Source of the DNA: Streptomyces sp. SID13726
GTDB taxonomy: Bacteria > Actinomycetota > Actinomycetes > Streptomycetales > Streptomycetaceae
DNA: 64,000 nt
Direction of reading: 5' to 3'
Assembly (NCBI RefSeq): GCF_010548375.1
Contig: NZ_JAAGLY010000002.1
Location: 885,158 to 949,157 of the forward strand
The number at the start of each line of letters is the position of its first letter. Position 1 is the first letter of the stretch. The notes beneath the pieces were generated by a model. The model saw only the letters and a program-made list of their open reading frames with translations, ran no database searches and had not been told where the DNA came from. This document shows positions 1 to 64,000 of this stretch, piece after piece. Both the position numbers and the translations under genes were made by a program.

Positions 1-609
1 GACCGCCGGCCCCGACAGCGCACGCTGCGGGTCGGCCACCGTAGCCGTGTGGTCAACGGGCTGGCCGGTTTCCGGGGCGCGGTGTCACTCGCGATGGTGC
101 TCTCCGTACCGCAGAGCCTCGACTCCGGCGAGCCCTTCCCCGATCGCAGCTTCATCGTCTTCGTCACCTCGGGCGTCATCCTCGTGACGCTGGTGGTCCA
201 GGGGCTGCTTCTGCCGGTGGCGGTGCGCTGGGCGAACCTGCCTCCCGACACCTCCGTCGACGAGGAACACGGCCTCGCCGAGACCACCGCCGTCGAGGAG
301 GCGATCAAGGCGATGCCGCGGCTGGCCGCCGACCTGCGCGCCGACCCGAAGATCGCCGAGTGGCTGCGCCAGGAGTACGAGGCGCACCTGTCGAGCGTAC
401 GGGCCAGAAGCGCGGGCGACGCGGACGCTCCAGCCCTGCTCCAGCACCGCGACTACGTCGCCCTGCGGCTGGCCCTCATCGGCCACAAACGCGCCACCGT
501 CGTCCGGCTCCGCGACGAACGCCACATCGACGACACCGTCCTGCGCCGCCTCCAGGCCGACCTCGACAGCGAGGAGATCCGCCTGGCCGGAGGCGCGAAC
601 GTGGAGTGA
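1..609 (+). CDS. Na+/H+ antiporter, CPA1 family, C-terminal part
   Basis: The reading frame is open from the first base, so the start lies to the left of the window. About 202 residues remain. The segment GLAGFRGAVSLAM is the conserved GxRG-type motif of NhaP/CPA1 cation-proton antiporters. Two hydrophobic helices follow (around residues 45-65), then a charged cytoplasmic tail of about 130 residues rich in Glu, Arg and Ala, as in many actinobacterial members. It would exchange Na+ (or K+) for protons at the plasma membrane. The family call is firm for the transmembrane part; ion specificity cannot be read from this fragment. Confidence 0.85.
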   Translation, partial: DRRPRQRTLRVGHRSRVVNGLAGFRGAVSLAMVLSVPQSLDSGEPFPDRSFIVFVTSGVILVTLVVQGLLLPVAVRWANLPPDTSVDEEHGLAETTAVEEAIKAMPRLAADLRADPKIAEWLRQEYEAHLSSVRARSAGDADAPALLQHRDYVALRLALIGHKRATVVRLRDERHIDDTVLRRLQADLDSEEIRLAGGANVE

Positions 610-698
610 CCGGTCAGGTCCGCACCACACCATCCCGTTTACCGCGTACGACCTCATTGCGCCTTGTACGCCCAAGATCAGCAGGAGTGCTGCCTTCC

Positions 699-1634
699 AT
701 GAAAGCCATAGGCCTGACCGAATTCGGCGGACCCGAAGTACTGCGTGCCCTGGACCTTCCCGTTCCCGAGCCCGGACCGGGCGAGATACGCATCCGGGTG
801 TGCGCGGCTGCGGTCAACCCGGTCGACGCGCTGGTCCGCCGGGGCATCGCCTTCGTCTCCGACGCCGAGCCGCCCTATGTCCCGGGTATGGACGCGGCGG
901 GCGTGATCGAGCGGATGGGTGAGGCGGTGGAGACCGAACTCCGGGTCGGCGACCGGGTCATGGCCGTCGCGGTCGTGTCCGGAACGCACGGCGCGTACGC
1001 GGAGCACCTGGTCGTCCCCGCCGAGTCGGTGGTCCGGGCCCCGGCGGGCACGACACATACGGAGGCCGCGACCCTGCCGATGAACGGTCTGACGGCCCGC
1101 ATGGCGCTGGACCTGCTCGAACTCCGCCTCGGCGCCACCATCGCCGTCACCGGAGCGGCCGGTGCGGTCGGCGGTTACGTCGTCCAACTGGCCAAGGCGG
1201 ACGGGTTCCGGGTGATCGCCGACGCGGCGCCGAAGGACGAGCAGTCGGTGCGGGCCCTGGGCGCCGACGTCGTGCTGCCGCGCGGGAGCGACTTCCCTGA
1301 GCTGGTGCGCAAGGTGGTGCCTGACGGCATCGACGGGCTCGTCGACACGGCGGGGGTCGCCGGCCTCGCCCTCCACGCGGTGCGCGACGGCGGACGGTTG
1401 GTGACATCGGTCGGCGGTGTCGACGTCCCCGAGGAGCGTGGCATCACCGTCCAGCACACGTTCGTTCCGCAGTACGCACGCGAACACGCCAAGCTCGACC
1501 GGCTCCGTCACTTGGCGGAGGAAGGCCGGCTGACCCTGCGCGTGGCACGGACACTGCCGGCCGAACAGGCCGACGAAGCACACCGGTTGGTGGAGGCGGG
1601 TGGCCTGCGAGGGCGCGTGGTCCTCACTTTCTGA
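699..1634 (+). CDS. NAD(P)-dependent zinc-free alcohol dehydrogenase / quinone oxidoreductase
   Basis: A 311-residue MDR-superfamily protein. It has the N-terminal GroES-like fold (AAVNPVDALVRRG, residues about 40-52) and a Rossmann nucleotide site TGAAGAVGG around residue 150. The catalytic-zinc ligands and the structural Cys cluster are absent, which fits the quinone oxidoreductase (QOR) branch that reduces quinones or enones with NADPH. The ATG at 699 is preceded by AGGAG at 683-687. An open frame continues upstream, but that part overlaps the antiporter and looks non-coding. It stands alone, 90 bp after the antiporter. The substrate is unknown. Confidence 0.88.
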   Translation: MKAIGLTEFGGPEVLRALDLPVPEPGPGEIRIRVCAAAVNPVDALVRRGIAFVSDAEPPYVPGMDAAGVIERMGEAVETELRVGDRVMAVAVVSGTHGAYAEHLVVPAESVVRAPAGTTHTEAATLPMNGLTARMALDLLELRLGATIAVTGAAGAVGGYVVQLAKADGFRVIADAAPKDEQSVRALGADVVLPRGSDFPELVRKVVPDGIDGLVDTAGVAGLALHAVRDGGRLVTSVGGVDVPEERGITVQHTFVPQYAREHAKLDRLRHLAEEGRLTLRVARTLPAEQADEAHRLVEAGGLRGRVVLTF

Positions 1635-1849
1635 ACCGGTACCGCAACTGCGACCTACAACGGGCGAACCGTCCATCAGCCGGCCCTGTGCATCGGCGGC
1701 CAACGGCTGTGCAGCCGCGCCTATCGCTCCCGGACCATCCCGGTCTCGCCCGCCCAGGCGGCGATCTCGACCCCGATACGGGCGGCGGTCTTCTGCCGGA
1801 TGCTGGCCGAGTGTGTCTTGACGGTGGACAGGGACACCATCAGCCCGAC

Positions 1850-1968
1850 TCCAGGCAGGTCCTCCTGGACGGCGAACGGATCGACCAGCTCCGCGAACCG
1901 GCCCGCAGCGAGCTGCGCCGCACCGCGTTCGGCTTCGTCTTCCAGTCCGGCCGGCTCCAGCCGGAACT
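1850..1968 (+). pseudogene. Remnant of an ABC transporter ATPase (LolD/MacB type)
   Basis: About 40 codons resemble the stretch after Walker A in FtsX-linked ATPases: VLLDGERIDQL, then a run ending in RRTAFGFVFQSG, the Q-loop region. Walker A, the signature motif and Walker B are missing on both sides, and no start or ribosome site belongs to it. The rest of 1635-2197 holds nothing I can assign. The gap before the next gene is probably decayed DNA from a lost transporter. Confidence 0.6.
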
Positions 1969-2197
1969 CCGCGGTAGGCGACCGTCGGCCACAGCGGAGC
2001 AGGTGCGCTGCGGTGACCGGAGCCGTGCTTCACCTCTACGCGCCCCGATCGTCGTATCGCGGGAGATTCGCCGTGTCGAGCAAGGTGCACCGGAAGCCCG
2101 AGTGCTCCCCTGACAGGTGGTCCAATGTCAGGCCGCCGGGCCGATCTACCGGCGACACTCAGGTGTTGACTCTTCTCGGGCCGAAAGGAAATGCCCC

Positions 2198-3415
2198 ATG
2201 GCAGTCCCCACTCCGTATGGTGCGCCCAGCCGCTCCGAAGCGAGTTCGATACCGCCCGCGCTGGCCGAACCGCTGCGGAACGAGCTCGAGGAGGTTGCCG
2301 ACGAGGTGGTACAGGCGATCATCGAGCACTCGCCCGGGTATGCCGGGCCCTCCACTCGAAAACTCCGATCCGTCGCCGTGGAGGCGCTGACCCTCTTCGT
2401 CGATCTGATCGCCGACCCTCGGAGCCAGGGTGACGCCGCCCCGGCGATGTACCACGAATTGGGGCGGGCGGTGGCGAGGCAGGACCGCAGCCTGGACGGT
2501 CTGCAGTCCGCGCTGCGGGTGGGAGGGATGCAGGCCTGGCGTCGGCTGAACCGCACGGCGGAGGGCCTGGGGCTGGGCTCGGCGGTTGTCTCCGCGCTGG
2601 GTGAGCTGGCGTTGCGCACCGCGCACGAGGTGGCGGAGGCGGCGGCCCGGGGATATGCCGAGGAGCAACTGCGCGGTTCCGACGAGTTGGAGCGACGCCG
2701 ACGCCGTCTGATCGGCCTGCTGCTGGGCGAGGGCCCGGTGTCACCGGAAGCCGTGCACGATCTGGCGCACGCCGCACGCTGGCCGGTCCCCCGGCAGGTC
2801 GCGGTGGTCGCACTCGCGTCGTCGCCTGGCATCCGAGAGGAGACGTGGCCCTTGACCACCTCCGACGTCCTCGTGGACATGGAGTCCCGGCCACCCCGCA
2901 TGCTGGTTCCGGATCCGCACGACCAGAGCCACTTCACGGGGCGGACCTTCACCCTGGCCCTGCGCGACCGCCCGGCCGCGATCGGTCCCACGGTGTCCCT
3001 GACACAGGCGTCACGGTCCTTGCTGTGGGCCACCCGCGCGCTCGGGCTGATGGGCCGGGGGATTCTGCCCCGGCAGGGAGTCGTGCGCTGCGTGGACCAC
3101 CTGTCGACGCTCCTGCTGCACAGCGACGAGCCGCTGCTCGACGAACTGCGGTCGCATGTGCTCGCTCCGCTGGACACAGTCCCGGAAGGACAGCGCGCCC
3201 GGCACGCCGAGACCTTGCTGGCGTGGCTGCTCAGCGGCAGCAACGTGCCTGACGTCGCCAACCGTCTCCACCTCCACCCGCAAACGGTCCGCTACCGCCT
3301 GCGCCAGCTCAAGCCGCTCTTCGGTGACGCGCTGGACGACCCGGACACCCGCCTCGAACTCATCCTCGCCCTGCGCGCCGAATCACTTCGTGAACCGGAA
3401 TCGTCCAGTCGGTGA
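2198..3415 (+). CDS. PucR family transcriptional regulator
   Basis: A 405-residue protein. The N-terminal and middle parts form a helical sensory region. The C-terminus (LHLHPQTVRYRLRQLK, near residues 355-370) is the PucR C-terminal helix-turn-helix (HTH_30), preceded by LAWLLSGSNVPDVANRL. Such proteins are cytoplasmic DNA-binding regulators, often of purine, amino-acid or antibiotic pathways in streptomycetes. The ATG at 2198 has GAAAGGAA at 2183-2190 in front. A longer frame opens at 2117 but has no ribosome site. The target is unknown; the neighbours give no operon context. Confidence 0.85.
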   Translation: MAVPTPYGAPSRSEASSIPPALAEPLRNELEEVADEVVQAIIEHSPGYAGPSTRKLRSVAVEALTLFVDLIADPRSQGDAAPAMYHELGRAVARQDRSLDGLQSALRVGGMQAWRRLNRTAEGLGLGSAVVSALGELALRTAHEVAEAAARGYAEEQLRGSDELERRRRRLIGLLLGEGPVSPEAVHDLAHAARWPVPRQVAVVALASSPGIREETWPLTTSDVLVDMESRPPRMLVPDPHDQSHFTGRTFTLALRDRPAAIGPTVSLTQASRSLLWATRALGLMGRGILPRQGVVRCVDHLSTLLLHSDEPLLDELRSHVLAPLDTVPEGQRARHAETLLAWLLSGSNVPDVANRLHLHPQTVRYRLRQLKPLFGDALDDPDTRLELILALRAESLREPESSSR

Positions 3416-3563
3416 GACCCGAGTCGATCTCCGGTCCCTTGTCGCGTAGCGGTCTCCGCCCGCCTTCGCCCTCTCGGGGCCGAACCGTGAAACGCCGGTC
3501 CGGGCGGCCCGAGGACGACCGGATACAGTGCGCGAGACGGCAGCCCGGCCAGGGAGGAGAGGC

Positions 3564-4790
3564 GTGACCGACACCAGCGACACCCGGCACAGCGAGGGTG
3601 AGACGCGAGCACCACGGCAGAGCCCACTGCGCCTCCTCATGCGCTTCATCCCCCTGATCGCCCCCGTTCTGCTGTGGACTGTGCCCTGCTGGGTGCTCCT
3701 GTACGGCGGCCAGCACTGGCCACTGGCCGTCACTCTGGTCGGTACCGCCCTGTTCGCCCTCGGTCTCGTCGGTATGCCGTTCGCGATGGCACGCGGCCAC
3801 GGCCGACGCCAGCAGGACCGGGCGGCGATCATCGGTGACACCCTGCTGGGCGCCAGCTGGGTGCTGTTCACCTGGTCGGTTCTGCTCGGCGTCCTGTTGC
3901 GGCTCGCCCTGACCGTGGCCGGCATCGGCGAGAGTCAGGACCGCGCCCGAATCGTCACCTGGGCCGTCCTCGGCGTAACCGCCGTACTGCTCGCCTGGGG
4001 GTACGCCGAGGCCCGCCGTGTGCCGCGCGTACGCCGACTCGATGTCCGACTCCCGCGGCTGGGTGCCGGGCTGGACGGGACCCGCGTCGCCCTCATCACC
4101 GACACGCACTACGGTCCGCTCGATCGCGCCCGCTGGTCGGCGAGGGTGTGCGAGACGGTGAACACGCTGGAGGCCGACCTGGTCTGCCACACCGGCGACA
4201 TCGCGGACGGCACGGCCGAACGCCGCCGCGCCCAGGCCGCCCCGCTCGGCACCGTGCGGGCCACCCGCGCCCGGGTGTACGTCACCGGCAACCACGAGTA
4301 CTACAGCGAGGCCCAGGGCTGGGTCGACCTGATGGACGAGCTGGGCTGGGAGCCGCTGCGCAACCGCCATCTGCTGCTCGAACGCGGTGGCGACACCCTC
4401 GTGGTCGCCGGCGTGGACGACGTCACCGCCGAGTCCTCCGGCCTGGCCGGCCACCGCGCCCACCTCGCCGGGGCCTTGGACGGCGCCGACCCCGACCTGC
4501 CCGTTCTGCTCCTGGCGCACCAGCCCAAGTTCGTCGACCGGGCGGCAGCCGCCGGCATCGACCTCCAGCTCTCCGGCCATACCCACGGCGGTCAGATCTG
4601 GCCCTTCCACCACCTGGTCCGCATCGACCAGCCCACCCTCGCCGGCCTCAGCCACCACGGCTCCCGCACCCTCCTCTACACCAGCCGCGGCACCGGCTTC
4701 TGGGGACCGCCGTTCCGCGTCTTCGCCCCCAGCGAGATCACCCTGCTCGTGCTCCGCTCGCCGCACCCGTCCGCGTCGGGACAGCACTGA
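3564..4790 (+). CDS. Membrane-anchored metallophosphoesterase (YkuE/YaeI-like)
   Basis: A 408-residue protein. Four hydrophobic segments occupy residues about 25-150, followed by a calcineurin-like phosphoesterase domain. All metal-site blocks are visible in order: DTHYG, HTGDIADG, GNHEYY, LAHQPK and SGHTHGG. The enzyme should be an active dimetal phosphohydrolase next to the membrane; relatives act on lipid or nucleotide phosphates. The GTG at 3564 follows GGGAGGAGA (3552-3560), so it is preferred over the GTG at 3528. No partner gene is adjacent; decayed genes follow. Confidence 0.9.
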   Translation: MTDTSDTRHSEGETRAPRQSPLRLLMRFIPLIAPVLLWTVPCWVLLYGGQHWPLAVTLVGTALFALGLVGMPFAMARGHGRRQQDRAAIIGDTLLGASWVLFTWSVLLGVLLRLALTVAGIGESQDRARIVTWAVLGVTAVLLAWGYAEARRVPRVRRLDVRLPRLGAGLDGTRVALITDTHYGPLDRARWSARVCETVNTLEADLVCHTGDIADGTAERRRAQAAPLGTVRATRARVYVTGNHEYYSEAQGWVDLMDELGWEPLRNRHLLLERGGDTLVVAGVDDVTAESSGLAGHRAHLAGALDGADPDLPVLLLAHQPKFVDRAAAAGIDLQLSGHTHGGQIWPFHHLVRIDQPTLAGLSHHGSRTLLYTSRGTGFWGPPFRVFAPSEITLLVLRSPHPSASGQH

Positions 4791-4809
4791 GCGGATCGAC
4801 CACGTCCCT

Positions 4810-5229
4810 TACTGGACATCACCGAAGGTCACCTCGCGCCGTCGTCCACACGCCCGAGGGACCGGTCGCCGTCTACGTCGCCCACCTGCTCTCGGTCCGC
4901 GTCACCGTTGTCTCGGGCTTCACCAGCGCCGCGCGCGACGCCTCCGCACGCTGTCTCGCCACCGCCCTGCGCGCCGAACCACTGCGCCGCACCGTCCTCG
5001 TAGGCGACTTCAACGGCACTCTCGACGACCGGGAGCTGTCTTCCGTGACCTCTCACACGCGATCGGCCCAGACGGAGGCGGGCGCCGGGTTCGGCTTCAC
5101 CTGGCCCTCGTGGTTCCCCGTTGCGAGGATCGACCACATCCTCGTCCGCAGCGTGACCCCGGCGCGTCATGGACACTGCCCACGACCGACAGCGACCACC
5201 TGCCGGTCGCGGCACGACTGATGCTGTGA
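4810..5229 (+). pseudogene. Remnant of an endonuclease/exonuclease/phosphatase family protein
   Basis: The translation holds the C-terminal half of the EEP fold: VGDFNGTLDD (metal-binding DxN block), then FTWPSWFPVARIDHILV (the catalytic D-H region). The N-terminal half is missing. Near 5160-5170 the frame shifts and the family ending continues in the next frame as TDSDHLPVAARL. The first part runs straight on from the end of the metallophosphoesterase with no start codon or ribosome site. The truncation and frameshift mark it as inactive. Confidence 0.75.
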
Positions 5230-5979
5230 CCTCGCGGCAGCCGAAAGCTCAGCTCTTGTTGAAGGAGTGGGCCGCAGGACGACGTTGAGGCATTCACCGC
5301 CATCGCCAGAAACATCAACTGGATGCTGCCGACCCATCTGTTGAACGCGATCGGCAGCCCGATCGGCGTGCCGCCCTGGACGGACCTGCCCACCTGTGCC
5401 GGATCGGCAACCACACCGCCCGCGTCCGGGTCCACGAGGAGATGCAGCGGCTCGCCAACGACGGTGGTCCGCGTCGACGCCCCGCCCGACCCGTCGGCCT
5501 CGGCGGGACAAGGCCTACGGCGCCGCACGATCCTCTTGGCCGGACTCGGCGCCGTAGCCTCCACAAGTGGTGTCACGACGGCGATCGTCCTGTACAGCAA
5601 CGCCGATGACACCGACTCGCCCAAGGCAGCACCGCTCGTTCCCGTCACCTCGGTGCTGTTCAGCCGTGGCGGCAGGATCCTCGCCAGCGGCAGCGCCGAC
5701 AAGACCGTCCGTCTGTGGAGCCTGCCCGACGGCCGCCCCTTCACCACGGTCACCGACTGTGACAGCTACGTCCATTCGGTGGTGTTCAGCCCGGACAGCA
5801 AGACGCTGGCGATCACCTGCGGCGGGCCGTCCGTGACGCTCTGGGACGTGGCCACCCATCGCAGTTCCGCGGCCGGAAAGGCTGGCAGCGGGGCCATCTC
5901 CGTGGCCTTCAGCCCCGACGGCAACATGGTCGCCATCAGCAGCCTGGACGGCACCGCCCGCCTCGGCACCTCTTCATAA
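5230..5979 (+). pseudogene. Truncated WD40-repeat membrane protein remnant
   Basis: The frame open from 5323 encodes a disordered start, one hydrophobic anchor (RRTILLAGLGAVAS) and then two to three WD40 blades (VLFSRGGRILASGSADKTVR; SVVFSPDSKTLAIT; VAFSPDGNMVAISS). It stops abruptly at 5979 inside a blade, so a seven-bladed propeller cannot form. Intact relatives are often kinase-linked WD40 proteins. The bases 5230-5400 look like unrelated fragments joined to it; short family-like pieces occur in different frames. It is most likely a non-functional remnant, although a short expressed protein cannot be excluded. Confidence 0.55.
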
Positions 5980-6013
5980 GAAGAGAGATCGGTAGCAGGC
6001 GTGCAGAACGATT

Positions 6014-6616
6014 CTATTCTCGGGCCTTGGTAACCGTGATCTTCCCCTCCGCCACAAGGGCCCCGGGAGCGGGATCTTGATCGATTATCATCTGCGATTC
6101 CTTCACCCCTTCGGCCAGGTGAAGTCGCAAGTTCACCCCGCTCAGAACCTTCTTCGCCTGCGTGCCCGTGAGACCTCTGATGTCCGGCGCGGACGGGTGG
6201 TCCTTCATGACGGCCTGGATGATGTCCCTGCGGGCCGAGTCAGAGCTCTTTGACGAGAAATAGAAAGCCGTGACCGCCGCGGTAATGGCGATCACGGCTG
6301 TCTTCAGTTCTTCGTCGGCATCTACCCCGGTGTATAGAGAGAGGAACGTCAGGAAGATCAGGGCGCTGATAGAGACCAATGCCAATGCAGCACGAACGAT
6401 CCCACCATCGATCGCCTTGTTGATCTTCTCGGGGTTCCGTTTTCGCGCGATCATCTGATAGATCTTGGCGAATACGGCAGCGAGCACCACGACGGCCAGC
6501 AGAACAAAAAACGCCCACGGAAGGCCGTCGGTACCTTTGCTGTCCATCTTCGCCGGGGCGTCCGAAGCCGGTGCAGTGGCATCCCACACGAACGAGGAAA
6601 ACCTGGAGAACGTCAT
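6014..6616 (-). CDS. Small membrane protein with a single C-terminal PASTA-like domain
   Basis: A 200-residue protein. Hydrophobic segments lie at about 32-54, 72-96 and 105-121. A C-terminal domain (residues 143-200) has the PASTA pattern: PDIRGLTGTQAKKVL, then IIDQDPAPGALVAEG and ITVTKA. PASTA domains normally bind muropeptides and usually occur in series on Ser/Thr kinases or penicillin-binding proteins; here there is one and no catalytic domain. GGGAG precedes the ATG at 6616. Base composition is visibly less GC-rich than the flanks, which suggests acquisition. It lies downstream of the sigma factor on the same strand. A cell-wall sensing role is inference only. Confidence 0.7.
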   Translation of the reverse strand: MTFSRFSSFVWDATAPASDAPAKMDSKGTDGLPWAFFVLLAVVVLAAVFAKIYQMIARKRNPEKINKAIDGGIVRAALALVSISALIFLTFLSLYTGVDADEELKTAVIAITAAVTAFYFSSKSSDSARRDIIQAVMKDHPSAPDIRGLTGTQAKKVLSGVNLRLHLAEGVKESQMIIDQDPAPGALVAEGKITVTKARE

Positions 6617-6755
6617 GGCGACTCCCAGGGATGACCGAAATCTCCATTTCCCCGAGATCTTGACTTGATCTACGCGTAAATGTAACGCCGCATGATGCGG
6701 GCCGCAATTCTTCCGTTGGTGGCGTAGTCAATCCCGGCCCCCTCGGCAACCGGCC

Positions 6756-7595
6756 TCAGTGCGTGCTGAGCATCCCTTCCCGCAACCGCCCCAACAGACG
6801 GGTGATCAGGCGCGAGACATGCATTTGGGAGACGCCGAGGTGTTCCGCGATCTGCGCCTGGGTGAGTTCCTCGACGAAGCGCCAGTGGATGATCTTCCGG
6901 TCGCGTTCGTCGAGTTCGGCGATCAGAGGGGCCAGGGCGTGCATGTCCTCGACCAGGCCGAGTGCCGGGTCGGGGTTGCCGATGAAGTCCGCGAGCGCGG
7001 TCTCGCCGTCCTCGCTGCCGCCGATCGCCGCGTCCAGAGAGGCCGACGTGTAGCCGTTGGAGGCCAGTCGCGCCTCGACGACCTCCTCTTCGGGCAGGCT
7101 CATGAGTTCGGACAGCTCGCGGGTGGTCGGCGTACGGCCGAGCCGGCTGCTCAACTCCTCGTCCGCGCGGGCGAGTTGGACGCGGGCCTCCTGGAGCCGG
7201 CGCGGAACGTGCACGGCCCAGGAGGTGTCGCGGAAGAAGCGCTTGATCTCGCCGACTATGTAGGGGACGGAGAAGGAGGTGAACTCCACCTCGCGGGACA
7301 GCTCGAACCGGTCGATCGCCTTGATGAGGCCGATCATGCCGACCTGGACGATGTCCTCCATCTCCTCCCGGCCACGGCTGCGGAACCGGCCGGCCGCGTA
7401 GCGGACCAGGGAGATGTTCATCTCGATCAGCGTGTTGCGCGCGTACTGGTACTCGGGCGTCCCTTCCTCCAGCACCGCGAGCTGCTTGAAGAACAGCTTC
7501 GACAACTCCCGTGCGTCCTTGGGAGCTACCTGGGACGGGTCGGTGATCTCCGGCATGCCCACCGTCTGTCCGGCGGTCCGCACCGTCGTCGCCAT
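6756..7595 (-). CDS. RNA polymerase sigma factor, SigB/SigF/SigG subfamily
   Basis: A 279-residue alternative sigma factor. Region 2 includes EDIVQVGMIGLIKAIDRFEL and FTSFSVPYIVGEIKRFFRD. Region 3 follows at about 120-165. Region 4 ends with a helix-turn-helix (QIAEHLGVSQMHVSRLI). This is the Streptomyces SigB/SigF stress and sporulation group, normally controlled by anti-sigma kinases and anti-anti-sigma factors, none of which lie next to it. The ATG at 7595 has GGGAGGGG just upstream and is preferred over an in-frame start at 7625 without a ribosome site. A hairpin at 7625-7648 separates it from the upstream gene. Confidence 0.92.
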   Translation of the reverse strand: MATTVRTAGQTVGMPEITDPSQVAPKDARELSKLFFKQLAVLEEGTPEYQYARNTLIEMNISLVRYAAGRFRSRGREEMEDIVQVGMIGLIKAIDRFELSREVEFTSFSVPYIVGEIKRFFRDTSWAVHVPRRLQEARVQLARADEELSSRLGRTPTTRELSELMSLPEEEVVEARLASNGYTSASLDAAIGGSEDGETALADFIGNPDPALGLVEDMHALAPLIAELDERDRKIIHWRFVEELTQAQIAEHLGVSQMHVSRLITRLLGRLREGMLSTH

Positions 7596-7624
7596 GATGT
7601 GCCCCTCCCACTTTTCCGGCTTCA

Positions 7625-7648
7625 CGTCAGCCGGCCCACCGGCCGACG
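7625..7648 (-). terminator. Hairpin between a glycosyltransferase gene and the sigma factor
   Basis: An inverted repeat CGTC-x-GCCGG / CCGGC-x-GACG with a 4-base loop, one mismatched pair, and no T-run. It sits 66 bp after the stop at 7714 and just before the sigma-factor start. It probably ends or weakens readthrough from the glycosyltransferase pair. Confidence 0.5.
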
Positions 7649-7713
7649 ATCGTCCGCTTACCCCGGCTCGGGTTCCGCATGCACATGACCCGGTCGGATT
7701 TCGCGTCCGTCGG

Positions 7714-8988
7714 CTATGGGACGCCGAGTTCGAAGAGGGCGTATCCCGCGTACGAGCCGGAGGCCACGGCCGCCATGCCGAGCAGCGTGCACAAGTGGGC
7801 GCGGCTCAGGCGGCGCAGCGCGACGGCGAGCGGGACGAAGAGGGGGAACAGCGGGAGCAGATAGCGGGAGACGTTGCTGAAGATCTGCTGGCTGCCCAGG
7901 ACGAGGACGATCGTGAGCACGGTGTACACGGTCAGTACGGCCGGCGGCCGCAGCCTGACGAGCAACGGCAGCAACGCGAAGGCCAGCAGGACGACCCCGA
8001 CCCCGATCATGTCCGCGAACGGGAACGGAACGTGGTAGTCGGCGTGGCCGACCGGGACGGAGGTGAGCACGTCGAGGGTCTGACGGCCGTAGTCCCACTC
8101 ATGGGCCCAGGCGCCGGACTGGAGCTTGAAGTAGCCGCCGTAGTCCCCCATGCGATGCCCCACCCAGCCGAGGTAGCCGAGCAGTCCGAGCGGTGCCACG
8201 GCCATGGCGGCCACCGGACGCAGGACGCCGTCCCGGCGCCGACGAAGTGCGAGCAGCGCCGCCACGGCGACGGCCGCGATCAGTGCCGCCGCGGTCGGCC
8301 GGTTGAGCCCGGCGAGGAAGGCGAGGAGCCCCGCGCTCAGCCAGTTGCGCCGCATGACGGCATGACAGGTCCAGGCGGCGAGAGCCACGTAGAGCGAGTC
8401 CGAGTAGACCGCCCACTCCACGCCGGAACCGGGCCACACGGCCCACAGTCCGGCCGCGGCGAGCCCGGCCCGCCGCCCGGCGAGGCATTCGGTGACGGCG
8501 TAGATGCCCAGTGCCGCGACGAACGAGGCGATGACGGAGACCGTCAGGCCGGCGCCGTACAGACCGAGGCCGGTGACCTCGGAGACCAGCCGGATGAGTG
8601 CCGGGTAGAGGGGGAAGAACGCCGCCGAGTTCCCCTCCAGCCTGATCTGGCCGGTGGCTCCGGGGACCGGGACCAGCGCGGGGTCGTATCCGTGCGCGGC
8701 GATCTTCTGGTACCACCAGCCGTCCCAGGACGTCAGGACGTCCCACGGGTGCTCGCCGCCGCCGAAGCGCGGGTTCTTCCTGCGGTAGTCCCCGGCGAGG
8801 TGGAGCAGGAACATGAAGCCGGCGAAGCCGATGAGCTTCAACGTGCCGTACAGGGCCAGCACGGGACCCACTCGCCCGGCGGCACGGCGCAACGGCCGCC
8901 ACCGGTCCGAGCCTTGGGCGGCGGGCGGCTCCGAAAGTCTCGCGTTCCACGAGCTCGTCACGGTCGAGGTCACGCGCGGAACACCCAC
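7714..8988 (-). CDS. Polytopic GT-C glycosyltransferase (PIG-V/mannosyltransferase-like)
   Basis: A 424-residue membrane protein with about 9-10 hydrophobic helices. The luminal-loop motif WDGWWYQKIAAHGY (residues about 88-101) matches the WDxxWYxxIAxxGY signature of GT-C enzymes that use polyprenyl-phosphate sugars. NVSRYLLPLFPLF near the C-terminus is the conserved S-RY helix of the PIG-V-like group. It likely transfers a sugar from a lipid carrier outside the membrane. Its start overlaps the end of the upstream GT2-GtrA gene by 19 bp, so the two are translationally coupled and may act together: one makes the lipid-linked donor, the other uses it. Confidence 0.82.
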   Translation of the reverse strand: MGVPRVTSTVTSSWNARLSEPPAAQGSDRWRPLRRAAGRVGPVLALYGTLKLIGFAGFMFLLHLAGDYRRKNPRFGGGEHPWDVLTSWDGWWYQKIAAHGYDPALVPVPGATGQIRLEGNSAAFFPLYPALIRLVSEVTGLGLYGAGLTVSVIASFVAALGIYAVTECLAGRRAGLAAAGLWAVWPGSGVEWAVYSDSLYVALAAWTCHAVMRRNWLSAGLLAFLAGLNRPTAAALIAAVAVAALLALRRRRDGVLRPVAAMAVAPLGLLGYLGWVGHRMGDYGGYFKLQSGAWAHEWDYGRQTLDVLTSVPVGHADYHVPFPFADMIGVGVVLLAFALLPLLVRLRPPAVLTVYTVLTIVLVLGSQQIFSNVSRYLLPLFPLFVPLAVALRRLSRAHLCTLLGMAAVASGSYAGYALFELGVP

Positions 8989-10208
8989 AGTCGCAAGAGC
9001 AGGAAGCGCAGCAGGGTCGCGACCAGGTTGGCGACGACAAGTACGGCGAGTTCGGTGTGGTGCGCGGCCGAGGGCATCGCCTGGTGCAGGCCCGCGAGTG
9101 CTCCGCTGGTGAGGGCCAGCCCGATCAGGAAGACCACCAGTCCCCTGCCCTGGTGCCGCAGCGCACCGCCCCGGCCCCGGAACCCGAAGGTCAGGCGTCT
9201 GTTCGCGGCGGTGTTGGCCATGGCGCAGACCAGCAGGGCGAGCGCGTTGGCCGCCTGCGCTCCGGTCACCGGGCGCAGGGCCATGTACAGCAGCAGGTGT
9301 CCGAGCGTGCTCACCGCTCCTACGGCGGCGAAGCGCACGAGTTGTGTGAACGAGCCGCCCGGCGTCGCGCCGCTGTCACCTCGGCGCAGCCCGGCCGGTG
9401 GCAGAGTCCCGCGAGCGAGCGCTCCCCCGACCCTGGCGATGCCGCGCAGGTCGGCCAGCGCCGTGGGCAGGATGTCGACCCGGCTGTCGGGGTCGTCCAC
9501 CCAATCGACCGGCACCTCGTGGATGCGCAGTCCGGCGCGCTCGGCGATCACCAGGAGTTCGGTGTCGAAGAACCAGCCGGTGTCCTGGACCAGCGGCAGC
9601 AGCTGGTCCGCCACATCGCGGCGGACGGCCTTGAACCCGCACTGGGCGTCGGAGAACCCGACGGCCAGGGTCGAGCGCAGGAGGGCGTTGTAGCAGCGGG
9701 AGGTGATCTCCCGTTTGGGCCCGCGGACCACACGGGAACTCGCGGCCAGCCGAGTGCCGATGGCGATGTCGGAGTGCCCGGAGATCAGTGGAGCGACGAG
9801 CGGCAGCAGCGCCGCGAGTTCCGTGGACAGGTCCACGTCGACGTACGCGAGCACCGGGGCCGGGGAGTGCGACCACGCGGCGTGCAGCGCCCGGCCACGC
9901 CCTTTCTCAAGCAGTCGCATCCACTCCATCTCGGGCAGTTCGGCCGCCAGTCGGGCGGCGATCTGCGGGGTGCGGTCCGTGCTGGCGTTGTCGGCGACGG
10001 TGATGCGGAAGGGGTACGGAAAGGTCTCCCTCAGATGAGCGTGGAGACGCCGCACGCTCGGTTCCAGGTCCTTCTCCTCGTTGAACACCGGGACGACCAC
10101 GTCCACGACGGGGTCCGAGTACCGCGCGGTCACCGGCTCGCGTCTCGGCAGACCACCCGGCTCCCGGGGCTCAGGTTCCTTCGGCTTGAGTGACCTTACG
10201 TTTTTCAT
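8970..10208 (-). CDS. Family 2 glycosyltransferase fused to a GtrA-like membrane domain
   Basis: A 412-residue protein. Residues about 35-265 form a GT-A domain of the dolichyl/polyprenyl-phosphate sugar synthase type: VVVPVFNEEKDLE, DNASTDRTPQ, DVDLSTEL (DxD-like) and DAQCGFKAVRRD. Residues about 290-412 hold four hydrophobic helices of the GtrA type, ending in LLRLWVFRA. GtrA proteins are linked to flipping of polyprenyl-phosphate sugars, so synthesis and translocation may be joined in one chain. The ATG at 10208 follows AAGGGA; an in-frame start at 10253 has no ribosome site. Target glycan unknown. Confidence 0.85.
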   Translation of the reverse strand: MKNVRSLKPKEPEPREPGGLPRREPVTARYSDPVVDVVVPVFNEEKDLEPSVRRLHAHLRETFPYPFRITVADNASTDRTPQIAARLAAELPEMEWMRLLEKGRGRALHAAWSHSPAPVLAYVDVDLSTELAALLPLVAPLISGHSDIAIGTRLAASSRVVRGPKREITSRCYNALLRSTLAVGFSDAQCGFKAVRRDVADQLLPLVQDTGWFFDTELLVIAERAGLRIHEVPVDWVDDPDSRVDILPTALADLRGIARVGGALARGTLPPAGLRRGDSGATPGGSFTQLVRFAAVGAVSTLGHLLLYMALRPVTGAQAANALALLVCAMANTAANRRLTFGFRGRGGALRHQGRGLVVFLIGLALTSGALAGLHQAMPSAAHHTELAVLVVANLVATLLRFLLLRLWVFRA

Positions 10209-10302
10209 GTCTTGTCCCTTTTTGCACTCTGGCGCGGGGCATACCGAAGGCACTCGCGGCGGCGGTGCACTCAGGAGTGAGAGATGTCTTGCGGTCGTTG
10301 TC

Positions 10303-10344
10303 GGTCGGCGGTCAGCGGTCGGCTGTCAGCTGTCGGCTGTCGGC
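10303..10344. repeat. Six tandem 7-bp units
   Basis: Six consecutive heptamers of the form (G/T)GTC(G/A)GC, between the glycosyltransferase start and the end of the sigma-partner gene. A second heptamer array (GGCGGGC-like) occurs at 13541-13596. Their role is unknown. Confidence 0.75.
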
Positions 10345-10373
10345 ACCGAATGCCTGGCCGCCATGGCCGGCGC

Positions 10374-10898
10374 CTACGGACTGGCCGAGTTGGTCGTGGT
10401 GGCGCTTGTGCTCCCCCCTGCGGGCGGAGACGAGGTGTTCGGGCTCCCGGCCATGTCAGGCGGGTCGGTCGCGCTGGAAGCCCCGGGACCGGGAGTCGCC
10501 GACGAGGGCGTGGAGGTCTCGCTCGGGGGCGGGCCCGACGACGAGGACGCACCGCCTGCGCCGTAACCGGGAGTGGCCGTGGTGGGCGAGTAGGGCGCGC
10601 TCGGGGTCTGGCCCGGCGAAGGCGAACTCCAGGGGGAGCCGGTCAGGCTCGTCGAGGGCGGCCGGGGTGACTGGGCGGGCTCGACCCGGGTCGTACTGCC
10701 GGGCAGCATGTACATCAGCCCGAGCCCGAGGCCCACGGCGGCCACGAGCGCGGCGGAGCCGACGGCTCGCCGTACGATCCGGACACGGTGGTGCGCACGG
10801 ATCCCTGCGTGGAGACGGTCCTGATGGCGCGGTTCGAAGGAGGCGGTCTCGTGGGTGGCGTGCAGCATCTGCGAGAGCTGCCGCTCGAACTGATCCAT
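10374..10898 (-). CDS. Single-pass membrane partner of the ECF sigma factor (possible anti-sigma)
   Basis: A 174-residue protein. A charged N-terminal region (1-42, with several His) is followed by one transmembrane helix at about 43-65 and a low-complexity extracytoplasmic tail of Ser, Pro, Thr and Gly. The ATG at 10898 has a perfect GGAGG site. The stop of the sigma gene is only 11 bp upstream, so the two form an operon. Position and topology suggest an anti-sigma factor, but I see no HxxxCxxC zinc motif, so this rests on context. Confidence 0.65.
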   Translation of the reverse strand: MDQFERQLSQMLHATHETASFEPRHQDRLHAGIRAHHRVRIVRRAVGSAALVAAVGLGLGLMYMLPGSTTRVEPAQSPRPPSTSLTGSPWSSPSPGQTPSAPYSPTTATPGYGAGGASSSSGPPPSETSTPSSATPGPGASSATDPPDMAGSPNTSSPPAGGSTSATTTNSASP

Positions 10899-10909
10899 GG
10901 TGTCCTCCT

Positions 10910-11416
10910 TCACAGTGCGGTCTCGATCGCTTCGGCCAGGATCCGGCGCAGCCGCGCCACTCCCCGCGAGGCGTGGGAGCGAGCGGTGCCGACCGGGCAT
11001 CCGAGCACCTCCGCCACCTGGCCCTCGGGAAGGTCCTGGTAGTAGCGCAGCACCACTGCCACCCGCTGCCGGGACGGCAGTTGGGCGAGCGCGGCCTCCA
11101 GCCGGGAACGCTCGGCCACGTCCGCGGACACGTCCCCGAACTCCGCCACCTCGGGCAGCTGGTCGACGGGGCGTTCGCCCCACCACCGCCGCTGTCCGGC
11201 ACGGGCCGCCGCGCGCACCATCACCTTGCGGACGTACGCCTCCGGTGCGTCCTGAGCGACCTTGGGCCACACGAACCAGAGCTTGACCAGCGACTCCTGC
11301 ACCAGGTCCTCGGCCCGGTGCCGGTCGCCTCCGACGAGCAGACGCGCGAGATGGAGCAGCGCCGACCAGCGTGCCGCCACAAACGCGTCGAACTCACCGG
11401 ACCGACCCTGATCCAT
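10910..11416 (-). CDS. ECF-type RNA polymerase sigma factor (SigE family)
   Basis: A 168-residue sigma-70 family protein with region 2 (AEDLVQESLVKLWFVW) and region 4 (QLPSRQRVAVVLRYYQDLPE, then VAEVLGCPVGTARSHASRG). No extra C-terminal domain is present. It matches the actinobacterial SigE-family ECF group that is usually followed by a membrane protein gene, as here. The chosen ATG at 11416 has only a weak purine-rich leader; a GTG five codons upstream is an alternative. The signal and regulon are unknown. Confidence 0.85.
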   Translation of the reverse strand: MDQGRSGEFDAFVAARWSALLHLARLLVGGDRHRAEDLVQESLVKLWFVWPKVAQDAPEAYVRKVMVRAAARAGQRRWWGERPVDQLPEVAEFGDVSADVAERSRLEAALAQLPSRQRVAVVLRYYQDLPEGQVAEVLGCPVGTARSHASRGVARLRRILAEAIETAL

Positions 11417-11578
11417 CCCCACTGACTCCGCTCCCACCAGTTGCCTACACCTAGGAAAAGGCTGTGGACCACCTCTCCCGATGCACCTGCCGGCAGTGAT
11501 GTGGATCACTCCGAGGGGCCGACGGCGGCTGCGGCTGCGGCTGCGGAGACGTACGGCAGTCGCCTCCGCGCGCCGGCG

Positions 11579-12508
11579 TCACCCCTGGCCGAGGGCCGTC
11601 GACGGCGTGAGTCCCTCGGCGCGTCCCCGGATGCCGTTGCGGAAGTCGATCGGGGACCGGCCCGCGCGTTGCACGAAGTACTTGCTGAACTGGGAGGGCG
11701 TGACGAAGCCGAGGCGGTCCGAGATCTGGGCGGCGGTCTCGTCGCCGTGCGCCAGCAGCCGCTTCGCCTCCAGCACGACCCGGCGGTCGATGAACTCCTT
11801 CGCGCTGAGCCCGGCGCCCGCCAGGGTCGCGCGGGCGAGGGTGCGTCCCGAGTAGCCGAGCATGTGGGCGTAGTCCTCCACCCGTCGGGTGGCGGTGAAA
11901 TGCCGTTCGACCGCGTCCCGGAAGCGCAGGTAGGTCTCGTCCGGCTCCGGAGCGGGGCCGCCGGCCGGGACGGTCAGATGGGCCAGGCGCAGCAGGAGGA
12001 CGGCCAGGAGGTGCCGCAGGGCCGCCCTGTGCATCTCGAGAGGGAGTTGGCCGAGCGCCCGGAACTCGCGGCTCAGGTGTTCCGCGGCCATGGTCACGGC
12101 CTCGGCGTCGGCGTCGCAGGGGGTGATGACGACCGGTGCGTGCGGATCGTCGACCCGGGCGGCCGTCGCCGTGGCGGGGTCCAGCACGTCCTCCCGGAAG
12201 AGGATCAGAGTGCCCTCGGCCTCGGCGAGGTCACCCCACTGGTGCACCTGCCCCGGGCGCACCCACAGCCACGAGCCGGGCCGCAGGGCGTAGCCGGTGA
12301 AGTCGACGACATGCCGGAGGCCACCCGCGGTGAGCGCGAGCAGATGATGGAAGTCCGGGCGCTGGGGCCGGGCGAGGGTCTGCTCGGCGACCCGCCGCCG
12401 CAGCTCCGCCAACGACATGACCTCCACACCGGCCGGAGTGCCCGCGGGCGCGGCGAACGCGACCTCGGGGATCTCGCGCGCGGAGCCGTGTCGGTTTTTG
12501 GCCATCAT
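11579..12508 (-). CDS. AraC family transcriptional regulator
   Basis: A 309-residue protein. The N-terminal half is an AraC-type cupin sensor (RPDFHHLLALTAGG, GSWLWVRPGQVHQWG). The C-terminal domain (about 210-300) has two helix-turn-helix units, the second being AAQISDRLGFVTPSQFSKYF. The gene is divergent from the sirtuin gene, with 157 bp between starts. The start is set at the ATG-ATG pair 12505-12508; the ribosome site is weak. These start codons lie inside a 27-bp block (12488-12514) that recurs at 14680-14706 before the SnoaL gene, which suggests autoregulation plus control of this locus. Confidence 0.85.
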   Translation of the reverse strand: MMAKNRHGSAREIPEVAFAAPAGTPAGVEVMSLAELRRRVAEQTLARPQRPDFHHLLALTAGGLRHVVDFTGYALRPGSWLWVRPGQVHQWGDLAEAEGTLILFREDVLDPATATAARVDDPHAPVVITPCDADAEAVTMAAEHLSREFRALGQLPLEMHRAALRHLLAVLLLRLAHLTVPAGGPAPEPDETYLRFRDAVERHFTATRRVEDYAHMLGYSGRTLARATLAGAGLSAKEFIDRRVVLEAKRLLAHGDETAAQISDRLGFVTPSQFSKYFVQRAGRSPIDFRNGIRGRAEGLTPSTALGQG

Positions 12509-12514
12509 CAGTCG
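12488..12514. promoter_or_regulatory. Shared block, copy A (candidate AraC operator)
   Basis: On the plus strand the blocks GTGTCG, TTTTTG, CCATCA and AGTCG occur in that order with single variable bases between them. 23 of 27 positions are identical to copy B at 14680-14706, in the same orientation. Copy A spans the start codons of the araC-type gene and lies about 150 bp upstream of the sirtuin start. Confidence 0.5.
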
Positions 12515-12665
12515 GAAGTTTATCCGGCTTTCCCTGCGCGCTCTTCGTACGTTGGTCGTGCCGCTGCGGAAACAGAACATCTCCCTGGCGGAGGTCGTCG
12601 AGGAACCGACCACAGCCTGGACGAGTACACGCACCGGCTGTCCGCGGCACCGGAAGGACCCGCGC

Positions 12666-13535
12666 ATGGTGAGCACCACGAACAACACTCCCGCGCCGAC
12701 GGCACCTCGACGCGAGACGATCCGCGCCTGGGCCGAAGAGGCCGACCGGATCCTGATCGCGGCCGGCGCGGGTCTGAGCGCGGCTGCCGGCTACGACTAC
12801 GGCGACACCGAACGCTTCCGGGAACTGTTCCCGGCGCTGCACCGCCTCGGCCTGCGTTCGCGCTACCTGCTCGGCGTTCCCCTGCCGCCGGACATGATGT
12901 GGGGCTACTGGGCCGTCCACATCGACGACATCCGCTACGACCCCGAACCCAGCCCCCTCTACCGCGAGTTGAGGGAGCTGGTGGGCGACCGCGACCACTG
13001 GGTGATGACCTCCAACGTCGACGCCCTCTTCGCCCGCAACGGCTTCGAGACGGACCGGATCTTCACACCTCAGGGCGACTACGGCCGCCTCCAGTGCACG
13101 GTGCCCTGCTCGCGGGACACCTGGCCCAGCAGGCCGTTCCTCGACACGATCCTCGCCGCGTACGACCGTGACACCGGCCGGGTGAGCGACCCTCGGGCCC
13201 TGCCGTGCTGCCCCCGCTGCGGCGCCGACGTCTTCCCCAACGTCCGTGTCGGTCCGGAGTTCGTCGACGACTCCTATCTGCCCGCGGGGCGGCGGCTGGT
13301 GCGGTGGCTCGACGACGCGCCCACGGACAGCGCCCTGCTCGTGCTGGAAATCGGGGCCGGATTCAATACTCCCGGCGTGATTCGCCACCCCATGGAGCAC
13401 CTCGTGCGCCGGACCCCTCGGGCCCGCCTCGTCCGGATCAACCCCGGCCATCCCGGCGTCCCCTCGGACCTCGGCGAACGAGCACTGTCCGTTCCTCTCG
13501 GGGCGGACCGGCTCCTCGACGGGCTCGATCCCTGA
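12666..13535 (+). CDS. Class M sirtuin (SirTM), predicted protein ADP-ribosyltransferase
   Basis: A 289-residue Sir2-fold protein. The NAD site GAGLS is at 34-38, TSNVD has N117 and D119, and the zinc ligands are C144, C148 and the C181/C182-C185 pair. Where deacylase sirtuins have the catalytic His-Gly there is TPQGDYG, with Gln136. SirTM enzymes, known from Staphylococcus and Streptococcus as protein ADP-ribosyltransferases coupled to a macrodomain hydrolase, carry this NVD plus QGDYG combination. A macrodomain gene lies 2.5 kb downstream on the same strand. The ATG at 12666 follows GGAAGGA. The protein target is unknown: the GcvH-L and LplA2 genes of the classic operon are absent. Confidence 0.88.
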   Translation: MVSTTNNTPAPTAPRRETIRAWAEEADRILIAAGAGLSAAAGYDYGDTERFRELFPALHRLGLRSRYLLGVPLPPDMMWGYWAVHIDDIRYDPEPSPLYRELRELVGDRDHWVMTSNVDALFARNGFETDRIFTPQGDYGRLQCTVPCSRDTWPSRPFLDTILAAYDRDTGRVSDPRALPCCPRCGADVFPNVRVGPEFVDDSYLPAGRRLVRWLDDAPTDSALLVLEIGAGFNTPGVIRHPMEHLVRRTPRARLVRINPGHPGVPSDLGERALSVPLGADRLLDGLDP

Positions 13536-13540
13536 CCTCC

Positions 13541-13596
13541 GGCGGGCGGCGAGCGGCGAGCGGCGGGCGGCGGGCGGCGGGCGGCGGGCAGCGGGT
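13541..13596. repeat. Eight tandem 7-bp units
   Basis: Heptamers GGCGGGC or GGCGAGC repeat eight times directly after the sirtuin stop, in the 166-bp gap before the next gene. A related heptamer array is at 10303-10344. Such arrays can vary in copy number; function unknown. Confidence 0.8.
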
Positions 13597-13701
13597 GGCG
13601 GCGGGCCATCCGCCACCGCAGGATGCGAAGCCCGCGCAGGACGGGAAACAGACGAGAAGCAACCGCACGACGAGAAGCCACGACAGGAAGAGAACCCCCA
13701 C

Positions 13702-14595
13702 ATGTCCCAGATTTCCGAGGTACCCGAGGTACCCGAGGTACCCGACGCATCCGTTCCCGCCATCGCCGTCACCGGCTCCACCGGCCGGCTCGGCGGGCGC
13801 GTCGCCCGGCGACTGGCCGAGCGGGGCGTCCCGCAGAAACTCCTGGCCCGCGACCCGGCACGCGCTCCACGGCTGCCCGGCTCGGTGGCGGTACGAGCCG
13901 AGTACGCGGACCGGGACGCCGTACGGGAGGCCCTCGCCGGCATCCGCACCGTCTTCATGGTCTCCGCCTCCGAGAGCGCCGACCGACTCGCCCAGCACAA
14001 GGCGTTCGTCGACGCCGTCGCGGAGGCGGGTGTCCGGCACCTGGTGTACCTCTCCTTCTACGGCGCCGCACCCGACGCCACCTTCACCCTGGCGCGCGAC
14101 CACTTCCACACCGAGCAGCACATCCGCGCCGGCGGCCTGGCCCACACCTTCCTCCGGGACAACCTCTACGCGGAGTTCGTCCCCGACCTCGTCGGCGAGG
14201 ACGGCGCCATCCGCGGCCCGGCCGGGCTCGGGAGCGCCGCGTTCGTCGGCCAGGACGACATCGCCGACGCCGCTGCCGCGGTGCTGTCCCGGCCCGACGA
14301 CCACGCGGGCCTCACCTACGACCTGACCGGGCCCGAGTCACTGACGCTGGACGAAGCGGCCGTGATCCTGTCCGAGCAGCTCGGACGCCCCGTCACCTAC
14401 CAACAGGAGACGGTGGAGGAGGCCTATGCCTCCCGCTCCTCCTACGGCGCACCGCCGTGGCAGCTGGACGCCTGGGTGTCCACCTATACGGCCATCGCCT
14501 CCGGCGAACTCGACGGCGTCAGCGACGCCGTACCGCGCCTCACCGGCCACCCCGCCACATCCCTCGCCGAGGTCGTCCGCGCCAGAAGGGGATGA
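13702..14595 (+). CDS. NmrA/SDR-type NAD(P)-binding protein
   Basis: A 297-residue atypical SDR. A Rossmann site AVTGSTGRLGGRVARRL starts near residue 22, and VRHLVYLSFYGA sits near 115. NmrA-like proteins bind NAD(P) and act either as oxidoreductases on quinone-like compounds or as redox sensors. The N-terminus contains an in-frame 9-bp triplicate (13719-13745) encoding EVPEVPEVP. AGGAAG precedes the ATG. It is on the same strand as the sirtuin, 166 bp downstream across the heptamer array, so co-transcription is likely but not certain. Confidence 0.85.
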   Translation: MSQISEVPEVPEVPDASVPAIAVTGSTGRLGGRVARRLAERGVPQKLLARDPARAPRLPGSVAVRAEYADRDAVREALAGIRTVFMVSASESADRLAQHKAFVDAVAEAGVRHLVYLSFYGAAPDATFTLARDHFHTEQHIRAGGLAHTFLRDNLYAEFVPDLVGEDGAIRGPAGLGSAAFVGQDDIADAAAAVLSRPDDHAGLTYDLTGPESLTLDEAAVILSEQLGRPVTYQQETVEEAYASRSSYGAPPWQLDAWVSTYTAIASGELDGVSDAVPRLTGHPATSLAEVVRARRG

Positions 14596-14679
14596 CCGGC
14601 GGAGCGGTTCCCGTACGACGAGCGGCCGACCAGACCCCTGGAAGCCCTCGGGACCCTCGGCACCCCGAACAAGAGAAGC

Positions 14680-14706
14680 GTGTCGCTTTTTGACCATCAG
14701 GAGTCG
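14680..14706. promoter_or_regulatory. Shared block, copy B (candidate AraC operator)
   Basis: Second copy of the 27-bp block at 12488-12514, about 100 bp before the SnoaL gene in a 212-bp intergenic region. On the minus strand both copies could encode similar peptides (LMMAKNRHGS against LLMVKKRHAS). Copy B might therefore instead be a fossil of a duplicated araC gene start. Confidence 0.45.
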
Positions 14707-14807
14707 CCATTCCTGCCGATCCATGGACCGTCGCAGACATAGTTTGAACACATCGCCGCTGGACCACCGGTCCGCCCCGGCCAGGCCCCCAAGCAAGGAA
14801 GTCAGCC

Positions 14808-15569
14808 ATGAACCACGTGAAGAACGCCGTCCTTCAGGCCGCCACCGAGTTGTTCGGCGACAAGGACCCCTCCGCCGTGGACCGCTGGGTGGCCGCGGAC
14901 TACAGGCAGCACAGCGCACTCGCCGCCGACGGGCCCGAGGCCCTGCGCGGTCTCGTCGCCGGCCTGGGCGAGGACTTCCGTTACGAAGGTGCCCGGGTCA
15001 TCTCCGACGGCGACCTCGTCGCCCTGCACGGCACCTACCACGGCTTCGGTCCTGACCCGCTCGTCGGGTTCGACGTCTTCCGCGTGGACGCCGAGGGCAA
15101 GCTGGCCGAGCACTGGGACGCCCTGACCCCGCAGGTCAAGGACACCCTCTCGGGCCGCTCCCAGACCGACGGCCCCGCCGAGGTCACCGAGACCGACAGG
15201 ACCGACGCCAACCGCGCCCTGGTGGCCGAGTTCGCCGAGAAGGTGCTCGTCGGCGCCGACTACTCGGTCCTCACCGACTACATCTCCACCGAGACCTATC
15301 ACCAGCACAACACCGACGCCGCCGACGGACTCGACGGCTTCGGCGCGGCCGCGGCCAAGTGGGCCGAGCAGGGCAAGAACCTCGTCTACAAGAAGGTCCA
15401 CCGGGTCATCGCCGAGGGCGAGTTCGTCCTGACGCAGTCCGAGGGCGAGTTCGGCGTCCCCGTCGCCTACTACGACCTGTTCCGTGTCGAGAACGGCAGG
15501 ATCGTCGAGCACTGGGACGTCATCGCACCCATCCCGGCCGAACTGCCGCACGGCAACGGCCTGTTCTGA
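14808..15569 (+). CDS. Tandem SnoaL-like (NTF2-fold) protein
   Basis: 253 residues forming two copies of an NTF2/SnoaL cone. Both have the same order of motifs: a helix then DYRQHSALAADG or TYHQHNTDAADG, ending in FDVFRVDAEGKLAEHWDAL or YDLFRVENGRIVEHWDVI. The repeated Tyr-x-Gln-His and Glu-His-Trp-Asp pairs line the pocket in polyketide cyclase-like members, though many such proteins are uncharacterised oxidative-stress or detoxification proteins. GGAAG precedes the ATG. The MoaF-like and macrodomain genes follow at gaps of 80 and 25 bp, so the three likely form one transcript starting near copy B. Confidence 0.85.
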   Translation: MNHVKNAVLQAATELFGDKDPSAVDRWVAADYRQHSALAADGPEALRGLVAGLGEDFRYEGARVISDGDLVALHGTYHGFGPDPLVGFDVFRVDAEGKLAEHWDALTPQVKDTLSGRSQTDGPAEVTETDRTDANRALVAEFAEKVLVGADYSVLTDYISTETYHQHNTDAADGLDGFGAAAAKWAEQGKNLVYKKVHRVIAEGEFVLTQSEGEFGVPVAYYDLFRVENGRIVEHWDVIAPIPAELPHGNGLF

Positions 15570-15649
15570 CCGGCCCGCACACCGCACCCGCACACCGTCC
15601 CAGGCACACCTTCCGCGGATCGCCGACCCCGTACACGGAGCGCAGAGCC

Positions 15650-15973
15650 ATGAGCCACCTCACCTACGCGGGAAAGACGTACAAGTTCAGCGTCGACAAC
15701 GGCGTCGTCTTCCACAACACCTACAACCCCGACGGCACCACGCTGCACTACGAGACCGTCGCCGGCCCCGGCACCGGCGCGAGCGAGGACGTCACGCTGG
15801 ACGCGGCCGAAGTCACCCCTGGCGTCTTCCTGCTCGGCTGGGTGGAGAAGTCCGGCATGACCGTCACCCACGCGATGAACCTCAACACCCTTACGGTGCA
15901 CGCCTTCTGGACCTACGACACCCCCGAGGGCCGAATCGGCGAACTGCACGCCGGCACACTCGAAGAGATGTGA
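15650..15973 (+). CDS. MoaF-like small beta-barrel protein
   Basis: A 107-residue protein with the pattern of the MoaF C-terminal/MoaF-like family: YNPDGTTLHYE, then GWVEKSGMTVTHAMNLNTLT, then FWTYDTPEGRIGELHAGTLE. Family members are lipocalin-like barrels of unknown biochemical role, often beside oxidoreductases. GGAG at 15637-15640 serves the ATG at 15650. It sits between the SnoaL and macrodomain genes, with 25 bp to the latter, which implies co-expression with the ADP-ribose hydrolase. Confidence 0.75.
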   Translation: MSHLTYAGKTYKFSVDNGVVFHNTYNPDGTTLHYETVAGPGTGASEDVTLDAAEVTPGVFLLGWVEKSGMTVTHAMNLNTLTVHAFWTYDTPEGRIGELHAGTLEEM

Positions 15974-15998
15974 TCGACCCGCCCCACCGGAGCCTCTG

Positions 15999-17021
15999 AT
16001 GACCCCGATCCGCGCCGAGTCCGACGCCTTCTCCGGGGCGGAGACACAGCTCTCCGCGCTGCCCCTGACCGCCTACCGGTCGGCCGTCGCCCTCGACGAG
16101 CCCTTCCTCCCGACGGCGCCCCCGGCCACAGCCGCCCAACTGGACGCCCACGTCCGCTCAGCGCTGCGCCTGCTCAGCACCGATCCGGCCGTATCCCGGC
16201 TCGGACTGCGGTCCGACTCACTGAGGCACCTCGCCGATACCGGCGCCCCCGCCGACGCCCCCGCCGGCACCTCCGCCGACGCCGCCACGGCCCGTCGCCT
16301 CCTGCGGGCCCTGCTGACCGTACGTGATCCCGGTCCGCTGCCGGAGGGAGCCGACCGGGACCTGGACGCGCTCCTCGGCGGGGAGCGGCAGCTACGCCCC
16401 GCCGTCTCGGCACTTGAACTGCCCACGATGGAAGAGGAGTTCCACGGAACGGCCTTCCGGTCCCCGGCCGAGGCAGTGCTGTGGCGGGGAGACATCACCA
16501 CGCTGGCCGCCGACGCCGTGGTCAACGCCGCCAACAGTCAACTCCTCGGCTGCTTCCGCCCGCTGCACCCGTGCATCGACAACGCGCTGCACAACGCCGC
16601 CGGATCTCGCCTGCGCGACGACTGCCACACGATCATCTCGGCGCGAGGAGCGACTGAACCCACCGGAGCGGCCAAGATCACCCGGGGCTACCACCTGCCT
16701 GCCCGTTACGTCCTGCACACCGTCGGCCCTCTCATCCACGGCCGCCCCCACTCGACCGACGCCCAGGCGCTCGCCTCCTCGTACCGGGCCTGCCTGGACC
16801 TGGCCGCCGAGGTGGAGGACATCCGCACCCTCGCCTTCTGCGCGATCAGCACCGGCGTCTTCGGCTACCCCAAGGAGGAAGCCGCATCGGTCGCACTGCG
16901 CACCGTCGCCGACTGGATCGCTGCACATCCCGGACGGTTCGACCGCGTGGTGTTCACGGTCTCCGAAGACGCCGACGAACGGGCCTACCGGAACGCCCTC
17001 GGCGTGGACGCCCCCGCCTGA
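15999..17021 (+). CDS. Zinc-type macrodomain, protein ADP-ribose hydrolase
   Basis: A 340-residue protein: a helical N-terminal region (about 1-150) and a macrodomain (about 155-335). ADP-ribose motifs are GDITTL (164-169), NAANS (177-181) and ISTGVFGYP (283-291). The loop GCFRPLHPCIDN (184-195) carries Cys185, His190 and Cys192, the zinc-binding signature of the SirTM-linked macrodomain class, which removes ADP-ribose placed by the sirtuin. GGAG precedes the ATG. With the SirTM at 12666 it would complete a reversible modification cycle. The linked sirtuin and the Cys/His loop make this call strong. Confidence 0.9.
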   Translation: MTPIRAESDAFSGAETQLSALPLTAYRSAVALDEPFLPTAPPATAAQLDAHVRSALRLLSTDPAVSRLGLRSDSLRHLADTGAPADAPAGTSADAATARRLLRALLTVRDPGPLPEGADRDLDALLGGERQLRPAVSALELPTMEEEFHGTAFRSPAEAVLWRGDITTLAADAVVNAANSQLLGCFRPLHPCIDNALHNAAGSRLRDDCHTIISARGATEPTGAAKITRGYHLPARYVLHTVGPLIHGRPHSTDAQALASSYRACLDLAAEVEDIRTLAFCAISTGVFGYPKEEAASVALRTVADWIAAHPGRFDRVVFTVSEDADERAYRNALGVDAPA

Positions 17022-17261
17022 CCCGACGCAAGCCCGAAAGCCCCCGTGGAACCCAATTCGAAACCGGCCAACATTTCGCACACCCCTCTCCCGAGCCCCC
17101 CGGGGCGAGGAGACTCGTACACAACAGCCGTTCCCTCGCGCTTCGTTACTCCCTGTCTCGCACTCGGAGAACAGCCGTCTCCGCCATCGCGGGAAGAGCC
17201 GCGAATCAGCAAGTCCAGCTTCAGGTGAGGTCGTTCGGCAGGCTACGGCGACGAATTGAAA

Positions 17262-17273
17262 CGTTCCAGAACG
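17262..17273. promoter_or_regulatory. Palindrome upstream of the carboxylesterase
   Basis: CGTTC-CA-GAACG, overlapped on the right by GAAC-GT-GTTC (17269-17278), about 60 bp before the esterase start. It may be a repressor site. Otherwise the 308-bp gap 17022-17329 shows nothing I can assign. Confidence 0.35.
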
Positions 17274-17329
17274 TGTTCGCGGAACCATCCGGAGCGCAGT
17301 GCGCTGTGCTCTGCGAAGGAGGAGGTCTG

Positions 17330-18973
17330 ATGGTGGGCTCGGAGATGAACCGCAGGGCGGTGATCGGCAGTTCGCTGTCCATGATCGCCGCGATGGGCAT
17401 GCCGTCCACGGCGCACGCGGGGCCCGCTGGGCGCACGGTCGTGGCGTCGACCCGTTACGGCAGGGTGCGCGGGAAGCGGGAGGACGGCATCGCCAAGTTC
17501 CTCGGCGTGCCGTACGCAACGCCGCCGCTGGGTGAACTCCGGTTCAGGGCCCCGAAACCGCTCACGAGATGGACCGGCGTACGCGACACGGTGAGCTTTC
17601 CCAGCCCGGCGTTCCAGGTGCCGGGCGCAGAGATGGGGCCGGGCGGCAACGGCCGGATGCCCGAGCCTTCCGAGGACTGCCTCTACCTCAACATCTGGAC
17701 TCCCGGCGCCGATCGCCGGCGGCGGCCCGTGATGTTCTACAACCACGGCGGCGGCTACATGATCGGTTCCGGCTCCGCCACCGGACAGGACGGCACCCAC
17801 CTGGCGCGGCTCTACGACGTCGTCGTGGTCGAGTCCAACCACCGGCTGGGCCTGCTGGGTTACCTCTTCCTGGGCGATCTCACCGACGGCGACTACGCGG
17901 CCAACCAGGGGATGCTGGACATCCTGGCCGCGCTGCGCTGGACCCGGGAGAACATCGAGAACTTCGGCGGCGACCCCGACAACGTCATGGTCTGGGGCGA
18001 GAGCGGCGGCGGCGCCAAGACCGCGGCCGTGTACACGATGCCGGCCGCCGTGCCGCTGTTCCGCAAGGCCTCGATCGAGAGCGCCGCACCGCTGCGCTTC
18101 CCCACCCGCGACGGTGCCACCGCCCGGGCCAGACGCACGCTGGAGTTACTGGGACTGACCACGGCGGACATTCCCCGGCTCCACGACATCCCGGCGGCAA
18201 GGCTCCTGGAGATCCAGCAGTCCGAGGCCGCCAACGGCGCCCCGCCCTGGGGCGACCCCGGCCCCCTCCCCGGCTTCGGCGCCTTCGTCGACGGCACCGT
18301 CATCCCACGACACCCCTTCGCCGACGGCGCCGCGCCCTTCTCCGCGAACAAGCCGCTGATGTGCGGCACTTGCCGCGACGAGACGGTGTTCTTCAGCCTC
18401 TTCGGGCCGCCCGACATCTTCAACATCGACGAGGCCGGACTGCGCTCCAGGCTCAGCAGCACCTACCAGGGCGCCGAACTCGACGAGATCATCCGCACCT
18501 TCCATGCCTCGCGGCCCGGTGCGACGCCCGCCCAGCTCTACTTCGCGATCACCACCTCACCCATCTGGCGCGACGCGATCAAAATCGCGGAGGCCAAACG
18601 CGCGCAGCACGCCGCGCCCGTGTTCATGTATCAACTCGCCTACCCGAGCCCGACCTTGGTGCCCGGCACCGACTTCCCCATCGGCTCGCCCCACGCGTCG
18701 GACATCCCCCTGAAGTTCGCCAACACCGACAAGGACCCCGGCTCCATCCTCAACTCGGACCAGTCACCGCAACGGCTGGCAACCGCACGGCACATGAGCG
18801 AACTGTGGGCCGCCTTCGCCCACACGAGCCGCCCCACGGCGGCCGGTGTGCCCAGCTGGCCCGCCTACACCCTGCCTGACCGCGCCACGATGTGGCTCGA
18901 CGCCAGGTGCCGGATCGTCAATGATCCGGACAGGAACGAGAGACTGTTCTGGGAGAACCGCAGCCGAGCCTGA
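17330..18973 (+). CDS. Secreted type-B carboxylesterase
   Basis: A 547-residue alpha/beta hydrolase of the carboxylesterase B family. An N-terminal export signal (NRRAVIGSSLSM then AHAG; Tat-like twin Arg at 8-9) precedes the mature enzyme. KFLGVPYATPPLGELRF and SEDCLYLNIWTP are family hallmarks, HGGGY is the oxyanion hole, and GESGGG holds the catalytic Ser. The acid is likely the Glu in CRDETVFF and the base the His in GSPHASDIP. GAAGGAGGAGG precedes the ATG. It probably hydrolyses esters outside the cell; the substrate is unknown. Confidence 0.9.
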   Translation: MVGSEMNRRAVIGSSLSMIAAMGMPSTAHAGPAGRTVVASTRYGRVRGKREDGIAKFLGVPYATPPLGELRFRAPKPLTRWTGVRDTVSFPSPAFQVPGAEMGPGGNGRMPEPSEDCLYLNIWTPGADRRRRPVMFYNHGGGYMIGSGSATGQDGTHLARLYDVVVVESNHRLGLLGYLFLGDLTDGDYAANQGMLDILAALRWTRENIENFGGDPDNVMVWGESGGGAKTAAVYTMPAAVPLFRKASIESAAPLRFPTRDGATARARRTLELLGLTTADIPRLHDIPAARLLEIQQSEAANGAPPWGDPGPLPGFGAFVDGTVIPRHPFADGAAPFSANKPLMCGTCRDETVFFSLFGPPDIFNIDEAGLRSRLSSTYQGAELDEIIRTFHASRPGATPAQLYFAITTSPIWRDAIKIAEAKRAQHAAPVFMYQLAYPSPTLVPGTDFPIGSPHASDIPLKFANTDKDPGSILNSDQSPQRLATARHMSELWAAFAHTSRPTAAGVPSWPAYTLPDRATMWLDARCRIVNDPDRNERLFWENRSRA

Positions 18974-19072
18974 ACTCGCAGAGCCGCACAGCCGTGTTCT
19001 TCGGGGCATGAGGGCGAGCACCGATGCGAAGGGCCAGGGCGCCGCAGGCGTACTTCGGCGTCCTGTTGCCGG

Positions 19073-20185
19073 TCAGGTGACAGGACCGTGTTCGACCGTG
19101 ACGGGCACCACGAGCCCGGTCACATCCCATACGCGTACCGTCTTGTCGTTGCCGCCGGTGACGGCGACGGGCCGGCCATCCACCACCGCCGTAGCCACTC
19201 CCCAGACCATGCCCTTGTGACCTTCCAGTTCACCGATCAGCCGTCCCGCAAGCAGGTCCCACATCCGTACCGCCCCATCCCCACTGCCCACCAGGGCAAT
19301 AAGACGGCTTCCCACCACCGCTGTCGTCACCGCGCCCACCTCGGAGTGCACGTCCAGTGTCTCGGCCGCGGGCTGACCGGTGGCCAGGTCCCACACTCGT
19401 ACCGTCCCGTCAAGGTCCCCGGTGACGGCGACGGCACGACCACCGACCACGGCTGTCGCCGCGGCGCGTACCTCGCCGGTGTGACCTGCCAGCGGCTCAC
19501 CGATCTGCGTCCGGTCGGTCAAATCCCATACGCGTACGGTCTTGTCGTTGCCGCCGGTGACAGCGACGGGCCGGCCGGCCACCACGGCTGCGGCCACTGC
19601 CTCCACCCCGTCGGTGTGACCTGCCAGGGGCTCGCCGAGCTGTTCCCGGCCGGCCAGGTCCCACAGCCGTACGGCGCCATCGGCGTGCCCCGTGACGGCA
19701 ACGGGGCGCCCGTCCACCACAGTCGTCGCCGCCGCGCACACGCCGACGGTGCCTTGATCCAGTGGCTCACCGATATGCCGGCCGGTGGCCAGGTCCCACA
19801 TCTGGAGGAGGTTGCTGCCGCCGCCGGACAGGGCGACGGGACGACCGTCGACCACCGCTGTCGCCACCGACCACACTTCGCCGTCGCGGATCAAGCCGTT
19901 GTGGCCCACCAGGGGTCCACCCACCGGTAGGCCGTCGCCAAGGTCCCAGATGCGGACCGTCTCGTCCTGGCCGCCGGTGACAGCGACGGGCCGACCGTCC
20001 ACCACGGCGGTGGCCAGCGACCAGACTCCGTGTTCGTGGCCGGTCAGGGTGAAACGGAGTCGGGAAGGCACATCAGTACGCGGACTACCGGACATGAGCG
20101 AGATGATAGAGCTGCCGTTCCTGTGGCCGAGGCTGCCCCAGTCGTCCGACGCGGCACGAAGCCGCTCCCCGGCTGACTGAAGCAC
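19073..20185 (-). CDS. WD40-repeat beta-propeller protein
   Basis: A 370-residue protein made almost entirely of about seven WD40-like blades of roughly 45 residues. Most contain a near-identical core (AVVDGRPVAVTGG, then DKTVRVWDL). The strong likeness between blades, at DNA level too, suggests recent repeat amplification. The GTG at 20185 has GAGGGGGG at a good distance; an ATG at 20095 is an alternative. No enzymatic or membrane domain remains, whereas many actinobacterial relatives carry an NTPase, peptidase or kinase at the N-terminus. It may be a scaffold or the C-terminal part of a once larger protein. Confidence 0.7.
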   Translation of the reverse strand: MLQSAGERLRAASDDWGSLGHRNGSSIISLMSGSPRTDVPSRLRFTLTGHEHGVWSLATAVVDGRPVAVTGGQDETVRIWDLGDGLPVGGPLVGHNGLIRDGEVWSVATAVVDGRPVALSGGGSNLLQMWDLATGRHIGEPLDQGTVGVCAAATTVVDGRPVAVTGHADGAVRLWDLAGREQLGEPLAGHTDGVEAVAAAVVAGRPVAVTGGNDKTVRVWDLTDRTQIGEPLAGHTGEVRAAATAVVGGRAVAVTGDLDGTVRVWDLATGQPAAETLDVHSEVGAVTTAVVGSRLIALVGSGDGAVRMWDLLAGRLIGELEGHKGMVWGVATAVVDGRPVAVTGGNDKTVRVWDVTGLVVPVTVEHGPVT

Positions 20186-20249
20186 TCGGTCACGCCCCCC
20201 CTCGCGAGACGCGTCGGCGCGCGGACCCGTCAGCCCGCGCGCCGAACGG

Positions 20250-20628
20250 TCAGGCGTCCAGCTGGAGTTGGGCGAGTTCAGTCTCGAGGTCGGCCATGGC
20301 CTCGCCGCCCGCCATGAGGTCGGTGACCTCCTCACGGGTGCGCTCGCCCTTGCAGAAGTCGTCGGCCTTCTGTCCGCGGATCAGGACGGCGAAGTGCTCG
20401 CCGACCATCATCGCGTGCCGGACGTTGTGGGTGACCAGGATGACCGCGACGCCCTTGGCGCGGGCCTGCATGACGATCCGCAGGACGTGCGCGGCCTCCT
20501 TGACGCCGAGGGCGGCCGTAGGCGCGTCCAGGATGAGGACGTTGGCGCCGAAGCAGACCGCGCGGGCGATGGCCAGGGCCTGGCGCTCGCCGCCGGAGAG
20601 GCTGCCCACCAGGCGGTTGGACCCCTCC
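20250..20628 (-). pseudogene. Truncated sugar ABC transporter ATPase (C-terminal half)
   Basis: The translation starts inside the ATPase with SLSGGERQALAIARAV (signature motif), then VLILDAPTAALGVKE (Walker B) and VILVTHNVRHAM (H-loop), and ends normally at 20250. Walker A and everything before it are missing. At about 20625 the similarity breaks and a sugar-isomerase fragment begins on the opposite strand. It matches the monosaccharide (ribose/xylose-type) importer ATPases. Confidence 0.8.
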
Positions 20629-21024
20629 CACCTGATGCGGCAGGGCATGGACGTCATCGCGTCCATCAAGTGGCTGGGCCCGCTGGTCCTCCACGCGGCG
20701 GCGAAGGACGCGACGCTCTGCCGGGGCGCCGACATCCGCGGTGTCCTCGACACCTCCTTCGCCCGTGTGCCCGCCGACGCGGACGGCAAGGTGCCCACGG
20801 GCTACGGCTTCTGGTGCAACTCCTGGCCCGAGAACCCGGCCTGGAAGTTCGTCGCCGTCGGGGCGGGCAGCGAGGTCCCGTTCTGGACCGAGTTCCTGCG
20901 GGCCCTCGCGGAGGTCGACCCCGGCATGGCGGTCAACATCGAGCACGAGGACGCCGCCTACTCCCGGACGGAGGGGCTCGCCCTGGCCGCGAAGAACCTC
21001 CACAGCGCGGCGGCTGCTCTGTAA
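20626..21024 (+). pseudogene. Truncated sugar phosphate isomerase/epimerase (C-terminal part)
   Basis: Codes for the end of a xylose-isomerase-like TIM barrel: IKWLGPLVLHAAAKDA, FWTEFLRALAEVDPGM and NIEHEDAAYSR (a metal-ligand strand). The N-terminal half is missing and no start fits. In many streptomycetes this type of isomerase and the ABC ATPase beside it belong to one sugar operon. Here their broken ends are joined head to head, as left by an inversion with deletion. Confidence 0.8.
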
Positions 21025-21032
21025 CACCCTTG

Positions 21033-21067
21033 GCGGGGCCCAGGGGTTCACCCTCCCCGGGCCCCGC
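21033..21067. terminator. Bidirectional hairpin terminator
   Basis: A 9-bp perfect stem GCGGGGCCC / GGGCCCCGC with additional GGGG-CCCC pairing inside, between the isomerase remnant (plus) and the amylase stop (minus). Confidence 0.75.
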
Positions 21068-21084
21068 AGGGCGCTGCTCGGGAC

Positions 21085-24063
21085 CTACTTCAGATAGGGA
21101 CCGTCGGCCCCGATCTTCCCGGGTCCGTTCAGCACGTACACCCGCAGGTTGCCCTTGCCCGGCGCCGCCACGGAGAGGGTGCCGTTGGACACGGTCCTCA
21201 CGTCACCGGTGACGGCGTCCCGGTAAGTGCCGTTCGGGACACCGGTGTAGGTGGCGTTTCCGGAGACGGTGACGAGGGCGAAGCTGTCCGTGCTCCCGCT
21301 GGTGTAGCGGCGCTTGAACGCCATCGAGCCGCTGATGCCGTCGGTCGAGTACTGGCCCAGCTGGAGGGCCGGGACGGCACGGCGGATCTGGTTCAGCCGC
21401 TGGAGGTGCTTCACGAGCGGCTGCGCCAGGGTGGTGGCCACCTCGCCGGACGCCGAGTCCGCCGTACCGAACTGCGAGGCGGTGACGGTGCCTTGGAGGT
21501 GGTCGCCGTAGTACGCGCGTCCGGTGGAGGCGAGCGGGCAGGTCGGGCCGCAGTCGATCTGCTTGCCCTTCTGGAACTCGATCTCCGAGCCGTAGTACAG
21601 GGTGGGGATGCCGCGGAACGTCCACATCAGGGACATATTCTCGGCCCAGGCGTCGGTGCCGCCGGTGTAGCGGGTGCTCGACTTGTTGGGGCCGTAGTCG
21701 TGGCTGTCGACGTAGACGACGTTGTACGTGGCGTCGTTGACGCTGTCGTCGGAGTCCTTGCCGTTGCTGTAGGCGTTCTGCGCGTCGCTGAAGTTCATGT
21801 GCATGCGCATGTCGATGATGTTCATCCCGGAGAACTGGCTGCGGTCCGGGGTGTGGTAGCTGTTGCCGTTCAGGAAGGCGTTGGTCGAGGTCGGCTGGTT
21901 GCCGGTGCCGAGGTTGTTCTCGTAGGTGAACTGCTCGAGGGCGGCCGTCTCGTCGTCGGCGCTGTACTCCTTGCGCTCCTTCCAGGTGAAGAACTGCGCG
22001 GAGTGGTTCACCGAGCCGCGGTTCCACTTGTCGTTGACGAAGGCGCCGACCTCGCCGAAGACGAAGAAGTTCTGGGCGGCCGTGGTGCCGAACTTCTGGG
22101 TGACGCGGTCGTAGATGGCGGGCAGGAAGCGGCGGTTCCAGGTGACGCGCGGGATGTGTACGGCCGTATCGACGCGGAAGCCGTCCACGCCCATGTCGAT
22201 GTACTTGTCGTAGGCGCCGATCAGGTAGTTCTGGACCGGCGTCGACTCGGTGTCGAAGTCGGCGAGGTCCTCGTGGAGCCAGCAGGAGCGGGAGTCCTCG
22301 CCCTCCCAGTTGCCGATCCAGCACTGGTGGTAGTACGCCTTGGGGAACATGCCCGAAGTGGGGCTCGGCCACTGGCAGTTGTAGAGCGTGTAGCCCTCGG
22401 CGCTCTTGCCGCCGGTCGGCTTGCCCCAGTTGACGCAGGTGTTGCCGGTGGGCTCGGCTGTGGACCACAGGTCGCCGTTGTAGTACGACTTCCCGGACTT
22501 GGGCTCGACGGTCAGGCCGTCGTACTCGAAGCCCTCGTTCCTCTCGTCGTAGTACCAGCTCCACTGGGAGTCGCGGACGCCGTAGACGGTGGGGGTGTAC
22601 AGGCCCTTGGCGCCCCAGCGGGAGCTGTGGTTGTAGACGACGTCCTGGTAGATCTTCATGCCCTTGGCGTGGGCCGCGTTGATGAGGTCCTGGTAGGTGG
22701 CGCCGACTGACTCCAGGCGCGGGTCGACCTTATAGAAGTCGTATCCGTGGTAGCCGTGGTAGTCGTAGTCCGAGCGGTTGAGGACGACCGGGGTGATCCA
22801 GACCGCGGAGAAGCCGAGCGCCTTGATGTAGTCGAGCTTCTCGACCAGGCCCTTGAAGTCGCCCCGGAACATGGGGTCGTTGTTCGCCGCGTTGCCGGAC
22901 TTGGTGTGCTGGCTGCCGCCGCGGTCGTTGGAGGTGTCGCCGTCGTAGAAGCGGGCGGTGAGGACGAAGTAGATGGGGTCCTTGCGGGGGTCCGTGCCGA
23001 GCGGGGTGCCTGCGGCGGGTGCGGGGGCCGCGGTGCCGGTGGTCGCCGTCGCCGCGGCGGAGGCGGGCGAGGTGTTCCCGGCGGCGTCGACCGCCTTCAC
23101 GGTGTAGGTGTAGGTGGTCTTCTCCTCAAGTCCCGTGTCTGAGTACACGGTTGAGCCGACGTCCGTGACGACCGTGCCCTTGGTGCCGCCGGTGCGGGTG
23201 ACCTGGTACTTGGTCACGGCCTTGTTGTCGGTGGCCGCGTCCCAACTCACCACGATGGACGTGTCGGTGGCGCTCGCGGTGACCTTGGCCGGTGCGGTGG
23301 GCGCCTCGGTGTCGGGTGCCTCGGTGGCGCACGGGTCGGTGGCGCCGGTGGTGACCGCCTTGTCCTTCACGGTCGTCGTGCCGGTCGGGATCGTGTAGTC
23401 GGCGCTGTTGTTGTTGTCCCAGACGCCGTTGCCGTTGTTGAAGGCGGCCTTGAGGGAGGTGGCGGTGCCGATGTCGAGGGTCTTCTTCCACCAGCCGGTG
23501 CAAGCTGACTCCATGCCGAGGCCGGGGACGGTGGTCCAGGAGCCGCCCGTCGGCGCGTAGTGGATGTTGGCCGTGGTCCAGCCGGAGGTGGCGGTCGAGT
23601 AGTAGACGGTGGCCTGGTTGCCGCTGCCCGTGCCGGTGTCGGCGCACGGGTCGCTGTGGGAGATGACGCCGTCCTTGACGGTGATGGTGCCGGTGCCCAG
23701 CGCGTAGTTGCTGCCGCCGTTGTTGTCCCAGGTGCCGCTGCCGTTGTTGAAGGTGGCCTGGAGTCCGGTGGCCGAGCCGAGGTCGACGGTCCTCTTCACC
23801 CAGTCCGTGCAGGCGCTCTCCATCAGCGTGCCGGGGACGGTCGTCCAGGAGCCGCCGTCCGGGGCGTAGTGCAGATAGGTCGACGGCCAGTTCTTGGTCT
23901 TCGTGTAGTAGAAGACCGTCGCCGTGTTCGCCGAGTCGGCCACCGGCTGAAGGCCGACCTCGGCTTCCGCGCCCGGTGTTGAGGACAGCAGCCCGAACAG
24001 TCCGGTCGCCGCCACGAACGCCACGAGGGGGCGTCGTGGCCGGCGCGGGGGTGCAGATCTCAT
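21085..24063 (-). CDS. Secreted modular GH13 alpha-amylase
   Basis: A 992-residue exported enzyme. Order: signal peptide (1 to about 35, twin Arg pairs then a hydrophobic stretch and AEAE), two related starch-binding modules of the CBM25/26 type (about 45-140 and 148-245, each with YYxT, HYAPxGGSWTTVPG and FNNGxGxWDNN), a fibronectin type III domain (about 255-345), and a GH13 catalytic barrel (about 365-900). Region motifs are DVVYNHS, GVDGFRVDTAVH (nucleophile Asp), FGEVGAF (acid Glu) and YVDSHD. It would degrade extracellular starch. GGAG precedes the ATG. Four CTTKCAG-type motifs upstream suggest MalR/Reg1 repression and maltodextrin induction. Confidence 0.93.
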   Translation of the reverse strand: MRSAPPRRPRRPLVAFVAATGLFGLLSSTPGAEAEVGLQPVADSANTATVFYYTKTKNWPSTYLHYAPDGGSWTTVPGTLMESACTDWVKRTVDLGSATGLQATFNNGSGTWDNNGGSNYALGTGTITVKDGVISHSDPCADTGTGSGNQATVYYSTATSGWTTANIHYAPTGGSWTTVPGLGMESACTGWWKKTLDIGTATSLKAAFNNGNGVWDNNNSADYTIPTGTTTVKDKAVTTGATDPCATEAPDTEAPTAPAKVTASATDTSIVVSWDAATDNKAVTKYQVTRTGGTKGTVVTDVGSTVYSDTGLEEKTTYTYTVKAVDAAGNTSPASAAATATTGTAAPAPAAGTPLGTDPRKDPIYFVLTARFYDGDTSNDRGGSQHTKSGNAANNDPMFRGDFKGLVEKLDYIKALGFSAVWITPVVLNRSDYDYHGYHGYDFYKVDPRLESVGATYQDLINAAHAKGMKIYQDVVYNHSSRWGAKGLYTPTVYGVRDSQWSWYYDERNEGFEYDGLTVEPKSGKSYYNGDLWSTAEPTGNTCVNWGKPTGGKSAEGYTLYNCQWPSPTSGMFPKAYYHQCWIGNWEGEDSRSCWLHEDLADFDTESTPVQNYLIGAYDKYIDMGVDGFRVDTAVHIPRVTWNRRFLPAIYDRVTQKFGTTAAQNFFVFGEVGAFVNDKWNRGSVNHSAQFFTWKERKEYSADDETAALEQFTYENNLGTGNQPTSTNAFLNGNSYHTPDRSQFSGMNIIDMRMHMNFSDAQNAYSNGKDSDDSVNDATYNVVYVDSHDYGPNKSSTRYTGGTDAWAENMSLMWTFRGIPTLYYGSEIEFQKGKQIDCGPTCPLASTGRAYYGDHLQGTVTASQFGTADSASGEVATTLAQPLVKHLQRLNQIRRAVPALQLGQYSTDGISGSMAFKRRYTSGSTDSFALVTVSGNATYTGVPNGTYRDAVTGDVRTVSNGTLSVAAPGKGNLRVYVLNGPGKIGADGPYLK

Positions 24064-24106
24064 GGCGACTCCAATACGGGGCGTGTCCCGGGTGGTTCGA
24101 GCGTCC

Positions 24107-24145
24107 CTGCAAGACCAGCCGGAAAGTTCCTGAAAGTTCTTGCAG
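24107..24145 (-). promoter_or_regulatory. MalR/Reg1-like operator of the amylase gene
   Basis: On the amylase strand, four heptamers occur in a row: CTGCAAG (24145-24139), CTTTCAG (24136-24130), CTTTCCG (24126-24120, one change) and CTTGCAG (24113-24107). The streptomycete amylase repressor Reg1/MalR is known to bind repeated CTTKCAG motifs or their complement. The site begins 44 bp upstream of the start codon. Confidence 0.75.
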
Positions 24146-24195
24146 CGCGGAAGCTACAGGGACATGACAGCCACGTAAAGGGTTCGGAGCCACGC

Positions 24196-24242
24196 AGGGC
24201 CCATCCGGACGGGCTGTCGCCGCGTCGTTCCGGATGGGCCCT
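24196..24242. terminator. Strong hairpin terminator
   Basis: A perfect 14-bp stem AGGGCCCATCCGGA / TCCGGATGGGCCCT with a 19-base loop, 36 bp after the stop of the small gene at 24278. It also shields the amylase promoter. Confidence 0.8.
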
Positions 24243-24284
24243 CGCCGCGTCACTCCCGACGTGTCACTCCCGACGTGTCACTCC
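24243..24284. repeat. Three tandem 14-bp units
   Basis: Three 14-bp units, the last two identical (CGACGTGTCACTCC), spanning the stop codon of the gene ending at 24278 and running into the terminator. Confidence 0.8.
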
Positions 24285-24613
24285 GGGTGCGCCACCGCCG
24301 CCTTCTGCAGTTCCACGGCCGCCAGCAGGCTCAGCCCGGGCTCCGCCTTGCGCAGGGCCTTCACCGCCGCGACCGAGGTGACGTCACCCGTGAAGCCGAC
24401 GGCGGCCAGCCGGGAGCGGACCCAGCGGGCGCGCAGTTCGGCCTCGGTGGCGGCGGCGGTGGATTCGACGAGCGCGACGGCCCGCTCCAGTCCCGCGCGT
24501 TCCTCGGGCGAGGCCTCGGCCAGCGCCTGCCGCAGGGTCGCCGTGACCACGTCCGCGTCCCGGATCGTCAGCACGTAGTCGTTCTTCTTGTTCAGTCCCA
24601 TGATTCCTGGCAT
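24278..24613 (-). CDS. Conserved small hypothetical protein
   Basis: A 111-residue, mostly helical soluble protein (GLNKKNDYVLTIRDADVVT at the start; ERAGLERAVALVESTAAATE in the middle). I do not recognise a named domain. AGGATGG precedes the ATG at 24613; two further in-frame ATGs upstream (24622, 24634) lack a ribosome site. It lies downstream of a TetR gene on the same strand with a 74-bp gap and could be its co-transcribed partner. Confidence 0.65.
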   Translation of the reverse strand: MPGIMGLNKKNDYVLTIRDADVVTATLRQALAEASPEERAGLERAVALVESTAAATEAELRARWVRSRLAAVGFTGDVTSVAAVKALRKAEPGLSLLAAVELQKAAVAHPE

Positions 24614-24687
24614 GCGAGCCATCCTGACGTGCATGTTCTTTGCACGCCAACCGACTTGAGCCAGCTCAGAGGCTCGGCCCCAAGACC

Positions 24688-25293
24688 TCAGACACGCACT
24701 CCGCTCAGGAACAGGTCGAGGAACCCGTCCCGCGCGCCGCGTGCGCTGACCCCGCGCAGACGGGCCGTGTGGGTGCTGAAGGAGGCGAGAGCCGCCGCGA
24801 AGGTCTCCGCGGCCACGGAACGGTCGACGCCGGTGCGGAGTTCGCCGCGCCGCTCGGCGTCGAAGAGGACGTCCTCGATGACGGCGAGCGGCTGGTCGAC
24901 GCAGTCGCGCCGGAAGGTGGCGTAGAGCTCGGGATGGTCGGGGAGCTCGAAGGTGCAGCGGGCCGCGATGAGCCAGCGGGGGCTTTCGAGGGTCGCCGCG
25001 ACGGTGTCGTACAGGATCCGGATGTCCGCGTCGAGGCTGCCCGTGCGAGGGGGGCACAGGCTCGCCGACAGGGTGCTCAGGCCCGCGAGGATCAGGTCGT
25101 CGCGCTCGTCCCAGCGGGAGTAGAGGGTGCGCTTGGCGACCCTGGCGCGGGCGGCGACGGAGTTGATGCGGAAGCCGGCGACACCGGCCTCGGCGAGCTC
25201 GTCGACCACGGCCTGGAGGATGCGCTCGTCGGCCCGCGGGTCCCGCGGTCTGCCCGGTCTCGCCGCGGCCGCGACCGGTGACGTGTTCGCCAT
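24688..25293 (-). CDS. TetR family transcriptional regulator
   Basis: A 201-residue protein with an N-terminal TetR helix-turn-helix (GFRINSVAARARVAKRTLYS, about 40-60) and a helical C-terminal ligand domain with a TetR_C-like region. GGAGGG precedes the ATG at 25293. The gene is divergent from another TetR gene at 25447, and two copies of a 13-bp palindrome lie between them. Ligand unknown. Confidence 0.88.
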   Translation of the reverse strand: MANTSPVAAAARPGRPRDPRADERILQAVVDELAEAGVAGFRINSVAARARVAKRTLYSRWDERDDLILAGLSTLSASLCPPRTGSLDADIRILYDTVAATLESPRWLIAARCTFELPDHPELYATFRRDCVDQPLAVIEDVLFDAERRGELRTGVDRSVAAETFAAALASFSTHTARLRGVSARGARDGFLDLFLSGVRV

Positions 25294-25370
25294 GTGCGTT
25301 CCCTCCAGCTCGGCTCCGCCGCCCAGTTTCCCAGGTGGGTGGCGGGAGCGTCGCCGGCCGGTTTTATTAC

Positions 25371-25430
25371 CGAAACGGTTTCGTATTCATCCGTCGAGGG
25401 GATAGATTGTTCATGAACGAAACAGTTCCG
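25371..25430. promoter_or_regulatory. Paired 13-bp palindromic operators between two TetR genes
   Basis: CGAAAC-G-GTTTCG (25371-25383, perfect arms) and CGAAAC-A-GTTCCG (25418-25430, one mismatch), 47 bp apart. The second ends 16 bp before the right-hand TetR start, so binding would block its promoter. Confidence 0.7.
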
Positions 25431-25446
25431 TTTGGATGAGGCACCC

Positions 25447-26085
25447 ATGGACGGCAATGGCGGCGGACACATGACCTCGACGACAGCGGCGAGGCCGGAC
25501 GACGCCCCGCGCGGGCGGCGCAGCCGGCTGACGCCGGACCGGGAGGCCGAGCTGTACGCGGCCGTCCTGGACCTGCTGCGGACCGTCGGGTACGACGCCC
25601 TGACCATGGACGCCGTCGCCACCCGCACCCGGTGCAGCAAGGCCACCCTCTACCGCCAGTGGACGGGAAAGCCCCAGCTGGTCGCCAAGGCACTGCGCCA
25701 CGAGAAGCCCGTCACCCTCGCCGGTATCGACACCGGTTCCCTGCGCGGTGACTTCGCCGCCGTGGTGGCCCAGATGAGCGAGCTGCGCATGGAGCAGGAC
25801 ACCGCCCTGATGCGGGGTCTCCTGACCGCCGTCCACGCCCACCCCGACCTCCTCCAGGCACTGCGCGAACTGCTCGTGGACCCCGAACTGACCGGACTGA
25901 ACGTGCTGTTGACGCGTGCCATGGAACGCGGCGAGATCTCCGCGAGCAATCCGGCGCTGTCGTACGTCTCCCACTCGCTGATCGGCGTCCTCATCGCCCA
26001 TCAGCTGCTGGAGAACCGGCCGGCCGACCCGGCGCTGGTGCGGAGCTACATCGACGCCGTGGTGCTGCCCGCCCTCGGCGTGTGA
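25447..26085 (+). CDS. TetR family transcriptional regulator
   Basis: A 212-residue protein. The TetR helix-turn-helix (LTMDAVATRTRCSKATLYRQ) lies at about 58-77, and the C-terminal domain resembles the TetR_C_16-type helical fold. GATGAGG sits just before the ATG at 25447; an in-frame ATG at 25471 is a second possibility. The operator pair upstream implies autoregulation. No obvious target follows, since the next gene is convergent. Confidence 0.85.
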   Translation: MDGNGGGHMTSTTAARPDDAPRGRRSRLTPDREAELYAAVLDLLRTVGYDALTMDAVATRTRCSKATLYRQWTGKPQLVAKALRHEKPVTLAGIDTGSLRGDFAAVVAQMSELRMEQDTALMRGLLTAVHAHPDLLQALRELLVDPELTGLNVLLTRAMERGEISASNPALSYVSHSLIGVLIAHQLLENRPADPALVRSYIDAVVLPALGV

Positions 26086-26131
26086 GTGCCGCGCGTCCCT
26101 GAACTGGCGCCCACAGCGCGGCCGGTGCCTC

Positions 26132-26974
26132 TCAGTTGACCCCGGCGCCGCGTCCCATCCGGCCCGCGTGGATCGCCGCGACGGTACCCCCGTCGACGAG
26201 CAGATCGGTTCCGGAGACGAAGCTCGCCTCCGGGCCGAGCAGGAAGGCCGCGGCCCCGGCGATGTCCTCAGGGGTGCCCAGGCGTTTCGCCGCGGACGCC
26301 TCGACCATGGCGCGCATCCGCCCACCGTGCTCGGACGCGAGCTCCTGCTGACCCATCGGCGTGGAGATCACGCCGGGGCTGATCGAGTTGATCCGCGCAC
26401 CGCGCTCGCCCCAGGCCACACTGGCCGCCCGGACGCGCAGATGGTTGGCGCGCTTGGCCAGCCCGTAGGCCGCCGCGGAGTCACCGGCGACGGCGGTGTC
26501 GACGAACGGCAGCTCCAGGAGCCGTTCGGCCGGGGTGTCGGCGAGCGCCTCCTCCTGCTCGGCGGTGAGGTACACGGACAGATGCCCGGCCATGCTGGAG
26601 ATGACCACACCCGCCCCGCCCGGGGCGATCACCCCGCCGAAGGCGTCCAGCACCAGGGCGACCCCGAGCAGATCCACCCGCAGTACGGCGTCGGCGGGGG
26701 CCTGCACCGGGGAGAGCCCGGCGGTGTGCGCGACCTGGGTCACAGGGCCCAACTCCGCGGCGGCCTTGGCGAGTTCGTCGACCGAGGCCGGGTCGGAGAC
26801 GTCGACTCGCCGGGTCCGTACGACGTAACCGTCTCCGGCCAGCGCGGCGGCCGTATCACTCAGTCCGGTCTCGTCGAAGTCCGCCAGCAGTACCGTGCGC
26901 CCGGCTCCCTGGCGGCGGGCGATCGCCTGTCCCATGCCGCCCACGCCGATGACAACGAGCAGGTCAGAGTCCAT
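26132..26974 (-). CDS. Short-chain dehydrogenase/reductase
   Basis: A 280-residue classical SDR. The cofactor motif is slightly unusual (IGVGGMGQA instead of TGxxxGxG). VISSMAG holds the catalytic Ser, YGLAKRANHLRV the Tyr-x3-Lys pair, and SPGVISTPMG follows. An acidic residue after the second strand (LADFDE) suggests NAD(H). GGAGGTG precedes the ATG. It is divergent from a TetR gene across a long palindrome, so it is the probable target of that repressor. Substrate unknown. Confidence 0.87.
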   Translation of the reverse strand: MDSDLLVVIGVGGMGQAIARRQGAGRTVLLADFDETGLSDTAAALAGDGYVVRTRRVDVSDPASVDELAKAAAELGPVTQVAHTAGLSPVQAPADAVLRVDLLGVALVLDAFGGVIAPGGAGVVISSMAGHLSVYLTAEQEEALADTPAERLLELPFVDTAVAGDSAAAYGLAKRANHLRVRAASVAWGERGARINSISPGVISTPMGQQELASEHGGRMRAMVEASAAKRLGTPEDIAGAAAFLLGPEASFVSGTDLLVDGGTVAAIHAGRMGRGAGVN

Positions 26975-26988
26975 CCCGCACCTCCGAT

Positions 26989-27015
26989 CATTACGAGACT
27001 ATTCGTCTCGTAATG
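26989..27015. promoter_or_regulatory. TetR operator between SDR and TetR genes
   Basis: Perfect inverted repeat CATTACGAGAC / GTCTCGTAATG with a 5-base spacer, between the divergent starts at 26974 and 27039. It is the likely binding site of the adjacent TetR protein. Confidence 0.82.
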
Positions 27016-27038
27016 AGACCATACCCTAGGCTGGCCGT

Positions 27039-27632
27039 ATGTCTCCGGAGCCGTCAGGCCGCCCGCGCGACCCGGCCGTACACCGGGCCATCCTCGAAGC
27101 CACCCGGGATCTGCTCGTCGAGCAGGGGTACCGCGTCCTGACCATGGACCGGGTCGCCACCCGGGCCGGGGTCGGCAAGCAGACGGTCTACCGACGCTGG
27201 CCGTCCAAAGCACCGCTGGTGGCCGAGGCCGTACTGGACGGCTTCCGTCTCCATCAGCCGGTGGAGCCCCCTGACACCGGCGATCTCGACGCGGACCTCA
27301 CGGTGTGGCTGCGTCAGCGCGAGGCCTTCATGGCGGCCCCGCACCTCGTGGAGCTGGTGCGCGCGCTGGCCATCGCGACGGCGGAGGACCCTGACGCCGC
27401 CGACGCCCTCCACCTCCGCCTCACCCGCCCGGAACGGGACCGGCTGGTCGCGCGACTGCGGGCGGGTGTCGAGGCGGGGCAGGTCGACGCCGACGCGGAC
27501 CTGGAGGCGGCCGTCGACGCGCTCATCGGCTCGATCGTCTACCGAATCCTGACCCGGGTCCCGGCCGAGGAGGCCGTCCGGCGGGGTGAGGGGTTGCTGG
27601 GGATCTTGCTGGCGGGGATCAGGAAGGGTTGA
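27039..27632 (+). CDS. TetR family transcriptional regulator of the adjacent SDR
   Basis: A 197-residue protein. The helix-turn-helix LTMDRVATRAGVGKQTVYRR lies at about 34-53, with the C-terminal region in the TetR_C_16-like style. A weak AGG lies before the ATG. Position, orientation and the operator at 26989 make it the repressor of the divergent SDR and of itself. Confidence 0.88.
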   Translation: MSPEPSGRPRDPAVHRAILEATRDLLVEQGYRVLTMDRVATRAGVGKQTVYRRWPSKAPLVAEAVLDGFRLHQPVEPPDTGDLDADLTVWLRQREAFMAAPHLVELVRALAIATAEDPDAADALHLRLTRPERDRLVARLRAGVEAGQVDADADLEAAVDALIGSIVYRILTRVPAEEAVRRGEGLLGILLAGIRKG

Positions 27633-27639
27633 GGCGGGG

Positions 27640-27755
27640 GGCGGCCGGACTCTGGGGCCGAGGCGGCGGGGCGAGGGACTCCGGGGCCGAAGTGGAGGGG
27701 CGGCCGGACTCCGGGGACCGAGGCGGCAGGGCGAGGGACTCCGGGGCCGAGGGGA
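27640..27755. repeat. GC-rich tandem duplication
   Basis: Two copies of a unit of about 60 bp, each built of two similar halves containing GGACTCCGGGG-like and GGCCGAGG-like blocks, just after the TetR stop. The rest of the 420-bp gap 27633-28052 is low-complexity GC-rich sequence without a recognisable gene. Confidence 0.7.
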
Positions 27756-28052
27756 CTCGGAGGACTGGCGCGGAAGGGCAGTTGGACCCGGCCGGCTCAC
27801 CCGGCAGAGCCGCAGAACCTGAGGCCGAGGGGCAAGGGCAACGGGGCCCGGAAGACCGGCACGGCCGGACAGCAGAACCCGGCCGGCTGACGCGGCGAAA
27901 CACCGGAACCCAAAACGACTGACGCAACAGGGCGGCGAGTCCCAGAAGACCCGCCGCCCCTCGCTTCAGCCCGGCTACCAGCCGAGACCAGCGCTCAGCC
28001 CGCGCAGCCGGCCGGCCGCCGACCCGGCACAGCCGGCCCGACCCCCACCCCG

Positions 28053-28748
28053 TCAGCCCAGCTTCTTCAACAACTCAACAGCAAGCGGCGCCGAAGACGC
28101 CGGATTCTGCCCGGTCACCAAGTTGCCGTCGACGATGACATGCGGCGCCCACGGCTCCCTCTCGTCGACCTGCACACCCGCCTCCGTGAGCCGGTCCTGG
28201 AGCAGCCACTTGGCCTTGTCGGCGAAGCCCGCCTGGGTCTCCTCGGCGTTGGTGAAGGCGGCCACCCGGCGCCCCGCGAAGGCGTTCGTGCCGTCGGCCC
28301 CGGTCGCCGCGAGCAGGGCCGCCGGGCCGTGGCAGACCACGCCGAGGGGCTTGCCGCTCGCCAGCGCGCGGGTGAGCAGTCGGCCGGAGTCGGCGTCGAC
28401 CGCGAGGTCCTCCATCGGCCCGTGGCCGCCGGGGTAGAAGACGGCGTCGTAGTCGTCGAGGTTCACGTCCGACAGCCGCACCGGCTGCTGGAATTCGGCC
28501 GCCGAGTCGAGCACCCCGGCAATGCGGTCGGCGTTCTCCTGGCCGCCGTTGAGCTCGGCCGCGAGGCTGCCCTTGTCCAGGGGCGGCACGACACCGCCCG
28601 GGGTGGCCACGACGATCTCGTGTCCGGCGGCCTTGAAGGCCTCGTACGGGGCGACGGCCTCCTCGGCCCAGAAGCCGGTGGGGTGGCGGGTACCGTCGGC
28701 CAGGGTCCAGTGGTCGGCGCCGGTCAGCACAAAGAGGATCTTCGACAT
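28053..28748 (-). CDS. DJ-1/PfpI family protein (Hsp31-like)
   Basis: A 231-residue class I glutamine amidotransferase-like protein. The nucleophile elbow GVVCHGPAALL carries the reactive Cys, FYPGGHGPMEDL is the oxyanion/Glu region, and VTGQNPASS is the family C-terminal motif. Hsp31-like members act as glyoxalase III/deglycase or chaperones against carbonyl stress. The start MSKILF at 28748 is preferred; an in-frame ATG at 28775 exists and neither has a strong ribosome site. Divergent from the LysR gene only 50 bp away, which probably controls it. Confidence 0.87.
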   Translation of the reverse strand: MSKILFVLTGADHWTLADGTRHPTGFWAEEAVAPYEAFKAAGHEIVVATPGGVVPPLDKGSLAAELNGGQENADRIAGVLDSAAEFQQPVRLSDVNLDDYDAVFYPGGHGPMEDLAVDADSGRLLTRALASGKPLGVVCHGPAALLAATGADGTNAFAGRRVAAFTNAEETQAGFADKAKWLLQDRLTEAGVQVDEREPWAPHVIVDGNLVTGQNPASSAPLAVELLKKLG

Positions 28749-28798
28749 GGTGAAACCGTAGTCCCGGCCATTCATAGAAATCCAATAGGCTCAAGCAT

Positions 28799-29752
28799 AT
28801 GAGGGATAGGGGTTCCAATGGGTCCGATAGGTCCGACGGGCCGGGTCAGACCGGCGCGGCCTCGCTGGACCTGAACCTGCTGCGGACGTTCCTGACGGTG
28901 TACCGCACCGGTTCCTTCACCGCCGCCGCCCGTCTGCTGGGCCTCTCCCAGCCCACGGTCACCACGCAGATCCGGTCCCTGGAACGGCAGTTGGGCCGCG
29001 AGCTGTTCGAGCGCCAGGCCCGGGGCGTGACTCCGGCGCCGTACGCGGACGAGCTGGCCGCACGGATCGTGGAGCCGCTGGACTCGCTCGCCGCGGTCGC
29101 CGGACCGGCCGGGAACGGCGACGGTTCCGCGGCCGAGCCGGTGCATCTCGCGGGCCCCGCCGAACTCCTCTCCCGCTGCGTGCTGCCCGGTCTCGCGCCC
29201 CTGGTGGAGCGAGGCGTACGACTGCGCATCACACCGGGTCTGACCGAACCGCTCCTGGAGGATCTGCGCGCGGGCCGCCATGACCTGGTGATCGCCACGT
29301 TCCGGCCCCGTGGCCGCGCCCTCACCGCCCTTCCCCTCAATGACGAGGAGTTCGTGCTGGTCGCCTCCCCCGCCTGGGCGGAGCGGATCGGCGCACCGGC
29401 GCAGATGGCGGCCGCGCTGCACGGCGTCCCGCTGGTCGCCTATGCCGACGACCTTCCGATCGTGCGCCGGTACTGGCGGCACGTCTTCGGCCGGCGCCTG
29501 GTACGGCAGCCCGCGGTGACCATGCCCGACCTGAACGCGGTCAAGGCGGCGATTGCCGGCGGCGTCGGATTCTCCGTGCTCCCGCGCTATCTGTGCACCG
29601 AGGAGCTGGCGTCGGGGGCGCTGGTGCTGCTCCACGACCCCGACGACCCGCCCATCAACACGGCCTTCCTGGCGCAGCGGCCCGGCACCTCCGGCAATCC
29701 TCATGTGGCCCTGGTCCGCGACCACTTGCTGCGGGCCGCGGCCGACTGGTAG
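28799..29752 (+). CDS. LysR family transcriptional regulator
   Basis: A 317-residue protein. The LysR winged helix (FTAAARLLGLSQPTVTTQIRS then LERQLGRELFER) lies at about 39-70, followed by a periplasmic-binding-like effector domain. The ATG at 28799 lies within the short divergent promoter region shared with the DJ-1/PfpI gene, the usual LysR arrangement with its target. Effector unknown, perhaps a reactive carbonyl. Confidence 0.88.
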   Translation: MRDRGSNGSDRSDGPGQTGAASLDLNLLRTFLTVYRTGSFTAAARLLGLSQPTVTTQIRSLERQLGRELFERQARGVTPAPYADELAARIVEPLDSLAAVAGPAGNGDGSAAEPVHLAGPAELLSRCVLPGLAPLVERGVRLRITPGLTEPLLEDLRAGRHDLVIATFRPRGRALTALPLNDEEFVLVASPAWAERIGAPAQMAAALHGVPLVAYADDLPIVRRYWRHVFGRRLVRQPAVTMPDLNAVKAAIAGGVGFSVLPRYLCTEELASGALVLLHDPDDPPINTAFLAQRPGTSGNPHVALVRDHLLRAAADW

Positions 29753-29790
29753 CCCGCAACCTGTCGCCGGCCGCCGCGCTCCGGGCCGCT

Positions 29791-30792
29791 TCAGCCCTTG
29801 GCCACGAATGACGACCGCGCCCCGTCGAGGGTCGCGTCCATCCGGGCCGCCTGACCCTCGGTGAACATGAACATGGCCGCGTCGTCGGTGTAGTCCATGT
29901 AGTTGACGAACATGTCCCCGTCGGGTGCGTTGTTGCAGCTGAGGTGCGGGAAGGCCGGGGTGCCGAAGTTGGGGCCGCCCGCGTTGGGGGTGTCCTCGAC
30001 GAAGTCGGTGCCGCTGCATCCGTCGCCGTCGTCGCCCCAGATGTGCAGCAGGTTGAGCCAGTGGCCGACCTCGTGGGTGGCTGTGCGGCCGAGGTTGAAG
30101 GGGGCGGCCGCGGTGCCGGTCGTACCGAAGAACCGGTGGGCGATGACCACCCCGTCGGTGGCGGCCGGTCCGCCCGGGAACTGGGCGTAGCCGAGGATCT
30201 CCCCCACCCCGGGGTCGAACAGGCGCCCGCACACCCAGATGTTGAGGTACTCGTCGGCGGGCCAGGCGTCATGGCCGCCGCTGGAGGCGAACTTGGCCGA
30301 GTCGTCCATGCCGAAGGACTCCGTCCGCGACGGCGTGCGGGTGATGCCGTCGGTGGGCCGCCCGTCCGGGTCCTCGGTGGCGAGCCGGAACTCGATCCGG
30401 CAGTCCGCGGCGAGCCCCTGCCAGACGTCCGGCACCTGGGAGACGTCCGGGTTGAGCCGCCGGTAGTCGCGGTTGAGGACGTCGATCTGGCTGACGATCT
30501 GGTCGTCCCCGATGTCCTGTTCGGGGGTGCGGTGGACGACGTGCACCACGACCGGGATGGTCGTGACCCCGACGCGCGCACTGCTCTCGTGGCCCCGCTC
30601 GAAGGCGAAGGCCAGGTTCTCCACCGCGGCCCGCGCCCGCGCGTATCCGGAGTCCTCGCTGAGCAGTCGCCGGTGGACCGGCATGGTGCCGCAGACACGG
30701 CGACCGGGTGCGGCCGCGGTCTCGCCGAACTCGCTCTGGTTCGCGTTCTCGTGGTCGTTCGCGTTCTCGTTCTCGTGGTCGTTCTCGGGCAT
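29791..30792 (-). CDS. M43-type zinc metalloprotease
   Basis: A 333-residue protein. The zinc motif [11 protein letters not shown] (HExxHxxxxxH type, about 222-232) is followed by a Met-turn region with NYMDYTDD, as in the pappalysin-like M43 family. Conserved Cys pairs (CSGTD, CNNAP) match M43 disulphides. The N-terminus is hydrophilic, with a His-Glu-Asn repeat (residues 5-18), and no signal peptide is visible, which is odd for this usually secreted family. AGGCGG lies upstream of the ATG. It may be released by another route or the start may be mis-set; no better start is apparent. Confidence 0.85.
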
Positions 30793-30994
30793 GTTGCACC
30801 GCCTGGAGACGGCCGCGCCTCGACGGGCGCGGAAGTGAGGGTGGAACGGGCCCGTTGCGCATTACGGTAGGGCGACAGGACGGACACGGTAACCAGAATC
30901 ACGGAATCCGCAACAAGTACGGCATTGGGTTCCGTATCGGGTCAACCCGCAGGGTTTACGGCTCAATTGGTACGGCATCGGGAGGTGCTCGGCG

Positions 30995-31306
30995 ATGAGT
31001 GGTCCGCCGCCGGAGCTGATCGGGACCTGGGTGCACTCCTACGAGGAGGACACGGAGGACGTGGCCGTGTACCGGCCCGCGAGCCGTCCGCTGCCGCCCG
31101 CCCGGGGCCGCCGGGGACTGGAGTTCGCCGCGGACGGCACCTTCACCGAGCGTCCTCTCGGCCGCGGCGACGCCCCCGCGACCCGCACCGGCCGCTGGAA
31201 GTCGGCGGCCCCGGACGGCAGTCGACTGTCCCTGATCCTCCCCGGCGCGGAGAGGCAGCTCGAAGTCCTCCATGTCGACGACGAAGTGCTGAAGGTGCGC
31301 AAGTAG
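30995..31306 (+). CDS. Conserved small hypothetical protein
   Basis: A 103-residue protein with the pattern LIGTWVHSYEED, GLEFAADGTF, GRWKSAAPDG and LEVLHVDDEVLKV, reminiscent of small lipocalin-like or META-like barrels. I do not recognise a named family. GGAGG precedes the ATG at 30995. The next gene begins 28 bp after its stop, so the two may be co-transcribed. Confidence 0.7.
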   Translation: MSGPPPELIGTWVHSYEEDTEDVAVYRPASRPLPPARGRRGLEFAADGTFTERPLGRGDAPATRTGRWKSAAPDGSRLSLILPGAERQLEVLHVDDEVLKVRK

Positions 31307-31333
31307 GACGTCGCCGTGGGGCACACTCACCGC

Positions 31334-32068
31334 ATGGAGACAGCCGAGTTCATCCAGATCCTGGAGCGGGAGGGCCGACTGCTCGCGTCGGCCGCCGAGG
31401 AGGCCGGGACCGAGGCGAAGGTGCCGACCTGTCCGGGGTGGCAGGTGCGGGACCTGCTCAGGCACACGGGGGCGGTGCATCGCTGGGCGACGGCGTTCGT
31501 GGCCGAGGGGCACACCGCCTTCCGCCCCTTCGGCGAGGAACCCGCCCTGGACGGCGCCGAGTTGCTGGCCTGGTACCGCGCCGGCCACAGCCGTCTGGTC
31601 GACACCCTCGGCTCGGCGTCCCCCGACCTGGAGTGCTGGCACTTCCTTCCCGCCCCCTCACCGCTCGCGTTCTGGGCCAGGCGACAGGCGCACGAGACGG
31701 CCGTGCACCGCGTCGACGCGGAGGCGGCACGCGGCGGCACCCAGACCGGCATCGGACGGGACTTCGCGGCCGACGGCATCGACGAGTTGCTGCGCGGATT
31801 CCACGCCCGCGCCAAGAGCCGGGCCCGCAGCGACGAGCCCCGGGTGCTGCGGGTGCGGGCGAGCGACACGGACGGCGCCGTGTGGACCGTACGACTGACC
31901 CGGGAGCCGCCCTCGACGCAGTACGGCGAGGAGGGGCCCGCCGACTGCGAGGTGTCCGGACCCGCCGCGCGCCTGTATCTGGCGCTGTGGAACCGGCTGC
32001 CGTTCCCGGCGGTGACCGGGGATGTCTCCGTGGCGGGGCTGTGGCGGGAGAAGTCCGGGGTGGGGTGA
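31334..32068 (+). CDS. Maleylpyruvate isomerase family protein (mycothiol-dependent type)
   Basis: A 244-residue DinB-like four-helix protein: VPTCPGWQVRDLLRHTGAVH at the N-terminus with the first metal His, and RQAHETAVHRVDAE in the middle with the remaining metal/thiol-site residues. This matches the actinobacterial MDMPI N-terminal domain family that uses mycothiol. The C-terminal part is a short SCP2-like domain. The ATG at 31334 is chosen; a GTG at 31316 with AGGA upstream is a real alternative. The reaction is unknown; many members are annotated only by fold. Confidence 0.82.
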   Translation: METAEFIQILEREGRLLASAAEEAGTEAKVPTCPGWQVRDLLRHTGAVHRWATAFVAEGHTAFRPFGEEPALDGAELLAWYRAGHSRLVDTLGSASPDLECWHFLPAPSPLAFWARRQAHETAVHRVDAEAARGGTQTGIGRDFAADGIDELLRGFHARAKSRARSDEPRVLRVRASDTDGAVWTVRLTREPPSTQYGEEGPADCEVSGPAARLYLALWNRLPFPAVTGDVSVAGLWREKSGVG

Positions 32069-32151
32069 GGGGCGCCACCGGGCGCCGCACACGCAGAGCC
32101 GAGAGCGTGTTGACCCACCCTGCCTCCGGGGAGCGCACCCGGGCACGTCCA

Positions 32152-32181
32152 GGGAGTCGGCGCACCGGTGCGCCGACTCCC
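32152..32181. terminator. Perfect 30-bp palindrome between convergent genes
   Basis: Arms GGGAGTCGGCGCA and its exact complement around CCGG. It lies between the stops at 32068 (plus) and 32188 (minus) and can act in both directions. Confidence 0.85.
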
Positions 32182-32187
32182 GCCGGT

Positions 32188-32682
32188 TCAGGGACGTCCG
32201 GCGATGTTGTTCGACCAGACCGCGACATGACCGGGGGCGTAGACGACCAGGTTCCGGTCGTTCTGGAGTTCCAGGTCCGAGCCGGGCTTCCCGTCCGTGC
32301 CGGACGCCCAGACCGGGCGGTTGCCCGGTGCGACCACGACCAGGTTGCCGTCGTTCTGCATGAACAGCACGGAGTTCGGGACGTAGGTCTGACTCCTCCA
32401 GACGACATGACCGCCGGGGATGGTCTCCACGAGGTTGCCGTCGGCCTGCATCACGAGCACGTTGAGCCGGTTGGGACTGGTCAGCCGGTCCCCCGGATTG
32501 AGCCGGCCCCCGGGCAGCAGCCGACCCCGGTGCGTCGTGGCGGGCCGGGCGCTCTCGGACGAGTCGACGGGCCGGACGACCGTGGTACCGGTGGCCTGTG
32601 CCGACGCTGCGAACGGTAAGGACGAACCCAGTGCGGCGATGAACACTGCGGCGAACGTCATGGCATGGCGAAGGTGTCGCAC
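32188..32682 (-). CDS. Secreted bulb-type (mannose-binding) lectin domain protein
   Basis: A 164-residue exported protein: signal peptide (about 1-30, FAAVFIAALGSSLPFAASAQ) and one B-lectin beta-prism. The three sugar-site strands are visible as MQADGNLVETIP, MQNDGNLVVVAP and LQNDRNLVVYAP, variants of QxDxNxVxY; the third is the best match. The GTG at 32682 follows AAGGGGGAAAT. It stands alone and may bind mannose-containing glycans at the surface. Confidence 0.87.
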   Translation of the reverse strand: MRHLRHAMTFAAVFIAALGSSLPFAASAQATGTTVVRPVDSSESARPATTHRGRLLPGGRLNPGDRLTSPNRLNVLVMQADGNLVETIPGGHVVWRSQTYVPNSVLFMQNDGNLVVVAPGNRPVWASGTDGKPGSDLELQNDRNLVVYAPGHVAVWSNNIAGRP

Positions 32683-32853
32683 ATTTCCCCCTTGGAATAC
32701 AGCCCATTGCCGACCCGCGTAAGCATCCCCTTCCGCAGGCGGGGCCGGACAGACGTCGGCCACCGCGCCCGGGCGCACAGCGTGGCGTACGTCAGGCACT
32801 CCAGGAGTGCGCCTACGGGTGCACGCCCCCGATCCAGATCGGACCACCGTGCC

Positions 32854-33234
32854 TTACGACGGCTCCAACATCCGCGTCAGCACCGCCCGTTGCACCGGCA
32901 GCGCGTCCCCGTGCAGCGACCGCCCCTTCGACGTGAGCGACACCCGCACCCCGCGCCGGTCCTCCGCGCACATCCCCCGCTCGACGAGGCCGTCCTTCTC
33001 CAGGCGGGCGATCAGGCGGGAGAGGGCGCTCTGGCTGAGGTGGACGCGCTCGGAGATCTCCTGGACGCGGTAGGCGCAGCCGCCGTCGGCGAGGACGTCG
33101 AGGACCTCGAAGTCGCTGGCGCACAGGCCGTGCCGGTGCAGGGCCCGGTCCAGTTCGCACTGCGTGCGCGCGTGCAGGGCCAGGATGTCCCGCCACTGCT
33201 TGGCGAGCGCATGCTCGGGCTTCTTCGCCACCAT
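32854..33234 (-). CDS. MarR family transcriptional regulator
   Basis: A 126-residue winged-helix protein: helix-turn-helix VQEISERVHLSQSALSRLIA and wing GLVERGMCAEDRRGVRVSLT. It is divergent from an MFS efflux gene with a long palindrome between them, the classic MarR-pump pair. The start MVAKK at 33234 is preferred; a GTG at 33243 is possible. Confidence 0.9.
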   Translation of the reverse strand: MVAKKPEHALAKQWRDILALHARTQCELDRALHRHGLCASDFEVLDVLADGGCAYRVQEISERVHLSQSALSRLIARLEKDGLVERGMCAEDRRGVRVSLTSKGRSLHGDALPVQRAVLTRMLEPS

Positions 33235-33279
33235 GCGCGGCACCGTAGCAGAGAGAAGGGATTATTGCACCGGAATTAA

Positions 33280-33306
33280 ATGCGCTTGCATTCGATGCAT
33301 GCGCAT
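33280..33306. promoter_or_regulatory. MarR operator before the MFS pump gene
   Basis: A 27-bp palindrome with one mismatched pair, centred at 33293: outer arms ATGCGC / GCGCAT and inner arms TGCAT / ATGCA around TCG. It ends 14 bp before the pump start codon and lies 46 bp from the MarR start. Confidence 0.82.
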
Positions 33307-33320
33307 GTAGTGTCGTCGGC

Positions 33321-34811
33321 ATGACCTCTCCGCTCACCAACCCCGCGGACCCTTCCTCGACGGTCCGCTGGACACCCAGGCTCTGGGGCACGCTGCTCGT
33401 GCTGTGCGCCGCGATGTTCCTGGACGCGCTGGACGTGTCGATGGTCGGCGTCGCGCTGCCCTCCATCGGCGCCGACCTCGGCCTCTCCACCTCGACGCTG
33501 CAATGGATCGTCAGCGGCTACATCCTCGGCTACGGCGGTCTCCTGCTTCTGGGCGGCCGGGCCGCCGACCTCCTGGGCCGGCGCCAGGTCTTCCTGGTCG
33601 CCCTGGGCGTCTTCGCGGTCGCCTCCCTGCTCGGCGGCCTCGTCGACTCGGGCCCACTGCTGATCGCCAGCCGGTTCATCAAGGGACTCAGCGCGGCCTT
33701 CACCGCGCCCGCGGGCCTCTCGATCATCACCACGACCTTCGCCGAAGGCCCCCTGCGCAACCGCGCGTTGTCCATCTACACCACCTGCGGCGCCACCGGC
33801 TACTCGATGGGCCTGGTCTTCTCCGGCCTGCTCACGGAGGCCAGTTGGCGCTACACCATGCTGCTGCCCGCCCCCGTCGCCCTGATCGCCCTCGTCGCGG
33901 GCCTCAAGCTGCTGCCGCGCAGCGAGCGCGAGCGCGACACCGGCGGGTACGACATCCCCGGCGCCGTCCTCGGCACCGCCTCGATGCTGCTGCTGGTGTT
34001 CACCGTCGTCCAGGCACCGGAAGCGGGCTGGGGCTCGGCGCGCACCCTGCTGTCCTTCCTCGCCGTCGTCGCCCTGCTGGCCGCGTTCGTCGCCGTCGAG
34101 CGGCGCAGCCCCAGCCCGCTGATCCGGCTCGGCGTGCTGCGCTCCGGCCCCCAAGTGCGGGCACAGCTGGGCGCGTTGACCTTCCTCGGCAGCTACATGG
34201 GCTTCCAGTTCCTGGTGACCTTCTACATGCAGCAGCTGCTCGGCTGGTCGGCGCTGCACACCGCGCTGGCCTTCCTGCCGGCCGGTGCGCTGGTGGCGCT
34301 GTCCGCGACCAAGGTGGGCACGGTCATCGACCGGTTCGGCACCCCGCGGCTGATCGTGGTGGGCTTCGCGCTGATGGTCGTCGGCTATCTGCTGTTCCTG
34401 CGCATCGACCTCGCCCCGGTCTACGCCTGGGTCATCCTGCCGACCATGCTGCTCGTCGGCGCCGCCTTCGCCCTGACCTTCCCCTCGCTCAACGTCCAGG
34501 CCACCAACGGCGTCGACGAGCACGAGCAGGGCATGGTCTCGGGGCTGCTCAACACCTCGGTGCAGGTCGGCGGCGCACTCTTCCTCGCCGTGGTGACGGC
34601 GGTCCTGACGGCGAACGCGCCGAAGGAGCCCGCCTCCCCGCAGGCCGTCCTCGACAGCTACCTGCCCGCTCTGACGGTGGTCACCGGGATCGCCGTCGCC
34701 GGTCTGCTGATCTCGCTCACGGGACTGCGCGTCCGGCGCCGGCAGGACAGCGTGGTGGTCGCCAGGTCCACGTCCCAGGAGGAGTCGGAGCGCGTGGCCG
34801 TAGGGGACTGA
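33321..34811 (+). CDS. MFS drug efflux transporter, DHA2 (EmrB/QacA) family
   Basis: A 496-residue, 14-helix transporter. Motif A is GGRAADLLGRRQVF, motif D1 is LDALDVSMVGVALPSI near residue 35, and motif C-like GYSMGLVFSG follows. It exports hydrophobic or cationic drugs in exchange for protons. No ribosome site is visible before the ATG at 33321, which is close behind the MarR operator, so the transcript may be leaderless. Repression by the divergent MarR protein is expected. A terminator follows at 34868. Confidence 0.93.
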   Translation: MTSPLTNPADPSSTVRWTPRLWGTLLVLCAAMFLDALDVSMVGVALPSIGADLGLSTSTLQWIVSGYILGYGGLLLLGGRAADLLGRRQVFLVALGVFAVASLLGGLVDSGPLLIASRFIKGLSAAFTAPAGLSIITTTFAEGPLRNRALSIYTTCGATGYSMGLVFSGLLTEASWRYTMLLPAPVALIALVAGLKLLPRSERERDTGGYDIPGAVLGTASMLLLVFTVVQAPEAGWGSARTLLSFLAVVALLAAFVAVERRSPSPLIRLGVLRSGPQVRAQLGALTFLGSYMGFQFLVTFYMQQLLGWSALHTALAFLPAGALVALSATKVGTVIDRFGTPRLIVVGFALMVVGYLLFLRIDLAPVYAWVILPTMLLVGAAFALTFPSLNVQATNGVDEHEQGMVSGLLNTSVQVGGALFLAVVTAVLTANAPKEPASPQAVLDSYLPALTVVTGIAVAGLLISLTGLRVRRRQDSVVVARSTSQEESERVAVGD

Positions 34812-34867
34812 AGGCCGGGCGGGATTCCCGCGTCCGACCGGTCCCCCACCCGCACACCCACCCCGTA

Positions 34868-34895
34868 CCCGGCGGAGCCTTCTTGCTCCGCCGGG
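34868..34895 (+). terminator. Hairpin terminator of the MFS gene
   Basis: Perfect 11-bp stem CCCGGCGGAGC / GCTCCGCCGGG with a 6-base loop, 56 bp after the MFS stop. Confidence 0.85.
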
Positions 34896-34918
34896 CGTCC
34901 GCCTGTGAGACTTCGGGG

Positions 34919-35206
34919 GTGGAGACTCACGGGGGACGCAGGAACCAGGCCGAGCGGGACGCCATCACCGTCGAGATCGGGTACGCGCTGTTCAGCGCGC
35001 TGTTCGCCGCCGCGGTGCTGTTCGGCGCGGTGGCCGGTCCTGCCCTGCTGTTCCAACTGCCGCACACCGTAGAGCTGTTGCTGCTCCGCGTCGGGCTCGT
35101 GCTCGCGCCGGTGCTCTTCCTCGCCCGGGTGATCAGTGTGCTGATGCGGTTCCGGCAGGACGGCGCTCAGCCCAGCCAGCCCGGCCGCACCAATCCCGAC
35201 TCGTAG
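34919..35206 (+). CDS. Small two-helix membrane protein (DUF6332-like)
   Basis: A 95-residue protein: a hydrophilic start (THGGRRNQAERDAITVEIGY), then two hydrophobic helices (about 25-45 and 52-75). The GRRxQAERDAITVEIGYAL signature is the one I associate with DUF6332. It uses a GTG start without a clear ribosome site, and its end overlaps the end of the convergent response-regulator gene by 40 bp. Function unknown. Confidence 0.65.
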   Translation: METHGGRRNQAERDAITVEIGYALFSALFAAAVLFGAVAGPALLFQLPHTVELLLLRVGLVLAPVLFLARVISVLMRFRQDGAQPSQPGRTNPDS

Positions 35207-35832
35207 GCCAGCACCACGAGTTGGGCGCGGTCCCTGGCCCCCAGCTTCACCATCGTGCGGCTGACGTGGGTCTTGGCGGTGAGGGGGCTGACGACCAGGC
35301 GGCGGGCGATCTCCTCGTTGGACAGGCCGATGCCGACCAGGGCCATCACCTCCCGTTCCCGCTCGGTGAGTTCGGCGAGGGCGCCCTCGGCCGCGGGCTC
35401 CTTGGAGCGGGCCGCGAACTCGGCGATGAGCCGGCGGGTCACGCCCGGGGAGAGAAGGGCGTCGCCGTCGACCACGGCCCGTACCGCGCGCAGGAGTTCC
35501 TCCGGTTCGGTGTCCTTGACCAGGAAGCCGGAGGCCCCGGAACGGATCGCCTCGAAGACGTACTCGTCGAGTTCGAAGGTGGTGAGCATGACCACCTTCA
35601 CCCCGCTCAGCGCGGTGTCCTCCGTGATCCGCCGGGTCGCGGCGAGGCCGTCGAGGAGCGGCATCCGGATGTCCATCAGGACGATGTCCGGCCGCAGTTC
35701 ACGCACCTTGGCCAGCGCCTCCTCGCCGTCGGAGGCCTCCCCGGCGACCTCGATGTCCGGCTGCGCGTCGAGCAGCGCCCGGAAACCGGCGCGCACGAGT
35801 GACTGGTCGTCGGCGAGCAGTACACGGATCAC
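35167..35832 (-). CDS. NarL/LuxR-type response regulator
   Basis: A 221-residue regulator. The receiver domain (1-120) has DD at 8-9, phospho-acceptor Asp54 (VLMDIRMP), Thr near 83 and Lys near 105 (LVKDTEPEE). The C-terminal LuxR helix-turn-helix is LSNEEIARRLVVSPLTAKTH. Its start overlaps the stop of the histidine kinase gene by 4 bp, so the two are translationally coupled and form a two-component system. Confidence 0.93.
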   Translation of the reverse strand: MIRVLLADDQSLVRAGFRALLDAQPDIEVAGEASDGEEALAKVRELRPDIVLMDIRMPLLDGLAATRRITEDTALSGVKVVMLTTFELDEYVFEAIRSGASGFLVKDTEPEELLRAVRAVVDGDALLSPGVTRRLIAEFAARSKEPAAEGALAELTEREREVMALVGIGLSNEEIARRLVVSPLTAKTHVSRTMVKLGARDRAQLVVLAYESGLVRPGWLG

Positions 35833-37070
35833 CGGTCGTCCTCCTTGGCCTTCACCTTGAGCGGCAGTACGGCGAGCACCCGGAACCCTCCGCCCGGTCG
35901 CGGCCCCGCCTCGATCGTGCCACCGAGCGCGGCGGCCCGCTCCCGCATTCCGGCCAGGCCGTTGCCGCTGCCGCCCGCGTCGGCGCCGGTCGCGGGTCCG
36001 TCGTCGTCGATACGGAGCCGTAGCGCGGCCTCATCATGATCGAGCCGCACGCGCGCGTGCCGCGATCCGGAGTGCCGTACGACATTGGTGAGCGCCTCCT
36101 GGACGATGCGGAAGGCGGCGAGGTCGGCGCCGGGCGGCAGGGGCGGCGGCGCTCCCTCGACCACGACGGTGAGGCCGGTGCTCGCGGCCTGGGTGACCAG
36201 TTCGGGCAGCCGGTCGAGACCGGGTGCGGGGGCGCGAGGAGCGTCACCCGGGGTGCGGAGGGTGTCGAGTACCTGGCGGACCTCGCCGAGCGCCTCCTTG
36301 CTGGCGGCCTTGATGGTGGTGAGCGCGGTGCGGGCCTGTTCGGGGTCGGTGTCGAGGAGGGCGAGGCCGACACCCGCCTGGACGTTGATCACGGAGATGC
36401 TGTGGGCGAGGACGTCGTGCAGCTCGCGGGCGATCCGCAGCCGCTCCTCGTCGGCGCGCCGGCGCGCGGCCTGGGCGCGCTCGGCCCGCTCCCGGACCCA
36501 CTGCTCCCGCCGGGTCCGCACCAGCTCGGAGACGGCGACGATCGCGACGACCCAGGCGGCGATCACACCTTGTTGCCCCCAGGGGGCGGGCGGGTCCTTC
36601 GCCGGCGGCAGCCACTGGTAGAGCCAGTGGGCCACCAGCACATGCCCGGCCCAGAGCATCCCGAGCGCGCCCCACGCGGCCTTGCGGTGTCCCGCCACGA
36701 TGGCGCTGAAGCAGGCGAGGGCGACGGTGAGGAACACCGGCCCGTACGGATACCCGGCCCCCAGATACAGCATCGCGGCAGCGGCGGTCCCGAACACGAC
36801 GAGCACCGGCTGCCGGTGCCGCCACAACAGGATGCCCGAACCGGCGACGAGCAGCACCCGCGCGAAGAGATCCAGGTCGGCCCGGTCCCCGACCTGCTGC
36901 TGGGCGGCGTACTTCGACCCCGCGAGCACGAAGAGGGTGAGCAGCAGCGTGGACGGCCAGGGCCACCGGGTCCCCTCCTCACCGGTCCGGTCCCACCAGC
37001 CCGGCCCCTGCCGCCACCACCGCGACACCCCACCCCCGCGTACGCGCTGCTCACCGTCCATACGAGCCAC
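35829..37070 (-). CDS. Sensor histidine kinase (HisKA_3 type)
   Basis: A 413-residue membrane kinase. Hydrophobic helices span about 40-180 without a large external sensor domain. The dimerisation/phosphorylation block RIARELHDVLAHSISVINVQ has His218. HATPase motifs follow: EALTNVVRHS (N box), DDDGPATG (G1) and GNGLAGMRERA (G2). It would phosphorylate the NarL-type regulator encoded next to it. The GTG at 37070 with AGGGCG upstream is chosen; an ATG at 37061 is an alternative. The lack of an external domain suggests sensing within the membrane. Confidence 0.92.
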   Translation of the reverse strand: MARMDGEQRVRGGGVSRWWRQGPGWWDRTGEEGTRWPWPSTLLLTLFVLAGSKYAAQQQVGDRADLDLFARVLLVAGSGILLWRHRQPVLVVFGTAAAAMLYLGAGYPYGPVFLTVALACFSAIVAGHRKAAWGALGMLWAGHVLVAHWLYQWLPPAKDPPAPWGQQGVIAAWVVAIVAVSELVRTRREQWVRERAERAQAARRRADEERLRIARELHDVLAHSISVINVQAGVGLALLDTDPEQARTALTTIKAASKEALGEVRQVLDTLRTPGDAPRAPAPGLDRLPELVTQAASTGLTVVVEGAPPPLPPGADLAAFRIVQEALTNVVRHSGSRHARVRLDHDEAALRLRIDDDGPATGADAGGSGNGLAGMRERAAALGGTIEAGPRPGGGFRVLAVLPLKVKAKEDDR

Positions 37071-37150
37071 GCTAGACGCCCTGGTCCACGCCGGGCGTCA
37101 CCCGAGCGTGGTGATCACGGGTACTCCCGGCGAAGTACGGCACGGGGGTC

Positions 37151-37228
37151 GGACACCGCTGTACGGCACGAGGACCGGTCACCGCTGTAGGGCAAGAGGG
37201 CCGGTCACCGCTGTAGGGCACGAGGGCC
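37151..37228. repeat. Three tandem 26-bp units
   Basis: Three direct 26-bp copies containing ACCGCTGTA(C/G)GGCA, in the 230-bp gap between the kinase start and a TetR stop. The second and third differ at one position. Function unknown. Confidence 0.8.
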
Positions 37229-37300
37229 CGGCGCGGCCGCACATCCCGAGGACGCGGCACAGCCGTACGCCCCGAAGGCCCCGCACCGTCGGCGGCGCGC

Positions 37301-37993
37301 TCAGCTCAGCCCCACACCCCGCCCCAGCCCCCGCACCGCATGCCGGAAGAACGGCTCCTGTTCCTCCACCACCCGGTTGAACTGGCCGAACAGCTCGAAG
37401 CCGACCAGGCCGAAGAGCTGGGACCAGGCCGCCACGAGGGCTGCGGCCACCTCGGGCGGGAGGTCGGGCGCGAGGTCGCCGGCGATGCGGGCGGCCTCGG
37501 ACTCGAGGTCTTCGGGGAGCGGGGGCAGGGGGTTCAGGCCCGCCGGGCTCGCATGGGCCTGGCTCACGATGCCGATCAGCAGCAGGCCGACGCGGGCGGC
37601 GGGCGGGACCGTGGTCTGGGGGGCGGTGTAGCCGGGGACCGGGGAGCCGTAGATCAGGGCGTACTCGTGGGGGTGGTCGAGCGCCCACAGGCGTACGGCC
37701 TCGCACACCGTGACCCAGCGCTCCAGGGGGCCCGCTCCGGCGGCGGCCGCGTGGGCCTGTTCCGCGCTCTCGCCCAGGGAGTCGTACGCGTCGATGATGA
37801 GTGCGGTGAGCAGGTCGTCGCGGCTGGGGAAGTAGCGGTACAGCGCGGAGGAGACCATGCCGAGTTCACGGGCCACGGCCCGCAGCGAGAGCTTCGCCGC
37901 CCCTTCGGCCGCGAGCCGGCTGCGCGCCTCGTCCTTGATGGCGGCGGTGACTTCGATACGGGCCCGGGCCCGGGCGCCCTGTGCGGTGCTCAT
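37301..37993 (-). CDS. TetR family transcriptional regulator
   Basis: A 230-residue protein. The helix-turn-helix LSLRAVARELGMVSSALYRY lies at about 35-54, and the C-terminal region is of the WHG-type group (WALDHPHEYALIYGSPVPGY). GGGAG precedes the ATG at 37993. It is divergent from a deazaflavin-dependent reductase gene, with two identical-arm palindromes in the 133-bp gap, and should repress that gene and itself. Confidence 0.9.
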   Translation of the reverse strand: MSTAQGARARARIEVTAAIKDEARSRLAAEGAAKLSLRAVARELGMVSSALYRYFPSRDDLLTALIIDAYDSLGESAEQAHAAAAGAGPLERWVTVCEAVRLWALDHPHEYALIYGSPVPGYTAPQTTVPPAARVGLLLIGIVSQAHASPAGLNPLPPLPEDLESEAARIAGDLAPDLPPEVAAALVAAWSQLFGLVGFELFGQFNRVVEEQEPFFRHAVRGLGRGVGLS

Positions 37994-38035
37994 ACGGGCC
38001 AGTCTCCCACAGGAACAGAGCAGTGCACACAATCG

Positions 38036-38105
38036 AGAGCACTGCTCTTGCTTTGGAACGCCGAGCCGTGCAGACTGGTCCCACCGAAAGCGAGAGCACC
38101 GCTCT
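38036..38105. promoter_or_regulatory. Paired TetR operators
   Basis: Two copies of AGAGC-ACY-GCTCT at 38036-38048 (spacer ACT) and 38093-38105 (spacer ACC), centres 57 bp apart, between the divergent TetR and reductase genes. A half-site AGAGCAGTGC lies near 38017. Confidence 0.78.
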
Positions 38106-38126
38106 CCGAATCTGCTGGGGGTCACC

Positions 38127-38576
38127 ATGTCGTCGCCGTACTACCTCAAGGGCAGCCCGCTCAACGTCCGCTTCAACAACGTCGTCGGCTGGCTCGCCCG
38201 GCACGGCCTCAGCGTCGCCGGCACCGCGGAGATGTCGGTGCGCGGCCGCAAGAGCGGGCAGATGCAGCGCGTCCCGGTCAACCCGCACACTTACGACGGC
38301 GAGCAGTACCTGGTCTCGGCGCGCGGCCACTCCCAGTGGGTGCGGAACATGCGCGTGGCCGGCGGCGGGGAGCTGAGGGTCGGCCGCAGGGTGCGCGAGT
38401 TCACCGCGGTGGAGCTTCCCGACGCCGAGAAGCTCCCGATCCTGCGGACCTACCTGGAGAAGTGGGGCTGGGAGGTCAACCAGTACTTCCAGGGCGTGAC
38501 CGCCAAGTCCTCCGACGAGGAGATCGTCGCGGCGGCTGCCAACCACCCGGTCTTCCGGTTCACCGTCAGTAAGTGA
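38127..38576 (+). CDS. Deazaflavin (F420)-dependent nitroreductase family protein
   Basis: A 149-residue split-barrel protein of the DDN family: VRGRKSGQMQRVPVNPH (F420 phosphate-binding strand), YLVSARGHSQWVRNMRVAGG and LRVGRRVREFTAVEL are the diagnostic blocks. Such enzymes use reduced F420 to reduce quinones, nitro-compounds or other electrophiles. GGGGG precedes the ATG at 38127. Control by the divergent TetR repressor is indicated by the operators at 38036. Confidence 0.9.
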   Translation: MSSPYYLKGSPLNVRFNNVVGWLARHGLSVAGTAEMSVRGRKSGQMQRVPVNPHTYDGEQYLVSARGHSQWVRNMRVAGGGELRVGRRVREFTAVELPDAEKLPILRTYLEKWGWEVNQYFQGVTAKSSDEEIVAAAANHPVFRFTVSK

Positions 38577-38594
38577 GCGTCCGCAAGGGACGCG

Positions 38595-39884
38595 TCAGGC
38601 CGACGCCTCACCCTCCGCGTCGCTCCCGTCCCCCGCGCCCCGCTCCACCGGCCGCGGATCCAGCGCCGCGAGCGCCCGCTGCGCCATCGGCCGCCCCCGG
38701 ACCAGCTCACCCAGCGACGTCGAGCCCTGGGTGATCTCCCGGAACGCGTTCCACGCGGGCCGGAAGCCGGTCAGCGCCGCGTGGAAGAGTCCGGGGCGGC
38801 GCTCGAAGACGGTCAGCATCCGTTTGCCGACGCTCATCTCGACGCCGAGCCCCGCCTTGATGGCGAACGCGTAGTTCAGTGCCTGGCGCCGGGTGTCCAC
38901 GGCGTCGTGCGCCTCGGCGATCCGCACCGCCCACTCCCCCGCGAGCCGCCCCGAGCGCAGCGCGAAGGAGATGCCCTCACGGGTCCACGGCTCCAGCAGC
39001 CCGGCCGCGTCCCCGCACACCAGCACCCGCCCGCGCGAGAGCGGCGAGTCGTCGGCCCGGCAGCGCGTCAAGTGGCCGGAGGAGACGCTGGGTTCGAACC
39101 CGGCGAGCCCGAGCCGCCCGATGAAGTCCTCCAAGTACCGCTTGGTGGCCGCGCCTTCACCGCGCGCGGAGATCACGCCGACCGTCAGGGTGTCGCCCTT
39201 GGGGAAGACCCAGCCGTAACTGCCGGGCATCGGGCCCCAGTCGATGAGCACCCGTCCCTTCCAGTCCTCGGCGACGGTCTCCGGGACCGGGATCTCCGCC
39301 TCCAGGCCGAGGTCGACCTGGTCGAGCTTCACGCCGACATGCGCCCCTATCCGGCTGGCGCTGCCGTCGGCGCCGACGACCGCCCGCGCGAGCAGGGTCT
39401 CGCCGCCCTGGAGGACCACGGCGACCGAACGCCGGTCCGGCACCGCCGAGCCGTGCTGCTCGACGCGCTGCACGGTGACGCCCGTCCGCAGTTCGGCGCC
39501 CGCCTTCTGGGCGTGCTCGACGAGCTGCTGGTCGAACTCGGGCCGGTTGATCAGCCCGAACAGCATCTGCTTGGAGCGCCGGGTGCGGGTGAAACGGCCG
39601 TTGTTGGAGAAGGTGACCGCGTGCACCCGGTCCTTGAAGGGCAGTTCGAAGCCCGGTGGCAAGGAGTCGCGCGAAGGGCCGATGATGCCGCCGCCGCACG
39701 TCTTGTAGCGCGGCAGCTCGGCCTTCTCCAGCAACAGCACACGCCGCCCGGCGACCGCCGCCGCATAGGCGGCCGAGGCACCGGCCGGTCCCGCGCCCAC
39801 CACGACGACGTCCCACACCTGCTGCACGTCGTCCTGCACGCGGTCCGCCGAAGTGTCGTCCGCCGAAGAGTTCTCGCTGCTCAC
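38595..39884 (-). CDS. Geranylgeranyl reductase family FAD-dependent oxidoreductase
   Basis: A 429-residue flavoprotein. The FAD site VVVVGAGPAGASAA is near residue 27, the family motif LPRYKTCGGGI near 58, and the second FAD motif VLVCGDAAGLLEPWTREGIS near 290. Members reduce isoprenoid double bonds (geranylgeranyl or menaquinone side chains) or act as halogenase-like oxidoreductases. The GTG at 39884 is preferred over upstream starts because GGGAG lies before it. It is divergent from the dipeptidase gene, and its stop is 18 bp from the convergent F420-reductase stop. Confidence 0.9.
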   Translation of the reverse strand: MSSENSSADDTSADRVQDDVQQVWDVVVVGAGPAGASAAYAAAVAGRRVLLLEKAELPRYKTCGGGIIGPSRDSLPPGFELPFKDRVHAVTFSNNGRFTRTRRSKQMLFGLINRPEFDQQLVEHAQKAGAELRTGVTVQRVEQHGSAVPDRRSVAVVLQGGETLLARAVVGADGSASRIGAHVGVKLDQVDLGLEAEIPVPETVAEDWKGRVLIDWGPMPGSYGWVFPKGDTLTVGVISARGEGAATKRYLEDFIGRLGLAGFEPSVSSGHLTRCRADDSPLSRGRVLVCGDAAGLLEPWTREGISFALRSGRLAGEWAVRIAEAHDAVDTRRQALNYAFAIKAGLGVEMSVGKRMLTVFERRPGLFHAALTGFRPAWNAFREITQGSTSLGELVRGRPMAQRALAALDPRPVERGAGDGSDAEGEASA

Positions 39885-40017
39885 GATGGTCTGCTGCTCC
39901 CGATCAAGCCCTTGCCGCACCTGTCTCCCGCATCCTACGGCGGGCCCGCCCACAGACCACTGTGGGAGGATCTACGGCACTCACAGGTACAACGTCGCAC
40001 CCACAAGGAGCGTGCCC

Positions 40018-41373
40018 ATGTCGTCGAATCCGGTCGCCGAGACCGTCGCCTCGCTGATGCCGAGGGCGCGGGCGGAGCTCACCGAACTGGTGGCGTTCAA
40101 GTCGGTGGCGGACTTCGACCAGTTCCCGAGGAGCGAGAGCGAGGGCGCGGCCCGCTGGGTCGCCGACGCGCTGACCGCAGAGGGTTTCCGGGACGTGGCC
40201 CTGCTCGACACCCCGGACGGCACGCAGTCGGTGTACGGCTTCCTGCCCGGCCCCGAGGGCGCGAAGACCGTCCTGCTCTACGCCCACTACGACGTGCAGC
40301 CCCCGCTGGACGAGGCCGGCTGGACGACCCCGCCCTTCGAGCTGACCGAGCGCGACGGCCGCTGGTACGGGCGCGGGGCCGCCGACTGCAAGGGCGGTGT
40401 GATCATGCACCTGCTCGCACTGCGCGCCCTCAAGGCGAACGGCGGCCTCCCGGTGCACGTCAAGTTCATCGCCGAGGGCTCGGAGGAGCAGGGCACGGGC
40501 GGTCTGGAGCGGTACGCCGAGCAGCACCCCGAGCTCCTTGAGGCGGACACGATCGTCATCGGTGACGCGGGCAACTTCCGTGTCGGCCTGCCGACGGTGA
40601 CCGCGACCCTGCGCGGGATGACGATGCTGCACGTGCAGGTCGACACCCTGGAGGGCAACCTCCACTCGGGCCAGTTCGGCGGCGCCGCCCCCGACGCGCT
40701 GGCCGCGCTGATCCGCGTACTGGACTCGCTGCGCGCGAAGGACGGTTCGACGACCGTCGACGGGCTCGCCCCCGAGACGTCCTGGGACGGTCTGCAGTAC
40801 GACGAGGAGCAGTTCCGCCAGGACGCCAAGGTCCTGGACGGCGTCGAGCTGATCGGCGACGGTACGGTCGCCGACCGCATCTGGGCCCGCCCGGCCGTCA
40901 CCGTCCTCGGCATCGACTGCCCGCCGGTCGTGGGCGCCACCCCGTCCGTGCAGGCGAGCGCACGCGCCCTGGTCAGCCTGCGGGTGCCGCCGGGCGTGGA
41001 CGCGGCCGAGGCGACCGGCCTGCTGCGGGCCCACCTGGAGCGGCACACCCCGTGGGGCGCCCGGGTGCGCACCGAACAGATCGGCCAGGGCCAGCCGTTC
41101 AGCGCCGACACCGCCAGCCCTGCGTACGCGGCGATGTCCGACGCGATGGCCGTCGCCTACCCGGGCCAGGAGATGCAGTACGCCGGCCAGGGCGGCTCCA
41201 TCCCGCTCTGCAACACCCTCGCCGCCCTCTACCCGCACGCCGAGATCCTCCTCATCGGCCTGAGCGAGCCCGAGGCCCAGATCCACGCGGTCAACGAGAG
41301 CGTGTCTCCTGAGGAGTTGGAGCGGCTGTCGGTGACGGAGGCGCTGTTCCTGCGGAACTACGCGGCGGGCTGA
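40018..41373 (+). CDS. M20 family dipeptidase
   Basis: A 451-residue metallopeptidase. Metal and catalytic residues are visible: YAHYDVQPP (His, Asp), RGAADCKGG (bridging Asp), AEGSEEQGTGG (catalytic Glu-Glu), IGDAGNF (Asp) and QIHAVNESV (last His). A lid/dimerisation domain lies at about 200-320. It should cleave dipeptides or related amides in the cytoplasm. AAGGAG precedes the ATG. Confidence 0.92.
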   Translation: MSSNPVAETVASLMPRARAELTELVAFKSVADFDQFPRSESEGAARWVADALTAEGFRDVALLDTPDGTQSVYGFLPGPEGAKTVLLYAHYDVQPPLDEAGWTTPPFELTERDGRWYGRGAADCKGGVIMHLLALRALKANGGLPVHVKFIAEGSEEQGTGGLERYAEQHPELLEADTIVIGDAGNFRVGLPTVTATLRGMTMLHVQVDTLEGNLHSGQFGGAAPDALAALIRVLDSLRAKDGSTTVDGLAPETSWDGLQYDEEQFRQDAKVLDGVELIGDGTVADRIWARPAVTVLGIDCPPVVGATPSVQASARALVSLRVPPGVDAAEATGLLRAHLERHTPWGARVRTEQIGQGQPFSADTASPAYAAMSDAMAVAYPGQEMQYAGQGGSIPLCNTLAALYPHAEILLIGLSEPEAQIHAVNESVSPEELERLSVTEALFLRNYAAG

Positions 41374-41389
41374 GCGGAGACAGTACGGC

Positions 41390-41703
41390 GATGTCGTCGC
41401 CGAAGCCGACGAGGAGCCGGCCCTCGGGGGTGGGGGCCGGCGCTTCGATCCGGCAGGGGCCCGCTTCGTCGTCCCGAAGCACGACCCGTTCATGGCCTGG
41501 GCCCGCGTGCCGCCATCTTCCAGGACCCACGGCACCCGGCCAGCGCCAAGCTCTGACTACCCCAACGCCCAACTGAACGGCTTCGCCGAGTTCATGGACG
41601 ACCGGGGCGTCGCTGAGCGCTTCCGGCACCAGCTGACGCTCTACGTCGGCGAGGTCGCGGGGCGCCGTCCCCGGGGAGGCTGGGCCTGCACCCCGGGCGC
41701 TGA
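41390..41703 (+). pseudogene. Remnant of an SDR-like oxidoreductase C-terminus with frameshifts
   Basis: Blocks of one protein family appear in different frames: GARFVVPKHDPFMAWARV, then IFQDPRHPASAKL in the next frame, then NAQLNGFAEFMDDRGVAERF with QLTLYVGEV in the first frame, and RLGLHPGR before a stop in another. I match this ending to a streptomycete SDR-type group from memory. At least three frameshifts and the lack of an N-terminus show it is dead. Between 41704 and 41872 nothing is recognised. Confidence 0.6.
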
Positions 41704-41872
41704 CCCTCGTCAGGGTGAGCATCACGCCGTAGCCGCGGCCGGTCCGGGTCGTACTAGCATCTCCGCGCTCGATGACCTCTGCACCGGCCCGGCACAGGGA
41801 TAGGCAACTCGGCGTCGAGAGCGGTGCAGCATGTGAACAGGCCGGAAAACGGTGGGCGATGGGGTCCTCCCG

Positions 41873-42220
41873 AGTGACCCTTCGTACCGTTTCCTGTATG
41901 GGCTGTTTCTCGCTGCCCCGCGGTTGGCGGCTACGCCGTGGTCCGAGAAGCCGAACGAGCTACGTCGGCAGTCCTCGGTCTGTATGCCCCGCCGAAACCG
42001 TGACGCATCATGGGGTATCTCCCTGGTGACGGCAACGGCACGATCCAGGCGACCGCAGTTGACACCACACCGCGCTCAGTCCCCGACATGCTCGTCGGAG
42101 TGGACAGCCTCGGTACCGCCGCAAGTCCTACCGCTGCGAACTGGGACACCCGTGCAGGTAAAAGGCCTGCACAGGTGGGGCGGGTGGGACTCGAACCCAC
42201 GGCCAACGGATTATGAGTCC
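41873..42220. repeat. Island-flanking direct repeat, copy 1
   Basis: A mosaic of blocks that recur in the same order in copy 2 (45779-46440): TGACCCTTCGTACCGTTT, TTGGCGGCTACGCCGTG, CTCGGTCTG, CGATCCAGGCGA, CCACACCGCGC, CGCTGCGAACTGG, and finally the tRNA 3' fragment. Copy 1 is shorter; copy 2 has extra sequence between blocks. Neither shows a coding gene. Confidence 0.75.
42176..42220 (-). other. tRNA 3' fragment (CAT anticodon loop), candidate attachment-site scar
   Basis: On the minus strand it contains an anticodon loop with CAT (42215-42213), then a perfect T-arm GTGGGTTCGAGTCCCAC (42200-42184) and an acceptor 3' strand CCGCCCCA. The D-arm and 5' acceptor strand are absent upstream, so this is not a working tRNA. 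Such half-tRNAs are typical of integrase target-site remnants. The 42221-42534 stretch beyond holds nothing I recognise. Confidence 0.75.
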
Positions 42221-42534
42221 TTTGAGGATCTTGGCGACCCTTGTCGATCCATGCCCGTCTTGGAAGTTTTCCCAGCTCGGACCCGGTTTGGCGTCTCGCT
42301 CCTCCTCGGTCCTTGTCAGTCTTTTCCGATTCTTGAGTCCAACCTGCGTCCAGAACGCCATCTGGACGGACAAGCCCAACCAGCTTCAGAGACGATCACC
42401 CCAGCTCGCGAGCGCGCCTCCAACTCGCCCGCAGCGGATTTCCCTCGCCTCGGGACGACTTCAGCGACGGCCGAGTCGGCATCCGGCGCGAAGAACACCG
42501 TCGAGGCAGAGGCTGTTGAGTGCCGACTCCGGTG

Positions 42535-42812
42535 CGGACGATAGTGGCGCCGCCGGTGACCGTACCCGCCAAGTCGTCGAGGGTGATGGTGATCTGCTCG
42601 CTGCCGACGCAGAGGGTGGTGATCGGGTCGGTCTGGAGGAGCAGGTTGCCGCCGGCGTCGTAGATGTAGCTGGTCGTGCCGCCCGTGGTGCTGGTGCCGG
42701 TCAGAGTGTTGGGCTGGGCTCTGGAGTAGCCACTGGTGCCGTCGCCGACGGTGCTGTGGTCGCCGCCGGTAGGAGTGGCGGCGCAGTTGTCGGTGGCGGT
42801 CGACACCGGGCG
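42535..42812 (-). pseudogene. RHS/YD-repeat remnant
   Basis: The translation contains YDAGGNLLLQTDPITT, VGSEQITI and GATIVRTG, which match the larger RHS gene at about 44810-45320 with internal deletions. No start or tip domain is present. Orphan RHS pieces behind the main gene are common where toxin tips have been exchanged by recombination. Confidence 0.8.
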
Positions 42813-42935
42813 AGGGAGCCCCGGCGCGGATCTGCCACACCGTTCTCGACCGGCCCCGCGGGTCGTCGACTCACCGTCCCCTGCGTCCCGCGGCAAGACC
42901 CAGACCCCGTTTGACGAGGACTGGACGCAACTGCC

Positions 42936-43673
42936 TCACGCCCTCCGCAGGGTGAGGAGGTCGTGTCGACGGGTGAACATCGCCACGGGATCCGATTCCA
43001 CTCCCGGAACCGCCCTGCACACCAGTTCGTGTCGCTCTCCCTCGGATACCCCTACCGAAAGAGACGGGCTTGAGCACCATGAGATCTTGACCTGAACGGT
43101 GTGCATGCCCGGGGAGACCGCCCTCTGACAGGTTTCGCCCGGCCGTAGGTCCCCCACGCGTTCGCCGTCCACATACACCTTGTAGCGGCGCAGTTGCGCG
43201 TAGCTGTCAGCCTCGTCGCGGCGTACCGAAATCTCTGTCATATCGCCTTTTCCCCTGGGAACGGACGTGGGGGCTGTAGGAACATCGGGCTTCACGCCCC
43301 TGAAAGGCCTGGGCAGGAAGAACCGTGGTCGGCCGAAGAACCCTATGGACAGCTGCGCCAGAAACCCGGCGAAGAAAACGGCCAGCCCAAGCGCGGCGAC
43401 GCCCAGAGCAAGCGGATTCTCCTTGGCCGTGCTTCCCTGCGGGGGCAGCCATGCCCCGCCGAGCAGCAGAAGGGTCACACCGCTCAAGCAGGTGGCGTTG
43501 AGCAGCGAAACGTGTTCGAGCCTGCGCCGGGCGTCAGGCCCGAAAAGTCGCGCGAAGGCCATCGGCGACGGGGGCGCTGCAGGATCGTCCCAGTGGCGGA
43601 CGACGCGCACCCACGACCGGGTAGAGAGCGCGGCGAGGGCAACGGAACCAGCGAGCGCCGTCCAGGACGTCAC
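42936..43673 (-). CDS. Membrane protein overlapping the RHS gene (possible immunity protein)
   Basis: A 245-residue protein. Hydrophobic helices lie at about 5-20, 55-78 and 88-112, followed by a Pro-rich linker and a soluble C-terminal beta domain (about 142-245: YKVYVDGERVGDLRPGETCQ, HTVQVKISWCSS) resembling PEGA-like or carrier-type modules. The GTG start lies 140 bp inside the end of the RHS frame, on the same strand. In polymorphic toxin loci the gene directly after the toxin tip usually encodes immunity; the position supports this but no known immunity family is recognised. Confidence 0.6.
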   Translation of the reverse strand: MTSWTALAGSVALAALSTRSWVRVVRHWDDPAAPPSPMAFARLFGPDARRRLEHVSLLNATCLSGVTLLLLGGAWLPPQGSTAKENPLALGVAALGLAVFFAGFLAQLSIGFFGRPRFFLPRPFRGVKPDVPTAPTSVPRGKGDMTEISVRRDEADSYAQLRRYKVYVDGERVGDLRPGETCQRAVSPGMHTVQVKISWCSSPSLSVGVSEGERHELVCRAVPGVESDPVAMFTRRHDLLTLRRA

Positions 43674-45738
43674 AGTCAGAACCAGTTCCGATATCCGAGA
43701 TGATGTTGTTCGTCACATTGCTGGTGACGAACCCGGCAGCCAAGCCTATTACCGCTCCGACCGCGCCTCCGACAACCGTGCCTTCGGGACCGACGAACGA
43801 GCCGAGGATCGCTCCGGTTTCCAGGCCGGACTCCGCCATCGTCGCCGATATGTACATGTCGGCACCCGCTTGCGGGACACTCGTCAGGGCCGCCCGCGTA
43901 CGGGACTGCCCTTCCCCGCGGTCCGTCATGTAGTTGTACCCGTAGGCCGCCACGCCTCCCGCTCCGGTAAGTGCCCGCGCGGCCCCCACTGACGTCAGTC
44001 CAGGGCGGAGAAGGGCCGTTCTCGACCATCCCGTTCCGGTGTTCTGCATGGACAGCATTCTGTTCGCACTGGCCATTCCTTCTTCCGCGCTCCCCCTCTT
44101 GATCGCTTGGGAGACCGCCGCGGCCTGGTATTTGGCGAGATGCGTCTGCGCCGCGCTGAATCCCGCCGAAGTCACACCCGCCGCCGTGCACAGCTTTCCG
44201 ATCGCGTTGGTCGCGCAGGACGAACTCCACCACCCCGTGAAGGGGGACACGGGCTGCCAGGACGTGCTCTTGCGGGCTGTGCCGCAGGGGTCCTTGAGTA
44301 CGTAGTAGCAGCCGCTGTTGGTCGTACCGCCGCATGTATGTGTGTCGCAGTAGTGGCTGGAACCCTTGTACTTCTTCGACCCCGGATCCTGTTCGGGGTG
44401 GTAGGTGCCGTATGTGCCGTTGCTGCCGGAACAGTAGTGAGCCAGTCCGCAGCTTTCCAGGCCTGTGGGATCGCTTTCGGAGACCGGGTTGTCGCCGGCG
44501 TAGGTGTAGCCGCTGAGTTCCTGCGGGCTGTCGTCCTCGAAGACGGGGTCGAGGCTGGTGAAGCGGCCGAGGGCGGGGTCGTATTCGCGGGCGCCGATGT
44601 CGGTGAGGCCGGTGGCGGTGTCGGTGGTCTTGTCGAGGAAGGTGCGGTTGTCGGCCCAACTCGTCGTGGTGCCGCGGGGGTTGCCGTAGGGGTCGAACTG
44701 GCGCCAGGTGGGGGTCTGGGCGGTGTTGTCGAGGTAGAGGCTGTTGGTGCCGTGCTGGTCGGCGGCGAGTTCGAAGCCGTAGGCGGTGCCGGTTCCGGTG
44801 CGGACGATCGTGGCGCCGCCGGGGGCGGAGTAGTAGCGGACCCCGGTGGCGGTGCCGGCGGAGTCGTTCAGGGTGATCTGCTCGCTGCCGAGGTAGAGGG
44901 TGGTGGTGGTCGGGTCGGTCTGGAGGAGCAGGTTGCCGCCGGCGTCATAGACGTAGCTGGTGGCGGTTCCGGTAGTGGCGTTACTGACCTTGGTCAGCTG
45001 CCCGCTGTTGTTCCAGAGGAGGGTCTGGGTGCCGGTGCCGGTGTTGCGGGTGGTGGTGTTGCCTGCGTTGTCGTAGCCGTAGCTGGTGGACGCGCTGGAG
45101 CCGCCGGTGCTGGCCGTGCTGGTCAGGGTGTTGGGCTGGCCGCTGGAGTAGCCGCTGGTGGTGACGGTGTCACTGCCGGTACCGGAGAAGGTGTGCTGGG
45201 TCTGGGTGAGGCGGTTGCCGACGGCGTCGTAGGTCCAGCCGGTCCAGTAGGCGCCGCCGGTGATGCCGTCGCCGACGGTGCTGTGACTACTGCTCGTGGG
45301 GGTTGCGGCGCAGTTGTCGGTGGCGGTCCAGGCAGTGGTGAGGCGGTCGAGAGTGTCGTAGGTGAAGCACTGCGTCTCGGCCGTGCTGCCGGAGCCGGAG
45401 CGGGTCTCGGTCTGGCGGGTGGTGTTGCCGGACAGGTCGTAGGTGTAGGCGGTCTCGTCGATGCTGGACGGGGTGGCGGTGGAGCGGGTGACGAGTTGGT
45501 CGGTCAGGTCCCCGGTGTGACTGTCGTAGGCGTCGGTGACGGTGGCGTAGGACGTGGAGGAGCCCAACTGGACCTGCGCGACCTGGTCGTTGGCGCTGTA
45601 CGTGGTGCTCTGGAGGTAACCGTAGGCACCGGCCAGGGCGTTGGGTTCGTCGTCGTTGTTGTAGCCGTGGGTGACGGTCTCGGCGGGCAGTCCACCACCG
45701 AGGGCGTAACCGTCGGTCCACAGCAGGGCCGTTGACAC
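43534..45738 (-). pseudogene. 5'-truncated RHS-repeat polymorphic toxin gene
   Basis: About 730 codons remain. YD repeats come first (AYTYDLSGNTTRQ, YGYDNAGNTTTRN, YVYDAGGNLLLQ), then the RHS core end with GAREYDPALGRFTSLDP and AGDNPVSESDPTGLE. After this comes a variable tip of about 290 residues. The tip has a Cys-rich stretch, a helical region, and a glycine-zipper membrane segment (ILGSFVGPEGTVVGG, then AVGAVIGLAAGF). The large N-terminal export region is missing; the frame begins at the border of the island repeat. A GTG at 45738 lacks a ribosome site. As it stands, secretion is unlikely, although the tip itself is intact. Confidence 0.8.
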
Positions 45739-45778
45739 TGGTGTGGGTGAACGTCCGCAGCCGCCTCCACGCACCCCT

Positions 45779-46440
45779 AGTGACCCTTCGTACCGTTTTC
45801 CTGTACGGGCCGTTTCTCGCCGCCCCACGGTTGGCGGCTACGCCGTGACCCAAGGGGCGCCCAGCACCCTGATCATCGTCCGTCACTCGGCCACCCAACT
45901 ACAGGCAGTCCGGAGTCCGAGCAGCCGAACGGGGTACGCCGGCAACCCTCGGTCTGCGTGCCCCGCTGAAACAGTGAGGCATTGAGGGGCGGCTCCGTGG
46001 TGCGATCTGGGGCCGTTTTCACTACGAGCCGTTTCTCCCGCAAGCCGACCGGCTATGTCGGCAACGGGGCGATCCAGGCGAGCCCAGTTGCCACCACACC
46101 GCGCCCGCTCCGACTACGCCGCTGGGCAGAGCGGATGACTCGGCATCGGAATGCCCATGTCCGGCTTCCCCGCGTCCAGCCAGCGTCCAGAATCCAGTGC
46201 CGAACCAGCCACAGGAGCCATGTACCGCAAGTTCAACCGCTGCGAACTGGAACATCCATGCAGGTCAGAGGCGTTCGCTCCACCGGTACCAGCAACGAGG
46301 TCGAACTCACGAGCAGCGGATTCGTTCCGTTCAGGCAAAGTTGACGATCCGACAGGACAGGATGAACTTTTTCACAGGTCAGAGGCCTGCAGAGGTAGGA
46401 CAGGTGGGACTCGAACCCACGGCCGACAGATCATGAGTCC
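45779..46440. repeat. Island-flanking direct repeat, copy 2
   Basis: Second copy of the mosaic at 41873-42220, in the same order and orientation, diverged by substitutions and insertions, ending at a second tRNA 3' fragment. Apart from these blocks, 45739-46371 has no recognisable gene. Confidence 0.75.
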
Positions 46441-47931
46441 GTCAGTGACCGCGTCGGCCGGGACGGGCAGGGTGTCGTCGGTCAGCGACGCGGCGACCTC
46501 CTCGACCCGGTCGTCGTCGACGACCTCCGCCCCGGCGGCCAGGTCCCACACGCGCGTGTACTCGTCGTAACCGCTGTCGTGCCCGCTCACCGCGTAGGGG
46601 CGGCCGTCGACTTCCGTCGTCCGCACCCACGTCACGCCGTCGTAGTCGTCCGTCTTGCCGGAGAGCGGGCAGCCGACGGGCCGGCCGGTCGCGAGGTCCC
46701 ACAGCCGCAGCGTCTCGTCGTCGCCCCCGGTGACGGCGACCGGCCGCCCGTCGACGACCGCCGTCGCCACCGCCCGCACGGTCGCGGTGTGCCCCGGTGC
46801 CCTGTCCCCGACCGTCTCGGCAGGGGTCAGCTCCCACACCTGGCTGTCGCCGACGACGACGAGACAGCGGTCCCCCAGGGCGGCCGTCGCCGCCTGCTCC
46901 GCCCCGACGGGGAACCGGTCGAGCCGCTGGAGCGGGTCGAGACTCCACACACTGACGGTGTCCAGGGGCGTCCCCACGTACGGGTTGCGGCCGCCGGTCA
47001 TCGCGTACGGCCGTCCGCCGACCGTCGCCGCCACCATCAGCCGGAGCTCGCCGTCGTCGTCCTGGCCGCCACCGGTCCGTTCACCGGTGACGGCGTCCCA
47101 CAGTTCGACCTTGCCGTAGAAGCTGCCGGTGACCAGGTGGGGCCGCCCACCGAGCGTCACGGCCGCCCATGACAGCAGGTCGTCGCCGTCGGGCACGATC
47201 TCGGCGACCGGTTCCCGGCTGGTCAAGTCCCATACGGCCACGCCCCGTTCGTCACCGGCGACGACATGGGGCCTGCCGTCGATCGTGGCCGACCTGATCT
47301 CGTGCAGCATCGGGCCAACCTCGGCAGCCGTCAAAAGCGTGCCGAGCACCTCGCCGGTGGCGAGGTCGAGGATCCGGGGCAGCCCGTCGGGCTCGGCGCA
47401 GCTGACCTCGACCGGGCGGCCGTCGACCACCGCGGTCGTCCGCTCCCCGCGCTCCCAGCCGGTGAGCGGGGCCCGGGCGACCTCCGCGCCGGTGGCCGGG
47501 TCCCGGAACGACAGGACGCCGTCGCCGCGGGTGATCGTGGCGGGCCGGCCGTCGACGGCCACCATCGGCGCGGGCGGGCCGGAGTCGAGGAAGCCGAGGA
47601 ATCCGGGGTGGACCTGCGACCCGGTGGCCCACTCCACGCGCCAGTGCGCGGCCGGCGCGCCCGGTATCCCGACCGAGGAGAGCCGTTCCGACAGGTCCCG
47701 GTCGCCGTAGCGGGCCGCGTCCACCGCCAGGATCTGCCGGCGGGCGGCGGGGCCGGCGCCGTGGTGAGCGTGCGCCGACGCCCGGTACACGGCCGCCGCC
47801 AGCTTCTCGGCGGGCCCCGCAGCGAGGCCGAGCAGCGCGGCCACCCGCTCGGGTTCCGCGGTCACCAGGAACGCCGGGTCCGTCAGGGCCGACGCACCGC
47901 CCCGCACGCCTTCGACGAGATCACCAGACAT
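46372..47931 (-). CDS. WD40-repeat protein with C-terminus replaced by island sequence
   Basis: A 519-residue protein. The N-terminal 130 residues are helical and end in a globular part; then come about seven propeller blades with cores such as TAVVDGRPVAVTGGDDETLR then WDLATGRPV, closely like the WD40 protein at 19073. The last 20 or so residues (GLMICRPWVRVPPVLPLQ) are a translation of the tRNA 3' fragment, so the original C-terminus was lost when the island border formed. Whether the propeller still closes is uncertain. No clear ribosome site precedes the ATG at 47931. Confidence 0.75.
   Translation of the reverse strand: MSGDLVEGVRGGASALTDPAFLVTAEPERVAALLGLAAGPAEKLAAAVYRASAHAHHGAGPAARRQILAVDAARYGDRDLSERLSSVGIPGAPAAHWRVEWATGSQVHPGFLGFLDSGPPAPMVAVDGRPATITRGDGVLSFRDPATGAEVARAPLTGWERGERTTAVVDGRPVEVSCAEPDGLPRILDLATGEVLGTLLTAAEVGPMLHEIRSATIDGRPHVVAGDERGVAVWDLTSREPVAEIVPDGDDLLSWAAVTLGGRPHLVTGSFYGKVELWDAVTGERTGGGQDDDGELRLMVAATVGGRPYAMTGGRNPYVGTPLDTVSVWSLDPLQRLDRFPVGAEQAATAALGDRCLVVVGDSQVWELTPAETVGDRAPGHTATVRAVATAVVDGRPVAVTGGDDETLRLWDLATGRPVGCPLSGKTDDYDGVTWVRTTEVDGRPYAVSGHDSGYDEYTRVWDLAAGAEVVDDDRVEEVAASLTDDTLPVPADAVTDGLMICRPWVRVPPVLPLQASDL
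46392..46440 (-). other. tRNA 3' fragment (CAT anticodon loop), second attachment-site scar
   Basis: Minus strand: anticodon loop with CAT (46435-46433), T-arm GTGGGTTCGAGTCCCAC (46420-46404) identical to that at 42184-42200, and an acceptor strand that differs (TGTCCTA). The 5' half is missing; instead the sequence continues into the WD40 coding region. Confidence 0.75.
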
Positions 47932-48087
47932 GACCGGAGGCTAACCGCGCCCCCGGCACTCTTCCGCGCGCGGAGACCGACCCCGCCGAAATGCCCGTAG
48001 CGGGTTACGTAGTTCCACGTACCCGCGCACGCCTGTGTCTTCGATCGATTCCGCGCCAGAACCCCGTGATCGTCCGACCATGGAGTC

Positions 48088-49137
48088 ATGTCCGCCACCG
48101 CACGCCTCAGGACCCACGCCGACACCGCCACCGCCCTCGCCCTCCTCGGCGACCGCGAGCTCACGGACCTCCTGGCCTCCGGTACTCCCGCGGGTGCCGG
48201 GATCGGTGGCCGGGCGACCCTGCTGGAGGTGGACGGCGTGCGGGTCTTCGTGAAGCGGGTGCCGCTCACCGACGTCGAGCTGAGTCCGGAGAACGTCCGC
48301 TCCACCGCCAACCTCTTCGCCATGCCGGCCCACTGCCACTACGGCATCGGCGCGATCGGCAGCCCCGGCTTCGGGGCCTGGCGTGAGCTGGCCGTGCACG
48401 AGATGACGACGGGCTGGGTGCGGTCCGGCCGTTTCGAGGGCTTTCCGCTCCTGCACCACTGGCGGGTGCTGCCCGACCCCGACCAGCCGCTCCCCGGGGA
48501 ACTCGCCGACGTGGAAAGGGCCGTGGCCTACTGGGGCGGCGGCCGGGAGCACATCGAGGCCCTGCGCACGGCGTCCGTGAGCCTGACCCTGTTCCTGGAG
48601 TACCTTCCGCACACCCTGCACGACTGGTTCGCCGGCCGACTCCGCACGGACGACGCCGACAGGGCCTGCGCGCTGGTGGAGCAGGGCCTGGAGGCGGTGA
48701 CCGGCTTTCTGCACGGGCAGCGACTCACCCATTTCGACGCCCACTTCGGCAACATCCTCACCGACGGACGGCAGCTCTACCTGGCCGACTACGGCCTCGC
48801 GCTGACCCCGCGCTTCCGACTGGCCCCCGACGAACGCGACTTCTACGACCGCCACCGCCACTACGACCGCGCCTACACCCTCTCCTATCTGGTGCACTGG
48901 CTCGTCGTCGACCAGTACGGCCTCGCCAGGGACGCGCGCGAGGAGTTCGTCCGCGAGTGCGCCGACGGCAAGCGCCCCGAGGGCATCCCCGAAGCCGCCG
49001 CCGCGCTCATCTCACGGCATGCCCAAGTCGCCTCCGTGGTAGGGGACTTCAACCGTCGGCTGGAGCAGAAGAGCAGGCACACCCCCTACCCGACCCCCGA
49101 GGCCCTCGGCTACAGCAGCTCCACGCTCTCGGCGTAG
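48088..49137 (+). CDS. Protein kinase-fold protein
   Basis: A 349-residue protein with an aminoglycoside phosphotransferase/protein-kinase fold. VFVKRVPL carries the ATP-site Lys (about residue 54), THFDAHFGNIL is the catalytic loop (HxDxxxxN), and LADYGLAL replaces the DFG motif. The Gly-rich loop is reduced to GIGGRATL. All catalytic residues are present, so it may phosphorylate a small molecule or a protein. GGAG precedes the ATG. Its 3' end overlaps the end of the oppF-type gene by 28 bp. Confidence 0.8.
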   Translation: MSATARLRTHADTATALALLGDRELTDLLASGTPAGAGIGGRATLLEVDGVRVFVKRVPLTDVELSPENVRSTANLFAMPAHCHYGIGAIGSPGFGAWRELAVHEMTTGWVRSGRFEGFPLLHHWRVLPDPDQPLPGELADVERAVAYWGGGREHIEALRTASVSLTLFLEYLPHTLHDWFAGRLRTDDADRACALVEQGLEAVTGFLHGQRLTHFDAHFGNILTDGRQLYLADYGLALTPRFRLAPDERDFYDRHRHYDRAYTLSYLVHWLVVDQYGLARDAREEFVRECADGKRPEGIPEAAAALISRHAQVASVVGDFNRRLEQKSRHTPYPTPEALGYSSSTLSA

Positions 49138-50150
49138 TGGCAGGCCGCCGGGTTCCCGCCGCCCCGGTCCACCAGCTCGGGCACCTCCTCGACACACGAG
49201 GTGCGCTCGCTCTCGGTCAGCTGGTCGGCGAACTTCGGGCAGCGGGTACGGAACCGGCAACCGCTCGGCGGACGCACCGGACTCGGCACCTCCCCCTGCA
49301 CCGGCACCCGTTTCCGGGCGCGCTCCTTGCGCGGGTCGGGCAGCGGGATCGCGGAGACCAGGGCCTGGGTGTAGGGGTGCGCGGGCCGGACGAACAACTG
49401 CCGGGCGGGGGCGATCTCGACCAGCCGCCCCAGGTACATCACCGCGATCCGGTCGGCCACGTGCCGCATCACCGACAGGTCGTGCGCCACGAACAGGAAG
49501 GAGAGGCCGAGTTCGCTCTGGAGGTCCATCAGCAGGTTGAGGACACCTGCCTGGATGGACACGTCGAGCGCCGAGACCGGCTCGTCCAGCACGACGACCT
49601 TGGGGCGCAGCGCCAACGCCCTGGCGATGCCGATGCGTTGGCGCTGGCCGCCGGAGAACTCGTGGGCGTAGCGGTTGCCGTGCTCGGGGTTGAGCCCGAC
49701 GAGCCGCAGCAGCTCGCGCACCTCGTCCCCGGCGCCGGGCCCGTAGCGGCCGTGGATGCGCAGGGGTTCGGCGACGATCTCGTGCACGGTGATCATCGGG
49801 TCGAGGGAGGCGTACGGGTCCTGGAAGACGATCTGCAACTCCCTTCGCAGCGGCCGCATCTGACGTCGGCTCAGCTCGGTCAGCTCACGGCCCTGGTAGC
49901 GGACCTGCCCCGAGGTGGCCGTCTCCAGGCCGAGGACGGTCCGCGAGACGGTGGTCTTGCCCGAGCCGGACTCCCCCACCAGGCCCAGCGTCTCATTCTC
50001 GTACAGGTCGAAGGAGACCCCGCACACCGCGTGCACGTCGCCGACCCGGCGCCGGACGACCCCGCGGGACATCACCGGGAAGTGCTTGACCAGGTCCCGC
50101 ACCTGGAGGACCGGCCCGCCGGTGCCGGCCCGCTCGACCGTCGTGCTCAT
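49110..50150 (-). CDS. oppF: Oligopeptide ABC transporter ATPase (OppF/DppF type)
   Basis: A 346-residue ATPase: Walker [10 protein letters not shown], signature [16 protein letters not shown], Walker [15 protein letters not shown] and H-loop VAHDLSVM. The C-terminal oligopeptide-transporter extension contains the Cys-bearing [11 protein letters not shown]. It energises peptide uptake together with the OppD-type ATPase. Its start overlaps the stop of that gene by 4 bp. It is the last gene of a five-gene operon. Confidence 0.93.
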
Positions 50151-51229
50151 ACGGTGCCCTCCTCGGGGGTGTTCAGGGGTGCCGCGTCGGCGAACCGGGC
50201 CAGCGCCTCGGAGTCCGCGCCGACCGTGTCGAAGACCTCCTCGGCGCCGGTGCCGACGAGCTCCTCGGAGAAGTGGCAGGCGCTCAGGTGCCCTTCGGCC
50301 CCGGCCGGGCGCAGCGGCGGCTCCGCCGAGGCGCAGGCGTCCCGGCGCATCGGGCAGCGGGGTGCGAAGGGGCAGCCCGGTGGCAGGTGGAGCAGTGAGG
50401 GCGGTGAGCCGGTGATCGGGGTGAGGCGGGCCTCCTCGCGGTCGAGGCGGGGCAGGGAGCCGAGCAGGCCCAGGGTGTAGGGCATGCGCGGGGTGTAGAA
50501 GATGTCCTCGACCGAGCCGGTCTCCACCATCCGTCCCGCGTACATGACCGCCACCCGGTCGGTGTGGCCGGCCACCACACCCAGGTCGTGGGTGATCAGC
50601 ACCAGGGCCGCCCCCGTCTCGGCGCGCGCGGTCTGGAGGGCTTCGAGGACCTGCGCCTGCACGGTGACGTCGAGGGCGGTGGTGGGCTCGTCGGCGATGA
50701 TCACGTCCGGGTCGTTGGCCATGGCGATGGCGATGACCACGCGCTGGCGCATCCCGCCGGACATCTCGTGCGGGTAGACGTCGACGCGCCGCTCGGGGCT
50801 CGGGATGCCGACCACGTCGAGCAGTTCCACGGCCCGTTTCCTCGCGGCCTTGGCCGTCATGCCGGGGTGGTGCCGGCGCAGGGTCTCGGCGATCTGGTAG
50901 CCGACCGCGTAGACGGGGTTGAGGGAGGTCATCGGGTCCTGGAAGACCATCGCGATGCCCTTGCCGCGTACGGCGGACAGCCGTGCGTCGGAGAGGCCGA
51001 GCAGTTCCTCCCCGTCGAACCGCACCGAGCCGCTGATCCGCGCGGTGGCCGGCAGCAGCCCCATCACGGCGAGGGCGGTCACCGACTTCCCGGAGCCGGA
51101 CTCGCCGACGATCCCCAGGGACTCGCCCCGGGCCAGGCGGTAGCCGACCCCGCGCACGGCCCGTACGGTCCCGTCCTCCGTGGGGAACTCGACCGCGAGG
51201 TCCGCCACTTCGAGCACTGTGTCGGTCAC
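50147..51229 (-). CDS. oppD: Oligopeptide ABC transporter ATPase (OppD/DppD type)
   Basis: A 360-residue ATPase: Walker [10 protein letters not shown], signature [16 protein letters not shown], Walker [16 protein letters not shown]-loop ITHDLGVV, and C-terminal extension [15 protein letters not shown]. The start is a GTG at 51229 that shares a 4-bp GTGA overlap with the OppC stop. It pairs with OppF to drive import. Confidence 0.93.
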
Positions 51230-52140
51230 TGTCGCACCCTTTGCTGCCGGGGGTCGAAGGCGTCGCGCAGCCCGTCGCCGATGAAGTTCACGGTCAGGGC
51301 GATGGCGATGATGAAGGCGCCGGGGATGTAGAAGAGCCAGGGCCGGGTGTCGACGGCGGTCTGGGCCTGGGCGACCAGCAACCCGAGGGAGGTGTCGGGC
51401 GGTTGGACGCCGAAGCCGAGGAAGGACAGGGCGGTCTCGGTGAGGATGCCGGTGGCCACCAGGACGGTCGCGTTGACGATGATCGGCCCGAGCGCGTTCG
51501 GCAGCAGGTGCCGGAAGATGATCCGGGAGTCCGAGGAGCCCAGGGCCCGCGCCGCCTCCACGAACTCCTTCTCGCGCAGCGACAGCACGCTTGAGCGCAC
51601 CACGCGTGCCACATAGGCCCAGGTCAGTCCGGCGATGACCAGGGCGATCCAGTACCAGGAGCCGCCACTGCGGGAGGAGATGACCAGCGCGATGGCGAGC
51701 AGCGGCAGGGTGAGGACCAGGTCCGCGATCCGCATCATCACCGTGTCGACGACACCCCGGTAGAAGCCCGCGATGGCACCCCACACCGCGCCGACCAGCG
51801 TGGAGCCGAGGGCGATCATGACGGCGATCTTCAGCGAGGTCTGGGTGCCGCGCATGACCTGGGCGTAGGCGTCGTACCCGGAGGAGTCCGTGCCGAACGG
51901 GTGCTTCAGGGACGGGGGTTGGGAGTTGTCGGGGGTGAACTTCCCGTACGAGTAGTGCCAGAAGTACGGGCCGACGAACGCCCACAGCGCGATCAGCACG
52001 AACACGACCAGGCTGATCACGGCCGCCCGGTGCCGCAGGAAGCGGCGCAGCACGAGCTGGGTCTGGCTGCGCTGCCGTACCGTGAACTCGCCTTCGACGG
52101 CGTGCACTTGAGCGGGTTCGGGCGCCTTGATGTCAGTCAT
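51226..52140 (-). CDS. oppC: Oligopeptide ABC transporter permease (OppC/DppC type)
   Basis: A 304-residue permease with the OppC N-terminal domain (first helix near 35-55, FWHYSYGKFTPDN loop) and five helices in the BPD_transp_1 core. The EAA loop is EAARALGSSDSRIIFRHLLP. It forms the channel with OppB, whose gene overlaps this one by 8 bp. Confidence 0.93.
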   Translation of the reverse strand: MTDIKAPEPAQVHAVEGEFTVRQRSQTQLVLRRFLRHRAAVISLVVFVLIALWAFVGPYFWHYSYGKFTPDNSQPPSLKHPFGTDSSGYDAYAQVMRGTQTSLKIAVMIALGSTLVGAVWGAIAGFYRGVVDTVMMRIADLVLTLPLLAIALVISSRSGGSWYWIALVIAGLTWAYVARVVRSSVLSLREKEFVEAARALGSSDSRIIFRHLLPNALGPIIVNATVLVATGILTETALSFLGFGVQPPDTSLGLLVAQAQTAVDTRPWLFYIPGAFIIAIALTVNFIGDGLRDAFDPRQQRVRQ

Positions 52141-53119
52141 AGCGGATCCTCGGGTCGAGGACGGCGTAGAGGAGGTCGGCGAGCAGGTTGAAGACGATGA
52201 CGACGACCGCCGACAGCAGCAGCCAGGCCATCAGTCGGTAGACGTCGACCGTGGAGGCGGCCTGGACGAGCATCTCCCCCATGCCGTGCCACTGGAAGAT
52301 CGTCTCGGTGACGACGGCCCCGCCCAGGATGCTCGCGATGTCGAGGGCGGTGACGGTGGTGAGCGGGATGAGCGCGGTGCGCAGGGCGTGCCGGACGACG
52401 ACCCGGCCCCGCCGCAGTCCCTTGGCACGGGCCAGACGGACGTAGTCGCTGTTGAGGACCTCCAGCATGGAGGCGCGGGTGTAGCGGGTCCAGGACGCGA
52501 AGGAGACCAGGGCCAGGGTGATGGTGGGCAGGACGAGATGGCCGATGCGGTCGGTGAACTCGTTCCAGGGGGTGTCGACGTTCAGGTACGGCGACTGCTG
52601 GCCGATGGTGCCCAGGAAGTGGTTGCCGGTCTTCTCGTTGATCCAGATGCCCACCTGCTTGAGCAGGACGGCGAACCAGAACACCGGCATGGCCAGGAAC
52701 AGGAAGCCGACGAAGGTGATCGAGTAATCGGCGGCGGAGTACTGACGGATCGCGCTGAACGCGCCGAACAGCACCGAGAGCAGGAGCGCGATGAGCATGG
52801 CGGCGGCGACCAGGGTGACGGTGACCCGGAAGCGGGTGAACAGGTCGTGCCCGATGTCGAGGTTGGTCTGCACGGACGGGCCGAAGTCGCCGTGCAACAC
52901 GCCGGTGATCCAGTTCCAGTAGCGCTCCAGGACGGGCTGGTCGGCGTGGATGTGCCGGGCGAAGGCCTGCACGGCGGCCTTGCTGGGGGCGGGCTGCCGT
53001 GAGGTGGCGAAGTTGGCCACCGGATCGCCGGCGTTGACGACGACCAGGAACACGATGAAGGTCGAGGCGATCAGGACGGGGATGGAGACGAGGACGCGGC
53101 GCACGGTGTAGGCGAGCAT
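52133..53119 (-). CDS. oppB: Oligopeptide ABC transporter permease (OppB/DppB type)
   Basis: A 328-residue permease: N-terminal helix VLVSIPVLIASTFIVFLVV, a long external loop (HADQPVLERYWNWITGVLHG) and the core with the EAA-like loop VRLARAKGLRRGRVVVRHAL. GGAGG lies before the ATG at 53119. It is separated from the oppA-type gene by 69 bp containing a strong hairpin. Confidence 0.93.
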   Translation of the reverse strand: MLAYTVRRVLVSIPVLIASTFIVFLVVVNAGDPVANFATSRQPAPSKAAVQAFARHIHADQPVLERYWNWITGVLHGDFGPSVQTNLDIGHDLFTRFRVTVTLVAAAMLIALLLSVLFGAFSAIRQYSAADYSITFVGFLFLAMPVFWFAVLLKQVGIWINEKTGNHFLGTIGQQSPYLNVDTPWNEFTDRIGHLVLPTITLALVSFASWTRYTRASMLEVLNSDYVRLARAKGLRRGRVVVRHALRTALIPLTTVTALDIASILGGAVVTETIFQWHGMGEMLVQAASTVDVYRLMAWLLLSAVVVIVFNLLADLLYAVLDPRIRYD

Positions 53120-53151
53120 GCGGATCTTCTCTCGGAGGTGTGAGCGGCGGC

Positions 53152-53178
53152 CCGGCCCGGGAGGCGCCCCCGGGCCGG
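53152..53178 (-). terminator. Hairpin between oppA- and oppB-type genes
   Basis: Perfect 10-bp stem CCGGCCCGGG / CCCGGGCCGG with a 7-base loop, right after the binding-protein stop. It probably attenuates transcription so that more binding protein than permease is made. Confidence 0.75.
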
Positions 53179-53188
53179 ACCCCCGGGC

Positions 53189-55006
53189 CTACTTCTTCAG
53201 GCCCCACTCGGCCGTGTTGTACGGCGGGCCCACGTTCGTGGCGTTGTCCCGTACGTTCACGAACCGCGTCTGCACCGCCAGGAACGTCGGCTTCTGGTAC
53301 AGCGGCAGGACGTAGGCGTCATCCGTCATGATCTTGTCGGCCTGGTTGAGCAGGCCGGCCGCCTTCGTCTGGTCGGTCTCGCCGACGGCCTGGGCGACCA
53401 GCTTGTCGACCGTCTTGTTGCTGTAGCCGCCGTAGTTGCCGCCGCCTCCGGTGACCCAGTTCTGCTGGGCGGCACTGGAGGGGAACGGCGAGGCGACCCA
53501 GGCGAAGACGATGATGTCGTACTGGTGCCCCACCAGGACCGTGCCGAGGTCGGCGGCGCCGATCGGCTGGATGGTGATCTTGATGCCGAGGGCGGCGAGG
53601 TTGCTCTGGAGGATCTGGCACTCGCTCTGCCGGATCTGGTTGCCGGTGGTGTAGCGGCAGTTGAAGGGTCCCACGGTCTTGCCGTCCGGGGTCTTCAGCG
53701 CCGTGCCCACTCCGGTGAACTTGGCGTCGGTGAGGTATTTCCTCGCCTTCGCCAGATCACCGGAACCCTGCCCGGTGGACGTCACCAGGTCCTGGTAACC
53801 CGCCTGTCCGGGAACGTAGTTGTGGTTACCCAGGTTCTTCACCTTCGGGTCGAACTGGCCGACCGTCTTGGACACGATGTCCTTGATGGAGATGGCGGTG
53901 AACATCGCCTGGCGCAGGGCTTTGTACTTGCCGATCACCGGGTTGTGCAGATTGAGGTCGAAGTGCTCCCAGTTGAGCCCGCTGCCGATGGTGTACGTGA
54001 CGTTGGGAATGTCCTTGACCTGTTTCACCAGGTCGACCTCGGGCTGCGGATAGATGCCCTGGACCTCGTTGTTCTGGAGCGCGATGGGTTCCTGCGTGGC
54101 GTCGGTGATGACCTTGAACACCAGCCGCTGGAGCGAGGGTTTGTGCGCGCCGTACCACTTGGGGTCGGGGACGTAGGTGGCGTGGTCGTTGTCCACCCAC
54201 TGCTGCATCTTGTACGGCCCCGCCGTCGCGTACTTGGTGGGCGGGGTCTTCTGGAAGTACTGCCAGCCCTGGGTCAGCTGGGCGGCCGTCATCTGGGCCG
54301 CGCCCCCGGTTTTGGCGCCGGAGAGCTTCTCGGCGACGTGCGCCGGATAGAGCGGATAGCCGGCTCCGAAGAGCGACTTCCAGTCGGAGAAGGGCTTGTT
54401 CATCACGACGGTGACGGTCTTGCCGCCGTCCGAGCCGGTGACCGACTTGACGCGGTCGTAGCCGGCCGTGCTCTGCGGCAGACAGCCCTTGGTCTGGGTG
54501 GTGTCGCTGGCGGGCGGCGGCGGGCAGTCCTTGCCGTCGTTGGTGCGCCAGTAGTAGACGAAGTCGTCGGCGGTGATCGGTGTCCCGTCGTTCCAGGACG
54601 CCTTCGGGTTGATCTTGTAGACGAGGGTCTGCGGACTGGCGCTCGTCTGGGTCGCCGAGGTCACCAGATCGGTGTTGAGGGCGACCGTCAGATCGGGCTG
54701 GGGGACGTAGACCTGGGGCAGGACGACGCCCAGGGCCTCGCCGTTCTCGAAGGTGTTGCCGTTGGCGTCCTGGACGTTCCACTGCTGGATGTTCTTCTCC
54801 AGCACATAGGTGAAGGTGCCGCCGGCCTTGGTGGTGCCGGAGTTGCAGGTGTCGGCCTTGCCCTCGGTCGAACAGGACGTGAGCCCCGCCGAGGTTCCGC
54901 TGCCGGAGCCGCCACCCCCGCCGCCACTGCTGCAGGCGGCGAGGACGAGGACCAGTCCGGCGGCGAGCGTGAGGCCCTTGGCAAGGGCCGGGGAGTGCGC
55001 GCGCAT
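53189..55006 (-). CDS. oppA: Peptide ABC transporter substrate-binding lipoprotein (OppA/DppA type)
   Basis: A 605-residue family 5 binding protein. The lipoprotein signal (LTLAAGLVLVLAAC) has lipobox LAAC with Cys at about 25, followed by a Gly/Ser linker. SBP_bac_5 features include IVTSATQTSASPQTLVYKI-like and ASWNDGTPITADDFVYYW blocks. It captures peptides or similar ligands outside the membrane. AAGGAGGG precedes the ATG. It is the first gene of the operon, with the promoter region in 55007-55120. Confidence 0.92.
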   Translation of the reverse strand: MRAHSPALAKGLTLAAGLVLVLAACSSGGGGGGSGSGTSAGLTSCSTEGKADTCNSGTTKAGGTFTYVLEKNIQQWNVQDANGNTFENGEALGVVLPQVYVPQPDLTVALNTDLVTSATQTSASPQTLVYKINPKASWNDGTPITADDFVYYWRTNDGKDCPPPPASDTTQTKGCLPQSTAGYDRVKSVTGSDGGKTVTVVMNKPFSDWKSLFGAGYPLYPAHVAEKLSGAKTGGAAQMTAAQLTQGWQYFQKTPPTKYATAGPYKMQQWVDNDHATYVPDPKWYGAHKPSLQRLVFKVITDATQEPIALQNNEVQGIYPQPEVDLVKQVKDIPNVTYTIGSGLNWEHFDLNLHNPVIGKYKALRQAMFTAISIKDIVSKTVGQFDPKVKNLGNHNYVPGQAGYQDLVTSTGQGSGDLAKARKYLTDAKFTGVGTALKTPDGKTVGPFNCRYTTGNQIRQSECQILQSNLAALGIKITIQPIGAADLGTVLVGHQYDIIVFAWVASPFPSSAAQQNWVTGGGGNYGGYSNKTVDKLVAQAVGETDQTKAAGLLNQADKIMTDDAYVLPLYQKPTFLAVQTRFVNVRDNATNVGPPYNTAEWGLKK

Positions 55007-55123
55007 GTCCCTCCTTCGACGGGAGAACTGGGCTGCGCACCGAAGGTAAAACGCTCACGCCTCGACGTCGGATCTCCGTTCATACCGGGACGGCCTCAGT
55101 TCACCCTCGCTTTGTCCTCGGAA

Positions 55124-55149
55124 TTTCCCCGGTCAGGCAAACCGGGAAA
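55124..55149 (-). terminator. Hairpin after the kinase-Nudix gene
   Basis: Stem TTT-CCCGGT / ACCGGG-AAA with one bulged C and a 7-base loop, 65 bp after the stop at 55214. The remainder of 55007-55213 is less GC-rich and should hold the opp promoter. Confidence 0.55.
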
Positions 55150-55213
55150 GGGACGTCTCCGGAACGGCAAATTCCATGCCAACAAGCAGAAGAATCCGGC
55201 AAGTCCCGGGGCC

Positions 55214-56254
55214 TCAGCCGACGGGAATTCCGGCCTCCAGATACAGCGCCGCGCCGCGTTCCCGGGCCCGCAGCGCCCACCGCAGGCGCTCGTAGCGCAC
55301 CGGCGGCAGCAGTTCGGCGGCCTCCTCCTCGGTGACGAAACGCCAGCCGCGCAACTCGGGTCCCGGCAGCAGGACCTGGCGCGCCTCCGCGGAGTCCAGC
55401 CGCCCGCCGTCGAAGAGGAGGCGCAGTCCGCCGTATCCCGGAGGCGCGGGTGGTTCCCAGTCGACGACCAGCAGCCGCGGTACGTCGTCGAGGTGGATGC
55501 CGGTCTCCTCGGCGACCTCGCGCACACCGGCCCGCGCGGGTGCCTCGCCGGGTTCCACGACACCGCCGGGGAACTCCCAGCCGGCCTTGTAGGTGGGGTC
55601 GACGAGCAGGACCCGGTCGTGCTCGTCGAAGAGGAGGACCCCGGCGGCCACGGTCTCGGCGGTGGGTTCGGGGGTCTGCACGATGTCGCAGGCGGGTACG
55701 GTCCCGGTGCCGAGGTCCTCGGCGATGCGGACGGCCGTCTCGTACGGGGTGAGCGCGCTGGTGTCGATCGGATGGGCGTCGTCGGTGAGCCAGGAGGCGA
55801 GGGCGGCCCGGTAGGGCTCGATGTGGTCGTACGCCCAGTGCCCCTGCCCCGCTCCGCCGAGCGGCAGGGTCGGCGGGGTCTCCCGCCCGGCTATTCGTTC
55901 GCGCAGGATCGTTTCCGCCGGAGCGAGGAGAAGATGCCGGACACTGATCCGGCGGGCGGCGAGGCCGCCGAAGATCTCGTCGCGGTACTCCTGGCGCAGC
56001 AGGGCCATGGGGACCACGAGGGTCCCTCCGAGCTCGGCGAGCATCGCGGCCGCCGTGTCGATCACCAGACGTCGCCAGATCGGCAGGTCCTGGAAGTCGC
56101 CGACCTCGGCGAGGTGCTTGGGCGGCAGCAGGTGCACGACCGCTGCGCCGATGTCCTCGGGGTCGAAGAGCGTGCTGTTCGGGATCAGTTCGATCAGTTC
56201 CCGTGCGGTGGTGGTCTTCCCCGCACCGAACGCGCCGTTGATCCAGACGATCAC
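55214..56254 (-). CDS. Fusion of a P-loop kinase-like domain and a Nudix hydrolase
   Basis: A 346-residue two-domain protein. Residues 1 to about 190 form an AAA_33-like kinase with P-loop GAFGAGKTT (7-15). Residues about 200-346 form a Nudix domain whose box runs G230 to I253 ([14 protein letters not shown], then REVAEETGI). The Nudix part would hydrolyse a nucleoside diphosphate derivative, the kinase part phosphorylate a nucleotide, sugar or cofactor. The GTG at 56254 follows GGGGGAG; upstream in-frame codons lack a ribosome site. The joint substrate is unknown. Confidence 0.87.
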
Positions 56255-56500
56255 GGACTCCCCCTCTTCTGTTTGGCCCCCTGTGGCTTGCCCGTTCCAC
56301 CCTGCCACGGAAACCAGCCGCAGTTGAGGGCGCACGAGAGCGGCGCCGGTGGGCCTGTCTCCGGACACCTCCTCAGCTCGAAGATCCCCAGCCTGCTTGT
56401 GTCGTGCAGGGCCACCAGGACCTGATTCGATGAGTTGTGCCGCCACGCCAGGTCTACACGCAGTGAAAGCGGTCCTGAAGGAAGACCACAGGAGGTCGAC

Positions 56501-57073
56501 GTGTCCAGATCAGTGCTCGATATGTCGGTGTCACTCGACGGGTACATCGCCGACACCGACGATTTCCTCGGCGGCGACGACGGCGAGCGGCTGCACAAGT
56601 GGGCCGACGCCGACGCGGAGTCCGGCCGGCCGTCCGGACCGGCTGTGCAGTTCCTGGACGAATGGAACGCGGCCGGTGCGGTGCTCGCCGGACGGCGGAC
56701 CGCCGAGCTCATGGATCACTGGGGTGGTGATCACGGCGGTCTCCCGATCTTCGTGCCCAGCCACCGCCCGCCGGGGCCTGCTGCCCGCTGGGGCTACCCA
56801 CTGGTGACGTACGTGACCGACGGCATCGAGAGCGCGATGGCACAGGCCAAGGCCGCGGCCGAAGGCAAGGACGTGCAGGTGCGCGGCGCGTACACGGCGC
56901 AGCGGGCGCTTGAGGCCGGGGTGCTGGACGAGGTCCAGATCCATCAGATCCCGGTGCTCCTCGGACGTGGCCGTCGGCTGTTCGATGTGCTGCCGTCAGA
57001 GATCGAGCTGGAGATCGTCGAGGTGATCGACACCCCGCAGGCCACCCACATCCGCTACCGCGTCCGTCGCTGA
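56501..57073 (+). CDS. Dihydrofolate reductase family protein (RibD C-terminal fold)
   Basis: A 190-residue protein: [14 protein letters not shown] at the start, [16 protein letters not shown] (NADPH-site helix) and [20 protein letters not shown] near the end are typical of the RibD_C reductase-like family. It would reduce a pteridine-like or other small substrate with NADPH; the true role is unknown in most members. GTG at 56501 with a perfect AGGAGG upstream. The 246-bp gap to the divergent kinase-Nudix gene shows no clear operator. Confidence 0.87.
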
Positions 57074-57181
57074 GCGCAAGGGCAGGCGATCACGGGCGTG
57101 GGGCCCCTCCGTCACCCTCCCGTCGCCCGGGAGCTCAGGAGGCGGCGGACGGCCGGAACCGGAGCGGAGCCGGAACGGCGC

Positions 57182-57220
57182 GCGGCGCCGGAGCCCCCTC
57201 GGTGGGGACCCCGGCGCCGC
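57182..57220. terminator. Bidirectional hairpin terminator
   Basis: A 10-bp perfect stem GCGGCGCCGG / CCGGCGCCGC with further CCCC-GGGG pairing inside. It lies between the convergent stops at 57073 (plus) and 57242 (minus). Confidence 0.8.
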
Positions 57221-57241
57221 TGTCGTACCGCGCCCGGCTCG

Positions 57242-57433
57242 TCAGTCGTTCTGCCCGAGGATGTGCTCGGTGCCGTCGAAACTGTCGGAGGCCACGGTGT
57301 GGTCGAGGCTGCTGAGGGTCTTGTCGACGTCGATGTGGTTCAGGTCCTCGCCCAGGGCGTGCGAGGGGGTGACCGCCGCGACGACGAAGCCGGTGGCGAG
57401 GGAGGCGATGGCGAGCATGCTGCGCTTCTTCAT
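57242..57433 (-). CDS. Small exported protein
   Basis: A 63-residue product: signal peptide (KKRSMLAIASLATGFVVAAV then SHA, 1 to about 26) and a short acidic mature part (about 37 residues, DLNHIDVDKTLSSLDHT). No Cys or known domain. A weak purine site lies before the ATG. Small secreted proteins of this type are common in Streptomyces; function unknown. Divergent from the alpha-galactosidase gene. Confidence 0.65.
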   Translation of the reverse strand: MKKRSMLAIASLATGFVVAAVTPSHALGEDLNHIDVDKTLSSLDHTVASDSFDGTEHILGQND

Positions 57434-57576
57434 GGCCTGATCAACGCGGACGCACGCGATGGGTCACGCCCGACCGCTCCCTTCCACCACGGTCCAACAC
57501 GTCCTACCTTTAACGCACACAGAATGACGCGTACATGCCGTCATTGCACCTTCCGCTGGTTCGGAGGAACGTAACG

Positions 57577-59595
57577 ATGCGTCACCTTCACACCCGCACA
57601 GCCCGCCGAAGGACGGTCGCCGTACTCACGGCGCTGCTGTTCGCGATGCCCGGGGCGGCCCCCGTCGCCGCCGCGGACGAGGAGGCACCCGGCTCACCCG
57701 CCCTCGCCGACGGCCTGGCCCTCACCCCGCCCATGGGCTTCAACAACTGGAACTCCACGCACTGCCGGGCCGAGTTCAACGAGGCGATGGTCAAGGGGAT
57801 CGCCGACCTCTTCGTCGAGAAGGGCCTCAAGGACGCCGGCTACCAGTACGTCAACCTCGACGACTGCTGGGCCCTGCCGAGCCGGGACGCCGACGGCAAG
57901 CTGGTCCCCGACCCGGCGCGCTTCCCGAACGGCATCAAGGCCGTCGCCGACTACGTGCACTCCAAGGGCCTCAAACTCGGCATCTACACCAGCGCGGGCA
58001 CCAAGACCTGCAACAGCGCCGGCTTCCCGGGCGCCCTGGGCCACGAGTACAGCGACGCCCGGCAGTTCGCCGACTGGGGCGTCGACTACCTCAAGTACGA
58101 CAACTGCAACAACCAGGGCGTGGACGCCGAGCAGCGCTACACGACCATGCGCGACGCCCTGAAGGCGACCGGCAGACCCATCGTCTACAGCATCTGCGAA
58201 TGGGGCCAGAACAAGCCCTGGGAGTGGGCCGCCGACGTCGGCCACCTGTGGCGCACCACCGGCGACATCAGCGACACCTGGGGCTCGATGCTCTCGATCC
58301 TCAAGCAGAACCTGCCGCTCGCGCCCCACGCGGGCCCCGGCCACTGGAACGACCCCGACATGCTGGAGGTCGGCAACGGCGGCATGACGGACACCGAGTA
58401 CCGCTCGCACTTCTCGATGTGGTCGGTGATGGCCGCGCCCCTGCTCATCGGCAGCGACCTGCGCACCGCCTCCGACGAGACCTTCGCGATCCTCGGCAAC
58501 AAGGAGGTCATCGCCGTCGACCAGGACCCGCTGGGCAAGCAGGGCAGCGTGGTCTCCTCCGAGGGCGGACGCTGGGTCGTCGCCAAGGAGATGAAGGACG
58601 GCAGCCGTACGGTGGCCCTCTTCAACGAGTCGGGCAGCCCCCAGCGCATCGCCACCACCGCCGCGGCCGTCGGCCTGCCCGGCGCCGACGCGTACACCCT
58701 GCGCGACCTGTGGAAGCACCGCAGCTACAACACCGCCGGCACGATCTCGGCGACCGTCCCGGCGCACGGCACGGTTCTCGTACGGGTCTCCGCGGACCGC
58801 AGGTGGCAGCAGCACCCGCCCGCCGTCGAACTCGGCCTGGAGGGCACCCCGTTGGTCGAGGCGGGCACCCCCGCCAGGCTGACGACCACCCTCACCGACC
58901 TGGGCCGCACCCCGGCCAGGCAGGTCTCCGTACGGCTCACCGGCCCCGAGGGCTGGGCCGTGAAGGCGACTTCGCCGACCGCTGCCGGGGCGCTGTCCAC
59001 GGGCCGCTCGCTGCGCACCAAGTGGTCGCTCACCCCACCCCAGGGAGCGCCGACGGGGTCGTACGACCTGACGCTCAAGGCGAGTTACCGCTCGCCCTCC
59101 GGCGTCCGGGTCGACGACACCCTGCCCTTCACCGCGACCGTGGTGGTGCCGCCGCCCTCGGGCACCTCCGGCCTCGGTGACCTTCCGTGGCTGTCCGCCG
59201 CCAACGGCTACGGTCCCGTCGAGCGCAACACCAGCAACGGCGAGAGCGCGGCGGGGGACGGTCATCCGATCACCATCGGCGGGGTCGTGTACGCCAAGGG
59301 CCTCGGTGTGCACGCGGAGAGTTCCGTGGAGTACTACACCGGAGCGGCCTGCGAGACGGTCACCGCCGAGGTCGGCGTCGACGACGAGAAGGGCGCGAAC
59401 GGCACGGTGGCCTTCCAGGTGTGGGCGGACGGGACCGAGGTGGCCTCCACCGGCGTCCTGACCAACGCCATGCCGGCCCAGCCGCTGACCGCGGACGTCA
59501 CCGGCGCCCGGCTGGTCCGGCTCGTCGTCACCGACGGCGGGGACGGCATCGACTCGGACCACGCGGACTGGGCGGACGCGCGGTTGAGCTGCTGA
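57577..59595 (+). CDS. Secreted GH27 alpha-galactosidase with NEW3 and NPCBM domains
   Basis: A 672-residue exported enzyme. Order: signal peptide (1 to about 33), GH27 barrel (about 45-330) with GFNNWNSTHC, nucleophile Asp175 in YLKYDNCN and the acid/base block NDPDMLEVG (259-266), a C-terminal beta domain to about 405, a NEW3-like domain (about 410-525), and an NPCBM galactose-binding module (about 535-672, VYAKGLGVHAESSVEY). It should remove alpha-1,6-galactose or related sugars from plant polymers. GGAGGAAC precedes the ATG. The sugar genes ROK and LacI lie just downstream. Confidence 0.93.
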   Translation: MRHLHTRTARRRTVAVLTALLFAMPGAAPVAAADEEAPGSPALADGLALTPPMGFNNWNSTHCRAEFNEAMVKGIADLFVEKGLKDAGYQYVNLDDCWALPSRDADGKLVPDPARFPNGIKAVADYVHSKGLKLGIYTSAGTKTCNSAGFPGALGHEYSDARQFADWGVDYLKYDNCNNQGVDAEQRYTTMRDALKATGRPIVYSICEWGQNKPWEWAADVGHLWRTTGDISDTWGSMLSILKQNLPLAPHAGPGHWNDPDMLEVGNGGMTDTEYRSHFSMWSVMAAPLLIGSDLRTASDETFAILGNKEVIAVDQDPLGKQGSVVSSEGGRWVVAKEMKDGSRTVALFNESGSPQRIATTAAAVGLPGADAYTLRDLWKHRSYNTAGTISATVPAHGTVLVRVSADRRWQQHPPAVELGLEGTPLVEAGTPARLTTTLTDLGRTPARQVSVRLTGPEGWAVKATSPTAAGALSTGRSLRTKWSLTPPQGAPTGSYDLTLKASYRSPSGVRVDDTLPFTATVVVPPPSGTSGLGDLPWLSAANGYGPVERNTSNGESAAGDGHPITIGGVVYAKGLGVHAESSVEYYTGAACETVTAEVGVDDEKGANGTVAFQVWADGTEVASTGVLTNAMPAQPLTADVTGARLVRLVVTDGGDGIDSDHADWADARLSC

Positions 59596-59702
59596 CGGCA
59601 TGGGGCAGCCGGGTCCGTCATCGGGACCCGGCCGCCACATGAACGCTTCTCCCGACGGCACCCGGCCGCCACGTGAACGTTTCTCCCGACAGCGCGCCTC
59701 GC

Positions 59703-60653
59703 TCAGACCGTCGCCGTGTCCGCCGACCGCTTCGCCAGCGCCGCCGCGGCCTCGCCGACCAGCCCCGCGTCGGTGCCCATCTGCGCGGGCACGATGGTCA
59801 GTCGCTGGACGAAGGAGAGGGTCGCGTAGTCGCCGAGCGCCTTGCGCAGCGGCTCGAACAGGACGTCGCCCGCCTTGCCCACCCCGCCGCCGATGACGGC
59901 GATGTCGATCTCGACGAGGGTCGCGGTGGCCGCGATCCCGGCGGCCAGGGCCTGGGCCGCCCGCTCGAAGGAGGCCACGGCGACCGGGTCGCCGCCGCGC
60001 GCCGCGTCGGCCACCGCGGCGGCCGAGGTGTCGCCGTCCGGGCCGGGCCGCCAGCCGTTCTCCAGCGCCCGCCGGGCGATGTTCGGGCCGCTCGCTATGC
60101 GTTCCACGCAGCCGCGTGAGCCGCACGGGCACGGGTCGCCGTCGAGGTCGACGCTGATGTGGCCGATGTGTCCCGCGTTGCCGGTGGGACCGGCGTGCAG
60201 CTGACCGTTGAGGACCAGGCCGCCGCCGACGCCGGTCGAGACGACCATGCACAGCGCGTTGTCGTGGCCGCGGGCGGCGCCCTGCCAGTGCTCCGCGGCG
60301 GTGATGGCCACGCCGTCGCCGATCAGCTCGACGGGCAGCCCGCCGGCCGCCTCCTGGACCCTGCGGACCAGCGGATAGTCGCGCCAGCCCGGCACGTTCA
60401 CCGGGCTCACGGTGCCGGTGGAGGCGTCCACCGGGCCCGCGCTGCCGATACCGAGGGCACCGGCGCGCCCCCACAGCGGTGAGTCGGTGAGCTCGCCGAG
60501 CGTCTCCTCGACGGCGCGCATCACGCTCTCGCCGTCCTCCTGCGCGGGCGTGGCGCGCTGAGCGCGCAGGAGGATCCGGCCGTGGCCGTCCACCAGCGCT
60601 CCGGCGATCTTGGTGCCGCCGATGTCGAGCGCAGCCACGAGGTCGGTGTGCAT
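59703..60653 (-). CDS. ROK family sugar kinase
   Basis: A 316-residue kinase. The ATP site DIGGTKIAGALVD is at the N-terminus, STGVGGGLVLNG follows, and the zinc/ROK signature GHISVDLDGDPCPCGSRGCVE is around 160-180. No N-terminal DNA-binding domain, so it is an enzyme rather than a repressor. It probably phosphorylates glucose or a similar hexose. It is divergent from a LacI gene across a palindrome, which suggests induction by the sugar. Confidence 0.9.
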   Translation of the reverse strand: MHTDLVAALDIGGTKIAGALVDGHGRILLRAQRATPAQEDGESVMRAVEETLGELTDSPLWGRAGALGIGSAGPVDASTGTVSPVNVPGWRDYPLVRRVQEAAGGLPVELIGDGVAITAAEHWQGAARGHDNALCMVVSTGVGGGLVLNGQLHAGPTGNAGHIGHISVDLDGDPCPCGSRGCVERIASGPNIARRALENGWRPGPDGDTSAAAVADAARGGDPVAVASFERAAQALAAGIAATATLVEIDIAVIGGGVGKAGDVLFEPLRKALGDYATLSFVQRLTIVPAQMGTDAGLVGEAAAALAKRSADTATV

Positions 60654-60753
60654 CAGTGTCAGTTCTCCCCGTCAACCTTTGAGGAATGGACAGGCCGGTC
60701 TCGCGGTGGGGGCGCAGCCCGGCAGATTGCGGTGGACAGTGTCTCCCGCATCT

Positions 60754-60765
60754 GACAACGTTGTC
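60754..60765. promoter_or_regulatory. LacI-type operator
   Basis: Perfect palindrome GACAACGTTGTC in the intergenic region between the divergent ROK and LacI genes. Its sequence and position fit a binding site of the adjacent LacI repressor. Confidence 0.75.
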
Positions 60766-60848
60766 CAGGCTCTATGCTCGACGCCACATCCTCATACAAA
60801 ATCATGGACCGCCGCATCCCCGTCGACGACAGGACAGGACGCCGTACC

Positions 60849-61898
60849 GTGCCCGACACCCACAGCCGAGCAGACCGCCTCTCCGCGACCCGATACGGCA
60901 ATCGCCCCACCATGAAGGACGTCGCCGCACGGGCCGGCGTCGGCCTCAAGACGGTCTCGCGCGTGGTCAACGGCGAAGCGGGGGTCACACCCGAGACCGA
61001 GCACCGCGTCAAGGAGGCCATCGAGGCGCTCGGCTTCCGCCGCAACGACAGCGCGCGCGTCCTGCGCAAGGGCCGTACCGCCAGCATCGGCCTGGTCCTG
61101 GAGGACCTCGCCGACCCGTTCTACGGCCCCCTCAGCCGCGCGGTGGAGGAGATCGCCCGCGCCAACGGCGCCCTGCTCATCAACGGCTCCAGCGCGGAGG
61201 ACCCGGAGCGGGAGCAGGAGCTGGTCCTGGCGCTGTGCGCACGGCGGGTGGACGGCCTGGTGGTCATCCCGGCCGGTGACGACCACCGTTATCTGGAGCC
61301 GGAGTTGAAGGCGGGCGTCGCCACGGTGTTCGTGGACCGTCCGGCGGGCCGGATCGACGCGGACGTCGTGCTGTCCGACAACTTCGGCGGCGCCCGCGAC
61401 GGCGTGGCCCACCTGATCGCCCACGGCCACCGGCGGATCGGCTTCATCGGTGACATGCCCCGTATCCACACCGCCGCCGAGCGGCTGCGCGGGTACCGGG
61501 CCGCCATGGAGGACGCCGGTATCGAGGTGGCCGACGCCTGGACGTCCCTGGGCGTCACCGACCCGGAGCGGGTGCGCCGGGCGGCCGAGGAGATGCTCGT
61601 CGGCCCCTCCCCCGTCACCGCGATCTTCGCCGGCAACAACCGGGTGACGGTCACCGTGATCCGCGTCCTCGCCGAACACACCCGCCGGGTCGCCTTCGTC
61701 GGCTTCGACGACATCGAGCTCGCCGACCTGCTCCAGCCCGGTGTCACGGTCGTCGCCCAGGACGCGGCGACCCTCGGACGCACGGCGGCCGAGCGGCTGT
61801 TCCGCCAGCTCGACGGCACGCTCCTGGCACCGGAACGCATCGAGCTGCCGACCCGGTTGATCACCCGCGGCTCGGGCGAACTGCCGCCGGCGGACTGA
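60849..61898 (+). CDS. LacI family transcriptional regulator
   Basis: A 349-residue repressor. The helix-turn-helix PTMKDVAARAGVGLKTVSRV and hinge (RVLRKGRT) are followed by a sugar-binding domain (SIGLVLEDLADPFYGPL, GLVVIPAG, FVDRP, GFIGD, AIFAGNN). Starts at 60774 and 60804 are in frame, but the first would sit right behind the operator; the GTG at 60849 with AGGACAGGA upstream seems best. It probably controls the ROK gene and itself through GACAACGTTGTC, perhaps also the alpha-galactosidase. Confidence 0.88.
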   Translation: MPDTHSRADRLSATRYGNRPTMKDVAARAGVGLKTVSRVVNGEAGVTPETEHRVKEAIEALGFRRNDSARVLRKGRTASIGLVLEDLADPFYGPLSRAVEEIARANGALLINGSSAEDPEREQELVLALCARRVDGLVVIPAGDDHRYLEPELKAGVATVFVDRPAGRIDADVVLSDNFGGARDGVAHLIAHGHRRIGFIGDMPRIHTAAERLRGYRAAMEDAGIEVADAWTSLGVTDPERVRRAAEEMLVGPSPVTAIFAGNNRVTVTVIRVLAEHTRRVAFVGFDDIELADLLQPGVTVVAQDAATLGRTAAERLFRQLDGTLLAPERIELPTRLITRGSGELPPAD

Positions 61899-61902
61899 GC
61901 GG

Positions 61903-62853
61903 ATGGGGAACGGTGGGGACGCCGAGGGGGCGGACGGTTCCGGGCCGGGCGAGTGGGCCGCGACGGAAGCAGGGCCGGCCTGCCAGGGCGTGGGCGGTCC
62001 GGCCGGGACTGTGGCACCTGAGGGGCCGGGCGGTCCCGCACGCACGGCACCCGACGCCCCCGCCCCGCCCACGCTGGAGGCGCTCGGCCTGTCCGAGGCG
62101 CCCCGCGACCATCCGCTGCTCTACCCCGGCGCCTGGCCGACGGACTCCGGACTGCTCCACGGCGACCGGCTGCTGCCGCTCGACCGGTTCCGGTACGAGG
62201 ACCGCACCCCTGTCCTCGCCGTCGGCTCCAACGCGAGCCCGGGGCAACTGCGGCACAAGATGGCCGAGTTCGGCATCACCTCGCCGATCCCGATGGTCAA
62301 GGCGCGGGTGACAGGCGTCGACGTGGGTGTCTCCGCGCACGTCAGCCGCATGGGGTACGTGTCCGCGTCACCCATCCAGGCGCCGGACGCCGTACGGGAG
62401 TTGTTCGTCATCTGGCTGGACGCCGAGCAGCTCGCGGTGGTCGACGCGAGCGAGGGCGTGCCGCTGACGAACGGCAACTACGGCCGCGTCCGGCTGCCCG
62501 CACCCGTGGTGCGGGTCGAGTTGCCCGACGGCACGACGCTGCCGGGCGTCCACGCGTACGTCAACCGTCACGGAGTCCTCCACGACGGCACCGGCGCTCC
62601 GCGCACCCATCCGGGCCAGCGCGAGCTGCTGACCGAACTCCTCGTGGGATCCGCCCGGTTGAGGGAGCTGTTCGGTGTCACGCCCGAGGAGTTCGTGGCC
62701 CGGGCGCGGGCGGACCGGCTGCTGTGCGAGGCGGGTACGCGGCTGTTCGCCGAGGAGAAGCTGGTGACGGAGTCCGGTCTGGAGCGGTACGGGGCCGCTC
62801 AGCAGACCGGGAGTCCGGGCACCGGCTCGTCGTTGTTGCCGCCCTTGAGGTAG
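61903..62853 (+). CDS. Conserved hypothetical protein
   Basis: A 316-residue protein. The first 55 residues are Gly/Pro/Ala-rich and probably disordered. The remainder is folded, with TPVLAVGSNASPGQLRHKM, VVDASEGVPLTNGNYGRVRL and LLVGSARLRELFGV. The GSNxxPxQL block faintly recalls gamma-glutamylcyclotransferase-like folds, but I cannot assign a family. It starts 4 bp after the LacI stop, so it is translated in coupling. Its 3' end overlaps the convergent gene by 55 bp. Confidence 0.7.
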   Translation: MGNGGDAEGADGSGPGEWAATEAGPACQGVGGPAGTVAPEGPGGPARTAPDAPAPPTLEALGLSEAPRDHPLLYPGAWPTDSGLLHGDRLLPLDRFRYEDRTPVLAVGSNASPGQLRHKMAEFGITSPIPMVKARVTGVDVGVSAHVSRMGYVSASPIQAPDAVRELFVIWLDAEQLAVVDASEGVPLTNGNYGRVRLPAPVVRVELPDGTTLPGVHAYVNRHGVLHDGTGAPRTHPGQRELLTELLVGSARLRELFGVTPEEFVARARADRLLCEAGTRLFAEEKLVTESGLERYGAAQQTGSPGTGSSLLPPLR

Positions 62854-64000
62854 ACGTCGCTGACGTAGACGTTGGTATTGCCGCTGTCGTCGTCGGTCTT
62901 CGCCCACCAGACGTTGGTCCACTGGCCGGAGGTCTCGCGGCGGCCCAGGTTCGACTGGCAGTAGAAGTAGTTGGTCCCCGCGTTGAGGGTCCCGGCCTCG
63001 GCGCCGGAGGCGGTGTAGGACTTGGCGTTCTTCCACACGCTGCAGTTGTACTTGCCGCCGCCGATGGCGGTGCAGGCCGGGGCCGGGGTGCTGGCACCGC
63101 CGCCCGTCGTACCGCCGCTCCCGGAGCCACCGGTGCCGCTGCTCCCGCCGGACGTGCCGCCGTCGCCGGAGCCGCCCGTGGTACCGCCCGTGGTGCCGCC
63201 GCCGGAGGAGTTGGATGTGGCGGACGCGGAGGGGCGGGCCGAGGACTCGGAGTCGTCGTCCGCCTTCGTCTCCTTGCCGCTCGGGGTCTTACTGGCGTCG
63301 CCCGACGGTTTCGGGCTGCTGGAGCGGTCCGCGTCGGGGCTGACGGAGGCCGCGGCGGAGCCGGTCGGAGTCGTGCCGGACCCGACGATCTTGCTGTCGG
63401 CCGAGGCGTCGCCCGAGTCGGCGAGCAGGGCGGCGGCGCCCCCGCCCCCGGCGAGCACGACGGTGACGGCCGCGACGGCCAGCAGGACACGGCCCCTGCG
63501 GCGGGACGGGCGCTCGGTGGTCATGGGGCCGGTCGGGGGCTGGTCCTGGGAGACGTAGGGGCCGTAGCCGTGCGCGGGCGGTCCGCCCTGGCCCGGAGCG
63601 CCGCCGTGCGGGGCGGGCAGCCCGAAGCCCTGCGGTGGCGTCCCGGGCTGGCCGGGGCCGTAGGGTCCCGGGGCGGCGCCACCGGGCGCCGCGGCCCCGT
63701 ACGGCCCGGCAGCGCTCTGACCGAAGGCACCGGAGCCGTGCGCACCCGGCATGCCGTGCACGCCCTGCGCGGGCGTACCGAAGCCGGATGCCGCGGGCCC
63801 TGCCGACTGCCCGGGGCCCGGGCCGTTCGCGGACCCCGACGGGTCCGGCACCGCGGGACCAGGCGCACCAACTGCGCCGGAAGCCTCCGACTGCGCTCCC
63901 CCGGCCGCAGGAGGCTGCACGCCACCCGCACCGGGCACCACCGTCTCCGGCTCCCCCGGGCCCGGCGCCTGCGCCCCGCTGGCCGGTGCCGCGCCCGCCG
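62799..64000 (-). CDS. Pro/Gly-rich single-pass membrane protein, partial (N-terminus beyond the window)
   Basis: The frame stays open to base 64000, so the start lies to the right. Visible order: a long low-complexity cytoplasmic region rich in Pro, Gly, Ala and Gln, a basic cluster (RPSRRRGR), one transmembrane helix (VLLAVAAVTVVLAGGGGAAA), a Ser/Thr/Gly/Asp linker of about 110 residues, and a C-terminal domain of about 90 residues with four Cys and many Trp/Tyr (KYNCSVWKNAKSY, NYFYCQSNLGR, WWAKTDDDSG), which may be an SH3-like external module. The missing part may carry another domain. Function unknown. Confidence 0.75.
   Translation of the reverse strand, partial: AGAAPASGAQAPGPGEPETVVPGAGGVQPPAAGGAQSEASGAVGAPGPAVPDPSGSANGPGPGQSAGPAASGFGTPAQGVHGMPGAHGSGAFGQSAAGPYGAAAPGGAAPGPYGPGQPGTPPQGFGLPAPHGGAPGQGGPPAHGYGPYVSQDQPPTGPMTTERPSRRRGRVLLAVAAVTVVLAGGGGAAALLADSGDASADSKIVGSGTTPTGSAAASVSPDADRSSSPKPSGDASKTPSGKETKADDDSESSARPSASATSNSSGGGTTGGTTGGSGDGGTSGGSSGTGGSGSGGTTGGGASTPAPACTAIGGGKYNCSVWKNAKSYTASGAEAGTLNAGTNYFYCQSNLGRRETSGQWTNVWWAKTDDDSGNTNVYVSDVYLKGGNNDEPVPGLPVC

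Follow-up and report, generated by a model that had tools for sequence, protein, structure and literature searches.

Which protein does a sirtuin of class M (SirTM) modify when it shares a Streptomyces locus with a zinc-loop macrodomain (Zn-macro), with neither GcvH-L nor LplA2 nearby? In Staphylococcaceae and Lactobacillales the extended SirTM operon, as described in passages of PMC4518038 and PMC11490716, comprises GcvH-L, Zn-macro, SirTM and LplA2, often together with OYE and LLM. We put the probability at roughly 0.4 that the locus studied here, part of a window of 64,000 nucleotides (the whole stretch of DNA analysed), is an actinobacterial extended SirTM operon with a tandem-SnoaL protein, SnoaL2, as the likely ADP-ribosylated target and Zn-macro as the eraser.

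The locus begins with a gene for an AraC-family regulator (11579-12508, minus strand; Pfam HTH_18 and AraC_binding domains), which is divergent from SirTM (12666-13535). On the plus strand, SirTM is followed by an NmrA/NAD(P)-binding protein (13702-14595; Pfam, PDB) with E. coli YtfG and triphenylmethane reductase as closest PDB relatives, by the candidate substrate SnoaL2, a tandem SnoaL protein of the NTF2 fold (14808-15569; Pfam, co-occurrence, fold search), by a MoaF-like protein (15650-15973; Pfam PF22036) and by the macrodomain protein (15999-17021). These positions and strands agree with the preliminary description of the locus; bases 12488-12665 of the feature delimited there are the AraC 5' end and intergenic DNA. 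When SnoaL2 was used as the query of a fold search, matches to its first domain took up the list, so that the second domain is hardly informed by it.

The preliminary description had recognised a SirTM from N117, Q136 and the zinc cysteines, an assignment that alignment and PDB matches bear out. N117 and R194, the equivalents of the class M residues Asn118 and Arg192, align with SirTM residues, as do Q136 and C144/C148/C182/C185, and QG in place of HG (Q136-G137) is invariant across 35 aligned actinobacterial members. The class M motif GVGx[NT]TP reads GAGFNTP, i.e. Val is replaced by Ala and the remainder is kept. According to PMC4518038, the equivalent of R194 is required for the activity of SpySirTM; this position is His, Asn or Tyr in five of 25 actinobacterial rows, none of the five being Streptomyces, a variation that counts against the proposed operon function. 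No Pfam family matched the sirtuin (E <= 0.001), and its sole NCBIfam match is a weak one to a deacylase model (24.8 bits; cut-off 243). Only two PDB sequences matched at E <= 0.01: 8rsn (1.7e-40), in its SirTM half of Fusarium Mfs1, and 5a3a (3.6e-25), which is SpySirTM. Mfs1 is likewise the joint best match in the fold search, but it is a macrodomain-SirTM fusion, whereas the Streptomyces locus encodes two separate proteins. A position among the deacylases had been named beforehand as an outcome that would speak against the assignment; in our tree, for which the program flagged long branches, the group of this sirtuin (27 rows) is separated from the His-type sirtuins (8 rows) with a support of 100/100. 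Sirtuin matches were found in 10 of 325 genomes searched class-wide, the Q type only in the genome under study, G549 and G556, while six of the other seven are of His type (G341 was left out). By residues, tree and fold, the protein is a SirTM and a predicted protein ADP-ribosyltransferase.

The zinc loop of the macrodomain was likewise confirmed. Its five best PDB matches are 8rsi, 8rsm, 5kiv, 8rsl and 8rsn, with MorMacro at the top; 8rsi, 8rsm, 8rsl and 8rsn are tabled as Zn-macro structures and 5kiv is named SauMacro in PMC11490716, section 4 of which gives NAAN, a Cx(4)HxC zinc loop and a Dx3H dyad as the class signature. All three elements are present in 14 of 14 aligned members from the genus, the window included. 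The protein carries an N-terminal extension, its alignment with MorMacro starting at residue 98 (an N-terminal three-helix bundle is a class trait). Against NCBIfam NF003163 ('protein-ADP-ribose hydrolase') it reaches 271 bits at a curated cut-off of 272, and because of this single bit it is not filed under that model. From its sequence, this Zn-macro is a predicted ADP-ribosyl hydrolase that would remove ADP-ribose. Other macrodomain proteins from the same genus, S. coelicolor SCO0909, SCO6450 and SCO6735, were described in PMC5087735 as a bacterial-type PARG, a MacroD1 homolog and, for SCO6735, a subclass of its own; that text mentions neither 'SirTM', 'Sir2' nor 'zinc'.

Linkage of the pair, the lack of which had been considered a possible objection, is conserved in relatives: SirTM and Zn-macro occur in an identical set of 14 out of 295 genomes, and among 45 named SirTM loci a macrodomain gene is a neighbour in 40, SnoaL2 in 32 and an AraC ortholog (minimum identity 55%) in 31. 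In 27 of the 45 the macrodomain gene adjoins SirTM and comes first. This arrangement and the best match to MorMacro recall the minimal SirTM/Zn-macro pairs of, e.g., Methanobrevibacter oralis, Enterococcus faecalis and Treponema pedis given in passages of PMC11490716; however, the actinobacterial pair is accompanied by further conserved genes, and its two members in the window, although on the same strand, are separated by 2.46 kb. The absence of GcvH-L and LplA2 from the neighbourhood also stood: this genome carries its GcvH and LplA/LipB-type genes on contigs other than that of SirTM, and in all 14 SirTM genomes no match to PF01597 (GCV_H) or PF21948 (LplA/LipB-type) lies near SirTM, every match being on another contig or more than 200 kb away. 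A lipoate-linked extended SirTM operon was rejected, as the operon holds no GcvH-L or LplA2. Both kinds of operon join SirTM and Zn-macro to other genes, NAD(P)H-dependent or redox enzymes among them, but the companions here are AraC, SnoaL2, MoaF and NmrA or DsbA. The context had been called unusual: its neighbours are as stated, but it is not peculiar to this genome and recurs in actinobacteria.

Either the SnoaL or the NmrA protein had been proposed as the substrate. SnoaL2 is the leading candidate and ranks above NmrA, which is a variable part of these loci, near SirTM in only 13 of 45. SnoaL2 is present in 14 of 14 SirTM genomes versus 6 of 281 genomes without SirTM. Thirteen of the 45 loci have no adjacent SnoaL2; a genome-wide search for such loci found it elsewhere in eight of ten genomes, one at only 42% identity, and at 1e-30 it is absent from the two others (G295, G298). 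In all six SnoaL2-bearing genomes without SirTM, SnoaL2 adjoins an AraC gene and no pair; since SnoaL2 thus also exists without SirTM, it should have a job of its own, independent of the switch.

One operator-like motif occurs twice at the locus, before SirTM-NmrA (TTTTTGGCCATCATCAGTCG, 12495-12514, plus strand, overlapping the first AraC codons) and before SnoaL2-MoaF-macrodomain (TTTTTGACCATCAGGAGTCG, 14687-14706, plus strand, 121 bp 5' of the SnoaL2 start). No further site with fewer than three mismatches was found in the genome, and three mismatches yielded two sites, versus three for a reversed control pattern; a regulon beyond the locus was rejected on these counts. Two points weigh against the proposed reading: the first site overlaps AraC codons, and the motif is missing from the SnoaL2 units of L151-L153. 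We suggest that both sites are bound by the AraC protein, which would switch on the two blocks jointly, perhaps under electrophile or quinone stress. SirTM would then probably add one ADP-ribose to SnoaL2, turning this protein or its complex off, and the macrodomain would strip it off and turn SnoaL2 on again. Tentatively, the locus may stand for a second class of extended SirTM operon that does without lipoate. In such a class, a SnoaL enzyme of the NTF2 fold would be reversibly mono-ADP-ribosylated, and this modification would control an actinobacterial small-molecule detoxification or redox pathway, with writer-reductase and substrate-eraser blocks under twin sites of one dedicated AraC operator.

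The pairing of SirTM with SnoaL2 can be read in other ways. On the one hand, it is rather unlikely, though conceivable, that the target is encoded elsewhere and that SnoaL2, NmrA, MoaF and AraC are mere stress genes of the same regulon. PMC11490716 treats the targets of lone SirTM/Zn-macro pairs as unknown, and neither SnoaL2 nor NmrA is nearby at 8 of the 45 loci. Moreover, SnoaL2 has no acceptor signature: 38 SirTM-linked and 15 unlinked sequences differ at a single I/V position and at no acidic, Cys or Asn site, a comparison that is weak because nine of the 15 unlinked sequences come from SirTM-bearing genomes and only six from SirTM-free ones. The co-occurrence of SnoaL2 with SirTM and the common motif speak against this reading, as they link these genes more closely than chance neighbours, but shared regulation alone could yield both. 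Alternatively, writer and eraser may form a true pair whose substrate is another locus protein, namely AraC, NmrA, MoaF, or the DsbA or single SnoaL of layout B; we regard this reading, too, as rather unlikely. AraC orthologs are near SirTM as often as SnoaL2, and an operon whose AraC is modified would regulate itself; 37 of 45 loci have NmrA or SnoaL2. However, AraC at the same place in L076, L077 and L091 is just 35-39% identical, and NmrA, DsbA, MoaF and single SnoaL are each found at no more than 15 of 45 loci.

It is very improbable that the sirtuin acts as a deacylase or as a NADase in defence, with a macrodomain that hydrolyses O-acetyl-ADP-ribose. Many homologs, among the 120 of 485 matches listed, bear the label 'NAD-dependent protein deacetylase of SIR2 family', but Gln replaces the catalytic His, and tree and fold disagree with such a function. 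A defence system is ruled against by a PADLOC search, in which none of the six locus proteins matched a model (E <= 0.001). The cassette flags the deacetylase label of these SirTM homologs in public records.

With SnoaL2 as the preferred target, related actinobacterial clusters would form a second sirtuin-macrodomain switch beside the lipoate-linked one of staphylococci and streptococci. The main texts of PMC4518038 and PMC11490716 do not name actinobacteria ('Actino' has no match), and actinobacterial SirTMs leave the 'microbial pathogen' frame of PMC4518038. The cassette is undescribed in passages of PMC4518038, PMC11490716, PMC5087735, PMC6397177 and PMC8603916, and a literature search found no paper joining SnoaL with a macrodomain (supplements and figures, and for the cassette most subscription papers, are outside this scope). 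It offers a short list of candidate targets in soil bacteria, headed by SnoaL2, which nearly all SirTM genomes tested possess. In favour of the proposed operon, the macrodomain and SirTM genes overlap by 4 nt in five of the eight layout-B loci of the genus, and SirTM and the single SnoaL gene do so in four. Against it, the macrodomain gene is broken in two relatives (L072, L103) in which the adjacent SirTM frame stays open.

The six genes of the feature, in a host genome of 10.9 Mb (the window is taken from contig positions 885158-949157), are a divergent AraC regulator gene (11579-12508, minus strand) and five genes on a single strand (12666-17021). These encode SirTM, the class M sirtuin and predicted writer of protein ADP-ribosylation (12666-13535), an NmrA-type protein (13702-14595), the tandem SnoaL protein SnoaL2 (14808-15569), a MoaF-like protein (15650-15973) and a macrodomain, the predicted eraser (15999-17021). 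The predicted roles follow from family membership; enzymes of these families from S. pyogenes and S. aureus were assayed in PMC4518038 and PMC11490716. Judged by its motifs, the macrodomain is a zinc-loop macrodomain (Zn-macro): NAAN, CX4HXC and DX3H, named as Zn-macro features in PMC11490716, are present in all 14 aligned genus macrodomains. It carries the N-terminal extension typical of this group, and its score lies one bit below the NCBIfam cut-off.

The SirTM/Zn-macro cluster is real, and the linkage of the pair proposed in the preliminary description is conserved in relatives. The host's genus is taken as Streptomyces, to which the nearest named loci belong. SirTM occurs in 14 of 295 genus genomes (E <= 1e-20), and a nearly full-length macrodomain of at least 57% identity is found in the same 14. 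Outside these, the best macrodomain match has E 3e-31, and the others among the matches listed are at most 50% identical. G248, one of the 14, carries the two genes on separate contigs; in G180, another of them, the match to SirTM is broken across two frames. Among 45 named loci from relatives, 40 have a macrodomain match, a link looser at the edges than in the genus. The macrodomain gene adjoins and precedes SirTM in 27 loci and is separated from it by 0.5-2.5 kb in 13. The five loci lacking a match are L107, which is the G248 contig whose macrodomain gene sits elsewhere; L100, L106 and L110, in which SirTM is in pieces; and L105, a 6-kb contig from a draft metagenome genome, where a search at 1e-20 gave no macrodomain. 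In L072 and L103 the SirTM frame is open and the neighbouring macrodomain gene is in pieces, and no intact Zn-macro was found elsewhere in either genome. Fragmentary matches to either gene in L072, L097, L100, L101, L103, L104, L106 and L110 reflect either decay or draft errors. In one genome (G275) the cassette is scattered over three places (L031, L043, L118): SirTM, AraC and macrodomain; a fragmented SirTM with a pair of AraC genes and SnoaL2; and a further SnoaL2 accompanied by a distant AraC.

The tabulation of neighbours called for earlier was carried out with eight query proteins on the 45 loci. SnoaL2 was found in 32, an AraC ortholog in 31, MoaF in 15, NmrA and DsbA in 13 each and a single SnoaL in 10; some of these counts are lower bounds, because several loci stop at contig edges. 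Neither SnoaL2 nor NmrA is nearby in eight loci. Behind a divergent AraC gene, the window's order is SirTM-NmrA-SnoaL2-MoaF-macrodomain, and a second layout reads DsbA-SnoaL2-MoaF-macrodomain-SirTM-single SnoaL. In the eight genus loci of this second layout, 4-nt overlaps join macrodomain and SirTM in five and SirTM and single SnoaL in four. A short form, likewise with AraC in front (SnoaL2-macrodomain-SirTM), occurs in Nocardia and Frankia, among others; in two Kutzneria loci its AraC is distant (35%) or absent. SnoaL2 lies on the opposite strand in the Georgenia and Microbacterium loci. Around seven other class-wide sirtuin matches, taken as controls, the cluster genes are absent apart from the sirtuin itself.

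The reported absence of lipoyl genes was borne out: in the 14 SirTM genomes, GCV_H and LplA/LipB-type matches are either on a different contig from SirTM or over 200 kb from it. According to PMC11490716, Zn-macros from lone pairs or fusions failed to demodify SpyGcvH-L, and the targets in other systems are described there as unknown.

SnoaL2 is the leading partner candidate. At E <= 1e-60 it is present in 14/14 SirTM-bearing versus 6/281 SirTM-free genus genomes; in these six, SnoaL2 and an AraC gene (only 35% identical in one) occur together, and SirTM and macrodomain are absent. Thirteen named loci have no adjacent SnoaL2. In ten genomes drawn from these, a genome-wide search recovered it elsewhere in eight, with identities of 79-91% in seven of these and 42% in the eighth, and gave no match at 1e-30 in two; two further loci, L070 and L107, were taken as G275 and G248, both of which carry SnoaL2. 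SnoaL2 thus occurs without the SirTM/Zn-macro switch, and the switch hardly ever without SnoaL2, a pattern expected for a modifier and its target, which shared regulation could also yield. Mean column identity is highest for SnoaL2 (90%, against 76% for SirTM and 69% for the macrodomain). A comparison of weak design found no residue separating SirTM-linked from unlinked SnoaL2. SnoaL2 as substrate is a testable lead rather than a result.

Bearing on regulation, two sites carry a 20-bp element, TTTTTGRCCATCANNAGTCG: position 12495, at the boundary of AraC and SirTM, and position 14687, ahead of SnoaL2. The window holds two copies at <=2 mismatches versus none expected; genome-wide there are two exact copies, the next best having 3 mismatches. 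Scored at >=14 of 18 defined positions within 300 bp upstream of a gene, with Fisher tests, it precedes DsbA in 13/13 cases, SirTM in 12/45, SnoaL2 in 11/32, macrodomain in 2/40, NmrA in 0/13 and MoaF in 0/15, versus 2/945 control stretches from the same loci. Because copies at AraC boundaries overlap AraC codons, clean evidence comes only from copies lying elsewhere: those before SirTM in L073 (2 mismatches), L075 (4) and L103 (3), and one lacking an adjoining AraC, 122 bp ahead of SnoaL2 in L150 (1 mismatch). The element is absent from the SnoaL2 units of L151-L153. As a putative operator bound by the local AraC protein, it would control two blocks.

The NmrA protein is closest to YtfG, which reduces quinones, and to triphenylmethane reductase. 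This likeness, taken with the DsbA-type protein of the second layout, gives a loose hint of electrophile or thiol stress, a theme put forward for the OYE and LLM enzymes of the lipoate-linked operon as well.

Searched with Pfam SIR2, the host genome yields two further sirtuins, both with the usual catalytic HG, but not the window SirTM. Actinobacterial His-type sirtuins (L131-L135, L137), 35-38% identical to SirTM, with HG and the same cysteine spacing, form the nearest deacylase-like outgroup seen, and no cluster genes lie near them. The equivalent of Arg192 is His, Asn or Tyr in the SirTMs of L091, L094, L098, L099 and L111, whose activity may differ. Among the matches listed, most named SirTM homologs are labelled 'NAD-dependent protein deacetylase of SIR2 family', which is probably wrong.

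SirTM and NmrA are separated by a stretch with a GC-rich 7-bp tandem repeat (13540-13601). At the NmrA start, a perfect 9-bp repeat of 3.4 copies (13715-13745) codes for EVPEVPEVP. Directly past the macrodomain gene is a carboxylesterase with a signal-like N-terminus (17330-18973), to which none of the 16 genus loci used for comparison showed a match. Beyond it lie a WD40-repeat protein (19073-20335) and a large alpha-amylase (21085-23943) bearing CBM25 and fn3 domains.
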